From Blattabacterium cuenoti (GTDB lineage Bacteria > Bacteroidota > Bacteroidia > Flavobacteriales > Blattabacteriaceae), in contig NZ_CP059182.1 of NCBI RefSeq assembly GCF_014251255.1, forward strand, positions 124,001-188,000: a stretch of 64,000 nucleotides of DNA, written 5' to 3'. The notes below the pieces were generated by a model. The model worked only from the letters and a program-made list of their open reading frames with translations, did not search any database and had not been told where the DNA came from. This document shows, piece by piece, positions 1-64,000 of the stretch. How positions within the stretch are numbered: the stretch's first letter is position 1; each line of letters begins with the position of its first letter. Both the position numbers and the translations under genes were made by a program.

Positions 1-815
1 GGATCTATATATTTATCTTTAATTTCTCTAGACATTTTTTTAAGAACGGATTCCATATTTTTTTTAGCTGTTTCTATATTTTTTTTCTCCCCTTTATTAT
101 AAGCATCTTGTATTTTTTCATAAGTTTCTTTCGGAAATTTAACATCAATTGGCAACCATATAACATTTCCATCTCCAAGTCCTGGAAGTTTAATTGCAAA
201 TTCCACTACACAATTTGTACTAGATTTTGTAATCACATTACATGCATATTGATCTGGAGAAAGAATTTGTTGCAACAACATTGAAAGTTGCATTTCGCTA
301 AAACTACCACATATTTTTACGTGATTCAAAGTTTTTTTTAGAGAACTAACATCTTGTGCTAAGTTTTTCATTTTTACTAATCCTTCCTGTAAAGAAAATA
401 ATTGGGTTCCAATAATTTCAAATGATTTTCCTAAATGTAAATTCAAAGATTTTTGTAATTTTTCATTTACAATATCTTTGATTTCTTCTAATTTTTTTTC
501 TGTTATTTCAATAAATTTTTCTTGTTTTTTATGAAAAAAATTCAAATTATTTATTTGATTTTCAATAATAAAAGAATTTTTTTTCTCTATAAATTCTTGA
601 AAATCTCTTATATATTGTATGAGTTCTTTTTTTACTTCTTTTAAAGAATTTAGAAATTCTATTCTATCATATTGATATGCTTTTTGTATTTCATTTTTAT
701 GATTCCTTAATTCTTCTCTTAAAAAAAATTCTAATTTTTTAAAAAAATAAAAAGATATGAAAAAGAAAATAAAAGTACATAAACATAAAAAACACAAAGT
801 ATAATAATACAACAT
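1..815 (-). CDS. rmuC: DNA recombination protein RmuC, 3' end cut by window edge
   Basis: About 271 N-terminal codons of an RmuC-family protein; the C-terminus lies beyond position 1. It opens with a single hydrophobic segment (about residues 4-26), then a long charged, lysine-rich coiled coil, then the start of the conserved RmuC core, including LPGLGDGNVIWLPIDVKFP. RmuC proteins are membrane-anchored, nuclease-like factors that limit DNA inversion and rearrangement; the exact activity is not settled. The ATG at 815 was chosen because it directly precedes the membrane segment. The frame stays open to the window edge. It reads in the same direction as the downstream-numbered tRNA and rho. Confidence 0.85.
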   Translation of the reverse strand, partial: MLYYYTLCFLCLCTFIFFFISFYFFKKLEFFLREELRNHKNEIQKAYQYDRIEFLNSLKEVKKELIQYIRDFQEFIEKKNSFIIENQINNLNFFHKKQEKFIEITEKKLEEIKDIVNEKLQKSLNLHLGKSFEIIGTQLFSLQEGLVKMKNLAQDVSSLKKTLNHVKICGSFSEMQLSMLLQQILSPDQYACNVITKSSTNCVVEFAIKLPGLGDGNVIWLPIDVKFPKETYEKIQDAYNKGEKKNIETAKKNMESVLKKMSREIKDKYID

Positions 816-937
816 ATTTGTCTAATTACTTTTTTATTCTCTATATAGAATTAAATCAAGTAAATAAAAATCATAAGAATGAGGAGAGATAACGAAAATT
901 AGTTTTTTTTTTACATAACTATTTTCATGAACAAAAA

Positions 938-1010
<73 letters not shown>

Positions 1011-1087
1011 ATTTGGAATAATATAATATTTTTCATCAAAAAAATCAAATATTCAATATAAAAATTTATCTATTCTATTATCCTATC

Positions 1088-2632
1088 CTATCCATTCATG
1101 GATATTAAAAATTCTTCATTATTTTGAGTTCTAGCTATACGTGATCTTAGAAATTCCATAGCTTCTACTGGATTCATATCGGAAAGATGCTTTCTTAAAA
1201 TCCACATTCTTTGTAATGTATTATGATCTAATAGTAAATCATCTTTTCTAGTACTGGAAGAAACAAGATCAATAGCAGGATAAATTCGTTTATTAGAAAT
1301 TCTTCTATCTAATTGAAGTTCTTTATTTCCTGTTCCCTTAAATTCTTCAAAAATAACTTCATCCATTTTTGATCCTGTATCAATCATTGCTGTCGCAATA
1401 ATTGATAAGGAACCCCCGTTTTCTATATTTCTAGCTGCTCCGAAAAATCTTTTGGGTCTATGCAAGGCATTTGCATCTACACCTCCTGATAACACTTTTC
1501 CAGATGTAGGAGCTACAGTATTATATGCTCTTGCTAAACGAGTTATAGAATCTAATAAAATAACAACATCGTGAGAACATTCTACCATTCTTTTAGCTTT
1601 TTGTAATACTATATTAGCGACTTTTACATGTCTATCTGCTGGTTCATCAAAAGTAGAAGCAATCACTTCTCCTTTAACATTCCTTTGCATATCAGTTACT
1701 TCTTCTGGACGTTCATCAATAAGTAATATAATCAAATATACTTCTGGATGATTTGCCGCAATAGCGTTAGCTATTTCTTTCAGCAAAGTCGTTTTTCCTG
1801 TTTTTGGAGGAGCAACAATCATTCCTCTTTGTCCTTTCCCTATAGGAGTGAAAAGATCCACTATTCTTGTGGAAAGAGTCGCATTTTTTTCAGCTAATTT
1901 AAATTTTTCATTAGGAAAAAGAGGAGTCAAATGTTCAAAAGAATCTCTTTCTCTTACAAAAAAAGGAGGTCTTCCATTAATTTCAAGAATTTTTATTAAA
2001 GGAAAATATTTTTCTCCATCTTTGGGAGGACGAACTTCTCCTCTTATTGTATCTCCTGTCTTCATTCCAAATAATCTAATTTGAGATTGAGATACGTATA
2101 TATCATCAGGAGATGATAAATAATTAAAATCAGAAGATCTCAAGAAACCATAATTTTCTGGCATAATCTCTAGAACCCCTTCACTAATAATAATTCCTTC
2201 AAATTCATATTCAGGAGTACGATATTTATTTATATTTTTTTTCGTTAAAGTACTACTACTTTCTCTTTCTGTTCCAGAAAAAGAATTTTTTTGAAAGTGT
2301 TGATTTTCTTTCTGGTATTGGTATTTTTTGACAGTTTCTTCTTGAGTTTTTGTTTTGGAAGAACTTTTAAAACGTTCTTGAGAAGTTAATTTTTTTTTTT
2401 CATTTCCATTTTTTAATAATGTCTTGGATTCAATATTTTTTTTGCCTTTAAATCCTTTTTTAAAAAGATTTTCTGACGAAGTTGTTGTTGTTTTTTTTTT
2501 ATTAAAAATAGAAATAATTTTTTCTAGGAGTTCGTTTTTTCGCAATTGGGTACATTTTTTTAATCCTGAAGAACGAGCAATCTCCTGTAATTCAAAAAGT
2601 TTTTTACTTTTTAATTCAGTAATATCAAACAT
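1088..2632 (-). CDS. rho: transcription termination factor Rho
   Basis: Hexameric RNA-dependent ATPase that ends transcription. The 514 residues contain a Rho N-terminal helical domain (about 1-45), a lysine/serine-rich low-complexity insert (about 46-140) common in Bacteroidetes Rho, an OB-fold RNA-binding domain (about 145-220) and the RecA-like motor. Walker A is at about 270-282 ([13 protein letters not shown]) and Walker B is the [16 protein letters not shown] region. E. coli Rho is about 419 residues, so the insert explains the extra length. Rho may matter here because gene ends in this window lack recognisable intrinsic terminators. Confidence 0.97.
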
Positions 2633-3024
2633 AAAGTAAAGTAATTGGGTTTTTTGTGTATTATAGCCATTTTTTTTTACTTCCTAAAATTTTTTGGCTG
2701 AATTTGATTTCATTTATTGAAATGCATTACATCCTTTTTCTTTTTTCTCTTTTTTTTCTGATTTTGTTTTTTTTGTGAATAATAAAGCAGTTCAACAAAT
2801 GCAATTATACATATTAATTTTAACTTCGAAAATTTTTAATTAAAATTATATTATTATTCCATGTTATATCATTAACTCCAAACTATTGATTTATTTTACG
2901 TTACGATAGAATCAAGAATAAGACTTATTTGTTTTCATATAAATTGTGCTGAAAGAATTTTCATATACAAAAAAAATCTTTTTTATATATTTGATTATGT
3001 ATTTTTTCCTATGATTTTTCAAAT
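2633..3024. other. 392-bp non-coding divergent spacer between rho and prfA
   Basis: No convincing reading frame, tRNA or strong hairpin is visible. The stretch is T-rich on the plus strand and must hold the start signals for rho (minus) and prfA (plus). The only motif I can point to is a TAnnTTTG-like element at 2986-2993, listed separately. It could be an eroded gene, but no family signature remains. Confidence 0.5.
2986..2993 (+). promoter_or_regulatory. candidate Bacteroidetes -7 element for prfA
   Basis: TATATTTG fits the Bacteroidetes TAnnTTTG -7 consensus and lies 32 bp before the prfA ATG, a plausible distance. The -33 TTTG element is at best degenerate. In such AT-rich DNA chance matches are common, so this is tentative. 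Confidence 0.3.
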
Positions 3025-4182
3025 ATGAAAGATATTAATAAGGAAAAATTTGAAATAAAAAAAATGAAAAAAACTTCATTGATTAAAAAGTTTGAAGTTT
3101 TTGAAAAAGAATTTCATGAAATTTCAAATTCTATTATAGAAACAAACATATATAATAATCATAATCAATATAAAACATTATTAAAGAAGTATAAGAGACT
3201 AGAAAAAATAGTTCATATTTATGATGAATACAAAAAAAAATTAAGTTCTCTTCAAGAAGCAAATTCTCTTTTGAAAACAGACTCTGATCCTGAAATGAAG
3301 GAAATAGCTTTTTTGGAAAAAAAAAAAATTTTAGAAGATTTATCCTTTATTGAAAAAAAATCCCATCATCTTTTTTTTTCTAATAAAAAAGAAAAAAAAA
3401 CAGAAGATTATAGAAACGCAATTATGGAATTACGATCCGGAACAGGAGGAAATGAAGCATGTCTTTTTGTAGAAGATGTATTACGAATGTACGTTCTTTA
3501 TTTTAAACAAGTAGGTTGGAAATATGAAATCATACATGCTCAAAAAGGAGGTTCTAATAAAGGATACAAAGAAATCATTTTAGATGTAAGAAATAATAGT
3601 AGGAGTACTTCTCCTACTGTAAACAATGAAAAAAAAGAAGTTTATGGAAATCTAAAATTTGAATCTGGAGTCCATAGAGTACAAAGAATTCCAGAAACAG
3701 AATCTCAAGGAAGAGTTCATACATCTGCTATTACAGTAGCAGTTTTACCTGAAGTAGAAGATATAGATGTCAATATCAATTTGTCCGATATAAAAAAAGA
3801 AACATTTCGATCAAGTGGAGCTGGTGGTCAGCATGTTAATAAAACAGAATCTGCTGTAAGACTAACTCATATTCCAAGTAAAATAACAGTAGAATGTCAA
3901 GAAGGACGTTCACAACACAAAAATTTTGAAAAAGCAATGAATGTTTTACGATCACGTATTTATCAAAATGAAAAGGAGAAAAGATTAAAAGAACGATCCA
4001 TAAAAAGAAAATGTTTGATTTCTACAGGAGACCGTTCTGTGAAAATACGTACTTATAATTATCCTAAAAGTAGAGTAACAGATCATAGAATTCATAAATC
4101 AATTTATGATCTTATAGGATTTATGAACGGAAATATTCAAAAAATGATTGATCTTTTGAAATCATTCGAAAATAAATCTTAA
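3025..4182 (+). CDS. prfA: peptide chain release factor 1
   Basis: Reads UAA and UAG stop codons and triggers peptide release on the ribosome. The GGQ catalytic motif is at residues 267-269 (SSGAGGQHVN). The RF1-type stop-reading tripeptide PxT is present as PET at 223-225, where RF2 would have SPF. Length is 385 residues against about 360 in the family; the excess is a lysine-rich N-terminus, and a second ATG at 3064 (codon 14) is an alternative start. The gene contains a 12-A run at 3317-3328 yet stays in frame. It converges on accC with a 10-bp gap. Confidence 0.96.
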   Translation: MKDINKEKFEIKKMKKTSLIKKFEVFEKEFHEISNSIIETNIYNNHNQYKTLLKKYKRLEKIVHIYDEYKKKLSSLQEANSLLKTDSDPEMKEIAFLEKKKILEDLSFIEKKSHHLFFSNKKEKKTEDYRNAIMELRSGTGGNEACLFVEDVLRMYVLYFKQVGWKYEIIHAQKGGSNKGYKEIILDVRNNSRSTSPTVNNEKKEVYGNLKFESGVHRVQRIPETESQGRVHTSAITVAVLPEVEDIDVNINLSDIKKETFRSSGAGGQHVNKTESAVRLTHIPSKITVECQEGRSQHKNFEKAMNVLRSRIYQNEKEKRLKERSIKRKCLISTGDRSVKIRTYNYPKSRVTDHRIHKSIYDLIGFMNGNIQKMIDLLKSFENKS

Positions 4183-4192
4183 AAAATTTATT

Positions 4193-5548
4193 TTATTTGA
4201 ATTTGGAATCTAAATGAAATGTATTTAATAAATTTGTATGATATTTTCCTTTCAAAAAATCATCATTTTGCATAAGCTGTTTATGAAAAGGAATCGTTGT
4301 ACAAATTCCTTCTATAATAAATTCATCTAATGAACGACGCATTTTTCCAATAGTTTCTTTTCTATTTTTTGCTGTAGTAATAACTTTTGCAATCATGGAA
4401 TCATAATAAGGTGGGACCTGGTATCCAGCATAAATATGCGTATCCACACGAACTCCTTTTCCTCCTGGTAAATGCATTTGAGTTATTTCTCCAGGCATAG
4501 GACGAAAATTATTATAAGGTTCTTCGGCATTAATTCTACATTCTATTGAATGCATTTTTGGATAACAATTTTTTTTTACAGAAAGTTTTCTTCCACAAGC
4601 TAAAAAAATTTGTTCTTGGACAAGATCCAATCCGATTACTTCTTCCGTAATAGGATGTTCTACTTGAATTCTAGGATTCATCTCCATAAAATAAAAATTT
4701 TTATTCTTATCCATTAAAAATTCTATCGTCCCTACTCCTTCATAATGAATAAATTCAGCTGCTTTTACTGCGACTTCTCCCATTTTTTTTCTTAAAGATG
4801 GAGTTAAAAATGGAGAAGGAGATTCTTCCACAAGTTTTTGATTTCTTCTTTGAATAGAACAATCTCTTTCTGATAAATGACACACTTTTCCATATTGATC
4901 TCCAACTATTTGAATTTCTATATGTCTTGGATTCAAAATTAATTTCTCTATATACAGATCCTTTTTTCCAAAACATGCTAAAGCTTCTTTTTTAGCTTCT
5001 TCCCAGGATTTTTTTAAATAATTTTTATCTAAAACAGATCGTATTCCTTTTCCTCCACCTCCAGAAACAGCTTTAATTATAATAGGATATCCTATTCTTT
5101 CTGCAATATTTTCTATTTCCTTATAAGAAGATTCAACAAAACAACCAGATCCAGGTAAGCAAGAAATTCCAGCTTTTTTCATGGTATTCTTAGCTGAAAT
5201 TTTATTTCCTATTTGAATCATATGATTTGGAAGTGGTCCTATAAACTTCATTCCATGTTTTTTGCACATAGATGAGAAATATGGATTCTCAGATAAGAAA
5301 CCATATCCAGGGTGAATAGCATCTGCATTCGTTATTTCAGCTGCGGATATTAAATTTGGAACATTTAAATACGATTGAGATGGAGAAGGTGGACCTATGC
5401 ATACTGCTTCATCCGCAAAATAAACATGAAGACTATTTTTATCTGCTGTAGAATAAACTGCTACTGTTTTTATTCCCATTTCTTTAGCAGTTCGTATAAT
5501 ACGTAAAGCTATTTCTCCCCTGTTAGCAATTAATATTTTTTTAAACAT
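4193..5548 (-). CDS. accC: biotin carboxylase subunit of acetyl-CoA carboxylase
   Basis: ATP-grasp enzyme that carboxylates the biotin on AccB using bicarbonate, the first half-reaction of fatty-acid synthesis. The 451 residues match the family length. The N-terminus KILIANRGEIALRIIR is the standard biotin-carboxylase opening, the glycine-rich ATP loop SGGGGKGIR is at about 162-170, and the EMNPRIQVEHPITE active-site segment is present. It lies 42 bp downstream of accB in the same direction, in the order rpmF-accB-accC. Confidence 0.97.
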   Translation of the reverse strand: MFKKILIANRGEIALRIIRTAKEMGIKTVAVYSTADKNSLHVYFADEAVCIGPPSPSQSYLNVPNLISAAEITNADAIHPGYGFLSENPYFSSMCKKHGMKFIGPLPNHMIQIGNKISAKNTMKKAGISCLPGSGCFVESSYKEIENIAERIGYPIIIKAVSGGGGKGIRSVLDKNYLKKSWEEAKKEALACFGKKDLYIEKLILNPRHIEIQIVGDQYGKVCHLSERDCSIQRRNQKLVEESPSPFLTPSLRKKMGEVAVKAAEFIHYEGVGTIEFLMDKNKNFYFMEMNPRIQVEHPITEEVIGLDLVQEQIFLACGRKLSVKKNCYPKMHSIECRINAEEPYNNFRPMPGEITQMHLPGGKGVRVDTHIYAGYQVPPYYDSMIAKVITTAKNRKETIGKMRRSLDEFIIEGICTTIPFHKQLMQNDDFLKGKYHTNLLNTFHLDSKFK

Positions 5549-5590
5549 AACACCAATTGTTTCATTGTTTATTAATTTTATGTTTAGATA

Positions 5591-6070
5591 TTAGATAGGG
5601 GCCAATAAAAATAAAGGTTGATCATAATCAACTGGAGAAGCGTTTTCAACAAGAATTTTAACAATTTTTCCATCCACTTCAGATTCAATATCATTGAATA
5701 ATTTCATTGCTTCTATAACACAAACTTTTGTTCCTTTTTTTATTTTATCTCCTACCTGAACAAAAGACTCTTGATCTGGATGAGGCTTACGATAAAATGT
5801 TCCAATCATAGGGGATTTAATTGTTAAATACTCGCTTTCTTTTTCTTTATGATTTAATTCCTTTTTATTTTTTTTTTGATTATAAAATCTGTCATAAAAA
5901 TCACAAGATTTATTTTTCTCATTTTTCGATGAGTCATTAAATTTTTTTTTCTTTTTTTTGAAAATTTTATTTTTTACATAAATTTTAGTATTTTCTATTT
6001 GTATTTCTATTTCATGAATATCAGATTTTGAAATAAATTCAATCAGAAATTGAATATCTTTTAAGTCCAT
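5591..6070 (-). CDS. accB: biotin carboxyl carrier protein of acetyl-CoA carboxylase
   Basis: Carries CO2 on biotin between AccC and the AccA/AccD transferase. The C-terminal biotinyl domain ends with VIEAMKLFNDIE; the lysine of EAMKL (residue 123 from this start) is the biotinylation site. The middle is a lysine/asparagine-rich linker (about 38-78), longer and more charged than the usual Ala/Pro linker, probably from AT drift. I start at ATG 6070 (MDLKDIQFLIE, matching other AccB proteins); an in-frame TTG at 6076 would add two residues. Sixteen or so bases separate it from rpmF. Confidence 0.95.
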   Translation of the reverse strand: MDLKDIQFLIEFISKSDIHEIEIQIENTKIYVKNKIFKKKKKKFNDSSKNEKNKSCDFYDRFYNQKKNKKELNHKEKESEYLTIKSPMIGTFYRKPHPDQESFVQVGDKIKKGTKVCVIEAMKLFNDIESEVDGKIVKILVENASPVDYDQPLFLLAPI

Positions 6071-6091
6071 AAACAATGATAATGATATGAT

Positions 6092-6274
6092 TTATTTTTT
6101 TAATAGAATTTTTCCTCTATAACAAAGTTCATTTTTATTATTCCAATAAGCATAATGATATAAATGTTTTTGATTGGTTAAAGAACATTTCATTAACGAA
6201 GGTTCTTTTATTTTCAAATGAGTCCTTCTTTTATTTCTTCTGGATTTAGATTGTCTTCTTTTAGGATGTGCCAT
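6092..6274 (-). CDS. rpmF: 50S ribosomal protein L32
   Basis: A 60-residue basic protein opening MAHPKRRQSKSRRNKRRTH, the classic L32 N-terminus. Of the two zinc-binding cysteine pairs found in some L32 proteins only single cysteines remain (Cys30, and one in ELCYRGK), so it is probably a zinc-free form. It is first of the rpmF-accB-accC group and is divergent from proS. Confidence 0.95.
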   Translation of the reverse strand: MAHPKRRQSKSRRNKRRTHLKIKEPSLMKCSLTNQKHLYHYAYWNNKNELCYRGKILLKK

Positions 6275-6367
6275 GTGGTTATTTTTTTATTAACTAATAA
6301 AGTAAATCAAATTCCAAAAATAATTTTTTTATCTTTATTTTATTTTTTTTGTCGATTTCATATTGAT

Positions 6368-7855
6368 ATGAGTCATCAGTTAACTCAACGGAACAAAAAT
6401 TATTCTAAGTGGTATAACGAAATTATCATTAAATCTGGTTTAGCAGAATTTTCTGGAATTCGTGGGTTTATGATTATTAAACCATATGGAATTTCTATAT
6501 GGGAAATCATAAAAAAAAAATTGGATCAAATGTTTAAAAAAACGGGTCATCAAAATGTTTATTTTCCTTTATTAATTCCTAAATCTTTTTTTTCAAAAGA
6601 AAAACAACATATTAAAAGTTTTTCCAAAGAATGTGCAATAGTGACGCATTATAAATTGAAAAAAGAAAAAAATGAAAAAGAATTGATAATTGATCCACAA
6701 TCGAAATTACAAGAGGAACTAATTATACGACCTACTTCTGAAAGTATCATATGGAAAACTTATAAACGTTGGATTCAGTCTTATAGAGATCTTCCTATTC
6801 TTTTAAATCAATGGGGAAATGCTATTAGATGGGAAATGAGAACTCGTCTTTTTTTAAGAACTTCTGAATTTTTATGGCAAGAAGGACATACGGCTCATTC
6901 TACTAAAAAAGAAGCTATAGAAGAAACAAAAAAAATATTAAATATTTATACGAATTTTTCTGAAAATTTTATGGCCGTTCCTGTATTACAGGGAATTAAA
7001 CCTTATATGGATAAATTTTCTGGATCTGAAACTACATATTGTATTGAAGCTCTTATGCAAGATGGAAAAGCTTTGCAAATAGGAACTTCTCATTTTCTTG
7101 GACAAAATTTTTCGAAAGCTTTCGATGTAAAATTCACTAATTTCAATGGAAAAAAAGAATATGTGTGGGCTACATCTTGGGGAATTTCCACAAGATTGAT
7201 AGGAGGATTAATTATGTCTCATTCGGACGATAATGGATTAATTCTTCCTCCAAAAATAGCTCCCATTCAAACTGTTATAATTCCTATATATAAAAATAAA
7301 AGAGAATTAAATCAAATTAACGAAATTACAGAAAAAATAAGAAATGTACTTGAAAAAAAAGGAATCAGTGTTAAATATGATGACAGAGATATTTTTACTC
7401 CTGGTTGGAAATTTAATGAATACGAAATGAAAGGAATTCCTATAAGAATTAGTATTGGATCATATGAAATAAAACAAGAAAAAGCAGAAGTTTTTAGAAG
7501 AGATACATACGAAAAAATGTATGTTTCTTGGAATTGTTTAAAAAACTTTATTCCAGAACTCCTTGAGAAAATACAAAAAAATCTTTATGAAAAAGCTTTA
7601 CAAAGAACAAAAAAATATACAATAATGTTAGATAACTATAATGATTTTAAAAAAAGAATAAATGATACGGGAGGTTTTATTCTTGCTCATTGGGATGGAA
7701 CAATAAATACAGGAAAAAAAATTCAAGAAGAAACAGAAGCAACTATACGTTGTATTCCAATTTATAATAAAAAAAACGATGTAAAAAAAATAGGAAAATG
7801 TATCTATTCTGGAAAAACTTCTAATCAACGTGTGATTTTTGCAAAATCTTACTAA
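6368..7855 (+). CDS. proS: prolyl-tRNA synthetase (short, archaeal/eukaryote-like type)
   Basis: Class II synthetase that charges tRNA-Pro. The 495 residues are the short form without the YbaK-like editing insert of E. coli ProS. Signatures include IIRPTSESIIWKTYKRWI, ALRWEMRTR-like NAIRWEMRTRLFLRTSEFLW (motif 2) and the WEGTVNT-like end region. The frame is open upstream to 6218 but that part overlaps rpmF antisense; ATG 6368 (MSHQLTQRNKNYSKWYN) gives the N-terminus expected for the family. It converges on pyrD, 20 bp apart. Confidence 0.95.
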   Translation: MSHQLTQRNKNYSKWYNEIIIKSGLAEFSGIRGFMIIKPYGISIWEIIKKKLDQMFKKTGHQNVYFPLLIPKSFFSKEKQHIKSFSKECAIVTHYKLKKEKNEKELIIDPQSKLQEELIIRPTSESIIWKTYKRWIQSYRDLPILLNQWGNAIRWEMRTRLFLRTSEFLWQEGHTAHSTKKEAIEETKKILNIYTNFSENFMAVPVLQGIKPYMDKFSGSETTYCIEALMQDGKALQIGTSHFLGQNFSKAFDVKFTNFNGKKEYVWATSWGISTRLIGGLIMSHSDDNGLILPPKIAPIQTVIIPIYKNKRELNQINEITEKIRNVLEKKGISVKYDDRDIFTPGWKFNEYEMKGIPIRISIGSYEIKQEKAEVFRRDTYEKMYVSWNCLKNFIPELLEKIQKNLYEKALQRTKKYTIMLDNYNDFKKRINDTGGFILAHWDGTINTGKKIQEETEATIRCIPIYNKKNDVKKIGKCIYSGKTSNQRVIFAKSY

Positions 7856-7875
7856 TAACTAAACTTAAAAAAATT

Positions 7876-8820
7876 TTAAATTACGTTTAGTTTTCCTTTG
7901 AATTCTTCTATGGAAGAATAGTTTTTTTCTTTTAAAATGGAAATGAATTCGTTTTTCAATCTGTCAAATACTCTAATTCCTTCTTTAAAAAATTGTGTTC
8001 CTACTTGAACAGCAGAAGCTCCACACAATATATGTTCAAAAATATCTTTTCCATAACAAATCCCTCCGCATCCAATTATAGAAATATCTTTTCTAAGAGA
8101 AACGTAAAACTTACGAATATTAGCTAATGAAAATGGTTTTATAACACGTCCTCCTATTCCTCCAAATCCTTTCTTTGGATGAAGAACTGTTGTTTCTTTA
8201 TTTGTATCAACAAAAAGACCATTGGGTAAACTATTAATGCAAGTGACAAAACAAATAGGAAATTGATTTAAAATCAAAGCCATTTTTTCAAAATGGAAAT
8301 CTTCAAAATAAGGAGGTAATTTGACTCCTAAAGGTTTATTATAAAATTTAAATATATTTTTTAGAAAATCATAAATTTTCTCAAAATCGTATCCCAATGA
8401 TACTTGATTTTTTTTTTCAACAAGATTTGGACAAGATAAATTTAATTCAATTGCATTAATATTTGGAGAAATATTTGCTTTACTGATAAGTTGATAATTT
8501 TCTTCTATAGAAAGTCCTGATATAGACAAGAAAAAAGGTTTTTTAGGTTTTTTTCTATCTAAAAAGTTTAAGTAAAAATCTATGCCAAGATTTGGTAACC
8601 CCATAGAATTAATACTTCCTATATTCCATTCAAAATATCTTGGTTCCAAATTTCCTTTTCTTGGAACCATTGTACAGCTTTTTGTTACTACTGCTCCAGA
8701 AGAACTCATTAAAATTTCAGAAAGTTCTTTTTCCGTACAACAAAGAACTCCTGACGCATTCATGATACATGATGAAAGTTTAATTCCGTTTATGCTAGAA
8801 GAAATATCTATTTTTTTCAT
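7876..8820 (-). CDS. pyrD: dihydroorotate dehydrogenase, class 1A-like
   Basis: Oxidises dihydroorotate to orotate, the fourth step of UMP synthesis. The 314 residues lack the N-terminal membrane extension of quinone-dependent class 2 enzymes. ELNLSCPN carries the catalytic cysteine typical of class 1 (class 2 uses serine). INSMGLPNLGIDFY, PLGVKLPPYF, GFGGIGG and the C-terminal FKGKL closely resemble Lactococcus PyrDA, a fumarate-using homodimer. No electron-transfer subunit gene (pyrK), needed by class 1B, is adjacent. Divergent from pyrEF across 95 bp. Class assignment is from recalled sequence similarity. Confidence 0.93.
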   Translation of the reverse strand: MKKIDISSSINGIKLSSCIMNASGVLCCTEKELSEILMSSSGAVVTKSCTMVPRKGNLEPRYFEWNIGSINSMGLPNLGIDFYLNFLDRKKPKKPFFLSISGLSIEENYQLISKANISPNINAIELNLSCPNLVEKKNQVSLGYDFEKIYDFLKNIFKFYNKPLGVKLPPYFEDFHFEKMALILNQFPICFVTCINSLPNGLFVDTNKETTVLHPKKGFGGIGGRVIKPFSLANIRKFYVSLRKDISIIGCGGICYGKDIFEHILCGASAVQVGTQFFKEGIRVFDRLKNEFISILKEKNYSSIEEFKGKLNVI

Positions 8821-8915
8821 TCTTAAATAGAAATTGTTAATAAATATACAAATTTTAAAAGGATAAAATTTTTAACTTTACATTTACATTCTTAGGTAGG
8901 TTTTTTTATGATTTT

Positions 8916-10280
8916 ATGGAAGAAAAAGAACAATTTTTTTTTAAAATTTACAATTTAGGAATTATTAAGTTTGGTTCCTTTACTTTAAAAAGTGGAATGA
9001 CTTCTCCTATTTATATAGATTTTCGTCCAATTGCTTCTAGACCAGACTTATTAAAGAAATTATCTGATTTACTTCTTAATGAAATTCCATCTCATACATT
9101 TGAACTAATTTGTGGAGTTCCATATGCCGCTTTACCTATAGCTACGACTTTGTCGTTAAGATCAAATATTCCTTTGATTATTAAAAGAAAAGAAAATAAA
9201 GGTTATGGGACAAAACGAATGATAGAAGGCATTTATAAAAAAGGACAAAATTGTCTTCTTATAGAAGACGTAATTACTAGTGGAGACAGTTTGTTAAAAA
9301 CTATTATAGATATTGAAAAAGAAGGATTGATCATAAAAAATATTCTATCTATTCTTGATCGTGAACAAGGTGGGATAGAAAATATAAAAAAAAGAGGATA
9401 TAACATACGAACTCTATTTTGTATAGGAGAAGTTTTAAAAATGCTAGAAAAAAAACATCTTTTAAAAAAAAAAGAAATCCATATCATTCAATTTTTTTTT
9501 CAAAAAAAAAATTCAAAAGAATTACAAGAAAAACGTCTTTCTTATGAAAAAAAGAAAGAAAAAATATCTCATCCCATAGGAAAAAAACTTATTGATATAA
9601 CATTAAAAAAAAAAACGAACTTAATCGTTTCAGCAGATTTAATCTATGCTGAATCCATTTTAAAATTGGTGAATTCTATTGGAGATTTAATTTGTGGATT
9701 AAAACTTCATGTAGATATTATTAATGATTTTTCTCTTTCATTTATAACATTTCTTAAAGATATTTCTATAAAAAAGAAATTTTTCTTATTTGAAGATAGA
9801 AAATTATGTGATGTTGGTCCTACAAATTTTCTTCAACTACATCATGGTATACATAAAATTTCTTCATGGGCGGACATTATTACTGTCCATGTTATTGCGG
9901 GAAGTGAAAGCATACAAAATTTGAATATTCCTTCTAATATGGGATTAATTACTGTATCTGAAATGTCTTCTTATGGGAAATTATCAGATGATAATTATAT
10001 CAGAAAAGCATTAAATATTTCTTTGAAAAATCCAAAAGTAATTGGAACAGTAGCGCAAAGAAAAGTAGATGATAGATTATTATTGTTTACTCCTGGAATA
10101 CATTTTTCTGAATCAAAAAATGATAAAGGAAATATATACGTTCATCCTATTCAAGCTTTTGAAAAAAATAAAAGCGATTTTATCATAGTTGGAAAAGCAA
10201 TCTATCAATCAAAAAACCCAAAAATAATAGCAGAAAAATATAGAAATGCAGGATGGAAAGCCTATGAAAAAGGACTTTAA
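8916..10280 (+). CDS. bifunctional UMP synthase: orotate phosphoribosyltransferase + OMP decarboxylase fusion
   Basis: One 454-residue protein covering the last two steps to UMP. Residues about 1-190 are PyrE, with the PRPP loop LLIEDVITSGDS at 114-124. A lysine-rich linker (about 180-215) leads to PyrF at about 216-454, with catalytic K263 and the FEDRKLCDVG segment (D294, K296, D299). Domain order and sequence (SADL, KLHVDIINDF, ASWADI-like SSWADII, FIIVGKAIY, AAWEAY-like GWKAYEKGL) resemble eukaryotic UMP synthase, including the segment joining the domains (HPIGKKLIDI..KKTNL). The open frame crosses an 11-A run (9605-9615). Confidence 0.94.
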   Translation: MEEKEQFFFKIYNLGIIKFGSFTLKSGMTSPIYIDFRPIASRPDLLKKLSDLLLNEIPSHTFELICGVPYAALPIATTLSLRSNIPLIIKRKENKGYGTKRMIEGIYKKGQNCLLIEDVITSGDSLLKTIIDIEKEGLIIKNILSILDREQGGIENIKKRGYNIRTLFCIGEVLKMLEKKHLLKKKEIHIIQFFFQKKNSKELQEKRLSYEKKKEKISHPIGKKLIDITLKKKTNLIVSADLIYAESILKLVNSIGDLICGLKLHVDIINDFSLSFITFLKDISIKKKFFLFEDRKLCDVGPTNFLQLHHGIHKISSWADIITVHVIAGSESIQNLNIPSNMGLITVSEMSSYGKLSDDNYIRKALNISLKNPKVIGTVAQRKVDDRLLLFTPGIHFSESKNDKGNIYVHPIQAFEKNKSDFIIVGKAIYQSKNPKIIAEKYRNAGWKAYEKGL

Positions 10281-10362
10281 AAAAAATACAATGGTTCTGT
10301 AAAAGAAAGTCCATATTAAAAAATATAAATCTTTAGAAAAAAAAAATTAATGATACTGATCA

Positions 10363-10370
10363 TATTTTTG
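10363..10370 (+). promoter_or_regulatory. candidate -7 element for marC
   Basis: TATTTTTG fits TAnnTTTG and lies 32 bp before the marC ATG. No clear -33 TTTG partner is visible. Low certainty in this base composition. Confidence 0.22.
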
Positions 10371-10402
10371 TTTAATTTGTAGTGTAATAGAATAGTTTGA
10401 AT

Positions 10403-10984
10403 ATGGAATGGATAAATTCATTAATCAGTTGTTTTATGATTCTTTTTAGCATTATCGATATATTAGGAAATGCTCCTATAATTATGGGATTTAAATCCAA
10501 AGGAAATATCATAGATACTAAAAAAGTAATAGTGACTTCTCTTGTAATTTTTTTATCTTTTCTATTTTTAGGACAACCTATGCTAAAAATTATTGGAGTT
10601 GATATAAACTCTTTTTCTGTCGCAGGATCTATAGTATTATTTTTAATAGGTTTAGAAATGATTTTGGGAATAGACATTCATAAAGTAACAGAAAATGCAC
10701 AAACTTCCATTGTTCCAATAGCCTTTCCATTGATAGCTGGACCAGGATCTTTAACAACTTTAATCTCATTAAGAACAACTTATGATGTTTATATCATTCT
10801 TCTATCTCTTCTTCTCAACATGATCGTTGTTTATTTTGTAATAGATAGATGTGATTTCATAGCCAAAAAAATAGGAAATAACGGTTTAGATGTGTTAAAA
10901 AAAATATTTGGAATTGTTTTATTGGCATTTGCCGTAAAAATTTTTGGAGCCAATGCAGGTCAATTATTTCAACAAGGACTCTAA
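10403..10984 (+). CDS. MarC/NAAT-family integral membrane protein
   Basis: A 193-residue, six-helix membrane protein of the MarC family. Signatures are the opening FSIIDILGNAPI, the GSIVLFLIGLEMILG helix and the AFPLIAGPGSLTTLI segment. Family function is poorly known; despite the name, MarC is not an established drug-resistance factor, and amino-acid export has been proposed for relatives. I use ATG 10403 rather than the TTG six bases upstream. It stands alone between pyrEF and the antisense rnpA remnant. Confidence 0.9.
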   Translation: MEWINSLISCFMILFSIIDILGNAPIIMGFKSKGNIIDTKKVIVTSLVIFLSFLFLGQPMLKIIGVDINSFSVAGSIVLFLIGLEMILGIDIHKVTENAQTSIVPIAFPLIAGPGSLTTLISLRTTYDVYIILLSLLLNMIVVYFVIDRCDFIAKKIGNNGLDVLKKIFGIVLLAFAVKIFGANAGQLFQQGL

Positions 10985-11010
10985 GAATCTAAAAAGTTTA
11001 GGTTGTTTTT

Positions 11011-11365
11011 TCATTTCATAATAGAAAATATTTTTTTTATAGACTGATTTATCTCTTTAAATTTTGGTAAATGAATTCCTATATAAATAAAAATAATCTG
11101 ATAAATTGTATCACTACATTTTATTTTTTTTTCTAAAGTCAATTTGTTCAAAAAAAATGAAGCTCTTAATAAACGTTTTATTCTATTTCTATGAACGGCT
11201 TTCTGAAACTTTTTTTTTTACTAAAGTTCCAATTAAATTTATTGTTTTTATTTTTTTTAAACTCTTTTCTTTTTCAGATATCAGGACAAAAACAAGAACA
11301 GGAAATACTGAAAAAGATCTTCCGTATCTTATTATTGCATAATGTAAATTTTTTTTCTTTTTCAT
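11011..11365 (-). pseudogene. rnpA: ribonuclease P protein component, frameshifted in a poly-A tract
   Basis: Reading from ATG 11365, the frame encodes RYGRSFSVFPVLVFVL and other RnpA-like sequence, then hits stop codons just after a run of ten A (minus strand; T run at 11210-11219). Dropping one A restores a frame encoding KKKFQKAVHRNRIKRLLRAS, the diagnostic RnpA basic signature, and continuing through IYIGIHLPKF to TGA at 11011. Total length (about 117 residues if repaired) fits RnpA, the protein cofactor of tRNA 5' maturation. Either it is a recent pseudogene, a sequencing error, or it is expressed by polymerase slippage. It directly follows fbp, whose stop lies 25 bp upstream. Confidence 0.88.
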
Positions 11366-11389
11366 TGTTAATTGAACAATAAGTTTTTT

Positions 11390-12394
11390 TCAATCATAAT
11401 TTCTAATAAATTCTTCTAATTTAGATACCATTTTCATAGGACCACAAATAAATGGAGTTCTTTGATGCAAATTCATGGGTTGAATATCTAAAATACGTTT
11501 TTTTCCATCAGACGCTTTTCCACCAGCTTGTTCTGTTAAAAATGCCATAGGATTACATTCGTAAAGTAACCTCAATTTTCCACAAGGAAAATAAACTGTT
11601 TTAGGATAAATGTATATGCCGCCTTGTATCATATTTCTATGAAAATCTCCTACTAAAGATCCAATATATCGTGCTGTATAAGGACGATTTTCTTTTTTTT
11701 CTTGACAGTACTTTATAAAATTTTTAATTCCATCAGGAAATATAGCATAATTTCCTTCGTTGATAGAATAAATTTTTTCCCCTTTAGGAAAATGAAGATT
11801 AGGATGAGATAAATAAAAAGTTCCCAAAGAAGGATCCAAAGTAAATCCATGAACTCCATTTCCTGTAGTAAATACTAAAATTGTAGAAGATCCATAAATA
11901 ATATATCCTGCAAGGATTTGTTTATTTCCTTTCTGCAAAAAATCTTCTATTGTTAAATCCATTTGAATAGAAGTATTTCTTCTTATATAAACTGAAAATA
12001 TTGTTCCTATAGGAATATTCACATCTATATTAGAAGATCCATCAAGTGGATCTATTAAAACAATATATTTGTTTTGAAATAGATTCTCTTTTTCTTTTTC
12101 TATAATTATAAAATCTTTACTTTCTTCTGACGCAATTCCGCAAACTACATTTCTGCTTTTGAATGATTCTATAAAAGCTTTATGTGCAAATTGATCCAAT
12201 TTTTGTTGTGTTTCTCCTTGTATATTAGTAAAACCAGAACTTCCTATAATTTCTTCTGTTAATCCTGCTTTATTCACTTCCTTATTAATAGCTTTAGCAG
12301 CCAACTTAATAGAACTAAATAATCGTAATAAAGCCTCTGTAGAATAGAAAAATTTCTCTCTATTTTCTATAATAAATTCTCCTAATGTATACAT
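11390..12394 (-). CDS. fbp: fructose-1,6-bisphosphatase, class I
   Basis: Hydrolyses fructose-1,6-bisphosphate to fructose-6-phosphate, the committed gluconeogenic step. The metal-binding motif [13 protein letters not shown] and the preceding ASEE are class I hallmarks; the C-terminal active-site part GGKLRLLYE-like [16 protein letters not shown] is intact. ATG 12394 ([10 protein letters not shown]) gives 334 residues, the family length; the frame is open for 17 more codons upstream but these look non-coding. Works with class II aldolase (fbaA, 51.1 kb). Confidence 0.95.
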
Positions 12395-12531
12395 AATGAT
12401 GTCAAAAAATAATAATACAAATTTGATGAAATCATATTTAATCAAGATTTTTTTCTTCTAAAAAGATAGAAATATTCTGATTAAGTCAAATCACTTTTTT
12501 TTTAAAACATTAAAAAAAAAGTTATAAATTT

Positions 12532-12550
12532 TTCTTTTTTGAAAAAAGAA
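12532..12550. repeat. perfect AT-rich inverted repeat in the fbp-plsC divergent spacer
   Basis: TTCTTTTTT, one central G, then AAAAAAGAA: 9-bp arms. It sits between two divergent genes, so a terminator role is unlikely; an operator or mere composition effect is possible. Confidence 0.4.
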
Positions 12551-12635
12551 AGAAAATTTTTTTTGTGTAATCAAAAAAAACTAAATCAATCATACATGAT
12601 GTATTTTATTAGTAATTTTATTATCATCTTGTAAG

Positions 12636-13397
12636 ATGAAAATCATACAAATATTATTAATATTATTATGGAGATCATGGTTTTTTATAATAAATATTTT
12701 TTTAATTCCTCTATGGGCTGGTGCATCTATTCCATTTCTTTTTAAAGAAAAATATTATCCAATAGCATATTGGTTTCATCAAATGTGGGCTAGAAGTAAT
12801 CTCTTTCTCATGGGATTCTGGTATGTATTAGAAAAAGATGAAGAAGTATTAGATAAAAATAAACAATACGTAATTATTAGCAATCATACTTCTATTATGG
12901 ATATAATGTTGATTTACTCTTTAATGAGAAAACATCCTTTAGTTTTTGTAGGAAAAGCAGAATTAGCCAAACTTCCTTTTTTTGGATTTGTTTATAAAAA
13001 AAGTAACATCTTAATAGATAGAAATAGTTTATCCAGTTGTATTAAAGTATTTAAAAAAATACAGGAAAAGGTAGATTCTGGAAAAAGTGTTTGTATTTTT
13101 CCAGAAGGCGGTGTTCCAAAACCATCTATTTTTCTAGGTCGTTTTAAGAGTGGAGCATTTTTCATTGCTATAAAAAAGAAAATATCTATTATTCCATTTA
13201 CTATAGCTGATATAAAAACAAAATTCCCTAGTTTTTCCTTTACGAAAGGATCCCCAGGAAAAATAAGAGTTAAACAACATTTTTCTATTTCAACAAAAAA
13301 CTTATCTTTAAAAGATAGAAATCTTTTAAGAGAAAAATGTTTTAATTTAATAAAAAATCAATTAAAAAAATTTGAACGTGAAAAAATGAATAAATAA
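12636..13397 (+). CDS. plsC: 1-acyl-sn-glycerol-3-phosphate acyltransferase (PlsC family)
   Basis: Adds the second acyl chain in phosphatidic-acid synthesis at the inner membrane. The 253 residues begin with a hydrophobic anchor (about 1-36). The catalytic NHxxxxD motif is NHTSIMD (H84, D89), and the glycerol-phosphate-binding motif appears as FPEGGVP, a variant of the usual FPEGTR. The stop codon directly abuts the ATG of rnhA, so the two are very likely co-transcribed. Confidence 0.93.
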   Translation: MKIIQILLILLWRSWFFIINIFLIPLWAGASIPFLFKEKYYPIAYWFHQMWARSNLFLMGFWYVLEKDEEVLDKNKQYVIISNHTSIMDIMLIYSLMRKHPLVFVGKAELAKLPFFGFVYKKSNILIDRNSLSSCIKVFKKIQEKVDSGKSVCIFPEGGVPKPSIFLGRFKSGAFFIAIKKKISIIPFTIADIKTKFPSFSFTKGSPGKIRVKQHFSISTKNLSLKDRNLLREKCFNLIKNQLKKFEREKMNK

Positions 13398-13892
13398 ATG
13401 ATTTCTTATAAAAAAACAATTCATATTTATACTGATGGATCTTCTAAAGGAAACCCTGGTCCTGGAGGATATGCCATTTTTATAGAAATAGTTGGAACTC
13501 CTTATAAAAAAATAATTTCTGAAGGATTTAGATATACTACGAACAATAGAATGGAACTATTAGCAGTAATAGTTGGATTAGAAAAAATTACAAAAAAAAA
13601 ACAAAACATAATTGTATTTACAGACTCTAAATATATAGTCAATCCCATTCAAAATAATTGGATTTCCAAATGGAAAAAAAATAATTTTTACAAAAAAAAA
13701 AATGTAGATTTATGGATTAGATTTTTAGAAATATTTGACAAACATTTTATTATATTTCAATGGATAAAATCTCACAAAAATCATTATTTTAATGATTTTT
13801 GTGACAGGTTATCTGGAAAGGCTTCCAAAAATAAAAACCTAAAAATAGATTATGTTTATGAAAAAGAACAACAAAATCTCAAAAAGAGTTAG
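13398..13892 (+). CDS. rnhA: ribonuclease HI
   Basis: Cleaves RNA in RNA-DNA hybrids. The opening IYTDGSSKGNPGPGGYA carries the first catalytic Asp (D13); Glu in NNRMELLAV (E53) and Asp in VFTDSKYI (D76) complete the visible core, with a further Asp in FCDRLSGKAS. It is 164 residues, close to family length. It starts immediately after the plsC stop and converges on the SpoU methyltransferase gene with a 12-bp gap. Confidence 0.95.
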   Translation: MISYKKTIHIYTDGSSKGNPGPGGYAIFIEIVGTPYKKIISEGFRYTTNNRMELLAVIVGLEKITKKKQNIIVFTDSKYIVNPIQNNWISKWKKNNFYKKKNVDLWIRFLEIFDKHFIIFQWIKSHKNHYFNDFCDRLSGKASKNKNLKIDYVYEKEQQNLKKS

Positions 13893-13904
13893 TAGTATTT
13901 AGTA

Positions 13905-14699
13905 TTAGTAGTAGTAGTATGTTCTTTGTCTAATGACTTCATAAATAATAATAGACATGGCATGACTAACATTTAGAGAATCTATAGAACCGAACATAGG
14001 AATAGTTATAATTTTGTGAGCTTCTTTTAACCAAAAATCAGATACTCCTTTATTTTCTGAACCTAAAACAATTGCCAATTGTGAAGAAAATCTATTTTCA
14101 TATAATTTAATAGATTTTTTTTTATGAAATCCTGCAACAATAACTTCTACTTTTCTTTTTTTTAACCAAGAGAGAATTGATTTTGGTTTTTCTATAAAAA
14201 TTCTTGTTGTAAAAATACTTCCTAAACTAGATCTAATGACATTTGCATTAAAAATGTATGTTTTTATATTACATAATATAATAAAATGAACTCCTGCAGC
14301 ATCTGCGATTCTTAAGATCGCTCCTAAATTTCCAGGTTTTTCTATTCCATCTAATATAAGAATAAATGGATTTTCAGGAATTTTTATTGTATTATTTAGT
14401 TTTTTTTCAATAGAATTATTTCTGAATAAAGCAACAATTCCACCTGTATTTTTTCTATATACTAATTTTTGAAATATTTTTTTACTAATAGAAATAACAA
14501 CATCTTTAAACGATTTTATCATTTCATATTGATGAAATATTTTTTTATATATGAATATCCTGACAGGAAGATATTTTCCTTTTACAGCCATTTCAAATTC
14601 TTTGACTCCTTCCACAAGAAACATTTCCATAGAATTTTTTTTATAAACTTTTATTAAATTCTTAATTGTTATATTTCGTAAACTATATATTTTTTTCAT
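13905..14699 (-). CDS. SpoU/TrmH-family RNA 2'-O-methyltransferase
   Basis: A SPOUT-fold RNA methyltransferase. The N-terminal part (FLVEGVKEFEMAV) resembles the SpoU substrate-binding domain; the C-terminal catalytic domain shows the three SpoU motifs: ILDGIEKPGNLGAILRIADA, VLGSENKGVS and IPMFGSIDSLNVSHAMSI, which form the trefoil knot and SAM site. At 264 residues it is like Bacteroidetes TrmH/RlmB-type enzymes. Whether the target is 23S rRNA or tRNA cannot be read from the sequence. Divergent from the dCMP deaminase gene with only a few bases between. Confidence 0.92.
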   Translation of the reverse strand: MKKIYSLRNITIKNLIKVYKKNSMEMFLVEGVKEFEMAVKGKYLPVRIFIYKKIFHQYEMIKSFKDVVISISKKIFQKLVYRKNTGGIVALFRNNSIEKKLNNTIKIPENPFILILDGIEKPGNLGAILRIADAAGVHFIILCNIKTYIFNANVIRSSLGSIFTTRIFIEKPKSILSWLKKRKVEVIVAGFHKKKSIKLYENRFSSQLAIVLGSENKGVSDFWLKEAHKIITIPMFGSIDSLNVSHAMSIIIYEVIRQRTYYYY

Positions 14700-14704
14700 T
14701 TTTA

Positions 14705-15157
14705 ATGAAAATATTTGATGTGATGAATTATAAGAAAATTTATAAAAATGATAGAGATTGTATGAACACAGCTATTGAATGGTCTCAATTGTCTTATTGT
14801 AAAAAAAAAAAAGTAGGAGCTGTTATAGTTAAAAATCATAGAATTATATCTAATGGATATAACAGAACTCCAAACGGATTTGATGATAATATATGCGAAG
14901 ATAAAAATGGAGAAACAAAATGGTATGTTTTACATGCAGAAGCAGATGCTATATTAAAAATGGCATCATCTTCAAAGTCTTGCAAAGAGGCTTCGTTATA
15001 TATAACACATGCTCCATGTAAAGAATGTAGTAAATTAATTCATCAATCTAAAATTAAAAGAGTTGTATATTTACATAGTAAATGTTCCCCAATAAGAAAT
15101 GATGTATTAAATTTTTTTGAAAAATCTAAAATAGTTATAGAACAATTTTCTTTTTAA
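14705..15157 (+). CDS. deoxycytidylate (dCMP) deaminase
   Basis: Converts dCMP to dUMP, feeding thymidylate synthase (thyA, 23.1 kb). The zinc site is HAEADAIL (H77, catalytic E79) and APCKEC (C105, C108). The insert between GYNRTPNGF and the HAE motif, with an acidic/cysteine segment (NICEDKNGETKW), is typical of dCMP rather than cytidine deaminases. ATG 14705 avoids overlap with the divergent methyltransferase gene; ATG 14723 is an alternative. A 12-A run at 14801-14812 encodes four lysines in frame. Confidence 0.93.
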   Translation: MKIFDVMNYKKIYKNDRDCMNTAIEWSQLSYCKKKKVGAVIVKNHRIISNGYNRTPNGFDDNICEDKNGETKWYVLHAEADAILKMASSSKSCKEASLYITHAPCKECSKLIHQSKIKRVVYLHSKCSPIRNDVLNFFEKSKIVIEQFSF

Positions 15158-15194
15158 GCAAAAATATCTTTTCATTCTATATGAATAAAAAAAA

Positions 15195-15277
15195 ATCCAG
15201 ATGGCGAAATAGGTATACGCGCTGAACTCAAAATTCAGTGATTTTATATCATGCGGGTTCGAATCCCGCTCTGGGTA
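15195..15277 (+). tRNA. tRNA-Leu (anticodon CAA)
   Basis: An 83-nt class II tRNA with a long variable arm, as expected for leucine. Anticodon stem CTGAA/TTCAG encloses loop CTCAAAA, giving CAA. The T-arm GCGGGTTCGAATCCCGC is perfect and the acceptor stem pairs over seven positions with one G:U; the discriminator is A. CCA is not encoded. It ends five bases from the stop codon of the converging ureC. Confidence 0.96.
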
Positions 15278-15282
15278 TGTAT

Positions 15283-16989
15283 TTAAAATAAAAAATATCT
15301 TTGAGAAAGTGGCAAAATATCTGACGGATTAGAGAAGATTTTTTCTCCATTTATAGAAACACTATAGTTTTTTGGATCCACTTTTAAACATGGAGTTTCT
15401 CCATTTAATATCATATCTTTTTTAGATAAAGAACGACATCCTTTTATGATTTTAATTTTCTTTTTTATTTCATTTTTTTCAGCAAATCCATTATGAATAG
15501 AATTCATAGAAACAAAAATACTACTCAATTTAGGATCAAAAAAACCAAACATTTTACGATACATAAATGGTTGAGGTGTCGGAATTGTAGCATTGGGATC
15601 CCCTACTCCTGCACATACAATCATCCCACTTTTTATTACTAATTCTGGTTTGACTCCAAAAAAAGAGGGTTTCCATAACACTAAATCCGCCATTTTTCCA
15701 TGTTGAATAGAGCCAACATATTCTGAAATCCCATGAGTAATAGCTGGATTGATTGTATATTTAGAAATATATCTTTTAACTCTAAAATTATCGTGATGAT
15801 AATGATCTTTGTTCAAAGAACCTCTTTGTTTTTTCATTTTATCAGCTGTTTGCCAAGTTCTTTTAACAACTTCTCCAATCCTTCCCATCGCTTGAGAATC
15901 TGAACTCGTCATACTAATAGCTCCTATATCATGTAAAACTCCTTCTGCACTAATAGTTTCAGATCTGATACGTGATTTAGCAAAAGCAATATCTTCTGGA
16001 AGGTTAGAATCTAAATGATGACATATCATTAACATATCTAAATGTTCATCGATAGTGTTACAAGTATAAGGTAAAGTGGGACTTGTTGAAGATGGTAATA
16101 CATTTGAAAAGGAAATTACTTTCAGCAAGTCAGGAGTATGCCCTCCACCTGCTCCTTCTGTATGGTAAGTGTGAATTGTACGTTCTTTAAATACTTTTAA
16201 AGTATCTTCTATATATCCTGATTCATTCAACGAATCAGTATGAATGTTCACTTGAATGTCGTATTTTTCTGATACGTTTAAACACTTATCTATAACATAT
16301 GGAGTGCTTCCCCAATCTTCGTGAATTTTTAAGCCACCTGCACCAGCTTCTATTTGTTCAATTAATGCTTCAGTATGAGAACTATTTCCACTGGCAAGAA
16401 AAATAAAATTTATAGGAATATGATCTGTACTTTTTAACATTTTTTTAAGATTCCATACACCTGAAGTACAATTAGTTGCTATTGTTCCTGTTGCTGGTCC
16501 TGATCCTCCTCCAATGATAGTAGTTGTTCCATTTTCTAATGCCACTTCAAACAATTGAGGACATATATAATGAACATGACTATCTACAGTTCCAGTTGTA
16601 ACAATCATATTTTCTGAAGAAATGACCTCAGTTCCAGCTCCAATATACATATTGGGTGTAACTCCATCCATAAAATATGGATTTCCCGCCTTTCCAATTC
16701 CAACAATGATTCCATTTTTTATTCCAATATCTGCTTTCACAATTCCCCAATAATCAATAATTATTGCGTTAGTTAATACCAAATCTAATCCTCCTTTTTT
16801 ACTTGTTGCAAATGGATATTGTCCCATTCCATCACGGATCACTTTTCCACCTCCAAAAACACATTCATCTCCATAAATAGTATAATCTTTTTCAATTTCA
16901 ATCCACAAAGATGTATCTCCTAAACGTATTTTATCCCCTTTTGTAGGACCATACATTTTTGCATAAGATTCTCTATCGATTCTTTTCAT
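15283..16989 (-). CDS. ureC: urease alpha (catalytic) subunit
   Basis: Nickel enzyme subunit that splits urea into ammonia and carbamate. At 568 residues it has full length and all recognisable catalytic residues: nickel ligands H138 and H140 (DSHVH), the carbamylated lysine K221 and H223 in [10 protein letters not shown]250, H276, the flap C323-H324 in MICHHLD, and D364. Its ATG overlaps the ureAB stop by four bases (translational coupling). None of the accessory genes ureD, E, F or G needed to insert nickel are in the window; they must be elsewhere if urease is active. Confidence 0.98.
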
Positions 16990-17606
16990 ATCATATTTTC
17001 TTTTCCTGAAAATCCATAAATTTTTTGACTTCCTCCTATCTTTACTAAGGTGACTTCTTTTGTTTCTCCTGGTTCAAAACGAACAGATCTTCCTGAAGGA
17101 ATATCTAATCTATATCCTTTAGTTCCACTCCTATCAAAATGAAGTGCAATATTGGTTTCATAAAAATGAAAATGAGATCCAATTTGTATAGGACGACTTC
17201 CAGAATTGAAAACCACTCTTTCTATACGAGATCTTCCAGGAGACAAAACAATATCTTCTTGAATCAAATCATATTCTCCTGGAATTATATTAGAATTTTT
17301 ATTTGTTTTAATAGGATTATGGATAGTTACTAGTTTTGTTCCATCAGGAAAAGTTGCTTCTACTTGAACATTATTAAGCAATTCATAAACTCCATCCATC
17401 ACTTGATCTTCCTTTAAAATATCTCTTGCTTCATTCATAAGCTCTTTAACTGTTTTTCCATCACGTGCTCCTTCCATAACATAATGCGTGATTAAAGCTA
17501 CAGATTCAGGATAGTTTAATTTTAATCCTCTTTTTAGACGTTTTTTTGCTAACTCTCCAGCCATATGCAGAAGAATTTTTTCCTTTTCATAAAAAGTTAA
17601 GTGCAT
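16986..17606 (-). CDS. ureAB: fused urease gamma/beta subunit (UreA-UreB)
   Basis: A 206-residue fusion. Residues 1 to about 100 are the gamma subunit ([20 protein letters not shown], ending near TIHNPI); about 107-206 are the beta subunit (IIPGEYDL, then SHFHFYETN and [17 protein letters not shown]). With UreC it forms the urease core. The ATG at 17606 is chosen because gamma subunits universally begin MHLT; the frame stays open to an ATG at 17663 but the extra 19 residues are not family-like. Upstream lies the longest non-coding region of the window. Confidence 0.96.
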
Positions 17607-18073
17607 AATATTTCTTAATAGATTATTTATTATATATTGAATGAAATTTATATTGTACACCATACTCTCTGAAATATAAAAGTCAGTATAATCTCATTCC
17701 TATTAAATGAAATAAATTTCAATATTGTAATAAATACATTTAAAGTTATGAAATATTGCAATAAATATTTTAATTTTTTTTCAAAAAAAAATTTGAAATT
17801 CATATCTATTATCATAATAGAATCATTATTATGATGTTTTTATCGTGTTATAGTATTATAATAAATTTTTTCAGAATATGACTATTATTTATGCGTTGTG
17901 AGGTTATCCAATTCTTTTTTCAAAAGATTACAATAAAAAAATTCATTATACTACATAAAATATTGAATACAAAAAGTGGGCCTCACACTCCTCACTCTTA
18001 ATAGAAGTATAAGGGGATAAGGAGAAAAGATAAATGTTTATTCATAACAAGGATATAAATATTTTTTTGATGC

Positions 18074-18110
18074 AAAAAAAAACTAAAAAAATCAAAAAAA
18101 AACTAAAAAA
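18074..18110. repeat. two-copy A-rich direct repeat
   Basis: The 17-bp unit of nine A, CT, six A occurs at 18074-18090 and again at 18094-18110, a 20-bp period. Phased A-tracts of this kind can bend DNA. A 26-codon ORF (ATG 18070) runs through it but is simply lysine-rich and unconvincing. Confidence 0.6.
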
Positions 18111-18281
18111 CTTTATCTTAAAATCAAATACACAAATACATTTTAAATAAAAAATTCTTCTGTAGAAATAGACAGATAAATAATCTAATAGAAAAATACT
18201 TTTTTTATAAGAAATAAAATATATTGTTCATTATATAATAAAAAACATAATAAAAAGAATTATTCCTCTATAAATTATCAT

Positions 18282-18289
18282 TATTTTTG
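18282..18289 (+). promoter_or_regulatory. candidate -7 element for the thrABC operon
   Basis: TATTTTTG fits TAnnTTTG and lies 56 bp before the thrA ATG. No recognisable -33 element and no threonine/isoleucine-rich attenuator peptide are visible. Tentative. Confidence 0.22.
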
Positions 18290-18345
18290 TCATCGTCTAT
18301 CTTTAATGTTGGGAAAATTTTTTGAATAATTTTAATCATTGAAAA

Positions 18346-20802
18346 ATGCAAGTGCAAGTTTTAAAATTTGGAGGAAGTTCCGTAGCTCATTCTAATGCCA
18401 TAAAACGTATTTGTTCTTTATTAGAAAAAAAACCAAAAGGAAAATATGCAATTGTTGTATCTGCATTAGGGAATATTACCGATCAATTAATACAATGTGG
18501 TCAATTAGCTTCTGAAAGAAGAAATATTTACAAAAATATTTTAGAAAAAATAGAAATTCGTCATCTTAATCTCATAAGAGAATTATTTCCAATAACTGAT
18601 CAAAGTCATTTAATCAGTTGGATTAAAAAAAATATTAATGATTTAGAAAGTTTATGTGATGGTATTTTTCAAGTAGAGGAACTTTCCAAACGTTCTTTAG
18701 ATAAAATAATGAGCTTTGGAGAACTTAGTTCTTCTTTTCTTATTTCAGAAAAATTAAAACAATCTGGATTAGATGCTATTTGTAAAGACAGTAGAGAATT
18801 AATTATAACAGATTCTCAATTTGGATGTGCTCAAGTCGATTTTATTACTAGCAATCATCATATTATTCAATTTTTTAGTGAAAAAACATCAGAATATATT
18901 GTTTTACCGGGATTCATAGGCTCTACTTTAGAAAATGAAACAACTACTCTTGGAAGAGGGGGATCTGATTATACTGCATCCATTTTAGCTGCTGCAATAT
19001 CTGCTAGTTTACTTGAAATATGGACAGATGTAAGTGGAATGATGACAGCTAACCCAAAAATAGTCAATCAAGCTTTTCCTATAAAAGAGATTTCTTATGA
19101 GGAAGCAATGGAATTATCACATTTTGGAGCAAAAGTTATTTATCCACCAACAATACAACCTGCGATGAAGAAACACATTCCCATACAAATTAAAAATACT
19201 TTTTCTCCTTCAGATCCTGGAACTTTGATTTATATCAGAAAGGAAAAAAACATCAGTCAACCTGTTACAGGTATTTCTGGAATTCAGAATTTAGCTTTAT
19301 TAACTCTTGAAGGAAGTGGAATGGTAGGAGTTCCGGGTTATTCCAAACGTTTATTTGAAGCTTTATCACGTGAAAAAATAAATGTCATTTTCATCACACA
19401 AAGTTCTTCAGAACATTCAATTACTACAGGAATACATGAAATGGACATCATTAAAGCAAAAGCTGTAATAGATAGTGAGTTTGCTCAAGAAATCCATCAA
19501 AAATGTATTGATCCATTAAAAATAGAAAAAGATCTTTGTATTATTGCCGTAGTAGGAGATAACATGAAAAATCTTCACGGAACAAGTGGAAAAATGTTTT
19601 CTTCTTTGGGAAGAAATAGTATTAATGTTAGAGCTATAGCGCAAGGGTCTACAGAAAAGAATATATCAGCAGTTATTCAAAAAACTGATTTTAAAAAAGC
19701 TTTAAATACTTTGCATGAAGCTTTTTTTGAAAGTCCTCCAAAACAAATTAATCTTTTTATTTGTGGAGTTGGAAAAGTAGGAAGTAAATTACTTGAACAA
19801 ATTGATCAACAAAAAAATTATCTGCTTAAAGAATTAAAACTTCAAGTAAGAGTTATTGGATTAGCTAATAGTAAAAAAATGTATTTCAATAACAATGGAA
19901 TCAATAATTTATGTAAATGTACTGATTTTTTAAATAAAAACGGACATAAAATGAATGTTTACTCTTTTATAAAAAAAGTGTGGAAACTTAATCTAAGAAA
20001 TAGTTTATTTGTAGATAATACAGCTAGTGAAGAAATGGCGATGACTTATGAAAAATTCTTGAAAAATGGAATTGGAGTTATCACTTGTAATAAAATAGCT
20101 TGTTCTTCTGATTATGATCATTATAAAAAATTAAAAACTCTTTCCAGACACTTTAAAGCACCGTTTTTATTTGAAACAAATGTAGGAGCAAGTCTTCCTG
20201 TGATTAGTACTTTAAATGATCTTATCAATAGTGGAGATAAAATTAATAAAATAGAAGCTGTCTTATCTGGAAGTTTAAATTTTATTTTTAATCATTTTAT
20301 TGGAGAAAAATCTTTTTTAGAAGCGGTACAAGAAGCACAATCTAAAGGATATACGGAACCGGATCCTAGAATAGATTTGATTGGATTAGATGTGATGCGA
20401 AAAATACTTATTTTAGCAAGAGAATGTGGATCTCCTTTAGAACTATTTGATATTCAAAAAAAATCATTCCTTCCTAAAAGTTGTTCGAATGCTATTTCTG
20501 TAAATAGTTTTTATAAAGAATTACATCAACATAGAGATTATTTTTCCAATATAAGAAAAAAAGCAGAAAAAGAAGAAAAACGTTTACGTTTCATAGCTCG
20601 TTATGAAAACGGAATTGCTTCTGTAGGATTAGAATCTGTTAAACAAAGTCATCCTTTTTATCAATTGGAAGGAAAAGATAATATGGTTTTGTATAATACA
20701 TATCGTTATGATGAACAACCTCTGATCATAAAAGGTGCTGGAGCAGGAGCAGAAGTGACTGCATCGGGAGTTTTTTCTGATATTATTAAAGCTACTAAGT
20801 AA
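18346..20802 (+). CDS. thrA: bifunctional aspartokinase / homoserine dehydrogenase
   Basis: Catalyses steps one and three of the aspartate family pathway. The 818 residues comprise an aspartokinase domain opening LKFGGSSVA (residues 6-14), two ACT regulatory repeats (about 310-460; e.g. EGSGMVGVPGYS and VGDNMKNLHGTSGKMFSSL) and a homoserine dehydrogenase domain from about 468 (NLFICGVGKVG NAD(P) site; VLSGSLNFIFN; GYTEPDPRIDLIGLDVMRK). ACT domains suggest feedback control by threonine is retained. First gene of thrA-thrB-thrC, 5 bp from thrB. Confidence 0.97.
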   Translation: MQVQVLKFGGSSVAHSNAIKRICSLLEKKPKGKYAIVVSALGNITDQLIQCGQLASERRNIYKNILEKIEIRHLNLIRELFPITDQSHLISWIKKNINDLESLCDGIFQVEELSKRSLDKIMSFGELSSSFLISEKLKQSGLDAICKDSRELIITDSQFGCAQVDFITSNHHIIQFFSEKTSEYIVLPGFIGSTLENETTTLGRGGSDYTASILAAAISASLLEIWTDVSGMMTANPKIVNQAFPIKEISYEEAMELSHFGAKVIYPPTIQPAMKKHIPIQIKNTFSPSDPGTLIYIRKEKNISQPVTGISGIQNLALLTLEGSGMVGVPGYSKRLFEALSREKINVIFITQSSSEHSITTGIHEMDIIKAKAVIDSEFAQEIHQKCIDPLKIEKDLCIIAVVGDNMKNLHGTSGKMFSSLGRNSINVRAIAQGSTEKNISAVIQKTDFKKALNTLHEAFFESPPKQINLFICGVGKVGSKLLEQIDQQKNYLLKELKLQVRVIGLANSKKMYFNNNGINNLCKCTDFLNKNGHKMNVYSFIKKVWKLNLRNSLFVDNTASEEMAMTYEKFLKNGIGVITCNKIACSSDYDHYKKLKTLSRHFKAPFLFETNVGASLPVISTLNDLINSGDKINKIEAVLSGSLNFIFNHFIGEKSFLEAVQEAQSKGYTEPDPRIDLIGLDVMRKILILARECGSPLELFDIQKKSFLPKSCSNAISVNSFYKELHQHRDYFSNIRKKAEKEEKRLRFIARYENGIASVGLESVKQSHPFYQLEGKDNMVLYNTYRYDEQPLIIKGAGAGAEVTASGVFSDIIKATK

Positions 20803-20807
20803 AAATC

Positions 20808-21767
20808 ATGAAGGGGATTAAAATTTTTTCACCAGCCACTGTGGCTAATTTAGCTTGTGGATTTGATGTCATCGGATTAGCTTTAGAGATTCCAGGAGAC
20901 GAAATTTTTCTATATAAATCAAATAATCCAGGGATACGAATCAATAAAATAATACATGGAACTTCTTTTTCATTACCTAGTGATCCTAAAAAAAATGTTG
21001 TTTTTGTTGCTTTGCAATCTTTTTTAAAAAAGTATCAACAACAAAAATTTGACAAAGAAAGAAGAATAGGATTTGAAATAGAATTAATTAAAAATATACA
21101 TCCAGGTAGTGGAATTGGATCTAGTGCTGCTAGTGCTGCTGGTGTTGTTTTCGGAGCAAATATATTATTAGGAAAACCATTTAATACAATGCAATTGATT
21201 CGTTTTGCTATGGAAGGAGAACGTTTAGCAAGTGGAACTGCTCATGCAGACAATGTCGCTCCTGCTATTATGGGTGGAGTAACTTTAGTAAGAAGTTATA
21301 AACCATTAGATATTACGAAATTACATACTCCTAATGAATTATGGGTCAGTATTATACATCCTCAAATTGAAATAAAAACATCAGATGCTAGAGAAATATT
21401 AAAACAAAAAATATTGATGACAGATGCAATACGACAGTGGGGAAATATTGGAGCATTAGTTGCAGGATTATATCAAGAAGATTATGAACTGATTAGTAGA
21501 TCTCTAGAAGATGTTATTGTAGAACCTATCCGTGCTATGTTGATTCCAGCTTTTTATGAATTAAAAATAAGATGTAAAGAAATAGGAGCTTTAGGTGGAG
21601 GAATATCTGGATCAGGTCCTTCTGTTTTTATGTTAAGTAAAGGAAATCACACTGCAAAAGCAGTTACTAAGATTATGAATTGTGTTTATTCTTCATTAAA
21701 AGTTGATTATAAAACTTATACTTCCCCTATCAATAAACAAGGAGTAAAATGGTCTGAAATTTTTTAA
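20808..21767 (+). CDS. thrB: homoserine kinase
   Basis: GHMP-family kinase that phosphorylates homoserine. The opening IKIFSPATVANLACGFDVIG and the ATP-binding loop PGSGIGSSAASAAG are diagnostic, and GGGISGSGPSVFML is the third GHMP motif. Its 319 residues are typical. Second gene of the threonine operon, between thrA and thrC. Confidence 0.97.
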   Translation: MKGIKIFSPATVANLACGFDVIGLALEIPGDEIFLYKSNNPGIRINKIIHGTSFSLPSDPKKNVVFVALQSFLKKYQQQKFDKERRIGFEIELIKNIHPGSGIGSSAASAAGVVFGANILLGKPFNTMQLIRFAMEGERLASGTAHADNVAPAIMGGVTLVRSYKPLDITKLHTPNELWVSIIHPQIEIKTSDAREILKQKILMTDAIRQWGNIGALVAGLYQEDYELISRSLEDVIVEPIRAMLIPAFYELKIRCKEIGALGGGISGSGPSVFMLSKGNHTAKAVTKIMNCVYSSLKVDYKTYTSPINKQGVKWSEIF

Positions 21768-21808
21768 AAAAAAATAAAAAAAAGATATTCTTCAAAAAAT
21801 TTTTTCTT

Positions 21809-23128
21809 ATGTTCTATTATAGTTTAGAAAATCATAAAAAACTTGTTTCTTTTGAACATGCTGTTTTAAGAGGATTGGCTCCAGATGGGAGTTTATATTT
21901 TCCAGAAAAAATTCCTATACTAAAACGTCAATTTATTCAAAATTTATCAAAATATGATATATATACTCTTGCAATGGAAATTATCACTCCTTATATTGGA
22001 AAAGAAATTTCTGAAGAATCTATTTATAGTATCATTCATAACACTTTAAATTTTCCTTTTCCATTACAAAGAATTCATGACAATATCTATGTATTAGAAC
22101 TTTTTCATGGACCTACTTTAGCATTCAAAGACGTAGGAGCAAAATTTATGGCAGAATGTTTAAGTTATTTTTATAAAAAAATAGGAAAATTAGTAACTGT
22201 TTTGGTTGCAACCTCTGGAGATACTGGAGGAGCTGTAGCAAAAGGATTTCACAAAATGTCTGGAATAGAAGTTATTATTTTATATCCATATAAAGGAGTT
22301 AGTTCTCTACAAGAAAAACAAATGACTTCTTTAGGAAAAAATATATACGCTTTAGAAATAAAAGGGGATTTCGATGATTGCCAAAATATGGTGAAAAAAG
22401 CTTTTCTAGACAAAGAGATTCTAGAAAAATATAGACTTACTTCTGCAAATTCTATTAACATAGCAAGATGGCTTCCTCAAATGTTTTATTATTTTTTAGC
22501 TTATAGGCAAATAAAAGAGGAAAATAAAGAATTAATATTTTCAGTTCCCAGTGGAAATTTTGGAAATATTTGTGCAGGAATGATGTCTGAAAAAATGGGA
22601 TTACCTATAAAATATTTTATAGCTTCTACAAATATAAATGATACAATTCCTAGATTTTTAAAAACAAAAAAATATCATCCGACTTCAGTTAAAAAAACAA
22701 TATCAAATGCAATGGATATATCTAATCCAAGTAATTTTTCTCGTATATGGTATTTATATAAAAAAAATATGACTCAATTATGTCAAAAATTATCTTCTTA
22801 TAGATTTACAGATGAGGAAACACTCGCTATTATAGAAATGGTTTGGAAAGAACATAAATACATGTTAGAACCGCATGGAGCTATCGGATACTTAGGTTTG
22901 AGACAGTATTTACAAAATATAAAGAGCCCCTTAGCTCCTGCTGTATTTTTAGAAACAGCTCATCCTATTAAGTTTATAGATTCTATTCCGCTTTCTTTAC
23001 GAAAAAAGATTTCTGTCCCTGAACAATTGAAAATTATTTTCAGTTCTAATTCAGAAAAATTAAAAACAATTCAAATTCCAAATGATTACAATATTTTTAA
23101 AAACTGGTTAATAGAAAGACACAAGTAA
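21809..23128 (+). CDS. thrC: threonine synthase
   Basis: PLP enzyme converting O-phosphohomoserine to threonine. The PLP-binding lysine is K107 in HGPTLAFKDVGAKF; VATSGDTGGAV and SVPSGNFGN bind substrate and cofactor phosphate. The 439-residue length and the N-terminal RGLAPDGSLYFPE are standard. It closes the operon, 41 bp after thrB, and converges on thyA with an 8-bp gap. Confidence 0.97.
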   Translation: MFYYSLENHKKLVSFEHAVLRGLAPDGSLYFPEKIPILKRQFIQNLSKYDIYTLAMEIITPYIGKEISEESIYSIIHNTLNFPFPLQRIHDNIYVLELFHGPTLAFKDVGAKFMAECLSYFYKKIGKLVTVLVATSGDTGGAVAKGFHKMSGIEVIILYPYKGVSSLQEKQMTSLGKNIYALEIKGDFDDCQNMVKKAFLDKEILEKYRLTSANSINIARWLPQMFYYFLAYRQIKEENKELIFSVPSGNFGNICAGMMSEKMGLPIKYFIASTNINDTIPRFLKTKKYHPTSVKKTISNAMDISNPSNFSRIWYLYKKNMTQLCQKLSSYRFTDEETLAIIEMVWKEHKYMLEPHGAIGYLGLRQYLQNIKSPLAPAVFLETAHPIKFIDSIPLSLRKKISVPEQLKIIFSSNSEKLKTIQIPNDYNIFKNWLIERHK

Positions 23129-23136
23129 CATTGATT

Positions 23137-23934
23137 TTAAATCGCAACATCTCCTTTGAGATGAGGAAAAGGATTATAATTTTTTAATTGAAAATCTTTA
23201 AAACGAAATTCAAAAATATTCTTTATTGAAGGATTTAAAATCATCTGAGGTAAAGATCTTGGAATCCGTTCAATTTGCAATTTGACTTGTTTTACGTGAT
23301 TATTATAGATATGTGCATCTCCTATGGTATGAATTAATTCTTTTGCTTTCAAGTTAAGAACTTGAGACGTCATTATAAGTAATAAAGCATAAGAAGCAAT
23401 ATTAAAAGGTAATCCAAGGAAAATATCTGCACTTCTTTGATACAATTGTAACGATAATTGTTTTTTTTCAAATACATAAAATTGAAAAAGCAAATGACAA
23501 GGTGGTAATTTCATATATTGAATCATTCCTACATTCCAAGAGGAGACGATTAAACGTCTTGAATGTGGATTGAATTTGATTTCTTTTATAACATTTTCTA
23601 TTTGATCTATAAAATCCCCATTATAAGTGGGCCATTTTCTCCATTGAAGTCCATAGATAGGTCCAAGATCTCCATTTTCATTTGCCCATTCATTCCAAAT
23701 AGATACTCTATTTTTGTTTAAATAACGTATATTCGTATTTCCTTGTAAAAACCATAATAATTCATGAATAATAGATCTAATACTTAGTTTTTTTGTGGTT
23801 AAAAGGGGAAATCCTTTTTCCAAATCAAATCTCATTTGATATCCAAATATACTTTTCGTTCCTACTCCAGTACGATCCATTTTTTCTATTCCATTTTTTA
23901 ATACATATTTTAAAAGGGTTAAATATTGTATCAT
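23137..23934 (-). CDS. thyA: thymidylate synthase
   Basis: Methylates dUMP to dTMP with methylene-tetrahydrofolate. The 265-residue protein keeps the catalytic cysteine C146 in [12 protein letters not shown], the phosphate-binding arginines in [11 protein letters not shown] and the [17 protein letters not shown] segment. Its ATG faces the prs promoter region across 78 bp. Together with the dCMP deaminase gene at 14.7 kb it supplies DNA thymine. Confidence 0.98.
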
Positions 23935-23981
23935 AATAAATATGAATTCTTTAATAAAAAAATGATTTCTTTTTTTAGAAG

Positions 23982-23999
23982 TATTTTTGTATACAAAAA
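23982..23999 (+). promoter_or_regulatory. candidate prs promoter element overlapping a 16-bp palindrome
   Basis: TATTTTTG at 23982-23989 fits the TAnnTTTG -7 element and lies 23 bp before the prs ATG. It overlaps the perfect palindrome TTTTTGTATACAAAAA (23984-23999). The overlap would suit an operator, but the A/T flanks make the palindrome partly compositional. Confidence 0.28.
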
Positions 24000-24012
24000 A
24001 TAAATAAAAACT

Positions 24013-24945
24013 ATGAAAAAAGTACTCTTCTTTTCTACAAGAAGTGGATTTAAACTCTCAAAGAGGATAGCTGATCATTATGGCAATTTTCTAGGAAAAA
24101 TTCGTTTTTTGGAATTTAGTGATGGAGAATATACTCCTTATTTTGAACAATCTGTTCGTGGATCACGAGTCTTTTTGATTGGATCTACTTTTCCTCCAGT
24201 AGACAATTTAATGGAATTACTTTTAATGTGTGATGCAGCTCGTAGAGCTTCTGCTCATAATATTACACTTGTAATCCCATATTTTGGATGGGCAAGACAG
24301 GATCATAAGGATAAACCTAGAACTCCTATTGCAGCAAAATTGATAGCGAATCTTATGGTTGCATCAGGTGCAACTAGAGTGATGACTATGGATTTACATG
24401 CAGATCAAATTCAAGGATTTTTTGATATTCCTGTAGATCATTTGTATGCTTCTAGAATATTTATTGACTACATAAAAAAATTGAAGATAGATCAATTGAC
24501 TATTGCCTCTCCAGACATGGGAGGAGCAAAAAGAGCTAGGAGTTATGCCGGTTATTTAGGAACAGATGTTGTCATTTGTTACAAGGAGAGAAAAAAAGCA
24601 AATGAAATAGAGTTTATGAATCTTATTGGAAATGTAGAAGGAAAAAATATCATACTTATAGATGATATGGTAGATACAGCTGGAACTTTAACGGAAGCAG
24701 CTCATTTAATAAAAAAAAAAGGAGCTAAAAGTATACGTGCAATAGCGACCCATCCAGTATTATCTGGTAATTCATATGAAAAAATAAAAAAATCAGTTAT
24801 TGAAGAATTGGTTGTGACTGATACTATTCCTATAAAAAAAACTTCTAATAAGAAAATTAAAGTTTTATCTTGTGCCCCTCTTTTTGCAGAAGTCATGCAA
24901 TCTGTCCACAATGATGAATCAATAAGTAGTAAATTTTTAATTTAA
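24013..24945 (+). CDS. prs: ribose-phosphate pyrophosphokinase (PRPP synthetase)
   Basis: Makes PRPP from ribose-5-phosphate and ATP, the substrate of PurF, PyrEF and tRNA/amino-acid pathways. The 310 residues contain the class I signature: [17 protein letters not shown], the metal-binding [18 protein letters not shown] and the PRPP loop [12 protein letters not shown]. It leads prs-rplY-tadA, spaced by 8 and 3 bp. It is the common supplier of both nucleotide pathways encoded in the window. Confidence 0.97.
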
Positions 24946-24953
24946 ATTACATC

Positions 24954-25565
24954 ATGCAATATGTCAATATATACGGGAGAAAAAGAAATGTAGGAAAAAA
25001 AGCTATACGCTCTATTAGGCTTTCTGGAGGAATTCCTTGTATTTTATATGGAAAAAATATAAATATCCCATTTTGGACTTTTTTAGAAGAAAATCTAAAA
25101 AAATTAGTATCTGAATCAAAAATTTATTGGGTTTCTCTTCAAATAGAAGGAGATGGTAAAAAAAATATCAATGCAGTTAAAAAAGAAATTCAGTTGGACC
25201 CTATCAGTGAAAAAATATTACACATTGATTTTTGTAAAATAGAAGAATCCAAACCAATTACATTAGAAATTCCTATAAAAACTTTTGGAAGACCTATTGG
25301 TGTTTCTAAAGGAGGGGAATATTCTTCTTTTATTAGAAAACTAAAAGTTAAAGCTCTTCCTTCTTATTTTCCAGAAAATATTGAATTGGATATTAATAAA
25401 TTAGATATAGGAGATAAAATAACAGTTAAAGACTTAACTACAAAAAAGTATACTATTTTGCATCCTTTAAATACTCTTTTAGCAAGAGTTAAACCATCTC
25501 GTGTTACTCTTAAAGATAAAGAAACTCAAGAAGATAATAAGGAAGATAAAAAAACAAATAAATAA
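24954..25565 (+). CDS. rplY: 50S ribosomal protein L25 (general stress protein Ctc form)
   Basis: 5S rRNA-binding protein of the long Ctc type: an N-terminal L25 domain (about 1-90) followed by a TL5-like C-terminal beta domain (about 95-185) and an acidic/lysine tail. SGGIPCILYGKN and HIDFCKIEESKPI are family segments. It follows prs closely, as in many Bacteria where prs and ctc are neighbours. Confidence 0.94.
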   Translation: MQYVNIYGRKRNVGKKAIRSIRLSGGIPCILYGKNINIPFWTFLEENLKKLVSESKIYWVSLQIEGDGKKNINAVKKEIQLDPISEKILHIDFCKIEESKPITLEIPIKTFGRPIGVSKGGEYSSFIRKLKVKALPSYFPENIELDINKLDIGDKITVKDLTTKKYTILHPLNTLLARVKPSRVTLKDKETQEDNKEDKKTNK

Positions 25566-25568
25566 TGA

Positions 25569-26024
25569 ATGAAAAATCCGATTTCTTTGGGAGAAGATCT
25601 AAATTTTATGAAAATAGCTTTGGAAGAAGCTTTTACAGCTTTTCATAAAGATGAAGTTCCTATAGGAGCTGCTATCATTTATAAAAAGACAGTCATAGCT
25701 AGAGCTCATAATTTAACTGAAACTTTTGGGGATATAACTGCACATGCAGAAATGTTGGTTATCCATTTAGCATCTCATTTTTTAGGAAAAAAATATATAA
25801 GAGAATGCACTTTATATGTTACTGTAGAACCATGTATAATGTGTGCAGGAGCATTGTTTTGGGCTCAAATTGGAAGAGTTGTATGTGGGACAAATAGTTC
25901 TAAAAGAGGATTTTTATGTACGGGAATAAAATTACACCCTAGAACTCAATTTAAGTCTGGAATTATGAAAAACAAATGTAGAAATATTCTGCAAAAGTTT
26001 TTTCTTTTAAAAAGAAAAATTTAA
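25569..26024 (+). CDS. tadA: tRNA-specific adenosine deaminase
   Basis: Edits wobble A34 to inosine in tRNA-Arg(ACG). The zinc site is HAEM (H59, catalytic E61) and EPCIMCAGAL (C89, C92); DEVPIGAAI and the C-terminal RGFLCTGIKLH fit TadA rather than cytidine deaminases. Length is 151 residues. The ATG at 25569 lies 3 bp after the rplY stop; an overlapping ATG at 25565 is out of frame. Confidence 0.94.
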   Translation: MKNPISLGEDLNFMKIALEEAFTAFHKDEVPIGAAIIYKKTVIARAHNLTETFGDITAHAEMLVIHLASHFLGKKYIRECTLYVTVEPCIMCAGALFWAQIGRVVCGTNSSKRGFLCTGIKLHPRTQFKSGIMKNKCRNILQKFFLLKRKI

Positions 26025-26054
26025 CAGAACAAATAATTACTATATTATATATAA

Positions 26055-26696
26055 TTAAGGTTTTTTGCTAATTTTCAATTTAATGAGAATAGGAAAAGTT
26101 GTCGTCAATACGATCAGTAAAATTATCCATTCCAGATGATTTTTTAATTTGGGAAAAGTTTTATCTAGATAATGTCCAGCCAACATGATAGAAAAAGTCC
26201 AAAACAATGCTCCGATAACATTATAAATCATAAATTTTTTAAAATCAATACGAATAGCTCCTGCGACTATAGGAGCAAAAGTTCTGAACATTGGAAGAAA
26301 ACGACTTATAATAAGGGCAGTGGTTTTATATTTATTATAAAATAATTTTGCAATAGTAAGATGTTTTTTTTTAAAAAAAAAGGAATCTTTTTTTCTATAT
26401 AATAAATTTCCAGATTTGTATCCTAACCAATACCCTTGCATGTTTCCAAGAATAGCAACACATGCTACAATTAAAATAATTACAAAAAATGGAACATTAT
26501 AAAAGTTTTTGCATAAATCTTTTCCGAAGATTCCAGCAGTGAATAATAAGGAATCCCCTGGTAAGAAAAAACCTATAAAAAAACCTGTTTCTGCAAAAAC
26601 AATTGCTAAAAGAATAAACAACGCTGTATTCCCAAAATACAAAAAAATCCATCTAGGATTAAACAAATGCTGAAAAAAATCCCAAAAATCTGACAT
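26055..26696 (-). CDS. DedA-family membrane protein
   Basis: A 213-residue multi-pass membrane protein of the DedA/SNARE-associated family. It shows the family's ETGFFIGFFLPGDSLLFTAG, the SRFLPMFRTFAPIVAGA segment containing the conserved arginine, and terminal hydrophobic helices. Members are linked to membrane homeostasis and lipid-carrier flipping, but the substrate here is unknown. It converges on tadA with a 30-bp gap. Confidence 0.92.
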   Translation of the reverse strand: MSDFWDFFQHLFNPRWIFLYFGNTALFILLAIVFAETGFFIGFFLPGDSLLFTAGIFGKDLCKNFYNVPFFVIILIVACVAILGNMQGYWLGYKSGNLLYRKKDSFFFKKKHLTIAKLFYNKYKTTALIISRFLPMFRTFAPIVAGAIRIDFKKFMIYNVIGALFWTFSIMLAGHYLDKTFPKLKNHLEWIILLIVLTTTFPILIKLKISKKP

Positions 26697-26838
26697 TTTA
26701 TTATATTGTGTCCGAATATAATCTTATATTACAACGAAAGATAAAGTTAAATATTTACATTTTTTATTATCTGTTGATAATTAGTAAAATAAATGTTTAA
26801 AATATTTATTTTTACATATTATTAAACATGCTTATCAT

Positions 26839-26958
26839 ATGGAATATCTTTTCAAATTTATTAATATTTTAGGATGGAATGCTAATATATTCTTTCTAAT
26901 AATATTTTTCTTTATTTTAATTTTTTTATTGTATCAAATATTTTATTTCACTGATTAA
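26839..26958 (+). CDS. possible small single-pass membrane protein (39 aa)
   Basis: An ATG frame in the DedA-aroB spacer encodes 39 residues: a short polar start (MEYLFKFINILGWNAN), one strongly hydrophobic stretch (about residues 17-36) and a polar end. Phenylalanine and isoleucine richness is also what random AT-rich DNA gives, so coding is unproven. Small one-helix proteins of this layout exist in flavobacteria, but I cannot assign a family. It would run in the same direction as aroB, 44 bp upstream. Confidence 0.35.
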   Translation: MEYLFKFINILGWNANIFFLIIFFFILIFLLYQIFYFTD

Positions 26959-27002
26959 TGTTAATGATTTATTTTGTTATTTTTTCTTAAGCTTAAGTAA
27001 GT

Positions 27003-28085
27003 ATGGAGGATCATCTTAGAAAAATTCTCTTTTTTAATAAAGAGGCTTACAAAAAACTTGAAATTTATTTATTTGAAAAGAAAATAGATATAAATAACAT
27101 ATTCATTTTAGTAGATGATTGTACCAATAAATATTGTCTCCCAATTCTTTTATATCATTTGAATTTTTTAGAAAAATCTAACATTATAAAAATTCAATCA
27201 GGAGAAAAAGAAAAAAACATTTATACATGCATTCAAATATGGAAAAATTTGGAAATTTTAAAGGCAAATAGAAAAAGTTTAATTATTAATTTGGGAGGAG
27301 GAGTCATTACAGATATTGGTGGATTTATCTCTTCTGTTTTTAAAAGAGGAGTTCGTTTTATAAATATTCCTACAACATTATTGGGAATGGTGGATGCTTC
27401 TATAGGAGGAAAAACAGGAGTCAATTTGGAGTCTATTAAAAATGAAATAGGTTCATTTTATTGTCCAGATCTTTTGATTATAGACCCGAATTATCTAAAA
27501 ACTCTTCCTGAGAAAGAGATTCTTTCAGGAATGGCAGAAATGTTTAAACATGGATTGATAGCGGATAAGAATTTTTGGAAAGACATGAAAAAATATAAAA
27601 TGGATGATATAAATAAAAATCAATGGAATAATTTAATCTATCAATCTATATTGATAAAAAATAAAATTGTGAAAAAAGATCCAAAAGAAAAAGGATTAAG
27701 GAAAATTCTTAATTTTGGACACACTATAGGTCATGCTTTAGAAAGTTATTTTATGAATCATTATGAAAAACTTTTACATGGATTAGCTGTGTCTATAGGA
27801 ATGATATGCGAATCTTGGATTTCATATAAAATAAATGGATTATCAATAGATGATTATGAAGAAATAAAATCTATTCTTTTTGAATATTGTTATACGAAAA
27901 TTCCAAAAACTTTTAAAGAAATTGATATAAATCAAATATTTTTAATTATGGAACATGATAAAAAAAACGAAAAAAATAAAATTCAATTTTCCTTGTTAGA
28001 GAAAATAGGAATTTGTTCTTACAATTGTCAAGTTCCTTATTCCTTAATAAAGGAAAGTCTTTTTCAAATTCAAATAAGAGAATAA
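27003..28085 (+). CDS. aroB: 3-dehydroquinate synthase
   Basis: Second enzyme of the shikimate pathway to aromatic amino acids; NAD- and metal-dependent. Diagnostic segments are NLGGGVITDIGGFISSVFKRG, NIPTTLLGMVDASIGGKTGVN, the SGMAEMFKHG region and the metal-binding LNFGHTIGHALE and LLHGLAVSIGM. The 360 residues are full length. No other aro gene is in the window. Confidence 0.97.
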   Translation: MEDHLRKILFFNKEAYKKLEIYLFEKKIDINNIFILVDDCTNKYCLPILLYHLNFLEKSNIIKIQSGEKEKNIYTCIQIWKNLEILKANRKSLIINLGGGVITDIGGFISSVFKRGVRFINIPTTLLGMVDASIGGKTGVNLESIKNEIGSFYCPDLLIIDPNYLKTLPEKEILSGMAEMFKHGLIADKNFWKDMKKYKMDDINKNQWNNLIYQSILIKNKIVKKDPKEKGLRKILNFGHTIGHALESYFMNHYEKLLHGLAVSIGMICESWISYKINGLSIDDYEEIKSILFEYCYTKIPKTFKEIDINQIFLIMEHDKKNEKNKIQFSLLEKIGICSYNCQVPYSLIKESLFQIQIRE

Positions 28086-28199
28086 AATTTGTATTTTGTA
28101 TTGATTCCTTTTTTTTAATTCTTAAAAAGAAAAATGTATTTTCAAATACTATTATTTTTTTTATTTCACATTATCTGTAATTCAATAAAAATAAAATGA

Positions 28200-30665
28200 A
28201 TGAAGGAAAAAGGAGAAAAATTAATTCCAATTAATATTGAAGATGAAATGAAATCATCTTACATAGATTATTCTATGTCTGTTATTGTCTCCAGAGCTCT
28301 TCCTGATGCTAGAGACGGATTAAAACCTGTACACAGAAGAGTTTTGTATGGAATGTATCAATTAGGAATTTTTTCTAATAATTCTTATAAAAAGTCAGCT
28401 CGTATTGTTGGAGAAGTGTTGGGAAAATATCATCCCCATGGAGATATTTCTGTTTATGAGACGATGGTTCGTATGGCGCAAAAATGGACGCTTCGTTATC
28501 CATTAATAGATGGACAAGGAAATTTTGGTTCTTTAGATTCAGATCCTCCTGCTGCAATGCGTTATACAGAAGTTAGAATGAAAAAAATATCTGAAGAAAT
28601 GTTATTGGATCTAAAGAAAGAAACGGTAGATATACAACTTAATTTTGATGATTCTTTAAAAGAACCTACTGTATTGCCTACACGTATTCCTAATTTGTTA
28701 ATCAATGGTTCTTCAGGGATTGCAGTGGGAATGGCGACAAATATTCCTCCTCATAATTTAAAAGAAACCATTACAGCGATTTGTGCTTATATCGACAACA
28801 ACAATATTTCTGTAGAAAAAATAATGGAATTTATTAAAGCACCAGATTTTCCTACAGGAGGAATTATTTACGGTTACGATGGAGTTAGAAAAGCATTTCA
28901 TACAGGAAGAGGACGAATTATATTACGTGCAAAAGTTCATTTTGAAGAAATTCAGGGAAGACAATGTATTGTTGTAGATGAAATTCCTTATCAAGTGAAT
29001 AAATCAGAAATGATTACTAAAACAGTTGGATTAATGAAAGAAGGAAAAATGGAAGGGATTTATCAAATTCGTGATGAATCGGATAGAAAAGGATTACGCA
29101 TAGTCTATGCTCTTAAACAGAATACCAATACAAATATTTTGCTAAATAATTTATTTAAATATACTTCTTTACAAACTTATTTTAATGTTAATAGTATAGC
29201 TTTAGTTAAAGGGAAACCCGTTTTATTAAATATAAAAGATCTCATTCAACATTTTGTCTCTCATAGACACGATGTCGTTATTCGTAGAACAAAACACGAA
29301 TTGAAAAAATACAAAAATCGTGTTCATACTTTAATAGGATTTTTAACAATATTAGATCATATAGAGAAAATGATTGAATTAATAAAAAAATCTAAAAACC
29401 ATAATGAAGCTTGTGATAGGTTAATTGAAAGATTTCAATTATCTAAAATACAATCTAAATCTATTTTAGACATGCGATTGCAAAGTCTTACATCTTTAGA
29501 GCTTAATAAAGTAAAAAAAGAATATGAAGAATTAGTTAAAAAAATAGAATTTTTAAAAAATGTTTTAATACATCATTCTACAAGAATGAAAATTATTAAG
29601 AAAGAACTTTTATCTATTAAAGAGAAATATCAAGATGAACGTCGTACAAAAATAGATTACATAGGACATGAAGTAAACATAGAAGATCTTATTGAAAATG
29701 AACAAGTTGTTCTCACTATTTCTCATGCAGGATATATCAAGAGAACTTCTTTATCTGAATACAAACGTCAAGGAAGAGGGGGAATAGGAAATAGAGGAGC
29801 TAGTACTAGAGAATCCGATTGTTTAAAACATCTCCTCATAGCTACAAATCACCAATATTTACTTTTCTTTACAGAAAAAGGAAAATGTTTTTGGTTAAGA
29901 GTTTATGAAATTCCAGAAGGATCAAAAATTTCCAAAGGAAGGGCTATTCAAAATATGATTCATCTTCAACAAGATGATAAAGTCAATGCTTATATACTTT
30001 CTGGAGATCTTACAAATAAAAATTATGTTAGAGATCATTATGTTATGATGGTGACTCAAAAAGGCATTATTAAAAAAACATCTTTAGAAAACTATTCACG
30101 TCCCAGAAAGGATGGAATTAATGCTATCGTTATTCGTAAAGGAGATTCCTTATTAGAAGCAATTTTAACTAAAGGGGATAGTGATGTTTTTATCGCTTTA
30201 AAAAGCGGAAGAATCATTCGTTTTTCAGAAAAAAAAGTTCGTTCTACAGGAAGAAATTCTTCTGGGGTAATAGGAATCAGTTTTACTGATACAAAAGATA
30301 CTGCAATTGGAATGATTTGTGTTGAAGAAGATGAAAAAGGACATTTATTGGTAGTTTCTGAAAAAGGATTTGGAAAAAGATCCAATCTTGAAGATTACCG
30401 TATTACTAATCGTGGAGGGAAAGGAATAAAAACAATCAATATCACTATAAAAACAGGAAATCTAATTTCTATTCAACATGTGACGGATCAAGATGATCTT
30501 ATGATTATTAAAAAATCAGGAATAATCATTCGTATATCTGTATCAGATATACGAGTGATGGGAAGGACGACTCAAGGAGTTAGATTAATTAATCTAAAAA
30601 AACATGATGAAATAGCTGATGTTGCAAAAGTTTATAAACCTATTGAAATTCATCATGAACCTTAA
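28200..30665 (+). CDS. gyrA: DNA gyrase subunit A
   Basis: Breakage-reunion subunit of gyrase. The catalytic tyrosine is Y122 in [10 protein letters not shown]. The C-terminal half has the repeated beta-pinwheel blades and a degenerate GyrA box, [12 protein letters not shown], of Bacteroidetes type, which favours gyrase over ParC; 821 residues. In the quinolone-determining region [17 protein letters not shown] the E. coli Ser83 and Asp87 positions are Ile83 and Glu87. Its stop overlaps the stop of the converging prc gene by three to four bases. Confidence 0.95.
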
Positions 30666-32776
30666 CCATTAAAGTCTCGTAAAATATTTACACTTTCTGC
30701 TATATGAAAATCTTTTAATAAACTTTTTTTCCATTCTTTATCTTCCAAACTACTATCAATAATTTCGTAGGAAGGATGAATCATTCGCGATCTATATTTA
30801 GAGAAATAATTTTTCAAAAATACAATATTTTTGTTTCTCTTTTTTACTTTTAAATTTTCATAAAAAAATTCTTTCCAATTGAGAGAAACAGATTTTTTAT
30901 CTGAAAATTGTTTTTCTATTAGTTCTAAAATTTTATCAATATTTATTAATAATTTTTTTTTCTGTTTCAAACGGTTTATGCTTTTTAACTTTATTTTTTC
31001 CAAGTTTACTTTTTCTTTCCAAATTTTGGAATAAGAAATAGGAGAGACATGATCCCATAACATAGGATTTTTTTGATTTTTTTCCATTTTTTTATTTCCA
31101 TTATTACTTGGAATAACTATGTCTGAATTAACTCCCTTTAATTGAGTAGAACTTCCATTAATGCGATAAAATTTATTTATCGTCAATTTTAATGTTCCCA
31201 ATTCTTCCTGATTAAAAAAGGGAAATTTTTTTATTGGAAATAAAGTTTGAACAGTTCCTTTTCCATATGTTTGAAAACTTCCAACAATAATTCCTCTTTT
31301 ATAATCAGATATAGCAGCCGCAAGAATTTCTGAAGCAGAAGCAGATAATTCATTGACAAGGATAACAAGTGGTCCTTCCCAAAGGACTGGATGAATATTA
31401 TTTTTTAATATTTTTATTTTTCCATAAAGTCTATTATTCCCTATTTGTACAATAGGAACTTTTCCTAAAAAAAAACCAGAAATTTCTACTGCTGATTCTA
31501 AAGACCCTCCTCCATTATTTCTTATATCTAGAATAATTCCTTGAATATTTTTTTTTTTTAGTTCTTGAATTATTTTTTTCATGTCTTGAACTGCATTTCT
31601 TCCTTTTTTATTCTCAGGATCAAAGTAAAATTCTGGTAAATAGATCAATCCATATTTTTGGCTCTTATTATCTAATATTGTCACGCTTTTTGCAAAAATT
31701 TCTTTCTTTTCAATTACATCTCTAATGAGAATAACATCTTCTGTTGATCCATTTTTTTTTTGAATTGTTAATTTTACTTTACTTCCTTTTTTTCCTCTTA
31801 TAAGACGAATAGAATTTTCCAACAACATTCCTATAATATTATAAGATTCTGAATTGGGATATTTTGCGACTTTAATAATTTTATCTCCTCTTTCTATTTT
31901 ATTACTTTTCCATGCGGGACCGCCTACTATGAGTTTAACAATTGTAACATATCCTTTATGATCTTGCTTCAATTCTACTCCTATTCCTTCTATTTTTCCA
32001 GATAGAGATAAATCAAAATTTTCCTTTTCCTTAGAAGAAAAATAATTAGTATGAGGATCATATTGTGAAATGATGGTATTTACATACATAGAAAACCAAT
32101 CTGATTTTTTTTTCATTTTTAATCTTCTAAAAGATTCCAGAATAGTTTCTTCAACTTTTTTTCTAGATTCTTGTTCTTTTTTTATAAAAAAGTTTTTCCA
32201 AATATTTAAATTTTTAAAAACATTTTTTTGTTTATTTTGATTTATTATTTTCTCTTCTAGAAATAGAAGAGTTAAATATTTTAGAAATATTCTCCATTTT
32301 TCAGTCCATTCTTTTTTATTTTTAGGATAAAAATGCTTTAGTTCTCCAGGAATAAATATTTCTTTTTTATTAAAATCAAAAGGTTTCTTTAGTATTGTCA
32401 AACATAAATCTTCTCCTTCTTTGATTCTTTTATAAAAACATTTCATTGTGATGTGAAAAAAAGTTGGATCTCCATTAATCCAATCATCATCTAGTTTTTC
32501 TTTAAAGGAAGAAAGATCATTCATATCTTCTTGTAAGAAAAAATGTTTTTGAAGATCTAAATTATCTAAATATTTTCTATATACTTTTTTAGAAAAATCA
32601 TTATTTATTTGAACAGGATTAGGATGTAAAAAATAAAGTGTTTTATATATTGTTTTTAATATAACACGGTGTGTTTTTTCTTCATTGCTGTTTTGGGAAC
32701 AAAAACTCAATAAAAAAACAAGAATAAAACCAATTATTATATACTTAAAATTTCTAAATTTTAAATATGAATTCAT
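30662..32776 (-). CDS. prc: C-terminal processing (tail-specific) protease, S41 family
   Basis: Periplasmic serine protease of the Prc/Tsp type, 704 residues. Order: N-terminal hydrophobic export segment (about 10-25) with a cysteine at 26 that may be lipidated although LSFC is not a canonical lipobox; a long N-terminal helical region; a PDZ domain (about 235-320; [21 protein letters not shown]); the S41 core with [20 protein letters not shown], the nucleophile in [14 protein letters not shown] and the lysine of YGKGTVQ; then a C-terminal helical extension. It may process or degrade envelope proteins. Converges with gyrA. Confidence 0.94.
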
Positions 32777-32844
32777 ATTCTTTTTTTTTATGCTTTATGC
32801 TAAAAATATAATTTTTATTATTTAATTCTTATAGAAAGAAACAA

Positions 32845-33657
32845 ATGAAAAAAAAACCAATTATTTTAGTCACAAACGATGATGGAATAAGAGCTCCTGG
32901 TATTAGAGCTCTTATTCAGACAATGAATTCTTTAGGAGATGTATATGTAGTTGCTCCAAATAAACCTCAATCTGGAATAGGACATGCCATAACTATGGAC
33001 ACGATCTTATATTGTGATTCCATAAAAATTGATCATGGAGTTCAAAAAGAATGGAAATGTTCAGGAACTCCTGTAGATTGTGTAAAACTAGCTATTAGTC
33101 AAATTCTTCCAAAAAAACCTGATATTTGTGTATCAGGAATTAATCACGGATCAAATTCTTCTATAAATATTATGTATTCTGGAACAATTTCTGCTGTAAT
33201 AGAAGCTGGAATAGAAGGAATTCCATCTGTTGGATTTTCCCTTTTAGATTTTGATTGGAATGCGGATTTTGAACCTTCAAAAGAATATGTACATCAAATT
33301 GTAAAAAAAATACTTCAAAACCCTATTCCAAAAAAAATTATTAGTCTTAATGTTAATATTCCAAAATTGAAAAAAAAACAAATAAAGGGAATTAAAATAT
33401 GTAGACAAGCAGAAGCAAAATGGAAAGAAAACTTTGATCATCGTTATGATCCAAAAGGAAGATCTTATTATTGGTTATTAGGTGATTTTGTTAATTTTGA
33501 TAAAAAATTAGATACTGATGAATGGGCATTAAAAAATGGATACATCTCTGTTGTTCCTATTAAATTTGATTTAACAGATTATACTCTTTTAAATATTTTA
33601 AGATCATGGAATTTTATATTGTTCATTTCTTTTTGTATCAGAAAAATTATTATATGA
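32845..33657 (+). CDS. surE: 5'/3'-nucleotidase SurE
   Basis: Metal-dependent nucleoside monophosphate phosphatase. The opening ILVTNDDGIRAPGIRAL carries the metal ligands (D12, D13), and APNKPQSGIGHAITM, SGINHGSNSSINIMYSGT and DWNADFEPS are family segments. At 270 residues it is slightly longer than usual: after the expected end near LRSWNF come about 13 hydrophobic residues, suggesting loss of the original stop. Its stop overlaps a tiny ORF by an ATGA. Confidence 0.95.
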   Translation: MKKKPIILVTNDDGIRAPGIRALIQTMNSLGDVYVVAPNKPQSGIGHAITMDTILYCDSIKIDHGVQKEWKCSGTPVDCVKLAISQILPKKPDICVSGINHGSNSSINIMYSGTISAVIEAGIEGIPSVGFSLLDFDWNADFEPSKEYVHQIVKKILQNPIPKKIISLNVNIPKLKKKQIKGIKICRQAEAKWKENFDHRYDPKGRSYYWLLGDFVNFDKKLDTDEWALKNGYISVVPIKFDLTDYTLLNILRSWNFILFISFCIRKIII

Positions 33658-33767
33658 AGACAACTTTTATTTCTTTAACTTTAAAAGAGTTACAAGAGTC
33701 TAGTCTTAGAACAAAAAATTACTACTACAACATGGTTGTGAATTTATTTTATGATAAAAAAAAATAA
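33654..33767 (+). other. unassigned 37-codon ORF overlapping the surE stop
   Basis: ATG overlaps the surE TGA (ATGA) and the frame runs to TAA at 33765-33767, 16 bp before ruvB. The predicted peptide (MKTTFISLTLKELQESSLRT...) matches nothing I recognise. It may be the displaced tail or remnant of a former gene between surE and ruvB, or chance. Confidence 0.2.
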
Positions 33768-33783
33768 TCAATAACAGTTTATT

Positions 33784-34758
33784 GTGTCATCTTTAGAAGA
33801 AGATACTTTGAATCCAAAAAAATTTAAAGATTTTTTTGGACAACATGACGTTTTAGACAACTTAAAAATTTTTATTCAGGCTACTAAAAAAAGGAAAGAA
33901 GCTTTAGATCATATTTTATTTCATGGACCTCCTGGTTTGGGAAAAACAACTTTGGCTCATGTTGTAGCTAATGAATTATGTGTTAATATTACTGTAACTT
34001 CTGGTTCGGTTTTGGATAAACCTGGAGATTTAGCAGGACTACTCATTCATATGAGTTCAAATGATGTTTTATTTATTGATGAAATACATCGTCTTTCTCC
34101 AATAGTTGAAGAATATCTATATTCAGCAATGGAAAATTATAAGATAGATATTATAATAGATTCTGGATCTAATGCTCGATCTGTCCAAATTGATCTATCT
34201 CCTTTCACTTTAATAGGCTCCACAACAAGATCTGGATTATTAACAGCTCCTATGCGTTCCAGATTTGGAATAAATTTTCGTCTTACTTATTATCAAAAAG
34301 AATTACTAAAAAATATTGTACATAGAAGTGCTAAAATATTAAAAATTCCAATAACGGAAGAAGCTTCTTATGAAATCGCTAATAGAAGTCGTGGAACTCC
34401 ACGTATTGCGAATTTTCTACTTCGTAGAATTCGTGATTTTGCTCAAATAAAAGGAAACGGAACTATAGATATTAATATTTGTAATTTAGGATTAAAAGCT
34501 TTGAATGTGGATAAACATGGATTAGATGAAATGGATAATAGAATTCTTACATATATTATTGATCATTTTAAAGGAGGCCCTGTAGGAATAAATACTATAG
34601 CTACAGCTGTAAATGAAAATTCAGAAACTATAGAAGAAGTTTATGAACCTTTTCTTATTCAAGAAGGATATTTGATAAGAACTCCTAGAGGAAGAAAAAC
34701 AACAATGTTAGCTTATAAACATGTAAAAAAAAATTTTTCAAAAAAAAAATGTAAATAA
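33784..34758 (+). CDS. ruvB: Holliday junction branch-migration ATPase RuvB
   Basis: Hexameric motor of RuvABC. The AAA+ core has Walker A GPPGLGKTT (48-56), Walker B VLFIDEIHRL, the IGSTTRSGLLTAPMRSRFG sensor/arginine-finger segment and the C-terminal winged helix (GGPVGINTIATAVNE, EPFLIQEGYLIRTPRGR). It starts with GTG at 33784; an in-frame stop at 33772 rules out a longer N-terminus, so the usual first 10-15 residues are trimmed. ruvA and ruvC are not here. Confidence 0.96.
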   Translation: MSSLEEDTLNPKKFKDFFGQHDVLDNLKIFIQATKKRKEALDHILFHGPPGLGKTTLAHVVANELCVNITVTSGSVLDKPGDLAGLLIHMSSNDVLFIDEIHRLSPIVEEYLYSAMENYKIDIIIDSGSNARSVQIDLSPFTLIGSTTRSGLLTAPMRSRFGINFRLTYYQKELLKNIVHRSAKILKIPITEEASYEIANRSRGTPRIANFLLRRIRDFAQIKGNGTIDINICNLGLKALNVDKHGLDEMDNRILTYIIDHFKGGPVGINTIATAVNENSETIEEVYEPFLIQEGYLIRTPRGRKTTMLAYKHVKKNFSKKKCK

Positions 34759-34805
34759 TAAAAAAATATCATTTATATTATTTATTAATAAATAAAAAAA
34801 ATATC

Positions 34806-36104
34806 ATGCCTTCAAATGTAATTGTAGGTCTCCAATGGGGTGACGAGGGAAAAGGAAAAATTACAGATTTACTTGCTAAAAATTCTGATTATGTTGTCCG
34901 TTATCAGGGTGGAAATAATTCGGGTCATTCGATTCATATTAATAAAAAGCATTTGATTCTTCATTTAATTCCATCTGGAGTTGTCTATCCGGATAATAAA
35001 TGTATTATTGGTTCTGGAGTTGTAGTGGATCCTCAATCTTTACTTCAAGAAATAAAAAAAATAGAATCTATAGGAATAAATACATCTAAAGTCTTCTTGG
35101 AAAAACGTGCACATATAACTCTACCTTATCATCGTTTGTTAGATAAATACAAAGAAGAAGCTTTAGGAGATAAACCTATTGGAACAACACATCGCGGAAT
35201 TGGTCCGACTTATGAAGATAAAATAGCAAGGGTTGGAATCCGTGTATTAGATTTATTAAATCTAAAAAATTTTCATAAAAAATTAAAAGATAATCTTGAT
35301 TACAAAAATCAAATTATAACAAAAATATATAAAAGAAAACCTCTTTCTTTTCAATCTATATATGAAGAATATATAGAATATGCTAAATTTCTTTTACCTA
35401 GAATTATTGATTCTGTTTATGAGCTTCATGATGCTTTCAAAAAAAAGAAAAAAATTCTATTTGAAGGAGCTCAAGCAATGCTTTTAGATATAAATTATGG
35501 AACATATCCATATGTTACTCCTTCTTCTACTTCTACAGGAGGAGTATGTATAGGATCCGGAATTCCTCCTATTTTTTTGAAAAATTTTATTGGGATAGCA
35601 AAATCGTATTGTACGCGTGTGGGATATGGGCCATTTCCTACAGAGATTAGGAGTCCTGTAAATGAGATCATACGTGAAAAAGGAAATGAATATGGAGTGA
35701 CTACAAAACGTCCAAGAAGATGTGGATGGTTAGATCTCTTCGCTTTAAAATATTCTTGTATGATTAATGGAATTAATTTTTTAATTATCACAAAATTGGA
35801 TGTATTAAGCGAATTAGATTTTATAAAAGTTGGTATAGAATATAGAAGTCATGGAAAGAAAATACAACATTTTCCAGCAAATATAGATGAAAAAAATATA
35901 GAAATAATTTATATAGATTTTCCAGGTTGGAAAAAAGATATTTCTCATATTAAAGAATATGATGATTTACCAATCAATTGCAAAAAATATATTACCTTTA
36001 TTGAAGATTATCTAAATCTAGAAATTTTATTAATTTCTATTGGATCTGAAAGAAATCAAAATATTATAAAAAATAAATCTTCTTTTTTTAAAATTTTTTC
36101 ATAA
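34806..36104 (+). CDS. purA: adenylosuccinate synthetase
   Basis: Adds aspartate to IMP using GTP, first step from IMP to AMP. The N-terminus VIVGLQWGDEGKGKITDLLA is the GTP/IMP loop; GGNNSGHSI, GTTHRGIGPTYEDKIARVGIRV and TSTGGVCIGSGIPP are further family blocks. Length 432. The GTTHRGIGPTYEDK block is closer to the general bacterial form than to what I recall of Bacteroidetes enzymes. Head of an eleven-gene plus-strand purine cluster, 47 bp after ruvB; no riboswitch or PurR-like box was seen. Confidence 0.97.
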   Translation: MPSNVIVGLQWGDEGKGKITDLLAKNSDYVVRYQGGNNSGHSIHINKKHLILHLIPSGVVYPDNKCIIGSGVVVDPQSLLQEIKKIESIGINTSKVFLEKRAHITLPYHRLLDKYKEEALGDKPIGTTHRGIGPTYEDKIARVGIRVLDLLNLKNFHKKLKDNLDYKNQIITKIYKRKPLSFQSIYEEYIEYAKFLLPRIIDSVYELHDAFKKKKKILFEGAQAMLLDINYGTYPYVTPSSTSTGGVCIGSGIPPIFLKNFIGIAKSYCTRVGYGPFPTEIRSPVNEIIREKGNEYGVTTKRPRRCGWLDLFALKYSCMINGINFLIITKLDVLSELDFIKVGIEYRSHGKKIQHFPANIDEKNIEIIYIDFPGWKKDISHIKEYDDLPINCKKYITFIEDYLNLEILLISIGSERNQNIIKNKSSFFKIFS

Positions 36105-36118
36105 AAAAATATTTCCTT

Positions 36119-37549
36119 ATGAAAGAATATAAAAATCCTTTAGTAGAAAGATATAGTAGTAAAGAAATGTTATACAATTTTTCTTCTAAAAAAAAATTTT
36201 CTACTTGGAGAAAACTTTGGTTGTCTTTAGCAGAAGGACAAAAAGAATTAGGGTTAAATATTAATGAAGAACAAATCGATGATTTGAAAAAACATTTGGA
36301 TGATATAGATTGGAAGAGAGTTGCTTTTTATGAAAAAAAATTTCGTCATGATGTCATGGCACATTTATATGCTTTTGGAGAAAAAGCCATCTTAGCTAAA
36401 CCTATTCTTCATCTAGGAGCAACAAGTGCTTTTATAGTGGATAATACAGATCTTATTCTAATTCGTGATGGACTAGAGATTATACTGAACAAATTGATTA
36501 ATGTTTTATTTCGTCTTAGAAACTTCACTTTAGAATATCATAATACTCCTACATTAGCTTACACTCATTATCAACCAGCTCAATTAACTACTGTAGGAAA
36601 ACGTTCTACTTTATGGATGAACAGTTTACTTCTAGATATAGAAGAATTAGAATTTAGATTGAAAAATCTTTGTTTTAGAGGAGTGAAAGGAACTGTAGGA
36701 ACAGCTGCTAGTTTTAAAGAATTATTTAATGGAGATTTACAAAAAGTAAAAAATTTAGAGAGAAAAATATCCAATCGATTTGGATTTAAAAATATTTTTT
36801 CTGTTACAGGACAAACTTATGACAGAAAAGTAGATACACAAATATTAAACCTATTATCAAATGTTTCTCAATCTTCTCATAAATTTAGTAATGATTTACG
36901 TCTTCTACAAAATTTAAAAGAAATAGAAGAACCGTTTGAAACGGAACAAATTGGATCCAGTGCAATGGCTTATAAACGAAATCCAATTCGTAGTGAACGT
37001 ATAGCGTCTTTAGCAAAATATGTGATTTCATTATCAAATAGTTCAGCAATGGTTGCAGCAACTCAATGGTTAGAACGAACTCTAGATGATTCCGCAAATA
37101 GAAGATTAGTTATTCCACAGTCTTTTTTAGCAACAGACGCTATATTATTAATTTGGAATAATATAATAGAAAATATTATTGTGTATCCTAAAATGATTGA
37201 AAAACATATTAATCAAGAACTTCCGTTTTTAGTTACGGAATCAATTATTGTAGAAAGCGTAAAAAAAGGATCTAATAGACAAGAAATTCATGAAAGAATA
37301 CGAATTCATTCTATGAATACAAATGAAAAAATAAAACTGAAAGGAAAAGAAAATGATTTTATTCAACGGATTTTAAACGACAATAAAATACCAATTGATG
37401 AAGAAAAAATGAATCAAATACTTGATCATAAAAAATTTATAGGATTTTCTTCAGAACAAACTTTAGAATTTGTTGATAAACAAGTAAATCCAGTGTTAAA
37501 TAAATTTTATCATTTTATTAATGATTCTAATATGGATCTTAAAATTTAG
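36119..37549 (+). CDS. purB: adenylosuccinate lyase, clostridial/animal-like type
   Basis: Cleaves SAICAR and adenylosuccinate, acting twice in AMP synthesis. The fumarase-superfamily signature is GSSAMAYKRNPIRSERI; HLGATSAFIVDNTDL, THYQPAQLTTVGKRSTLW and QWLERTLDDSANRR are also clear. The 476-residue form with the opening NPLVERYSSKEM resembles clostridial and vertebrate ADSL rather than the E. coli-like form I expect in flavobacteria. Fourteen bp after purA. Confidence 0.96.
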   Translation: MKEYKNPLVERYSSKEMLYNFSSKKKFSTWRKLWLSLAEGQKELGLNINEEQIDDLKKHLDDIDWKRVAFYEKKFRHDVMAHLYAFGEKAILAKPILHLGATSAFIVDNTDLILIRDGLEIILNKLINVLFRLRNFTLEYHNTPTLAYTHYQPAQLTTVGKRSTLWMNSLLLDIEELEFRLKNLCFRGVKGTVGTAASFKELFNGDLQKVKNLERKISNRFGFKNIFSVTGQTYDRKVDTQILNLLSNVSQSSHKFSNDLRLLQNLKEIEEPFETEQIGSSAMAYKRNPIRSERIASLAKYVISLSNSSAMVAATQWLERTLDDSANRRLVIPQSFLATDAILLIWNNIIENIIVYPKMIEKHINQELPFLVTESIIVESVKKGSNRQEIHERIRIHSMNTNEKIKLKGKENDFIQRILNDNKIPIDEEKMNQILDHKKFIGFSSEQTLEFVDKQVNPVLNKFYHFINDSNMDLKI

Positions 37550-37628
37550 GAAAGTTTAGGAAAAAAAAGATTTCTATTATTCAGATTCATACATGTCATA
37601 TTTATATCAAAAAGATAGATAATAATTA

Positions 37629-40600
37629 ATGAATTTAAGGATTTATATAAAGAAAAGAATTCCTTTTGATATTTATTCTAGAAAACTATCTAGAGAATTA
37701 AAAGAAATGGATATTTCATTATCTAAAGTAGTTGTTTATTATACATATGATATTTTTCACATAAAAAAAGAAATTTTTTTAGATAGTTTATATAAAATAT
37801 TTGTAGATCCTGTTACAGATATTTTATGTAGAAAAATACATCTAAAAAATCCATATTTTTTTATCGAATTCCTTCCAGGAAAATATGACAGACGCGCGGA
37901 TGCTGCTATGCAATGTCTAAAAATGATAGATCCTTTATCTACCGTTTTTATAAAAACAGGTCAGCTAATAAAATTGATAGGATTGACTTCTTCTTCTCAT
38001 GAGGATTTTTATAAAATAAAAAGATATTGCATTAATCCTGCTTTTTGGAAAGAGAAAAATATTCATGAAAAAATAATTTATTATCCTTTTTTTATTAGGA
38101 GTGTTTGCAATATTCCTAATAATATCCATAGAAAAAAAAAGAATGATAGACTTCATAAGAATGATAAAAAGAAAAACCATTCTATTCTAGATGGTTTTAT
38201 TCATTCTACTCATGAGAAAATAAAAAATATTCATAATACATGGGGTTTTTCTATGGAATTGAGTGATTTACTTTTCATCAAAAAATACTTTATTCAAGAA
38301 AATCGTAATCCAACGGAAATGGAATTACGTATTTTGGATGCTTATTGGTCTGATCATTGTCGTCATACTACATTTCTTACTACATTAATAGATATAACTT
38401 TTGATGGAAAATTTAAAGAAATATATCAGAATATTTTTAATGAATATTTAAAAGATAGAGATTTAATAGGAAAATCAAAAGATCCTATCAATCTAATGGA
38501 TTTATCGAGTCTCCCATCTAAAATTCTTTATAAAAAAGGAATTTTGGAAAAAAATTATGTGTTTTCTAAAGAACATAATGCTTGTGTTATCATGGTGGAT
38601 GTGGATATTATTCATAATAATAACAAAAAAAAGGAAAAATGGTATTTATTATTCAAAAATGAAACACATAATCATCCTACAGAAATTGATCCTTTTGAAG
38701 GAGCTTATACTTGTATAGGTGGAGCTATTAGAGATCCTTTATCTGGAAGAGCTTTCGTTTATCAATCTATTAGATTAAGCGGAGCAGCAGATCCAACTTT
38801 TACAAAAACTTTGAATGGAAAATTACCACAACGGAAAATATGCCGTGAAGCAGCTTATGGATATAGTTCTTATGGAAATCAAGTAGGAGTAGCAACAACT
38901 CACATTCATGAAATATATCACGAAGGATACAGAGCTAAAAGAATGGAAGTAGGAATGGTAATTGGAGCTGTTCCAGTTGATGCTGTGAAACAAAAAAATC
39001 CAAAAAAAGGAGATGTTATTTTATTAGTTGGGGGATTAACAGGAAGAGATGGAATAGGAGGAGCCACATCCTCCTCTAAAGAATATCAATGTAAAAATCA
39101 TCATCATCATAACAATATTCAACAAATACAACAAGGAAATCCAATTATAGAAAGACAACTCCAAAGATTTTTTAGAAAAAAAGAAGTCGTCTCCTTAATA
39201 AAAAAATGCAATGATTTTGGTGCAGGGGGGGCTGCAATAGCTATTGGAGAATTGAGTAATAGTTCAATTATTCATTTGGATAAAATTCCAATTAAACAAA
39301 ATGATTTAGAAGCTATAGAAATAGCACTATCAGAATCTCAAGAACGTATGTCTGTTGTATTAAACCCTTCTAATGTAAAAACATTTATCAATTTAGCTCG
39401 TGAAGAAAATCTTATATCCGTTCCCATAGCTAAAGTAACTGATAATAAAAGAATAATATTGTATCATAAGAAAAAAGAACTTTTTAATTTAAAAAGTTCT
39501 TTTTTAAACACAGGAGGATCTGATAAGAAAAAGGTTGTTCACGTTAGTTCCCCTGATTCCATTTCTCCTTTTGAAAAATCAAAAAATATTACTTTCAGTA
39601 AAAAAACATTTTTTAATACTCTTTCTTTATTAAATATTGCATCTCAAAAAAGTCTCGTAGAAATGTTTGATAGTACTGTAGGGGGGACCACAGTACTAAT
39701 GCCATTTGGGGGAAAGTATCAGATGACCCCTTCCGAAGGAAGTGCTCAAAAAATTCCTGTGTTATATGGAAAAACAACAACAGTCAGTTTAGCTTCTTGG
39801 GGATTTCATCCAGAAATATCTATTTGGAGTCCTCTTCATGGAGGCATTTATGCGATTGTAGAATGTATTTCTAAAATTGTTTCTATGGGAGGTTATTATA
39901 AAAATACTTATTTGAGTTTTCAAGAATATTATCAAAAATTAGGAAATGATCCAAAAAATTGGGGAAAACCATTTTCTGCTTTATTAGGGGCTTATCATGC
40001 ACAAATGTCATTTGGAATCGCATCTATTGGAGGAAAAGATAGTATGTCCGGTACATATAAAAACATTCATGTTCCTCCAACATTAATAGCTTTTGGAGTC
40101 TCAACTAATTCATGTTCCAATGTGATATCTCCTGAATTGAAAAAAATAGGAAATAAAATCTACTTTTATCATCATCGTCTTTTGAAAAAAGATATGCCAG
40201 ATTTTGATTCTATGAAAAAAGCATATCTTCAAATTTATGAAGGAATTCGTTCTGGAAAAATTGTTTCTGTAAAAACTATAAAAGATGGAGGAATCTCCAT
40301 TGCCATTGCAAAAATGTCTTTTGGAAATCGTTTGGGAGTTTCTATTAATTGTAAAAATCATTTATTTGAAATGAATATAGGATCATTAATAATAGAATCC
40401 TCATCTTCTCTTTCAAAAGATTTTATTTTAATAGGAGAAATTGTTTCAAATAAATATTTGAATTTTAATGGAATCCATATAGATATAGATGAAGCTATAG
40501 AAATTTGGATGAAACCTTTATCTTCTATTTTTTCAAAAAAAATAAAAAAATATCGTAAAAATCATAAAAAAATAATTTTTCAAAAGAATAAAAAAGGAAA

Positions 40601-41441
40601 AAAATTAGTTTCTTCACAAAAAAAAATCCTATGGAAAAAAAAAGGAGTCCCACGTGTATTTATTCCAATATTTCCTGGAACAAATAGTGAATTTGAATCT
40701 ATTTATGCATTTGAAAAAGAAAAAGCAATAGTAAAAACTTATGTATTTAGAAATCTAAATAGTAAAGAAATTGTTGAATCTATATATCAAATGGAAAAGC
40801 AGATAAAATCTGCACAAATATTTATGTTATGTGGAGGATTTAGTGCTGGAGATGAACCTGATGGTTCGGCCAAATTTATTACGTCTGTATTACAAAATAA
40901 AAACATAAAAAATGCTATTTCTCAATTCTTAGATCATGACGGATTAATTTTAGGAATTTGTAACGGATTTCAGGGGTTAATTAAATCAGGGCTGTTACCT
41001 AATGGTAAAATAACATTAAGGAATTATAAGTCTCCTACACTTACTTATAATGAAATAGAAAAACACATATCACAATGTGTTCATATCAAAATTATTTCAG
41101 ATCAATCTCCATGGTTAAATGGGATGAAAAATAAAATATATATACTTCCAGTATCTCATGGGGAAGGAAGATTTTATGCTAATGAAGAAACAATTAATGT
41201 TTTATTTAATAAAAGGCAAGTAGCATCACAATATGTTGATTTTCAAGGAAATCCTTCTTTAGAAATTCCGTATAATCCTAATGGATCTGTTAGGGCAATA
41301 GAAGGATTATTAAGTGAAGATGGAAGAATTTATGGAAGAATGACTCATCCAGAACGATGCTACGATCACGGATTATTAAAAAATATACCTAAGATTAAAG
41401 AACATTCTATTTTTAGAAATGCTGTACAATATTTTTTATAA
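37629..41441 (+). CDS. purL: phosphoribosylformylglycinamidine synthase, single-chain type
   Basis: Converts FGAR to FGAM using glutamine. At 1270 residues it fuses both PurL synthetase halves with a C-terminal class I glutamine amidotransferase. Visible are EFLPGKYDRRADAAMQC near residue 80-100, RILDAYWSDHCRHTTF, FKNETHNHPTEIDPFEGAYT, the ATP-site GGIGGATSSS-like stretch, GIASIGGKDSMSG, and the amidotransferase nucleophile in GLILGICNGFQGLI with the SHGEGRFYA and MTHPERCYDHG blocks. The N-terminal region resembles the clostridial/streptococcal subgroup. PurS and PurQ are therefore not needed. Confidence 0.96.
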   Translation: MNLRIYIKKRIPFDIYSRKLSRELKEMDISLSKVVVYYTYDIFHIKKEIFLDSLYKIFVDPVTDILCRKIHLKNPYFFIEFLPGKYDRRADAAMQCLKMIDPLSTVFIKTGQLIKLIGLTSSSHEDFYKIKRYCINPAFWKEKNIHEKIIYYPFFIRSVCNIPNNIHRKKKNDRLHKNDKKKNHSILDGFIHSTHEKIKNIHNTWGFSMELSDLLFIKKYFIQENRNPTEMELRILDAYWSDHCRHTTFLTTLIDITFDGKFKEIYQNIFNEYLKDRDLIGKSKDPINLMDLSSLPSKILYKKGILEKNYVFSKEHNACVIMVDVDIIHNNNKKKEKWYLLFKNETHNHPTEIDPFEGAYTCIGGAIRDPLSGRAFVYQSIRLSGAADPTFTKTLNGKLPQRKICREAAYGYSSYGNQVGVATTHIHEIYHEGYRAKRMEVGMVIGAVPVDAVKQKNPKKGDVILLVGGLTGRDGIGGATSSSKEYQCKNHHHHNNIQQIQQGNPIIERQLQRFFRKKEVVSLIKKCNDFGAGGAAIAIGELSNSSIIHLDKIPIKQNDLEAIEIALSESQERMSVVLNPSNVKTFINLAREENLISVPIAKVTDNKRIILYHKKKELFNLKSSFLNTGGSDKKKVVHVSSPDSISPFEKSKNITFSKKTFFNTLSLLNIASQKSLVEMFDSTVGGTTVLMPFGGKYQMTPSEGSAQKIPVLYGKTTTVSLASWGFHPEISIWSPLHGGIYAIVECISKIVSMGGYYKNTYLSFQEYYQKLGNDPKNWGKPFSALLGAYHAQMSFGIASIGGKDSMSGTYKNIHVPPTLIAFGVSTNSCSNVISPELKKIGNKIYFYHHRLLKKDMPDFDSMKKAYLQIYEGIRSGKIVSVKTIKDGGISIAIAKMSFGNRLGVSINCKNHLFEMNIGSLIIESSSSLSKDFILIGEIVSNKYLNFNGIHIDIDEAIEIWMKPLSSIFSKKIKKYRKNHKKIIFQKNKKGKKLVSSQKKILWKKKGVPRVFIPIFPGTNSEFESIYAFEKEKAIVKTYVFRNLNSKEIVESIYQMEKQIKSAQIFMLCGGFSAGDEPDGSAKFITSVLQNKNIKNAISQFLDHDGLILGICNGFQGLIKSGLLPNGKITLRNYKSPTLTYNEIEKHISQCVHIKIISDQSPWLNGMKNKIYILPVSHGEGRFYANEETINVLFNKRQVASQYVDFQGNPSLEIPYNPNGSVRAIEGLLSEDGRIYGRMTHPERCYDHGLLKNIPKIKEHSIFRNAVQYFL

Positions 41442-41469
41442 ATAAATTATTTTTAATAAAAAAAATATT

Positions 41470-41955
41470 ATGAAAATAGCCATATTTTGTGGAAGCATAT
41501 CAGATAAAATAATTATGAAATCAGCAGATAAAATATTAAATAAATTTAATATAAGTTATAAAACTTATGTAATTTCAGCACATAGATTACCAGATGTTTT
41601 ATCAGAAAAAATAAAAAAAATAGAAATAGAAGAAGGAGTAGAATTAATTATTGCAGGTGCTGGTTTATCCGCTCATTTACCAGGGTTTATCGCTTCAAAA
41701 ACTGTTTTACCAGTTATAGGAGTTCCAATTTATCATGATCATAATAAAAATGGATCTTTAGGTGGGATAGATGCTCTTTTTTCTATGGTACAAATGCCTA
41801 AATATATTCCTGTTGCTACAGTGGGGATAAACAATGCATATAATGCTGCTTTATTAGCAATTCATATTTTATCCATAAAATATAAAGATATCAAAGAATC
41901 ATTACTAAAATTTAGAATGGATGCAAAAGAAAAATTAATCAATGAAATAGAGTAA
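41470..41955 (+). CDS. purE: N5-carboxyaminoimidazole ribonucleotide mutase / AIR carboxylase
   Basis: Forms CAIR in purine synthesis. The 161 residues include the opening GSISDKIIM (GSxSD), VISAHRLPD (class I enzymes have SAHRTP, class II SAHKT), IIAGAGLSAHLPGFIA and GSLGGIDALFSMVQMP. A small polar insert (IYHDHNKNG) precedes the last motif. No purK lies next to it, so whether it uses N5-CAIR or AIR plus CO2 is unclear. Sits between purL and purC. Confidence 0.93.
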   Translation: MKIAIFCGSISDKIIMKSADKILNKFNISYKTYVISAHRLPDVLSEKIKKIEIEEGVELIIAGAGLSAHLPGFIASKTVLPVIGVPIYHDHNKNGSLGGIDALFSMVQMPKYIPVATVGINNAYNAALLAIHILSIKYKDIKESLLKFRMDAKEKLINEIE

Positions 41956-41982
41956 GTCATATTGATTATGAGAAATAAAATA

Positions 41983-42717
41983 ATGAAAAAAAAGTTTTTA
42001 TCAGAAGGAAAAACAAAAAAAATCTATTCTACAGAGAATCCACATGAAATTATTCTTCACTATAAAGATAGTATAACGGCTTTAGATGGAGAAAAAACAG
42101 AATTTATACAGGACAAAGGGATTTTAATTAATGAAATCACAACATTTATTTTCAAGTTTCTTAATTCTTATGGAATAAAAACTCATTTCATTCGTAGAAT
42201 AAATAATAGAGAACAATTGTGTGTAAAAATGGATATGATTCCATTAGAGTTTGTCGTTCGTAATATTATTTCTGGAAGTTTGTCTAAGCGTTTGGGAGTA
42301 AAAGAAGGAACTCATTCTAAGAATGTGATTTTTGAAATTTTTTACAAAAATGATGCATTAAATGATCCATTTATTAATGATCATCATGCAGTTTTTTTAG
42401 AAATTATTTCCTATGAAGAATTAAAAGAAATTTATAAAATTATACTAAATGTTAATAATATTTTGAAAAAATATTTTTTTGAAAAAAATATTTTATTAGT
42501 AGATTTTAAAATAGAATTTGGAAAAAATGAAAACAATCAAATTTTACTTTCTGATGAAATCAGTCCTGATACTTGTCGTTTTTGGGATAAAAAAACAATG
42601 AAAAAACTTGATAAAGATTTATTTAGAATAGGTCTTAGCAAGAATAAGAATAAAGAATTTGTTTTTGATGCTTATATGGAAGTATTAAAACGATTAAATA
42701 TTGATTGTCTCCATTAA
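41983..42717 (+). CDS. purC: SAICAR synthetase (short bacterial type)
   Basis: Joins CAIR and aspartate. Segments FLSEGKTKKIY, VVRNIISGSLSKRLG, VDFKIEFG and LSDEISPDTCRFWD match the roughly 240-residue Bacillus/E. coli form closely; flavobacterial PurC as I recall it is the longer, about 310-residue form. ATG 41983 gives 244 residues and the expected N-terminus; an upstream ATG at 41968 and TTG at 41962 are in frame. Only six bases or so separate the frame from purE. Confidence 0.95.
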   Translation: MKKKFLSEGKTKKIYSTENPHEIILHYKDSITALDGEKTEFIQDKGILINEITTFIFKFLNSYGIKTHFIRRINNREQLCVKMDMIPLEFVVRNIISGSLSKRLGVKEGTHSKNVIFEIFYKNDALNDPFINDHHAVFLEIISYEELKEIYKIILNVNNILKKYFFEKNILLVDFKIEFGKNENNQILLSDEISPDTCRFWDKKTMKKLDKDLFRIGLSKNKNKEFVFDAYMEVLKRLNIDCLH

Positions 42718-42765
42718 TTGATTTTTAATTATGGTAAAAAGATATTCTTTTTACAGAAAAAAAAG

Positions 42766-44217
42766 ATGATATCTCAATTGTTCTCTCCTGTTTTCAAAGG
42801 AAACAATCATCGGAATGATTCTGATGATAAATTTCATGAGGAGTGCGGTGTTTTTGGTATTTATTCTCCTCATAAAGTAGATACATTTTCTTTAATTCAA
42901 TTTGGGTTATTTTCATTACAACACCGGGGGCAGGAAGCTTGTGGATTTTCTGTTTTACGAGATGGATTTATTTTATCTCATAAGAGTGAAGGTCTTGTTT
43001 TAGATTCTTTTCTAGAAATTGCAAATTCTAAATGTTATCATGGAAATGCTGTGATTGGACATACACGTTATTCTACAGAAGGAGGACAAAGTAAAAAAAA
43101 TATTCAACCATTTTTTGGAGAAGATTCTCAAGGAAAAAGTACTATTTCTATAGTTCATAATGGAAATCTAGTCAATGCTAAAAAAATTCGTAAAAATCTA
43201 GAATCAAAAGGAATCACTTTTTTATCCGAATATTCGGATTCCGAAGTGATTTTACGTTTGATACAGAGATATTTACATAAATATGATAATAATTTAGAAA
43301 CTGCTATTCAAAAAACTACTCTTGATATTCAAGGAGCTTATTCTGTTATTGTTCTTACAAAGAATAAGATGGCTGCATTTAGAGATCCAAATGGAATTCG
43401 TCCTTTATGTTATGGAATGCTCAATGAAAAAACTTACATATTTAGTTCAGAAACTTGTGGAATAGATTCTGTAGGGGGTTATTATATAAGAGATCTTTTT
43501 CCAGGAGAAATGGCTATAGTAGATCAAAAATCTATACGATTTTCTCTACTTACAAAAAAAAAATATACAAAAAGAAGAACATGTTCTTTTGAATATATTT
43601 ATTTTTCTCGTCCTGATTCTTTAATTGAAAATATAAATGTTTATGAAATACGTGAAAAAAGTGGAGAAAAACTTTATGAACAATATCCAGTAGAAGCGGA
43701 TGTCGTTATTGGAGTTCCAGATTCCGGAGTTCCAGCATCTATTGGATTTTCCAAAGCATCTGGAATCCCTTTTAAACCAATCTTGGTAAAAAATAAATAT
43801 ATTGGGAGATCTTTTATTCTTCCTAAACAAGAAATACGTGAACGTATTGTTAATCTAAAACTAAATCCTATATTAGATGAAATTAAAGGGAAACGAATTG
43901 TTATTGTTGATGATTCCATTGTTCGTGGGACGACTAGTCGTAGATTAGTTTCTATCTTAAGAAAAGCAGGAGCTAGAGAAATTCATTTCAGAAGCGCTTC
44001 TCCACCTATTATAGGTCCATGTTTTTTAGGAGTGGATACACCAAGTAAAAAAGATTTGATTTCACATAATCTAAATAAAGATGAAATAGCTAAAATTTTA
44101 GATGTAGATAGTTTAGAATTTTTAAGTATAAAAAATCTAATAAAAATACTTGGAAGTAGAAATTACTGTTTTGGTTGTTTTACTGGAAATTATCCAGTTC
44201 ATATTCATAAAAAATGA
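42766..44217 (+). CDS. purF: amidophosphoribosyltransferase, Fe-S (Bacillus-like) type
   Basis: First committed step of purine synthesis: PRPP to phosphoribosylamine. The catalytic cysteine is C27 in HEECGVFGIYS, preceded by 26 residues that would have to be cleaved, as in Bacillus PurF. The PRPP loop is IVIVDDSIVRGTTS. Cysteines at TCSFEYIYFSRPDS, GPCFLGVDT and NYCFGCFTG correspond to the four [4Fe-4S] ligands of the Bacillus enzyme. ATG 42766 gives 483 residues; an in-frame TTG at 42718 abuts the purC stop. Confidence 0.95.
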   Translation: MISQLFSPVFKGNNHRNDSDDKFHEECGVFGIYSPHKVDTFSLIQFGLFSLQHRGQEACGFSVLRDGFILSHKSEGLVLDSFLEIANSKCYHGNAVIGHTRYSTEGGQSKKNIQPFFGEDSQGKSTISIVHNGNLVNAKKIRKNLESKGITFLSEYSDSEVILRLIQRYLHKYDNNLETAIQKTTLDIQGAYSVIVLTKNKMAAFRDPNGIRPLCYGMLNEKTYIFSSETCGIDSVGGYYIRDLFPGEMAIVDQKSIRFSLLTKKKYTKRRTCSFEYIYFSRPDSLIENINVYEIREKSGEKLYEQYPVEADVVIGVPDSGVPASIGFSKASGIPFKPILVKNKYIGRSFILPKQEIRERIVNLKLNPILDEIKGKRIVIVDDSIVRGTTSRRLVSILRKAGAREIHFRSASPPIIGPCFLGVDTPSKKDLISHNLNKDEIAKILDVDSLEFLSIKNLIKILGSRNYCFGCFTGNYPVHIHKK

Positions 44218-45234
44218 TTGTATCTTTTTGTCAATTCATCTTACAACAAGGAAATGAAAGAAAATCATCTTACTAAAATTAACAATATTTTAAAAAAAAC
44301 TTATAATCATAAAGTAATTAGTTCATTGGATCATTTTTCTGCTTTTTACAAATTCTCTGAATGTAGAGAATATAAAGAGCCTATTTTGGTTTCTGGGGTG
44401 GATGGTGTAGGAACTAAACTTCGTTTAGCTATTAATTATAAAAAATATGATATAATTGGAAAAGATTGTTTTGCCATGTGTGCGAATGATATTTTGTGTC
44501 ATGGAGCGAAACCTTTATTTTTTTTAGATTATTTGGCTTGCGGAAAACTTGATTCTAATATTGCAGAAAAAATTTTACAAGGAATTTCTTCATTTTGTAA
44601 AAAAACAAAAACATGTCTTATTGGAGGAGAAACAGCGGAAATGCCTGGTATTTATCAATTTAATGACTATGATGTTGCCGGATTTTGTGTAGGAATTGTA
44701 GAGAAAGAGAATATTATAGATGGAAAAAAGAGAATTAAGGAAGGTGATGTTTTAATTGGACTTCCTTCTTCAGGAATCCATAGTAATGGATTTTCTTTAA
44801 TTAGAAATATTTTTTCTGAAGAAGATTTTGTAAAAAATTTCCAAAAAAAACCATTTTATGAAACTCTTTTAATTCCAACGAAAATTTATCATTTTCCTAT
44901 TCATATTTTATTAAAAGAATTTTTTATACATGGATTAGCTCATATAACAGGAGGAGGAATCAACGAAAATTTATTCCGTATTCTTCCGGAAAATTTATCA
45001 GCTGTCGTCTATAGAAACAAGATACCGATTCATCCTGTTTTTAATTTTATTCAGAAAATAGGATCTGTGTCAGATAGAGTCATGTGGAAGACTTTTAACA
45101 TGGGAGTTGGAATGATTATAATAGTTTCTGTTCAAGATCAATGTTCTGTATTGAAAAAATTATGTGTTTTAGGAGAAGATCCTTTTGTATTGGGGAATAT
45201 TGTAAAAGGAAATAAAAAAGTATTCTTGACATAA
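44218..45234 (+). CDS. purM: phosphoribosylformylglycinamidine cyclo-ligase (AIR synthetase)
   Basis: Closes the imidazole ring (FGAM to AIR). Segments VSGVDGVGTKLRLA, CANDILCHGAKPLFFLDYLACGKLD, LIGGETAEMPGIY, GLPSSGIHSNGFSLIR and HITGGGINENLFRILP are diagnostic. The N-terminus is the uncertain part: TTG 44218 directly follows the purF stop and keeps the SYNKE segment that aligns with the family's SYKDAGVD; ATG 44254 is the next choice. Of ordinary PurM type. Confidence 0.94.
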   Translation: MYLFVNSSYNKEMKENHLTKINNILKKTYNHKVISSLDHFSAFYKFSECREYKEPILVSGVDGVGTKLRLAINYKKYDIIGKDCFAMCANDILCHGAKPLFFLDYLACGKLDSNIAEKILQGISSFCKKTKTCLIGGETAEMPGIYQFNDYDVAGFCVGIVEKENIIDGKKRIKEGDVLIGLPSSGIHSNGFSLIRNIFSEEDFVKNFQKKPFYETLLIPTKIYHFPIHILLKEFFIHGLAHITGGGINENLFRILPENLSAVVYRNKIPIHPVFNFIQKIGSVSDRVMWKTFNMGVGMIIIVSVQDQCSVLKKLCVLGEDPFVLGNIVKGNKKVFLT

Positions 45235-45250
45235 AAATATTTTCAATTTC

Positions 45251-45814
45251 ATGAAAAAACTAGCTATTTTAGTTTCTGGAAGAGGGACAAATATGCAGCA
45301 TATTTGTCAAGCTATTTCCAATGGAAAACTTTCTAATTTTAAAGTAGATTTAGTCATTTCTGATAGAAACTGCATGGCCATTCAATATGCATTAAAAGAA
45401 AATATTCAGACTGTTTCTTTAGAAAAAGTGGAAAAAAGATTTCTATCAAAAGAAATTGATCATTTACTAATGAAACATATTCCAGACATTATAATTCTTT
45501 CAGGATTTCTCTCTATCCTTGATGCAAAATTGTGTGAAAAATGGAATGGAAAAATCATAAATATTCATCCTTCTCTTTTACCTAAATATGGAGGGAAAGG
45601 GATGTATGGAATGAGAGTGCATCAAGAAGTTCTTAATAAGAAAGAAAAAATATCCGGAGCAACAGTTCATTATGTAACAAAATCTATTGATTCAGGAAAG
45701 ATCATTTTAAAAAAATCGTGTAGGATTTCTTCAAAAGAAACTCCTATTTCTTTGTCTAAAAAAATATCTCTTATAGAAGAGGAGATTCTCATTCAATCTA
45801 TAAATTCTCTTTAA
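45251..45814 (+). CDS. purN: phosphoribosylglycinamide formyltransferase
   Basis: Formylates GAR with 10-formyl-tetrahydrofolate. The opening AILVSGRGTNMQHI and the catalytic INIHPSLLPKYGGKGMYG (Asn, His) plus GATVHYVTKSIDSG with the catalytic Asp are all present; 187 residues. Sixteen bp after purM. Its presence means the formate-dependent PurT is not required. Confidence 0.96.
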   Translation: MKKLAILVSGRGTNMQHICQAISNGKLSNFKVDLVISDRNCMAIQYALKENIQTVSLEKVEKRFLSKEIDHLLMKHIPDIIILSGFLSILDAKLCEKWNGKIINIHPSLLPKYGGKGMYGMRVHQEVLNKKEKISGATVHYVTKSIDSGKIILKKSCRISSKETPISLSKKISLIEEEILIQSINSL

Positions 45815-45896
45815 CAGTTTTTTTTCTATTATTTAGTAAATAGTTTTTTATTTCTACAGAATTTTTTTATATATCAATTTATTATTTTTTTTTATT

Positions 45897-47417
45897 ATGA
45901 CGAAAAGAGCATTGATTAGTGTTTATGAAAAAGATGAAAAACTATTTGATTTTGTCCGTTTTTTGAATGAAAAAGGGTATCAAATAATTTCTACTGGTGG
46001 AACTTTTCAATATTTGAAAAAACATGGAATAGATCATGTTATAAACATATCAGAAATAACATCTTTTCCTGAGATTCTAGATGGAAGAATAAAAACTATT
46101 CATCCTAATATTTATGGAGGAGTCTTGGCTAATCGTTCTGTTGAAGAACATATGAATTCTATTCTATTCCACAATATTTTTCTTATTGATATTGTATTAG
46201 TTAATTTTTATCCTTTTTTTGAAAAAATACATTTAAAATCTAGTTCATTGATTGAATTTATAGATATAGGGGGACCTTCTATACTTCGTGCAGCTGCGAA
46301 AAATTTTTTATATGTTACGGCAATTACAGATAAAGATGATTATTTTTTAGTAAAAAATGAAATAGAACATAATGGAATTACTTCATTAAAGTTGAGAAAA
46401 AAACTAGCTGGAAAAGTATTTAATATTACTTCCGCCTATGATTCTGTCATTTCTCAATATCTTCTTGAAGAAGATTTTCCTCCTTATTTACATTTTTCTT
46501 ATAAAAAGAAAATGAATCTCCGTTATGGAGAAAATCCTCATCAAAAAGCAGCATATTATATTAATACGATTCATAAAGGTGCAATGCGAAATTTTCAACA
46601 ATTGCATGGAAGAGAACTCTCATTTAATAATTTAAGAGATATGGATATTGCTTGGAAAATTGTATCACAATTTTCTGAATCTGAACCAGCTTGTTGTACA
46701 GTGAAACATTCTACTCCTTGTGGAGTTGCATTAGGAAAAAATATAATTGAAGCATTCCAAAAAACTTATTATGCCGATGATATTTCTTTTTTTGGAGGAA
46801 TAATGGCCGTGAATGTTCCAATAACAAAAGAATTAGCAAATGAAATAAAAAACATATTTTTAGAAGTGATTTTATCTCCTAGTTATGAAATAGATGTTTT
46901 AAATATTTTAAAAATAAAAAAAAATCTAAGAATTATTCAAATAAATGAACCAATTTCAGATACATTAGAATCTGTTCAAATAGATGGAGGTGTTTTAATA
47001 CAACAAATTGATCGTTTTTTATCTAAAAATTATAAAATAGTTACAAAAAAAAAATTTTCTGATAAAGAACTTGTGTCTTTATTTTTTTCTCAAAAAGTCG
47101 TTAAATATGTAAAATCCAATGCGATTGTTGTCTCAAAAGGAACACAAACTTTAGGAATTTCTGGAGGGCAAACAAATAGAATATGGGCAGCTAGACAAGC
47201 CATAGAGAGAGCTTTAGAAAAAAGTAAAAAAGATTTAGTGCTTGTTTCTGATGCCTTTTTTCCTTTTAGAGATGTAGTTGACGAAGCGGCTCGTTCTGGT
47301 GGAATTCGTGCAATTATTCAACCAGGAGGTTCTATCCGTGATAAAGAATCTATAAAAGCTTGTAATGAATATGGAATCGCTATGGCTTTCACAGGAGAAA
47401 GACATTTTAAACATTAA
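45897..47417 (+). CDS. purH: bifunctional AICAR transformylase / IMP cyclohydrolase
   Basis: Last two steps to IMP. N-terminal cyclohydrolase domain (about 1-190; ALISVYEK, STGGTFQYLKKHGI, LDGRIKTIHPNIYGG, DIGGPSILRAAAKN) and C-terminal transformylase (about 200-506; LRYGENPHQKAAYY, CCTVKHSTPCGVALG with the catalytic Lys-His, ending FTGERHFKH). The 506-residue length is typical. It follows purN after an 82-bp gap, the largest inside the cluster apart from the purB-purL spacer. Confidence 0.97.
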   Translation: MTKRALISVYEKDEKLFDFVRFLNEKGYQIISTGGTFQYLKKHGIDHVINISEITSFPEILDGRIKTIHPNIYGGVLANRSVEEHMNSILFHNIFLIDIVLVNFYPFFEKIHLKSSSLIEFIDIGGPSILRAAAKNFLYVTAITDKDDYFLVKNEIEHNGITSLKLRKKLAGKVFNITSAYDSVISQYLLEEDFPPYLHFSYKKKMNLRYGENPHQKAAYYINTIHKGAMRNFQQLHGRELSFNNLRDMDIAWKIVSQFSESEPACCTVKHSTPCGVALGKNIIEAFQKTYYADDISFFGGIMAVNVPITKELANEIKNIFLEVILSPSYEIDVLNILKIKKNLRIIQINEPISDTLESVQIDGGVLIQQIDRFLSKNYKIVTKKKFSDKELVSLFFSQKVVKYVKSNAIVVSKGTQTLGISGGQTNRIWAARQAIERALEKSKKDLVLVSDAFFPFRDVVDEAARSGGIRAIIQPGGSIRDKESIKACNEYGIAMAFTGERHFKH

Positions 47418-47428
47418 TTATTTAGAAT

Positions 47429-48664
47429 ATGAAAATTTTAATTCTTGGAAGCGGAGGACGTGAACACGCTATTGGTAAAAAATTATTAAAAGATTCGGTT
47501 GATCTTTATTTTTATCCTGGAAATGGGGGAACAGATCAAATAGGAAAAAATATAAAAAATATTCATTCCCCATCAGAATTATGTTTTTTTGCAAAAAAAA
47601 ACGCAATAGATATAACTATTGTAGGTTCTGAAACTTTTTTATTGGAAAAAATTGTAGATATTTTCCAAAAAGTTGGATTAAAAATAATTGGACCACATTA
47701 CCTTGCAGCTAGACTTGAAGGAGACCGTATTTTTTCCAAATATTTTATGAAAAAATATGGAATACCTACTCCTAAATATAAAACTTTTGATTGCTATCAA
47801 AAAGCTATGGATTTTTTAGAAGAAACTACTTATTCCGTAGCTATTAAAACTAGAGGAATTGCTTCAGGGAAAGGAGTTCTGTTAGTAAAAAATAAAGCTG
47901 AAGCAAAAAAAGCTTTAAATTCTATCATGAGAGATAAAAAATTTGGAGAATCTGGAAATAAAGTAATCATAGAAGAATTTTTACAAGGAAATGAAGCCTC
48001 TATTTTATCTATATTTAATGGAAAAAATATTATTCCTTTTTTATCCGCTAAGGATTATAAAAAAATAGGAGAAAAAGAAACAGGATTAAATACAGGAGGA
48101 ATGGGAACTATTGTTCCTAATCCACATATGACAAATGATGTTTGGATAGATTTTAAAAAAAATATATTAGAACCAACTTTAGAAGGATTATTTTTGGAAA
48201 AATTAACTTTTTTTGGATTCATTTATTTTGGATTAATGATTACTTCAAATGGGGTTTATTTATTAGAGTACAATACTCGTTTAGGAGATCCTGAAATTCA
48301 AACTTTATTTCCACTAATGAAAAGTAGTTTTCTTCATATAATACAATCTTCTCTTTTTCAACAAAAGAATATTAAGATTCACTGGGAAAAAAAATTGTAT
48401 TCTTGTTGTATTGTTTTGTCTTCAAAAGGATACCCAGAAAAATACGAAAGTGGAAAAGTTATCAAAGGACTGAATTCTTTAAAAGAACCTTTTTATATTG
48501 CTGGAGCAAAAAAGGAAAAAGAAAAATGGATAACATCAAGTGGTCGTGTTTTGAATGTAATAGGAATAGGAAAATCTATTCATGAAGCAATAAAAACGGC
48601 TTATGATAAAGTAAATAAAATTCATTTTGAAAATTTGTATTTTAGACAAGATATTGGTTTGTAA
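47429..48664 (+). CDS. purD: phosphoribosylamine-glycine ligase
   Basis: ATP-grasp enzyme forming GAR from phosphoribosylamine and glycine. The opening KILILGSGGREHAIGKKL, the GDRIFSKYFMKKYGIPTP region, IASGKGVLLVKNKAEA, TGGMGTIVPNPHM and the metal-binding LLEYNTRLGDPEIQTLFP are diagnostic. It has 411 residues. Eleven bp after purH, 49 bp before guaA. Confidence 0.97.
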   Translation: MKILILGSGGREHAIGKKLLKDSVDLYFYPGNGGTDQIGKNIKNIHSPSELCFFAKKNAIDITIVGSETFLLEKIVDIFQKVGLKIIGPHYLAARLEGDRIFSKYFMKKYGIPTPKYKTFDCYQKAMDFLEETTYSVAIKTRGIASGKGVLLVKNKAEAKKALNSIMRDKKFGESGNKVIIEEFLQGNEASILSIFNGKNIIPFLSAKDYKKIGEKETGLNTGGMGTIVPNPHMTNDVWIDFKKNILEPTLEGLFLEKLTFFGFIYFGLMITSNGVYLLEYNTRLGDPEIQTLFPLMKSSFLHIIQSSLFQQKNIKIHWEKKLYSCCIVLSSKGYPEKYESGKVIKGLNSLKEPFYIAGAKKEKEKWITSSGRVLNVIGIGKSIHEAIKTAYDKVNKIHFENLYFRQDIGL

Positions 48665-48713
48665 TTAGTTTAGTAATATTTAGAATAGAAATAAAAAAAT
48701 TGTAAAAATTTTA

Positions 48714-50264
48714 ATGAAAAAAGATTCTATTATCATATTAGATTTTGGTTCTCAATACAGCCAAATGATAGTTAGAAGAATTAGAGAAATAGGTGTATAT
48801 GCAATATTATGTCCTTATGATATTTCGATTCATAATATTTTATCCAAAAAACCAAAAGGAATTCTTTTATCAGGAAGTCCCTTTTCTGTTTATGACCAAG
48901 ATTCTCCTTTAATCTCTAAAGAGATATTTCAATTAAATATTCCTATACTTGGGATTTGTTATGGAATGCAACTAATTTCTTTCCTTTTCGGAGGGAAAAT
49001 AGAAAAATCAAAATCCAAAGAATATGGAAAATCCTATTTTATTATAGATTCTTTTTTAAAGAAAAAGAATTTATTCTTTGGAATTCCTAAAAAATCAATT
49101 GTTTGGATGAGTCATTTTGATGAGATAAAAAACTTACCAAAAGAATTTAAAAAAATAGGTCATACTTCATCTTGTTCTATTGCCGCTATAATTCATAAGA
49201 CTAAAAATATTTATGCAGTTCAATTTCATCCTGAAGTAGATAATACAGAATTTGGAATCTCTATATTAAAGAATTTTATCCTACACATTTGTAAATGCGA
49301 TCAAAATTGGGAACTAAATCAATTTGTACAAAATACTATAAAAAAAATAAAGAAACGTGTAGCTGATAAAAAAGTTATATTAGGTTTTTCAGGTGGAGTA
49401 GACTCTTTTGTATCAGCTTCTATCATTCATAATGCTATTGGAAATGCTTTGAATTGTATTTTCGTTGATACGGGATTTCTTTTAAGAAAAGAAAAAGAAA
49501 AAATCTTTTCCTTTTGTAAAAGAATGAATTTTCCTATTAAAATAATAGATGCGAAAAAACGTTTTTTATCTATTTTAACTGGAATTGTAGATCCTGAAAA
49601 GAAAAGAAAAATTATAGGAAATGAATTTGCATCCATTTTTCAAAAAGAATCAGAAAAAATTGATAACGTAGAATTTTTAGCACAAGGAACTATATATTCA
49701 GATGTGATTGAGTCTTCAATTTCTTCAAAATTAAGAAAAAATTTTTTTATTAAATCTCATCATAATGTAGGAGGATTACCTCAATTGAAAAAATTAAAAC
49801 TTATTGAGCCTTTAAGAAAATTATTTAAAGATGAAGTCAGAAAAATAGGAATAGAATTGGGGATTCCAAGAGAAATTTTACACAGTCATCCATTTCCTGG
49901 ACCTGGATTAAGTATTCGTATTCTTGGAAAAATCAACAAAAAAAAGATCTCCATACTGAAAAAATCTGAAAATATTCTTTCACAAGAATTAACAAATTCA
50001 AATCTTTATGATTTTGTCAGTCAAGCGTTTATAATATTATTACCAGTAAAATCTGTAGGAGTAAAAGGAGATAAACGAACATACGAATATACAGCTGTAT
50101 TACGTGTTATAAAAACAGAAGATTTCATGACTGCTACTTTTTCACGTTTACCTTACGATTTTTTAGAAAAAATTTCTAATAGAATTATTAATGAAGTTGA
50201 TGGAATTAACCGTTTAGTATATGACATCACATCCAAACCTCCAGCTACTATTGAATGGGAATAA
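48714..50264 (+). CDS. guaA: GMP synthase (glutamine-hydrolysing)
   Basis: Aminates XMP to GMP. N-terminal amidotransferase (about 1-195; LDFGSQYSQMIVRRIRE, nucleophile in LGICYGMQLI, VQFHPEV) and C-terminal ATP-pyrophosphatase (LGFSGGVDSFVSASI P-loop) ending with the dimerisation domain and KPPATIEWE. 516 residues. guaB, which makes XMP, is not in the window. It closes the purine cluster and converges on accD with a 3-bp gap. Confidence 0.97.
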   Translation: MKKDSIIILDFGSQYSQMIVRRIREIGVYAILCPYDISIHNILSKKPKGILLSGSPFSVYDQDSPLISKEIFQLNIPILGICYGMQLISFLFGGKIEKSKSKEYGKSYFIIDSFLKKKNLFFGIPKKSIVWMSHFDEIKNLPKEFKKIGHTSSCSIAAIIHKTKNIYAVQFHPEVDNTEFGISILKNFILHICKCDQNWELNQFVQNTIKKIKKRVADKKVILGFSGGVDSFVSASIIHNAIGNALNCIFVDTGFLLRKEKEKIFSFCKRMNFPIKIIDAKKRFLSILTGIVDPEKKRKIIGNEFASIFQKESEKIDNVEFLAQGTIYSDVIESSISSKLRKNFFIKSHHNVGGLPQLKKLKLIEPLRKLFKDEVRKIGIELGIPREILHSHPFPGPGLSIRILGKINKKKISILKKSENILSQELTNSNLYDFVSQAFIILLPVKSVGVKGDKRTYEYTAVLRVIKTEDFMTATFSRLPYDFLEKISNRIINEVDGINRLVYDITSKPPATIEWE

Positions 50265-50267
50265 TTT

Positions 50268-51110
50268 CTATTCTATCATCATAGAAATAAGATTAGATAT
50301 GTTTTTTTTTAATTCCATTCTAGAAGAAATTAAGTCTATAAACCCATGTTCCAAAAGAAATTCTGCAGTTTGAAATCCCTTAGGAAGATCTTTTCCTATA
50401 ATTTCTCTAATAACTCTAGGACCAGCAAATCCTATAAGAGCACCTGGTTCTGCTATGTTAATATCTCCAAGTAAAGCATAAGAAGCTGTTACTCCTCCTG
50501 TAGTTGGATCTGTAAGAACAGAAATGTAAGGAATTTTTGTCTCACGTAATTGAGTCAGTCTAGCTATTGTTTTTGCCATTTGCATTAAAGAAAATGCAGA
50601 TTCCATAATTCTAGCTCCACCAGATTTAGATATCAATACATATGGGAATCTTTTTTCAATACAATATTTTATTGCTCTAGATATTTTTTCACCAACTACA
50701 GATCCCATAGATCCTCCTATAAATGAAAAATCCATACAGGAAATGACTAAGTCTAATCCTTTCATTTTTCCCACTCCTGTTCTAATCGCATCATATAAAT
50801 TAGTTCTTTTTCTTGCTTCTTTAATTCTATCTGTATATTTCTTGCAATCTATCCATTTAACAGGATCTTGACTCGTCATTTTAACATTGATTTCTAAAAA
50901 TTTTCCATTATCAAAAAGAATTTCAAAATATTCTTTGCTATGAATTCTTACATGATATCCATCTTCTGGACTAACATAAGCATTTTTTTTTAATTCTTCT
51001 GTATCTATAATTTTTCCACTAGGAGTTCTATACCAAAGCCCTTTGGGGAAATTTTTTCTATCCTCTATAGGAGTCAAAATATTTTTTTTCTTTCTTAAAA
51101 ACCAAGCCAT
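50268..51110 (-). CDS. accD: acetyl-CoA carboxylase carboxyltransferase beta subunit
   Basis: With AccA transfers CO2 from biotin to acetyl-CoA. The crotonase-like core has [51 protein letters not shown] and [12 protein letters not shown]. The N-terminal zinc ribbon of E. coli AccD is present in outline (about residues 25-52, [24 protein letters not shown]) but all four cysteines are replaced, a state I also recall for flavobacterial AccD. 280 residues. Only 10 bp downstream of fbaA; accA is elsewhere. Confidence 0.95.
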
Positions 51111-51120
51111 GATTGTTTCT

Positions 51121-52188
51121 TCATAAAGTGTTAATGTTATTCATTAATTCAAAATACTTTCTAAGAAAAATCTTAAATGATTTTTCTCCTTCTCGTAGCC
51201 ATACTCTAGGATCATAATATTTTTTGTTTGGAAGAGATTCTCCTTCTGGATTTCCTATTTGTTTTTCTAAATATTTTTTATATTTACTCATATAATCCCT
51301 CACACCGCATGTAAAAGCATATTGTAAATCGGTATCTACATTCATTTTAATGACCCCATAATTAATAGCTTCTTGAATCTCTTTTTGAGAGGATCCTGAT
51401 CCACCATGAAAAACCAAAAAAACTGGTTTTTCTATGGTATGAAATTTATTTTTTATATATTTTTGAGTTTTTTTTAATATTTCAGGACGTAAAATCACAT
51501 TTCCTGGTTTATAAACTCCGTGAACGTTTCCAAATGAAGCCGCAATAATGAAATTATTATTGATTTTTTTTAATTTTTCATAAGCATATGAAACTTCTTC
51601 TGGCTGAGTATAAAGTTTATTATTCTCTATTTTAGAATTGTCTATTCCGTCTTCTTCTCCTCCTGTAACCCCAAGTTCTATTTCAATAGTCATTTGAATC
51701 TTATTCATTCTTTCAAAATACTTTTCACAAATGCTAATATTTTCTTCTAAAGGTTCTTGAGATAAATCTAACATATGTGAACTGAACAATGTTTTCCCAA
51801 AATGTTTATAATGTATTTCGTTAATATTTAATAAACCATCTATCCATGGTAAATTTTCCTTAGGACAATGATCTGTATGAAGAATGACAGTTGCTTTATA
51901 GGCTTCCGCTAGTTCATGAACATGTTTAGCACAAGCTATAGAACCTTTTATTGCGGCTTTTTGTTCATGGTTTTTTAAACCTTTTCCTGCAAAAAATATC
52001 GCCCCTCCATTGGATAATTGAATAATAACAGGAGAATTAACTTCTGAAGCGACTTCCATTACTGCATTTATAGTATTAGATCCAGTAACATTTACAGCAG
52101 GTATGGAAAAAACATTTTCCTTAGCATATTCAAATATTTCTTTTACAAGATTACCAGTTGCTACTCCATAAGGGAATTTTTGAGACAT
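51121..52188 (-). CDS. fbaA: fructose-bisphosphate aldolase, class II
   Basis: Zinc aldolase interconverting fructose-1,6-bisphosphate and triose phosphates. The class II, E. coli FbaA-like form is shown by [21 protein letters not shown], zinc-binding [32 protein letters not shown] and [13 protein letters not shown], and by a 355-residue length. With fbp it fits gluconeogenic flux. It precedes accD on the minus strand and is divergent from the helicase gene. Confidence 0.97.
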
Positions 52189-52304
52189 GTGTTTTTTTAT
52201 GTTTTTTTAAAAAAAAAATATGAACAGAAACAGATGTAAAAAATAAAGAATTTTTTTATATCTATGAAAATTTACTAATAGTTTTTTTCTTAAAATTTGA
52301 CGTT

Positions 52305-52312
52305 TATATTTG
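52305..52312 (+). promoter_or_regulatory. candidate -7 element for the helicase gene
   Basis: TATATTTG matches TAnnTTTG and lies 22 bp before the ATG at 52335, which would give a very short leader. The -33 region is T-rich without a clear TTTG. Confidence 0.28.
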
Positions 52313-52334
52313 TGCATTTATAAAATTTATTTTT

Positions 52335-54905
52335 ATGCTGACTCCAGCAACTTTAAAAATATACAATGCATCAGCCGGTTCTGGTAAAACTTCTTTTTTG
52401 GTAAAGAATTACCTTTATCTTTTGTTTAAAAGTGTTCATAATGATGAATTTAAACGTATTCTCGCCTTGACCTTTACTAATAAGGCTTCTGAAGAAATGA
52501 GGAAACGCATATTACAATGTATAAAAGAATTTTCTGATCTAAAAGTTAGTGAAGAATATCATGATTTCTTTTCTTATCTTTCAAAAGATTTAAATATAAC
52601 AAAATATCAATTATCCAAACGTGCTAAAAGAATATTATCTGCAATTTTACATGATTTTTCTTCTTTTTCTATAAGGACTATAGACAAATTTACTTATAGG
52701 ACTATTCTATCTTTTTTTTCAAAAAAAAATATAGATTTAGAAATGGATACCAATAGTTTTTTATTGAAAATAGTAGATAATCTATTATCTAAACTAAAAA
52801 ATTCAGAAAAATGGTCGAATATTTTGGTCCAATTTTTTTTGGAAAAATTAAAAGAAGGAAAACATTGGGATGTTAGAAATGAACTGTTAAAAATTGCTTC
52901 CCTTATAGTAGAGGAGAATAGTTTTTTTCCTATGAGGAAGATTAAAATGTATTCTTTTAATGATTTGATTCAATTAAAAGAAACTTTATTAAAAAGAACT
53001 CAAAATTTTGAAATAAAATGCAGAAAACAAGGAGAGAAATTTTTTGAATTTTTGAAAGAAACATCCATTAAAAAACATTCATTTCCTCACTCGGATTTGC
53101 CTAAATTTTTCAAAAAACTATGTAAAGGGAATATCTTTTTAAATCCTTTTCATAAAAGACTTGAAAAATCCATTCATATGGAAAGATTATATTGTAAATG
53201 GATAGGAATGGATCAAAAAATCTTTATTTCTAAAAATAAAGAAAAAATACTTTTCTTATATCGAGAAACAAAATCTTTATATGAGAAATATATTTCTTCT
53301 TATCTTTTAGATAAGCTTTTTTTAAAAAATTTGAGTCTTTTATCAATAATCTACGAGATAGAAAAAGAATTTCATTTTTTAAAAGAAGAAAGAAAAATTA
53401 TTTTAAATGCAGAATTAAATCAAATTCTTTATGAAAGAATTACTCAAGAAACATTCCCCCATATTTATGAAAAAATGGGAATACAATATAAACATTATTT
53501 TTTAGATGAATTTCAAGATACTTCATTTTTACAATGGTATAATATTCGAATTTTAGTTGAAAATGCTTTATCAGAAAACGGTTCAGCTATGATCGTAGGA
53601 GACCCGAAACAGTCTATATACAGATGGAGAGGAGGAGACCATAAGCAATTCCTTCATCTCATTTCTTCTTCCTCCCAATCTTATCATAAACAAATTCTTA
53701 CTATAGAAACGAATTTTCGTAGTTACGAAGAAATTGTAAAATTGAATAATTCACTTTATCAATCTGTATCTAAAATCTTTCATTCTCCCATTTACAAAGA
53801 TATTTATAAGAATTCCAAACAAAAAATCTTCAAAAAAAATGGAGGATATGTTGAATTAAATTTTTTAGAAAAAAAAAATTATAAACAATATATTTATTTG
53901 AACATAAAAAAAAGAATAAAAAAATTGTTAAAACAAAAGTACAAATTATCGGATATCGCTCTTTTAGTTAGAAGAAACGAAGAAGGAAATTTTTTATCTG
54001 AAAAACTTATAGAAGATGGATTTATTGTAAATACTTCCGCATCTCTTCTCATAAAAAATCATTTAGAAATAGAAATAATTATTCATTTTTTTTATATTCT
54101 TATTAAACCTCATTGTTATCAAAAAAGAGCTTTTTTTATTTTGTTATTATTGCAAAATAAATTAATTTGTCCTATAGAAAAAGATCATGATTTTTTGATG
54201 AAAATTATTTTTTTACCATTAAATATTTTTTTGAAAAAAATTCTTTTTAAAACAAAATCATTAGACTTCTTAAATAATTTATATCGTCAATCTCTCTATG
54301 AGATAGCAGAACAAGTGATTCAATCATTAGGGTTAATGAATAATAATAAAAATACTTCATCAATTTATTCTTTTTTAGATTTGATTCATAGATCAATGAA
54401 AAATATTGGAAATTCTATTGTAGATTTTTTGGATTATTGGGAATTAAAAAAAAAAAAAGAAAGTATCATTGTTTCTGAGAATATAGATGCTATTCGGATT
54501 ATGACTATTCATCAATCTAAAGGATTACAATTTCCTGTTGTCCTTATTCCTTTCACAGACTGGAATGCTTGTTCAAAAAAAAAAGAAGGATCATGGATGA
54601 ATGTCTCTCCTCATTTATATCATGGACTAAATGCGCTTTATTTAGAAATAGAATCCTATTTTCAATATATAGAAGATAATTACATAAAAAATTTTTATGA
54701 AGATTATTTATCTAATATAAAATTTGATAACCTCAATTTATTATATGTTGCTACAACTCGTCCTATAGAACAATTATTTATTTTTTCTAAAAATGAAAAT
54801 GATCAATCTGTATCTTTTTATATTAAAAATTTTTTAATTGAAAAAAAATTATGGAATGAAAAAAAATTTCAATATTCTTTTGGAAGAGAAAAAAAATTTT
54901 CATAA
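52335..54905 (+). CDS. UvrD/RecB-like superfamily I helicase lacking the nuclease domain
   Basis: The 856 residues carry the SF1A helicase motifs in order: Walker A in NASAGSGKTS (11-20), motif Ia RILALTFTNKASEEMRKR, motif II HYFLDEFQDTSFLQW (near 390), motif III MIVGDPKQSIYRWRGGD, motif IV near TIETNFRSYEEIV, motif V IRIMTIHQSKGLQFPVVLIPF and motif VI LLYVATTRPIEQLFIF. It stops about 40 residues after motif VI. AddA/RecB relatives continue with a PD-(D/E)XK nuclease of about 200 residues, absent here; lipA starts on the other strand 13 bp on. A 13-A run (54446-54458) is in frame. Probably a double-strand-break repair helicase remnant. Confidence 0.9.
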   Translation: MLTPATLKIYNASAGSGKTSFLVKNYLYLLFKSVHNDEFKRILALTFTNKASEEMRKRILQCIKEFSDLKVSEEYHDFFSYLSKDLNITKYQLSKRAKRILSAILHDFSSFSIRTIDKFTYRTILSFFSKKNIDLEMDTNSFLLKIVDNLLSKLKNSEKWSNILVQFFLEKLKEGKHWDVRNELLKIASLIVEENSFFPMRKIKMYSFNDLIQLKETLLKRTQNFEIKCRKQGEKFFEFLKETSIKKHSFPHSDLPKFFKKLCKGNIFLNPFHKRLEKSIHMERLYCKWIGMDQKIFISKNKEKILFLYRETKSLYEKYISSYLLDKLFLKNLSLLSIIYEIEKEFHFLKEERKIILNAELNQILYERITQETFPHIYEKMGIQYKHYFLDEFQDTSFLQWYNIRILVENALSENGSAMIVGDPKQSIYRWRGGDHKQFLHLISSSSQSYHKQILTIETNFRSYEEIVKLNNSLYQSVSKIFHSPIYKDIYKNSKQKIFKKNGGYVELNFLEKKNYKQYIYLNIKKRIKKLLKQKYKLSDIALLVRRNEEGNFLSEKLIEDGFIVNTSASLLIKNHLEIEIIIHFFYILIKPHCYQKRAFFILLLLQNKLICPIEKDHDFLMKIIFLPLNIFLKKILFKTKSLDFLNNLYRQSLYEIAEQVIQSLGLMNNNKNTSSIYSFLDLIHRSMKNIGNSIVDFLDYWELKKKKESIIVSENIDAIRIMTIHQSKGLQFPVVLIPFTDWNACSKKKEGSWMNVSPHLYHGLNALYLEIESYFQYIEDNYIKNFYEDYLSNIKFDNLNLLYVATTRPIEQLFIFSKNENDQSVSFYIKNFLIEKKLWNEKKFQYSFGREKKFS

Positions 54906-54918
54906 AATTATGAATTTA

Positions 54919-55773
54919 TTATTGAACATGTTTTTCCGCATGATAAGAAGATCTTACTAAAGGTCCGCTTTCTACATATTTAAACCCCATTTTCAATCCT
55001 ATCTCTTTATATTCTTGAAATTGTTCTGGTAAAACAAAAGAATAAACAGGAAAATGTTTTAAAGAAGGTTGTAAATACTGTCCCAATGTTAAAATATCTA
55101 CTTTAGAACTTTTTATATCTCTCATAGTTTCTAATATTTCTTTCTTTGTTTCTCCTAATCCCAACATAATTCCTGTTTTTGTACGAATATTCTTGTTTAT
55201 TTCTTTAATGTATTGTAGGACTTCAAGACTACGATTATATTTTGCTTGAATACGAACTTTTTTTGTGAGTCTGTAAACTGTTTCTAAATTATGAGAAATA
55301 ACTTCCGGTTTCATATTTATGATTTGATCTATTATTTTTTTTTCTCCTTTAAAATCAGGTATTAATGTTTCTATTGTAACAGATGGATTAAGAACACGAG
55401 TTCTTTTTATCGTTTTTACCCATATAGAAACACCCATATCTTTTAAATCATCTCTATTTACAGAAGTAATAACAGCATGTTTAATTTTCAATATTTGAAT
55501 AGATTTAGCCACTTTTTCTGGTTCTTTCCAATCTACTTTTTCAGGGAGTCCTGTTTTAACTCCACAAAATCTACAAGATCTTGTACAAATATTTCCTAGT
55601 ATCATAAAAGTAGCGACTCCTTTTCCCCAACATTCTCCTATATTAGGACAACTCCCACTTTGACAAATCGTATTCAATTTGTGTAAAGAAACTAATTTCT
55701 GTAATTCATTATAATTTTTTCCCATTGGAAGTTTTACTTTTATCCAAGCAGGTTTTTTTTGAATGAGATTCAT
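54919..55773 (-). CDS. lipA: lipoyl synthase
   Basis: Radical SAM enzyme inserting sulfur into octanoyl groups on lipoyl domains of dehydrogenase complexes. The auxiliary-cluster cysteines lie in [16 protein letters not shown] and the radical SAM cluster in [25 protein letters not shown] and [11 protein letters not shown] are also characteristic. The 284-residue length is normal. It converges on the helicase gene. The octanoyl donor gene lipB is not in the window. Confidence 0.97.
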
Positions 55774-55825
55774 ATTATTCTTATTTTATTTATATTATAA
55801 TTTTGAAAAATTCACTGATTAGAAT

Positions 55826-55833
55826 CAAATCTA
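55826..55833 (-). promoter_or_regulatory. candidate -7 element for lipA
   Basis: Minus-strand TAGATTTG (plus strand CAAATCTA) fits TAnnTTTG and lies about 52 bp upstream of the lipA ATG. Tentative. Confidence 0.22.
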
Positions 55834-55872
55834 TTATTTTTATAAATTTGTTCGTTTTTTTGTGTTTTTTTT

Positions 55873-56979
55873 ATGATGAAAATCTTAGTTAAAGATATTA
55901 CCTCTCAATTAGAGGATTTAGCTCCTATAGAATATGCAGAATCTTATGATAATATAGGGTTAATAGTAGGATCATATGATCAAAGAATTCAAAATATTTT
56001 GATCACTTTAGATCTTACTGAAGAAATAATTATTGAATCTATAAATAAAAAATGTAATTTAATTATATCATTTCATCCTATCCTTTTTAAACCCATAAAA
56101 AGTTTGACTGAAAATTCTTTTTCAGAAAGAGTAATCATTTCTGCAATAAAAAATAATATAGCAATTTATGTAATTCATACAAATTTAGATTTTATATGGG
56201 AAGGAACTCATTCTTATTTATCCAAACTTTTGCAGTTTAACAGAGAAAAAGTTCTCTTTCCTAAAGAAGGAATTATGAAAAAATTAACAACATATGTTCC
56301 TATCTCTTATGCTGAAAGAGTAAGAAATTCTTTATTTGAGGCAGGAGCTGGAAATATTTCTAATTATAGTCATTGTAGTTATAATTTTGATGGTTTTGGA
56401 AGTTTTATGGGAAACGAAAAAACAAAACCTTTTTCCGGAAAAAAAGGTGTTTTTCATATGGAAAAAGAAACTTGTATTAATGTCATTTTTCCATCTCATA
56501 AATTAAATATAATTAAAAAAGCACTTTTTACAAGTCATCCTTACGAAGAAATAGCTTACGAAATTTATAGTATTGAAAATATAAATCCTTATTTAGGAAT
56601 TGGAATAATAGGGGATCTTACAGAAGAAATGAATGAATACGATTTTCTTATTTACTTAAAAAATAGAATGAATTTGCCATGTATTCGACATTCTCCATTT
56701 ACAGGAAAAAAAATTAAAAAATTAACAATGATAGCAGGTTCAGGAAGTTTTGGAATTGAAACTGCGATAAAAGAAAAAGCCAATGTATTCATTTCATCTG
56801 ACTTAAAATATCATGATTTTTTTAAATCAGAAAAAAAAATTTTGATTGTAGATATAGGACATTATGAATCTGAAAAATGCACGAAGCATTTACTAAAATC
56901 TTTTTTAAAGAAAAAATTTTTTTGTGTTTCTATTTATGAATCAGAAACAGATACTAATCCAGTAAAATATTTCTATTAA
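55873..56979 (+). CDS. Nif3-like dinuclear metal-centre protein
   Basis: A 368-residue member of the Nif3/YbgI (NGG1p-interacting factor 3) family. Metal-binding candidates are the histidine in ISFHPILFKP, YVIHTNLDF and the C-terminal DIGHYESEK; LAPIEYAESYDNIGLIVG is the family opening. A central insert domain (about 135-235) is of the PII-like type found in longer members. Cellular role is unknown, although GTP cyclohydrolase-like activity has been claimed for relatives. It is followed 10 bp later by the coiled-coil gene, a pairing common in Bacteroidetes. Confidence 0.92.
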   Translation: MMKILVKDITSQLEDLAPIEYAESYDNIGLIVGSYDQRIQNILITLDLTEEIIIESINKKCNLIISFHPILFKPIKSLTENSFSERVIISAIKNNIAIYVIHTNLDFIWEGTHSYLSKLLQFNREKVLFPKEGIMKKLTTYVPISYAERVRNSLFEAGAGNISNYSHCSYNFDGFGSFMGNEKTKPFSGKKGVFHMEKETCINVIFPSHKLNIIKKALFTSHPYEEIAYEIYSIENINPYLGIGIIGDLTEEMNEYDFLIYLKNRMNLPCIRHSPFTGKKIKKLTMIAGSGSFGIETAIKEKANVFISSDLKYHDFFKSEKKILIVDIGHYESEKCTKHLLKSFLKKKFFCVSIYESETDTNPVKYFY

Positions 56980-56989
56980 AAAAAATATT

Positions 56990-57784
56990 ATGGAAAATAA
57001 CAAAAAATCAGCTGTAACTGTAGTAGATAAATTAAGAATTTTATATAATATTCAATTGATAGATTCTCGTGTAGATGAAATTAGAAATTTCAGAATGAAT
57101 ATTCCCATAGAAATAAAAAGTTTGGAAGAAGAACTTGAAAAAATGAAAAAAAAATTAGAAGATATTTCTAATGATATTCTTTCTCTCAAAGAAAACATAG
57201 ATAAACAAAATAAACTCATAAAATCATCAAATATATTAATAAATAAATATGAAAAACAAAAGGATAATATAAAAAATAACAAAGAATTCTATTCTATAGA
57301 AAAAGAAATTGATTATCAAAAACTAGAAATACAATTATCTAAAAAAAGAATCAAAGAAATTAATCTAAATATTCAGAAAAAAAAAGAAATTTTAGAAAAA
57401 AAAGAAGAAACATTTAAAAATAAAAAAGAGCATCTTCTCCATAAGAAAAAAGAATTAAATCAGATTCTTTTGGAAAATGAAAAAGAAGAAAAAATTTTAC
57501 TAGAAAAATCTGTTTTTTTTTCTAAAAAATTAGATAACAGTTTGTTAAAAACTTATAAAAAAATAAGAAATGGAGTAAAAAATGGAATAGCTGTTGCTCC
57601 AGTACAAAGAGGAGCTCCTTTAGGATCTTATTTAGCAATCACTCCTCAAAAATATTCAGAACTCATGCAACGTAATAAATTGTTAATAGATGAACATAGT
57701 GGAAGAATATTAATAGATGCTGAGTTAGCTGAAGAAGAAAAGAAAAAATCTTTTATTTTTTGTTCAAAAAAACATAAAAAATAA
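56990..57784 (+). CDS. coiled-coil protein of the C4 zinc-ribbon family, ligands lost
   Basis: Residues about 35-185 are a long lysine/glutamate coiled coil. The C-terminal part, NGIAVAPVQRGAPLGSYLAITPQ..LLIDEHSGRILID, aligns with the zinc-ribbon end of the family, which normally reads CGGC and CEHCGRIL. Here the first pair is Pro210 and Ser213 and the second Asp234 and Ser237, so no zinc site remains. The fold positions around them (RGA, PQ, GRIL) are kept. Function of the family is unknown; a nucleic-acid-linked role is often assumed. It sits directly after the Nif3-like gene. Confidence 0.88.
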   Translation: MENNKKSAVTVVDKLRILYNIQLIDSRVDEIRNFRMNIPIEIKSLEEELEKMKKKLEDISNDILSLKENIDKQNKLIKSSNILINKYEKQKDNIKNNKEFYSIEKEIDYQKLEIQLSKKRIKEINLNIQKKKEILEKKEETFKNKKEHLLHKKKELNQILLENEKEEKILLEKSVFFSKKLDNSLLKTYKKIRNGVKNGIAVAPVQRGAPLGSYLAITPQKYSELMQRNKLLIDEHSGRILIDAELAEEEKKKSFIFCSKKHKK

Positions 57785-57812
57785 ATATATTTAAAAAAAA
57801 ACAAATAAAATT

Positions 57813-58370
57813 ATGGTACGGACTTCCTCTTCCAATGAAGAAAGAAAAATAAAAATAAAAAATTTTGAATTATTGGAATCAAATTCTGGTAAGAAAAAAT
57901 TTATTAAAGATTTTTTTTCAGATAAGGCAACTGTAATTATGTTTATTTGCAATCATTGTCCGTATGTAAAACATATTAATACAGAATTAGTTCGTTTAAC
58001 GAATGATTATATAAAAAAAGGAGTTTCTTTTTTAGCTATCAATTCTAATGATATAGAAAAATATCCAGAAGATTCTCCTGAAAAAATGAAGGAAATATCT
58101 CATAAATTACGTTATCCATTTCCTTATTTTTTTGACGAAACACAAGAAGTAGCCAAATATTATGGAGCTAAATGTACTCCTGAATTTTTCATATTTAATG
58201 GGAAAGGATATTTATGTTACCATGGCCAATTAGATGATTCTAGACCAAAAAATGGAATACCAGTTACAGGATCTGATGTGAGAAACATATTAAAAGAACT
58301 TCTTAACGGAAGAGAAATAAAACAAACTACAAAACCTAGTTGTGGTTGTAACATTAAATGGAAAACATAA
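57813..58370 (+). CDS. thioredoxin-like (AhpC/TSA-type redoxin) protein
   Basis: A 185-residue thioredoxin-fold protein. VIMFICNHCPYVKHI holds a CNHC motif typical of the NHCPY group of redoxins; FLAINSNDIEKYPEDSPEKM, the PYFFDETQEVAKYYGAKCTPEFFIF (cis-Pro) segment and HGQLDDSRP are family features. No signal peptide is seen, so it is probably cytoplasmic. A peroxide or disulfide substrate cannot be named. Its last 17 bases overlap the 3' end of the converging nrnA. Confidence 0.9.
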   Translation: MVRTSSSNEERKIKIKNFELLESNSGKKKFIKDFFSDKATVIMFICNHCPYVKHINTELVRLTNDYIKKGVSFLAINSNDIEKYPEDSPEKMKEISHKLRYPFPYFFDETQEVAKYYGAKCTPEFFIFNGKGYLCYHGQLDDSRPKNGIPVTGSDVRNILKELLNGREIKQTTKPSCGCNIKWKT

Positions 58371-59367
58371 GATTTTTATAATAATTAGGAATTATATTTA
58401 AAAAATATTCAATAGATTCTGAAAGACTTTTTTCTAAAGTTCCTCCTGCAGCATTTTTGTGCCCACCTCCCCCAAAATGTTTTCTAGCAAATTGATTGAC
58501 ATCAAAATGTCCTCTTGAACGAAAAGAAATTCTAATTGGATATTGTTTTTTTTCTTCAAAAAAGAAAACAGAAAAAACAATGTTTTTTATTCCTAATCCA
58601 TAAGTAATAATTCCTTCTGTATCTCCTTGCTTATAGGAATATAAATTAATATCTGATGCATTAATACTTGTATAAGCTGTGCGATATTTTTCTATGACTT
58701 TCAATTTTTTTAATGCTTTAGACAAAAGTTTTAATCTATTTTCGTTGTACCTTTCTTGTAAATGATTATAGATTTGATCTATATCAATTCCTTTTTCTAT
58801 TAATTTTCCTGCAATAAAATGAGTTTCAGATGTCACAGAAGGAAAACGAAAAAAACCCGTATCAGTTATTATTCCAACATATAAACACGTTGCTATCTCT
58901 TTATCTATTTTATCTAAATGATTCATTTTAGATATCAATCTAAATACTAAAATACTGGTAGATGAAGCCGTTGGATCTGAAAACATAAAATCAAAAGAAA
59001 ATGGATATGGATGATGATCTATTAATATTTTTTTTGCTTTAGAAATTAAAAAAAATTGATTCAATGTATTTATTCTGGAATAATTGTTAAAATCTATAAA
59101 AAAAATGTAGTCGGAATCTATAATTTTTTTTTTTACTAAAGATTGAGTGTTTTTTGAAAAAACAAGAATATCCTTACTTCCAGGAAGCCATTTAAAAAAT
59201 TCAGAATATTCTGTAGGAGATATTAAATCTACATCATGTTTAAGTTTTCTTAAATAAAACAAAAGAGCTAAAGAAGAACCTAAAGCATCTCCATCTGGAT
59301 TAATATGTGGTAATAATACAATTTTTTTCCTTTTCTTTCCGTTGTTGCTAATGTTATAAAAAAACAT
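58354..59367 (-). CDS. nrnA: DHH-family phosphoesterase (NrnA-like oligoribonuclease/pAp phosphatase)
   Basis: Degrades nano-RNA and/or 3'-phosphoadenosine-5'-phosphate with manganese. DHH motifs: LLPHINPDGDALGSSLAL, the central Asp of FIDFNN, KKILIDHHPYP, and ITDTGFFRFPSV; the C-terminal DHHA1 domain ends FGGGGHKNAAGG. 337 residues. Runs in the same direction as cca, tsaC and dapD; gap to cca is 10 bp. Confidence 0.93.
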   Translation of the reverse strand: MFFYNISNNGKKRKKIVLLPHINPDGDALGSSLALLFYLRKLKHDVDLISPTEYSEFFKWLPGSKDILVFSKNTQSLVKKKIIDSDYIFFIDFNNYSRINTLNQFFLISKAKKILIDHHPYPFSFDFMFSDPTASSTSILVFRLISKMNHLDKIDKEIATCLYVGIITDTGFFRFPSVTSETHFIAGKLIEKGIDIDQIYNHLQERYNENRLKLLSKALKKLKVIEKYRTAYTSINASDINLYSYKQGDTEGIITYGLGIKNIVFSVFFFEEKKQYPIRISFRSRGHFDVNQFARKHFGGGGHKNAAGGTLEKSLSESIEYFLNIIPNYYKNLMFSI

Positions 59368-59377
59368 ATATCTTAAA

Positions 59378-60796
59378 TTATTTTTTTTTAAAACCTAAAT
59401 CTTCTCCTTTTTTTAACATCATGAAATAAGCAGAATGAAATTCATTGGATATTTTTCCTTCTAAAATAGATTCTTTAATAAAATTTTTTATGATTCCGAT
59501 TTCTTTACATGGGTTAATATGGAAAGCTTTCATAATATCGTTTCCTGATATAGGAGATTTCCAGTTTTTTAGACGATCTTTTTTCTCTAATTTTTGAATT
59601 CTTTTCATTAAAAGACAAAAATTTCTTTTATATTTTTTCTTTTTTTCTATATTACTAGTTGTAATATCTGCTATACATAATTTTATTAAATCTCCGATAT
59701 CTTCTCCCATATCAAATAATAATCTACGTATAGCAGAATCACTTGTATTCATTTCTATTAATGCAATAGGCCTGTAACTATGCTGTATTATTTTTTTTAC
59801 ATACTTCATATGTATTCCTTTTGGTAACTTTAAACGTTGAAAAATGTTTGGAACCATTTTGGATCCTACAAATTCATGTGAATGAAAAGACCAACCTCTT
59901 TGAGGGGAAAATTTTTTAGTATAAGACTTTCCTATATCATGAAGTAAAGCGGCCCATCTTAACCAAAGAGAATTGGTTTCTTCTTTACTGATATTATCTA
60001 CCACTTGTAAAGTATGATAAAAATTATCCTTGTGTTTATATCCATTTTTTTCCTCTATTCCTTGCAATAGAGTTAGTTCTGGTAATATAATTGATAACAA
60101 TCCAGATTTATATAATAAAAATAATCCTATAGAAGGATTTCTGGATAAAAGAATCTTATTAAATTCTTCTGTAATTCTTTCTTTAGAAACAATATTTATT
60201 CTATTTTTATTTTTTTTAATAGATAAAAATGAAGATTCTTCAATAAAAAATTGAAGTTGAGTGGCAAAACGAATTGCTCTCATCATTCGTAATGGATCAT
60301 CAGAATAAGTAATATCTGAATTTAATGGAGTTTTTAAAATTTTACTTTTTAAATCTAACAACCCTCCAAATGGATCTATCAATTCTCCATAATTATTTTC
60401 ATTTAAGCTAATAGCTAAGGTATTAATTGTAAAATCTCTTCTATTTTGATCATCTTGCAATGATCCAAATTCTATAATAGGATTACGACTATGAAAACAA
60501 TACGATTCTTTTCTAGATCCTACAAATTCTATTTTTTGATGATTATACTCTAACATAGCCGTTCCAAAACGTTTAAATATATTGATTTTAGGAGAAGGAT
60601 TTATATATTTAGAAACTTCTTTAGCTAATCGAATTCCTTCTCCTATAGTTAAAATATCTAAATCTTTGGAATCCTTTTTTCCTAATAAAAAATCACGAAC
60701 ATAACCACCTACAACGTAACAATCTTGTTGTATTTTTCTAGCTGAAGAACTAACAATACGAAATATCTTCTTCTGAAGAGCAGAAACTAATTTCAT
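59378..60796 (-). CDS. cca: CCA-adding tRNA nucleotidyltransferase with HD domain
   Basis: Adds or repairs the tRNA 3' CCA, needed because both tRNA genes in this window lack an encoded CCA. The nucleotidyltransferase head has YVVGGYVRDFLLGKKDSKDLDIL (metal-binding DxD), RRDFTINTLAI and DPLRMMRAIRFATQL; an HD phosphohydrolase domain follows (LRWAALLHDIGKSYTKK). 472 residues, the common Bacteroidetes layout. A poly(A) polymerase role cannot be excluded by sequence. Confidence 0.94.
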   Translation of the reverse strand: MKLVSALQKKIFRIVSSSARKIQQDCYVVGGYVRDFLLGKKDSKDLDILTIGEGIRLAKEVSKYINPSPKINIFKRFGTAMLEYNHQKIEFVGSRKESYCFHSRNPIIEFGSLQDDQNRRDFTINTLAISLNENNYGELIDPFGGLLDLKSKILKTPLNSDITYSDDPLRMMRAIRFATQLQFFIEESSFLSIKKNKNRINIVSKERITEEFNKILLSRNPSIGLFLLYKSGLLSIILPELTLLQGIEEKNGYKHKDNFYHTLQVVDNISKEETNSLWLRWAALLHDIGKSYTKKFSPQRGWSFHSHEFVGSKMVPNIFQRLKLPKGIHMKYVKKIIQHSYRPIALIEMNTSDSAIRRLLFDMGEDIGDLIKLCIADITTSNIEKKKKYKRNFCLLMKRIQKLEKKDRLKNWKSPISGNDIMKAFHINPCKEIGIIKNFIKESILEGKISNEFHSAYFMMLKKGEDLGFKKK

Positions 60797-60801
60797 GTGA
60801 A

Positions 60802-61395
60802 TTACATCCGTAATATTTTAATTTTATTATTTGAAACAATTTTTAGAATAGAAGAACCATTGTACTTAGATTTTTCTTTTCTACGAAAATTCACAGCATA
60901 ATCAACTTGATTTAAAATAGAAGGATGAATTTCATAAAAAGATTGAGGAGTGGGCTCTCCTGAAAGATTAGCAGAAGTAGATATTATTGGTCTATCTAAT
61001 TTTCTAATCAAATGAACACAAAATGGATCGTTTGTTAAACGGATAGCCAAAGTCTTACTTTTTTTATTATTTATACTAAATAAATTTGTAATTGTTTTAC
61101 GAATATTTTCATATACAATAGTAATAGGTTTTTTTCTTTTATGAAGATTGTCATTTATTAATTTTACAACTAAATCAGGAATTCCTTCTACTAATTCATA
61201 TAACCGATCCATATTTTCCACTAATATGATCATAGATTTATAAAGATTTCTATTTTTTATTTTATATATTTTTTCTACAGCATGTAGATTAAAAGCATCA
61301 CATCCCAATCCCCACACAGTATCTGTAGGATATAACAAACATTTACCTTTTTTTAAAAGAGTTGTACTTCTTTCTATTTCCTCAAAAAAAAACAT
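60802..61395 (-). CDS. tsaC: threonylcarbamoyl-AMP synthase (Sua5/YrdC/TsaC)
   Basis: Makes threonylcarbamoyl-AMP for the t6A37 modification of ANN-decoding tRNAs. Signature blocks are LLYPTDTVWGLGCDA, KIKNRNLYKSMIIL, RKKPITIVYE and the ISTSANLSGEPTP loop. ATG 61395 gives 197 residues and no overlap; an in-frame ATG at 61425 would overlap dapD by 14 bp and add ten unlike residues. No C-terminal Sua5 domain. Confidence 0.93.
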   Translation of the reverse strand: MFFFEEIERSTTLLKKGKCLLYPTDTVWGLGCDAFNLHAVEKIYKIKNRNLYKSMIILVENMDRLYELVEGIPDLVVKLINDNLHKRKKPITIVYENIRKTITNLFSINNKKSKTLAIRLTNDPFCVHLIRKLDRPIISTSANLSGEPTPQSFYEIHPSILNQVDYAVNFRRKEKSKYNGSSILKIVSNNKIKILRM

Positions 61396-61411
61396 GACAT
61401 TTTTTTTTATA

Positions 61412-62248
61412 TTAATTCTTAACAAGATTATGCATTCTTAATGCTTCATTTAAAGAAGTTTTTTTGTTTGTACTCTCTTTTCTTTTCCCTATAATTAGTG
61501 CACATGGAATAGGATATATTCCTGAAGGAAATTTTTTTGGATAAGATCCAGGGATAACTACAGAAGATTTAGGAATAACCCCTTTCATCTCAACAGGATC
61601 TTCATTTGTCACATCCAAAATTTTAGTAGATGAAGTTAAAACAACGTTTGCCCCTAATACGGCTTCTTTTTCTATAAGGACTCCTTCTACTAAAATGCAT
61701 CTAGATCCAACAAAAACATCATCTTCTATAATAACTGGAGAAGATTGTATTGGTTCTAAAACTCCTCCTATTCCTACTCCACCGCTTATATGAACACGAC
61801 TTCCAATTTGAGCACAACTTCCTACTGTTGCCCATGTATCTATCATTGTATTTTCTCCTATATATGATCCTATATTGACATAAGAAGGCATAAGAATCAC
61901 TCCAGGAGAAATATAAGAACCATAACGAGCTACAGCATGAGGGACAACACGAATTCCTTTTTCTTTAAATTTATTTTTTATAGGAATTTTATCATGAAAC
62001 TCTAATGGTCCTAATTCTAGGACATTCATTTTTCTAACAGAAAAATACATAATTATAGCTTTTTTTATCCATTCATTAACTATCCACTTTCCATTTAAAA
62101 ATTCAGAAACTCTTATGTTTCCTTGTTCTATATGATCTATAACTTCAATTACCACATTTTGTATCTTTCTATCTGAATTCCACATTTTTTTTTTATTCCA
62201 AGCTTTTTCTATTTCTAATTTAAGATTATCTTTTTTAAGGGTATTCAC
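61412..62248 (-). CDS. dapD: tetrahydrodipicolinate N-succinyltransferase
   Basis: Succinylase branch of the DAP/lysine pathway. The C-terminal half is a left-handed beta-helix with hexapeptide repeats (GSYISPGVILMPSYVNIGSYIGENTMIDTW region), and VGSCAQIGSRVHISGGVGIGG and VFVGSRCILVEGV are characteristic. No ATG precedes the conserved start; I chose GTG 62248 (VNTLKKDNLKLEIEKAW), giving 278 residues against about 271 in the family. A TTG at 62311 is also in frame but would overlap ruvX. Confidence 0.92.
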   Translation of the reverse strand: MNTLKKDNLKLEIEKAWNKKKMWNSDRKIQNVVIEVIDHIEQGNIRVSEFLNGKWIVNEWIKKAIIMYFSVRKMNVLELGPLEFHDKIPIKNKFKEKGIRVVPHAVARYGSYISPGVILMPSYVNIGSYIGENTMIDTWATVGSCAQIGSRVHISGGVGIGGVLEPIQSSPVIIEDDVFVGSRCILVEGVLIEKEAVLGANVVLTSSTKILDVTNEDPVEMKGVIPKSSVVIPGSYPKKFPSGIYPIPCALIIGKRKESTNKKTSLNEALRMHNLVKN

Positions 62249-62304
62249 TTGACACAAATCTTTAAAAGAAACAAAAGTAGTAAAAAATAAAACAAGTATA
62301 TCTA

Positions 62305-62745
62305 ATGACAAAAAAAATATTGGGAATAGATTATGGAAATGTAATCACTGGTTTATCTATAACAGATTCTAAACAAATATTTGCATTTGGACTAAATGCA
62401 ATTCCCACTAAAAAATTAATGAGTTTTTTATCTCTGGTTATAGATCATGAAAAAATAGAAAAAATTGTTATAGGATTACCAAAAACATTAAAAAATAAAA
62501 ATGCTTTCATAGAAAAGTCTATTCAAAAATTTATTTATGAATTTCATAAAAAATATCCTAAAATTCTTATAGAAAGATTAGATGAACGATTTACATCTAA
62601 AATGGCTTTTGATACTATGATTGAATTAGGATTCAAAAAAAAAAAGAGAAAAAAAAAAATAATTTTGAACGAAATTAGTGCTATTATTATTCTACAATCT
62701 TATCTTACTTATCTTAAAAAAAAAGGAGAGAATAAAAAAAAATAA
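62305..62745 (+). CDS. ruvX: RuvX/YqgF-family putative pre-16S rRNA nuclease
   Basis: RNase H-like nuclease, linked in E. coli to 16S rRNA 5' maturation. ILGIDYGNVITGLSITD holds the first catalytic Asp, KIVIGLPKTLKNK and LIERLDERFTSKMA contain the others. 146 residues with a lysine-dense stretch near the C-terminus from A-rich DNA. Divergent from dapD, four bases before def. Confidence 0.92.
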   Translation: MTKKILGIDYGNVITGLSITDSKQIFAFGLNAIPTKKLMSFLSLVIDHEKIEKIVIGLPKTLKNKNAFIEKSIQKFIYEFHKKYPKILIERLDERFTSKMAFDTMIELGFKKKKRKKKIILNEISAIIILQSYLTYLKKKGENKKK

Positions 62746-62748
62746 ATT

Positions 62749-63294
62749 ATGGTTTTACCTATAATCATTTATGGAAATCCTATTCTTAGAAAAAAATGTC
62801 TAGATGTAGACATTCTTTCTTGTAGTAGTAGAAAAAATATAAATCAATTGATAAAAGATATGTTCGAGACGATACATACAGCCAAAGGAATAGGATTAGC
62901 CGCTCCTCAAATTGGAAAAAATATAAGACTTTTTATACTAAAAGTAGAGGAAACTACATTAGTAGCAAAGAATGCTAAAAAAAAAATAAATAATTCTTAT
63001 AAAGAGGTTTTTATTAATGCAAGAATATTAAAACACTATGGAGAAGAATGTAAATTTTATGAAGGTTGTCTTAGCATTCCTGGAATCATGGGATTTGTGA
63101 ATAGAAAATCTCATGTGTTAATAGAATATTATGATCACAATTGGAGAAAAAAGAAACAAATTTTTAAAGGAATATGTGCGAGAGTAATTCAACATGAATA
63201 TGATCATCTTAATGGAAAACTTTTTATAGATTCTTTTTCTTCTTATAAGAAAAAATTAGTAAAAGAAAAATTAATTCATTTATTAAAAAAATAA
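62749..63294 (+). CDS. def: peptide deformylase
   Basis: Removes the N-formyl group from new proteins. All three motifs are intact: GIGLAAPQIG, EGCLSIPG (metal Cys) and QHEYDHLNG (two metal His and catalytic Glu). 181 residues. The start IIIYGNPILRKKC is typical. It follows ruvX by three bases and converges on rplT with 9 bp between. Confidence 0.97.
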   Translation: MVLPIIIYGNPILRKKCLDVDILSCSSRKNINQLIKDMFETIHTAKGIGLAAPQIGKNIRLFILKVEETTLVAKNAKKKINNSYKEVFINARILKHYGEECKFYEGCLSIPGIMGFVNRKSHVLIEYYDHNWRKKKQIFKGICARVIQHEYDHLNGKLFIDSFSSYKKKLVKEKLIHLLKK

Positions 63295-63303
63295 AAAAAA
63301 TTA

Positions 63304-63654
63304 TTATGAAATAATGTAATCAACTATTTTTTTGAAAGTTTTTGGATCATTCATAGAAAAATCGGAAAGAAATTTTCTATTAAGTTTAATTTTTTTATCG
63401 GATAATTTTTTCATAAAAACAGAATAAGACATCTTTCCTGATTTACGGATTCCAGCGTTAATACGTTGAATCCAAAGAGATTTAAAATCTCTTTTCCTTC
63501 TTTTTCTTCCTGAAAAAGCATAACTGAAAGATTTTTCTACAGCATTTTTTGCCACTGTATAAACTTTACTTCTTGCTCCATAAAAACCTTTTGCTGATTT
63601 AAGTATTTTTTTTCTTCTTCTTCTAGAGGAAACTGCATTTGTAGATCTAGGCAT
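63304..63654 (-). CDS. rplT: 50S ribosomal protein L20
   Basis: A 116-residue basic protein with the L20 hallmarks RRRRKKILKSAKGFYGARSK, YAFSGRKRRKRDFKSLWIQRINAG and the C-terminal LSDKKIKLNRKFLSD. Third in infC-rpmI-rplT, 11 bp after rpmI. L20 autoregulates this operon in E. coli; no such RNA pseudoknot was identifiable here. Confidence 0.97.
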   Translation of the reverse strand: MPRSTNAVSSRRRRKKILKSAKGFYGARSKVYTVAKNAVEKSFSYAFSGRKRRKRDFKSLWIQRINAGIRKSGKMSYSVFMKKLSDKKIKLNRKFLSDFSMNDPKTFKKIVDYIIS

Positions 63655-63665
63655 TTAAATAACAA

Positions 63666-63854
63666 TTAAAGTTGTTTTTTTATATTTTTTTTATCTGAAT
63701 TTTTCAATATAGAAAACCGAGAAAGATTTCTTTTTCTCCTTTTCGATTTTTTGGTTAAAAGATGATTTTTGAACGCATGTTTCTTTTTTATAGATCCACT
63801 AGATGTTTTTTTAAATCTTTTTTTTGATCCTGATTTTGTTTTTAATTTTGGCAT
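63666..63854 (-). CDS. rpmI: 50S ribosomal protein L35
   Basis: A 62-residue basic protein opening [20 protein letters not shown], with [15 protein letters not shown] near the end, the standard L35 pattern. ATG 63854 is chosen over the ATG two codons earlier because family members begin MPK(M/L)KT. Confidence 0.95.
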
Positions 63855-63864
63855 ATTCATATTA

Positions 63865-64000
63865 TTATGAAAATTTTTTGGGAGCTAATATCATATACAT
63901 TCTTTTACCTTCCATAATTGGCATTTGTTCTACTCTTCCATATTCTTCAATTTCTTCTGCAAATTTTAACAATTTTATTTTTCCTTGATCTTTATACACG
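63865..64000 (-). CDS. infC: translation initiation factor IF-3, C-terminal end (cut by window edge)
   Basis: The last 45 codons of IF-3, ending at TAA 63865-63867. [21 protein letters not shown] and [16 protein letters not shown] are the conserved end of the C-terminal domain that binds the 30S platform. The N-terminal part lies beyond position 64000. First gene of infC-rpmI-rplT. Confidence 0.95.

Follow-up and report, generated by a model that had tools for sequence, protein, structure and literature searches.

The only rnpA gene of Blattabacterium cuenoti in the 632,233-bp, one-contig genome studied here is divided between two reading frames that meet at a run of ten A. Of 49 genomes from the genus, 38 have the gene out of frame at the corresponding run. 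The shift occurs in both wrong phases, both halves of the gene are conserved, and the frame is intact wherever the run is interrupted. We consider it probable from these comparisons of sequences that rnpA is functional and that its full-length product depends on slippage at the poly(A) run, most likely in transcription.

The split rnpA gene in one genome and across the genus

The protein component of RNase P is needed for making tRNAs, and rnpA is normally essential. In the window, by which we mean the whole stretch of 64,000 nucleotides that was analysed (bases 124001-188000 of the contig), reading of the sequence places rnpA on the minus strand at 11365-11011. The upstream frame (11189-11365, minus strand) starts with the ATG at 11365 and reads MKKKKNLHYAIIRYGRSF...NLIGTLVKKK through the N-terminal half, then continues out of frame for nine codons to a TAG, giving 58 codons with the stop at 11189-11191. 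The downstream frame (11011-11214, minus strand) reads KKKFQKAVHRNRIKRLLRAS...IFSIMK and encodes the C-terminal half to the TGA at 11011-11013; it alone codes for AVHRNRIKR (11173-11199, minus strand), the RnpA signature that contains the RNR motif. The junction of the two frames, and the proposed slippage site, is the A10 run (11210-11219, minus strand; T10 on the plus strand). Such a run is unremarkable by itself, since runs of at least ten A or T are common (30 in the 64-kb window); the notable feature is the out-of-frame junction within a conserved gene. Upstream of rnpA, on the same strand and after a gap of 24 nt, lies an fbp-like gene (11390-12445, minus strand).

The single continuous reading frame expected of RnpA is not found in the DNA of the window, where two frames are joined at the A10 run. 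The initial annotation had described this arrangement and had proposed that the gene becomes continuous, signature included, once nine A are read; our reading of the sequence agrees on both points. With one A removed there is no stop, and the gene has the length expected of RnpA, with a product of 117 aa. In a profile search, this joined reading covers positions 9-107 of the 109 in Pfam PF00825 (Ribonuclease_P) with E=3.9e-12, above the curated cut-off. The downstream half alone matches positions 49-107 of PF00825 (E=4e-9), the upstream half alone gives no match to that profile, and the joined reading scores 31.2 against TIGR00188, under the cut-off of 38.35. The RNR motif is present as RN[RK]I[KR]R across the rnpA alignment of all 49 genomes, and the segment around it aligns to solved RnpA chains. 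A second, intact rnpA, which the initial annotation had regarded as incompatible with its proposal, was looked for in the 632,233-bp genome and was not found. The RNase P RNA is single-copy in each of the 49 genomes and lies here at 123213-123507 of the contig, just ahead of the window.

We compared rnpA in 49 Blattabacterium genomes of 0.51-0.64 Mb, each of which carries one copy. We called the phase from the distance that separates the G(T/I)LV codons from the (S/A)V.RN codons, a linker of 18 or 21 nt being counted as in frame. The window's linker, from the codons for GTLV to those for AV.RN, has 19 nt, and those of intact relatives 18 or 21 nt, so that the run carries one surplus A or lacks two. 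The "one extra A" of the initial annotation is thus accurate relative to the shorter in-frame form, and relative to the 21-nt linker the run equally lacks two. The comparison with relatives that had been called for at that stage finds the gene split in both phases: among the 38 out-of-frame genomes, 18 share the window's phase and 20 are in the other, and every one of them has an A run of 9-13 at the site. In ten genomes rnpA is in frame and open through the linker. Strain Bge (G042) has a linker that is in frame by count yet contains a TAA. In G041, assigned to a Cryptocercus punctulatus strain, rnpA is in frame at the A run and an extra T in the downstream half alters the C-terminus, which is either an error or a second shift.

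The tree was built from the neighbouring fbp and marC genes, with G015 as root. On it the three rnpA phases require at least 24 changes, a figure that is approximate because many branches of the tree are weak. Clear single-base phase switches are found between close, well-supported sisters (G034/G022, G020/G046 and G041/G001). Beyond what a single genome can tell, the comparison shows the split throughout the genus and in both phases, and also in a second gene, encoding dCMP deaminase, which lies 3.4 kb from rnpA and repeats its pattern.

Pure and interrupted A runs in rnpA and the dCMP deaminase gene

The rnpA run is short or interrupted, with a longest A run of 6-7, in G002, G006 and G015, and the gene is in frame in all three; the closest relatives of two of these genomes (G016 and G017; G014) have rnpA out of frame. 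An independent replicate comes from the dCMP deaminase gene (14720-15157, plus strand), which is in frame in the window and split at its A run in most relatives. Its A12 run (14801-14812, plus strand) is A11, and the gene out of frame, in 30 of the 48 readable genomes. Pure tracts are present in 41 of these 48, and 32 of the 41 are out of frame (30 with A11 and two with A10), the other nine being in frame with A12, while the interrupted tracts are in frame in 7 of 7 cases. The tract of G009 is A11. When both genes are pooled, interrupted tracts are in frame in 10 of 10 cases and pure ones in 17 of 87. Fisher's test, in which one miscall is counted against the association, gives p=6e-6, a value that is optimistic because the rows are related; as we read the tree, the ten tracts go back to about eight separate events of interruption. 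This pattern is expected if a pure run makes an out-of-frame gene usable. In G045, assigned to a Blatta orientalis strain, the deaminase gene (locus L141, minus strand, near 1543-2031) seems to contain an internal stretch of about 100 bases that is duplicated in tandem.

A survey for further split genes, covering the window plus about 65 kb in ten relatives, found recurrent splits at A runs in rnpA and the dCMP deaminase gene. Most of the other splits listed in this survey were open frames that extend upstream of the likely start, and short fbp entries were rejected as frameshifts, their differences lying ahead of the likely start. The rnhA gene (RNase H; 13398-13892, plus strand), with orthologs in G047, G021 and G030, is apparently broken at an A run, or close to one, in two or three relatives and is possibly a weaker case of the rnpA kind. 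In G015, the smallest genome (511,065 bp), the ortholog of a large aspartokinase-like gene (18310-20799 in the window) matches in two frames, with a junction that has no A run and that looks like ordinary gene decay.

In the mechanism that we propose for rnpA, RNA polymerase would slip on the long A run and produce mRNAs of varying A number. The fraction in which the frame is restored, in the window by one A fewer or two more, would give full-length RnpA, and the remaining mRNAs would yield a shortened protein that lacks the RNR motif and is presumably inactive. Correct transcripts may suffice even as a minority, since the cell probably needs few copies of RnpA. The DNA could drift among the three phases almost neutrally through replication slippage, because any pure run of about nine A or more would give some in-frame mRNA; once the run is broken by another base, the correct frame would be required in the DNA.

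A less likely route to full-length RnpA is that the ribosome changes frame on poly(A) mRNA, by frameshifting or by sliding on AAA codons. A-rich slippery codons are present, and in the A11 genomes the upstream frame of the deaminase gene ends in AAA AAA AAA AAG TAG, with the stop right after the run, which resembles a -1 site. This gene, whose tract is nearly fixed at A11, could be brought into frame either by a -1 shift of the ribosome or by one base inserted in transcription. The occurrence of rnpA in both wrong phases, however, would require +1 and -1 shifts alike, and there is no stable structure 3' of the window's tract (z 0.34); rnpA does not show the fixed direction and downstream stimulator of programmed -1 ribosomal frameshifting. 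Since the two wrong phases are similarly frequent, a process that yields several lengths, as transcriptional slippage would, fits best.

Slippage dependence might further be an old, maintained mode of expression for a small set of Blattabacterium genes, including at least rnpA and the deaminase gene, with selection keeping the runs as dose-setting elements and holding the deaminase tract at A11, one short of in frame, in those 30 of 48 species, G015 among them. We regard this extension as speculative and rather doubtful.

Constraint on both halves of rnpA

The initial annotation had judged the sequence on both sides of the tract to be well kept and free of other stops, and the genus bears this out. 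Within the 57 codons that begin the downstream part, the rnpA frame contains 0 stops in 2793 codons, and the other two frames contain 299 and 378. In close genome pairs with both members out of frame, pN/pS is 0.43 (CI 0.34-0.53) downstream and 0.41 (CI 0.30-0.54) upstream, and for same-phase pairs the downstream value is 0.52 (0.36-0.76); these ratios are blind to the share of each branch spent in frame. The downstream frame is under purifying selection, pN/pS is below 1 in both halves and neutrality is rejected, with a constraint that is weaker than that on fbp (0.16) and marC (0.07).

These values bear on the possibility that rnpA is a decaying pseudogene, with RNase P acting as RNA alone or with a host or other protein in RnpA's place. 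Pseudogene status is the published view for strain Bge (PMC2768785), and the Bge stop, the extra T of G041 and the lower constraint relative to the neighbouring genes speak for it. A pseudogene should nevertheless accumulate stops and approach a pN/pS of 1, which rnpA does not do, and the gene is present in every genome and in frame whenever the run is interrupted; we find this explanation improbable. A recent null mutation, an alternative that the initial annotation had kept, is now unlikely as well, given that throughout the genus the downstream frame has no stops and is held by purifying selection.

Conservation of both halves would also suit a split RnpA assembled from two separately made proteins. 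In 37 of the 38 split genomes, however, no ATG, GTG or TTG lies ahead of the RNR motif in the downstream frame, that of the window opens just six codons before the motif and has no start codon there, and ten relatives carry one frame through the linker, which makes this arrangement very improbable.

Homopolymer sequencing or assembly error, also raised at the outset, retains next to no probability: a run of ten A is difficult to read, and odd bases stand elsewhere in rnpA in two assemblies (G041 and G042), but the 49 assemblies together keep 98 of 98 pyrEF and pyrD genes in frame over 150 A runs of at least ten (104 in pyrEF and 46 in pyrD), so that error fails to explain a split found in 38 genomes at one common site. 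In the window, pyrE and pyrF (8916-10280, plus strand) form one continuous frame of 454 codons, an arrangement seen throughout the genus, and the frame holds in all 49 genomes although they contain 132 A runs of at least nine there.

Relation to known slippage systems and to the reported pseudogene of Bge

In Buchnera and Blochmannia, genes with a frameshift have been described as rescued by poly(A) slippage (Tamas et al., 2008; Wernegreen et al., 2010; as recounted in PMC3017870, PMC4389277 and PMC5009743). As far as these accounts describe them, the cases share with rnpA an AT-rich insect endosymbiont as host genome, a frameshift in a long A run and a gene that is otherwise intact and constrained, and some of the frameshifts are old. 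The 38 out-of-frame rnpA genes likewise carry their frameshift in a long, unbroken A run and are otherwise open, and they show the purifying selection past the shift that marks slippage-rescued endosymbiont genes. Blattabacterium, a member of the Bacteroidota, differs from the cases so recounted in that the gene is rnpA, most species are affected, phase switches are many and the frame returns where the run is interrupted; correction of transcripts is shown in Buchnera and Blochmannia and is proposed for the Blattabacterium rnpA.

Published transcript data from such symbionts bear on slippage in both directions. Slippage on comparable runs corrects 12-50% of the transcripts in genes of Buchnera and Blochmannia (PMC5009743; PMC3017870). 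Against slippage counts a transcriptome study of Buchnera, in which the insertion rate climbs exponentially with run length but no transcription error restored a frame, and runs lost bases less often than they gained them (PMC5574713); the window allele requires one A fewer or two more. We also count against slippage the weaker constraint on rnpA than on fbp and marC, the TAA of Bge and the extra T of G041. Rescue by slippage, as the initial annotation had suggested, nonetheless stands as the best explanation and gains support from the genus comparison; the slippage itself we infer.

In dnaX, a run of about nine A gives products in more than one frame, the shorter and the longer product are both used, and the site is fixed. 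The rnpA gene resembles dnaX, whose slippage on A runs is reviewed in PMC5009743, in having an A run, and differs from it in its drifting phase and in that the full-length protein is the one product expected to function.

The genome paper of strain Bge (2009) lists rnpA as the sole pseudogene and ascribes a stop near codon 53 of the 118-aa gene to an A-to-T mutation (PMC2768785). This is the same gene and the same place, but a point mutation of one strain was described there, whereas we find a genus-wide poly(A) frame change of which Bge carries an unusual allele. After the GTA codon, G031 and G028 read A9-CTTT-A6 and Bge reads A9-CTTT-A5, so that the Bge stop is better explained by run-length changes. 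Its in-frame TAA is beyond repair by a single slip and may be an error or a real loss.

We found no description of the genus-wide rnpA pattern in a search of the open-access literature. The kind of phenomenon is already known, while its extent, the free drift of phase and the return to frame on interruption appear to be new. The 2009 Bge "pseudogene" is thereby re-explained, which advises caution against scoring such genes as lost in reduced genomes. About 40 natural alleles, with 9-13 A and in two phases, are on offer for measuring slippage in RNA from cockroach fat body. Our results suggest that, where a poly(A) run allows the frame to be corrected during expression, the DNA frame of a normally essential gene can turn nearly neutral throughout a genus and is needed again only after the run is broken.
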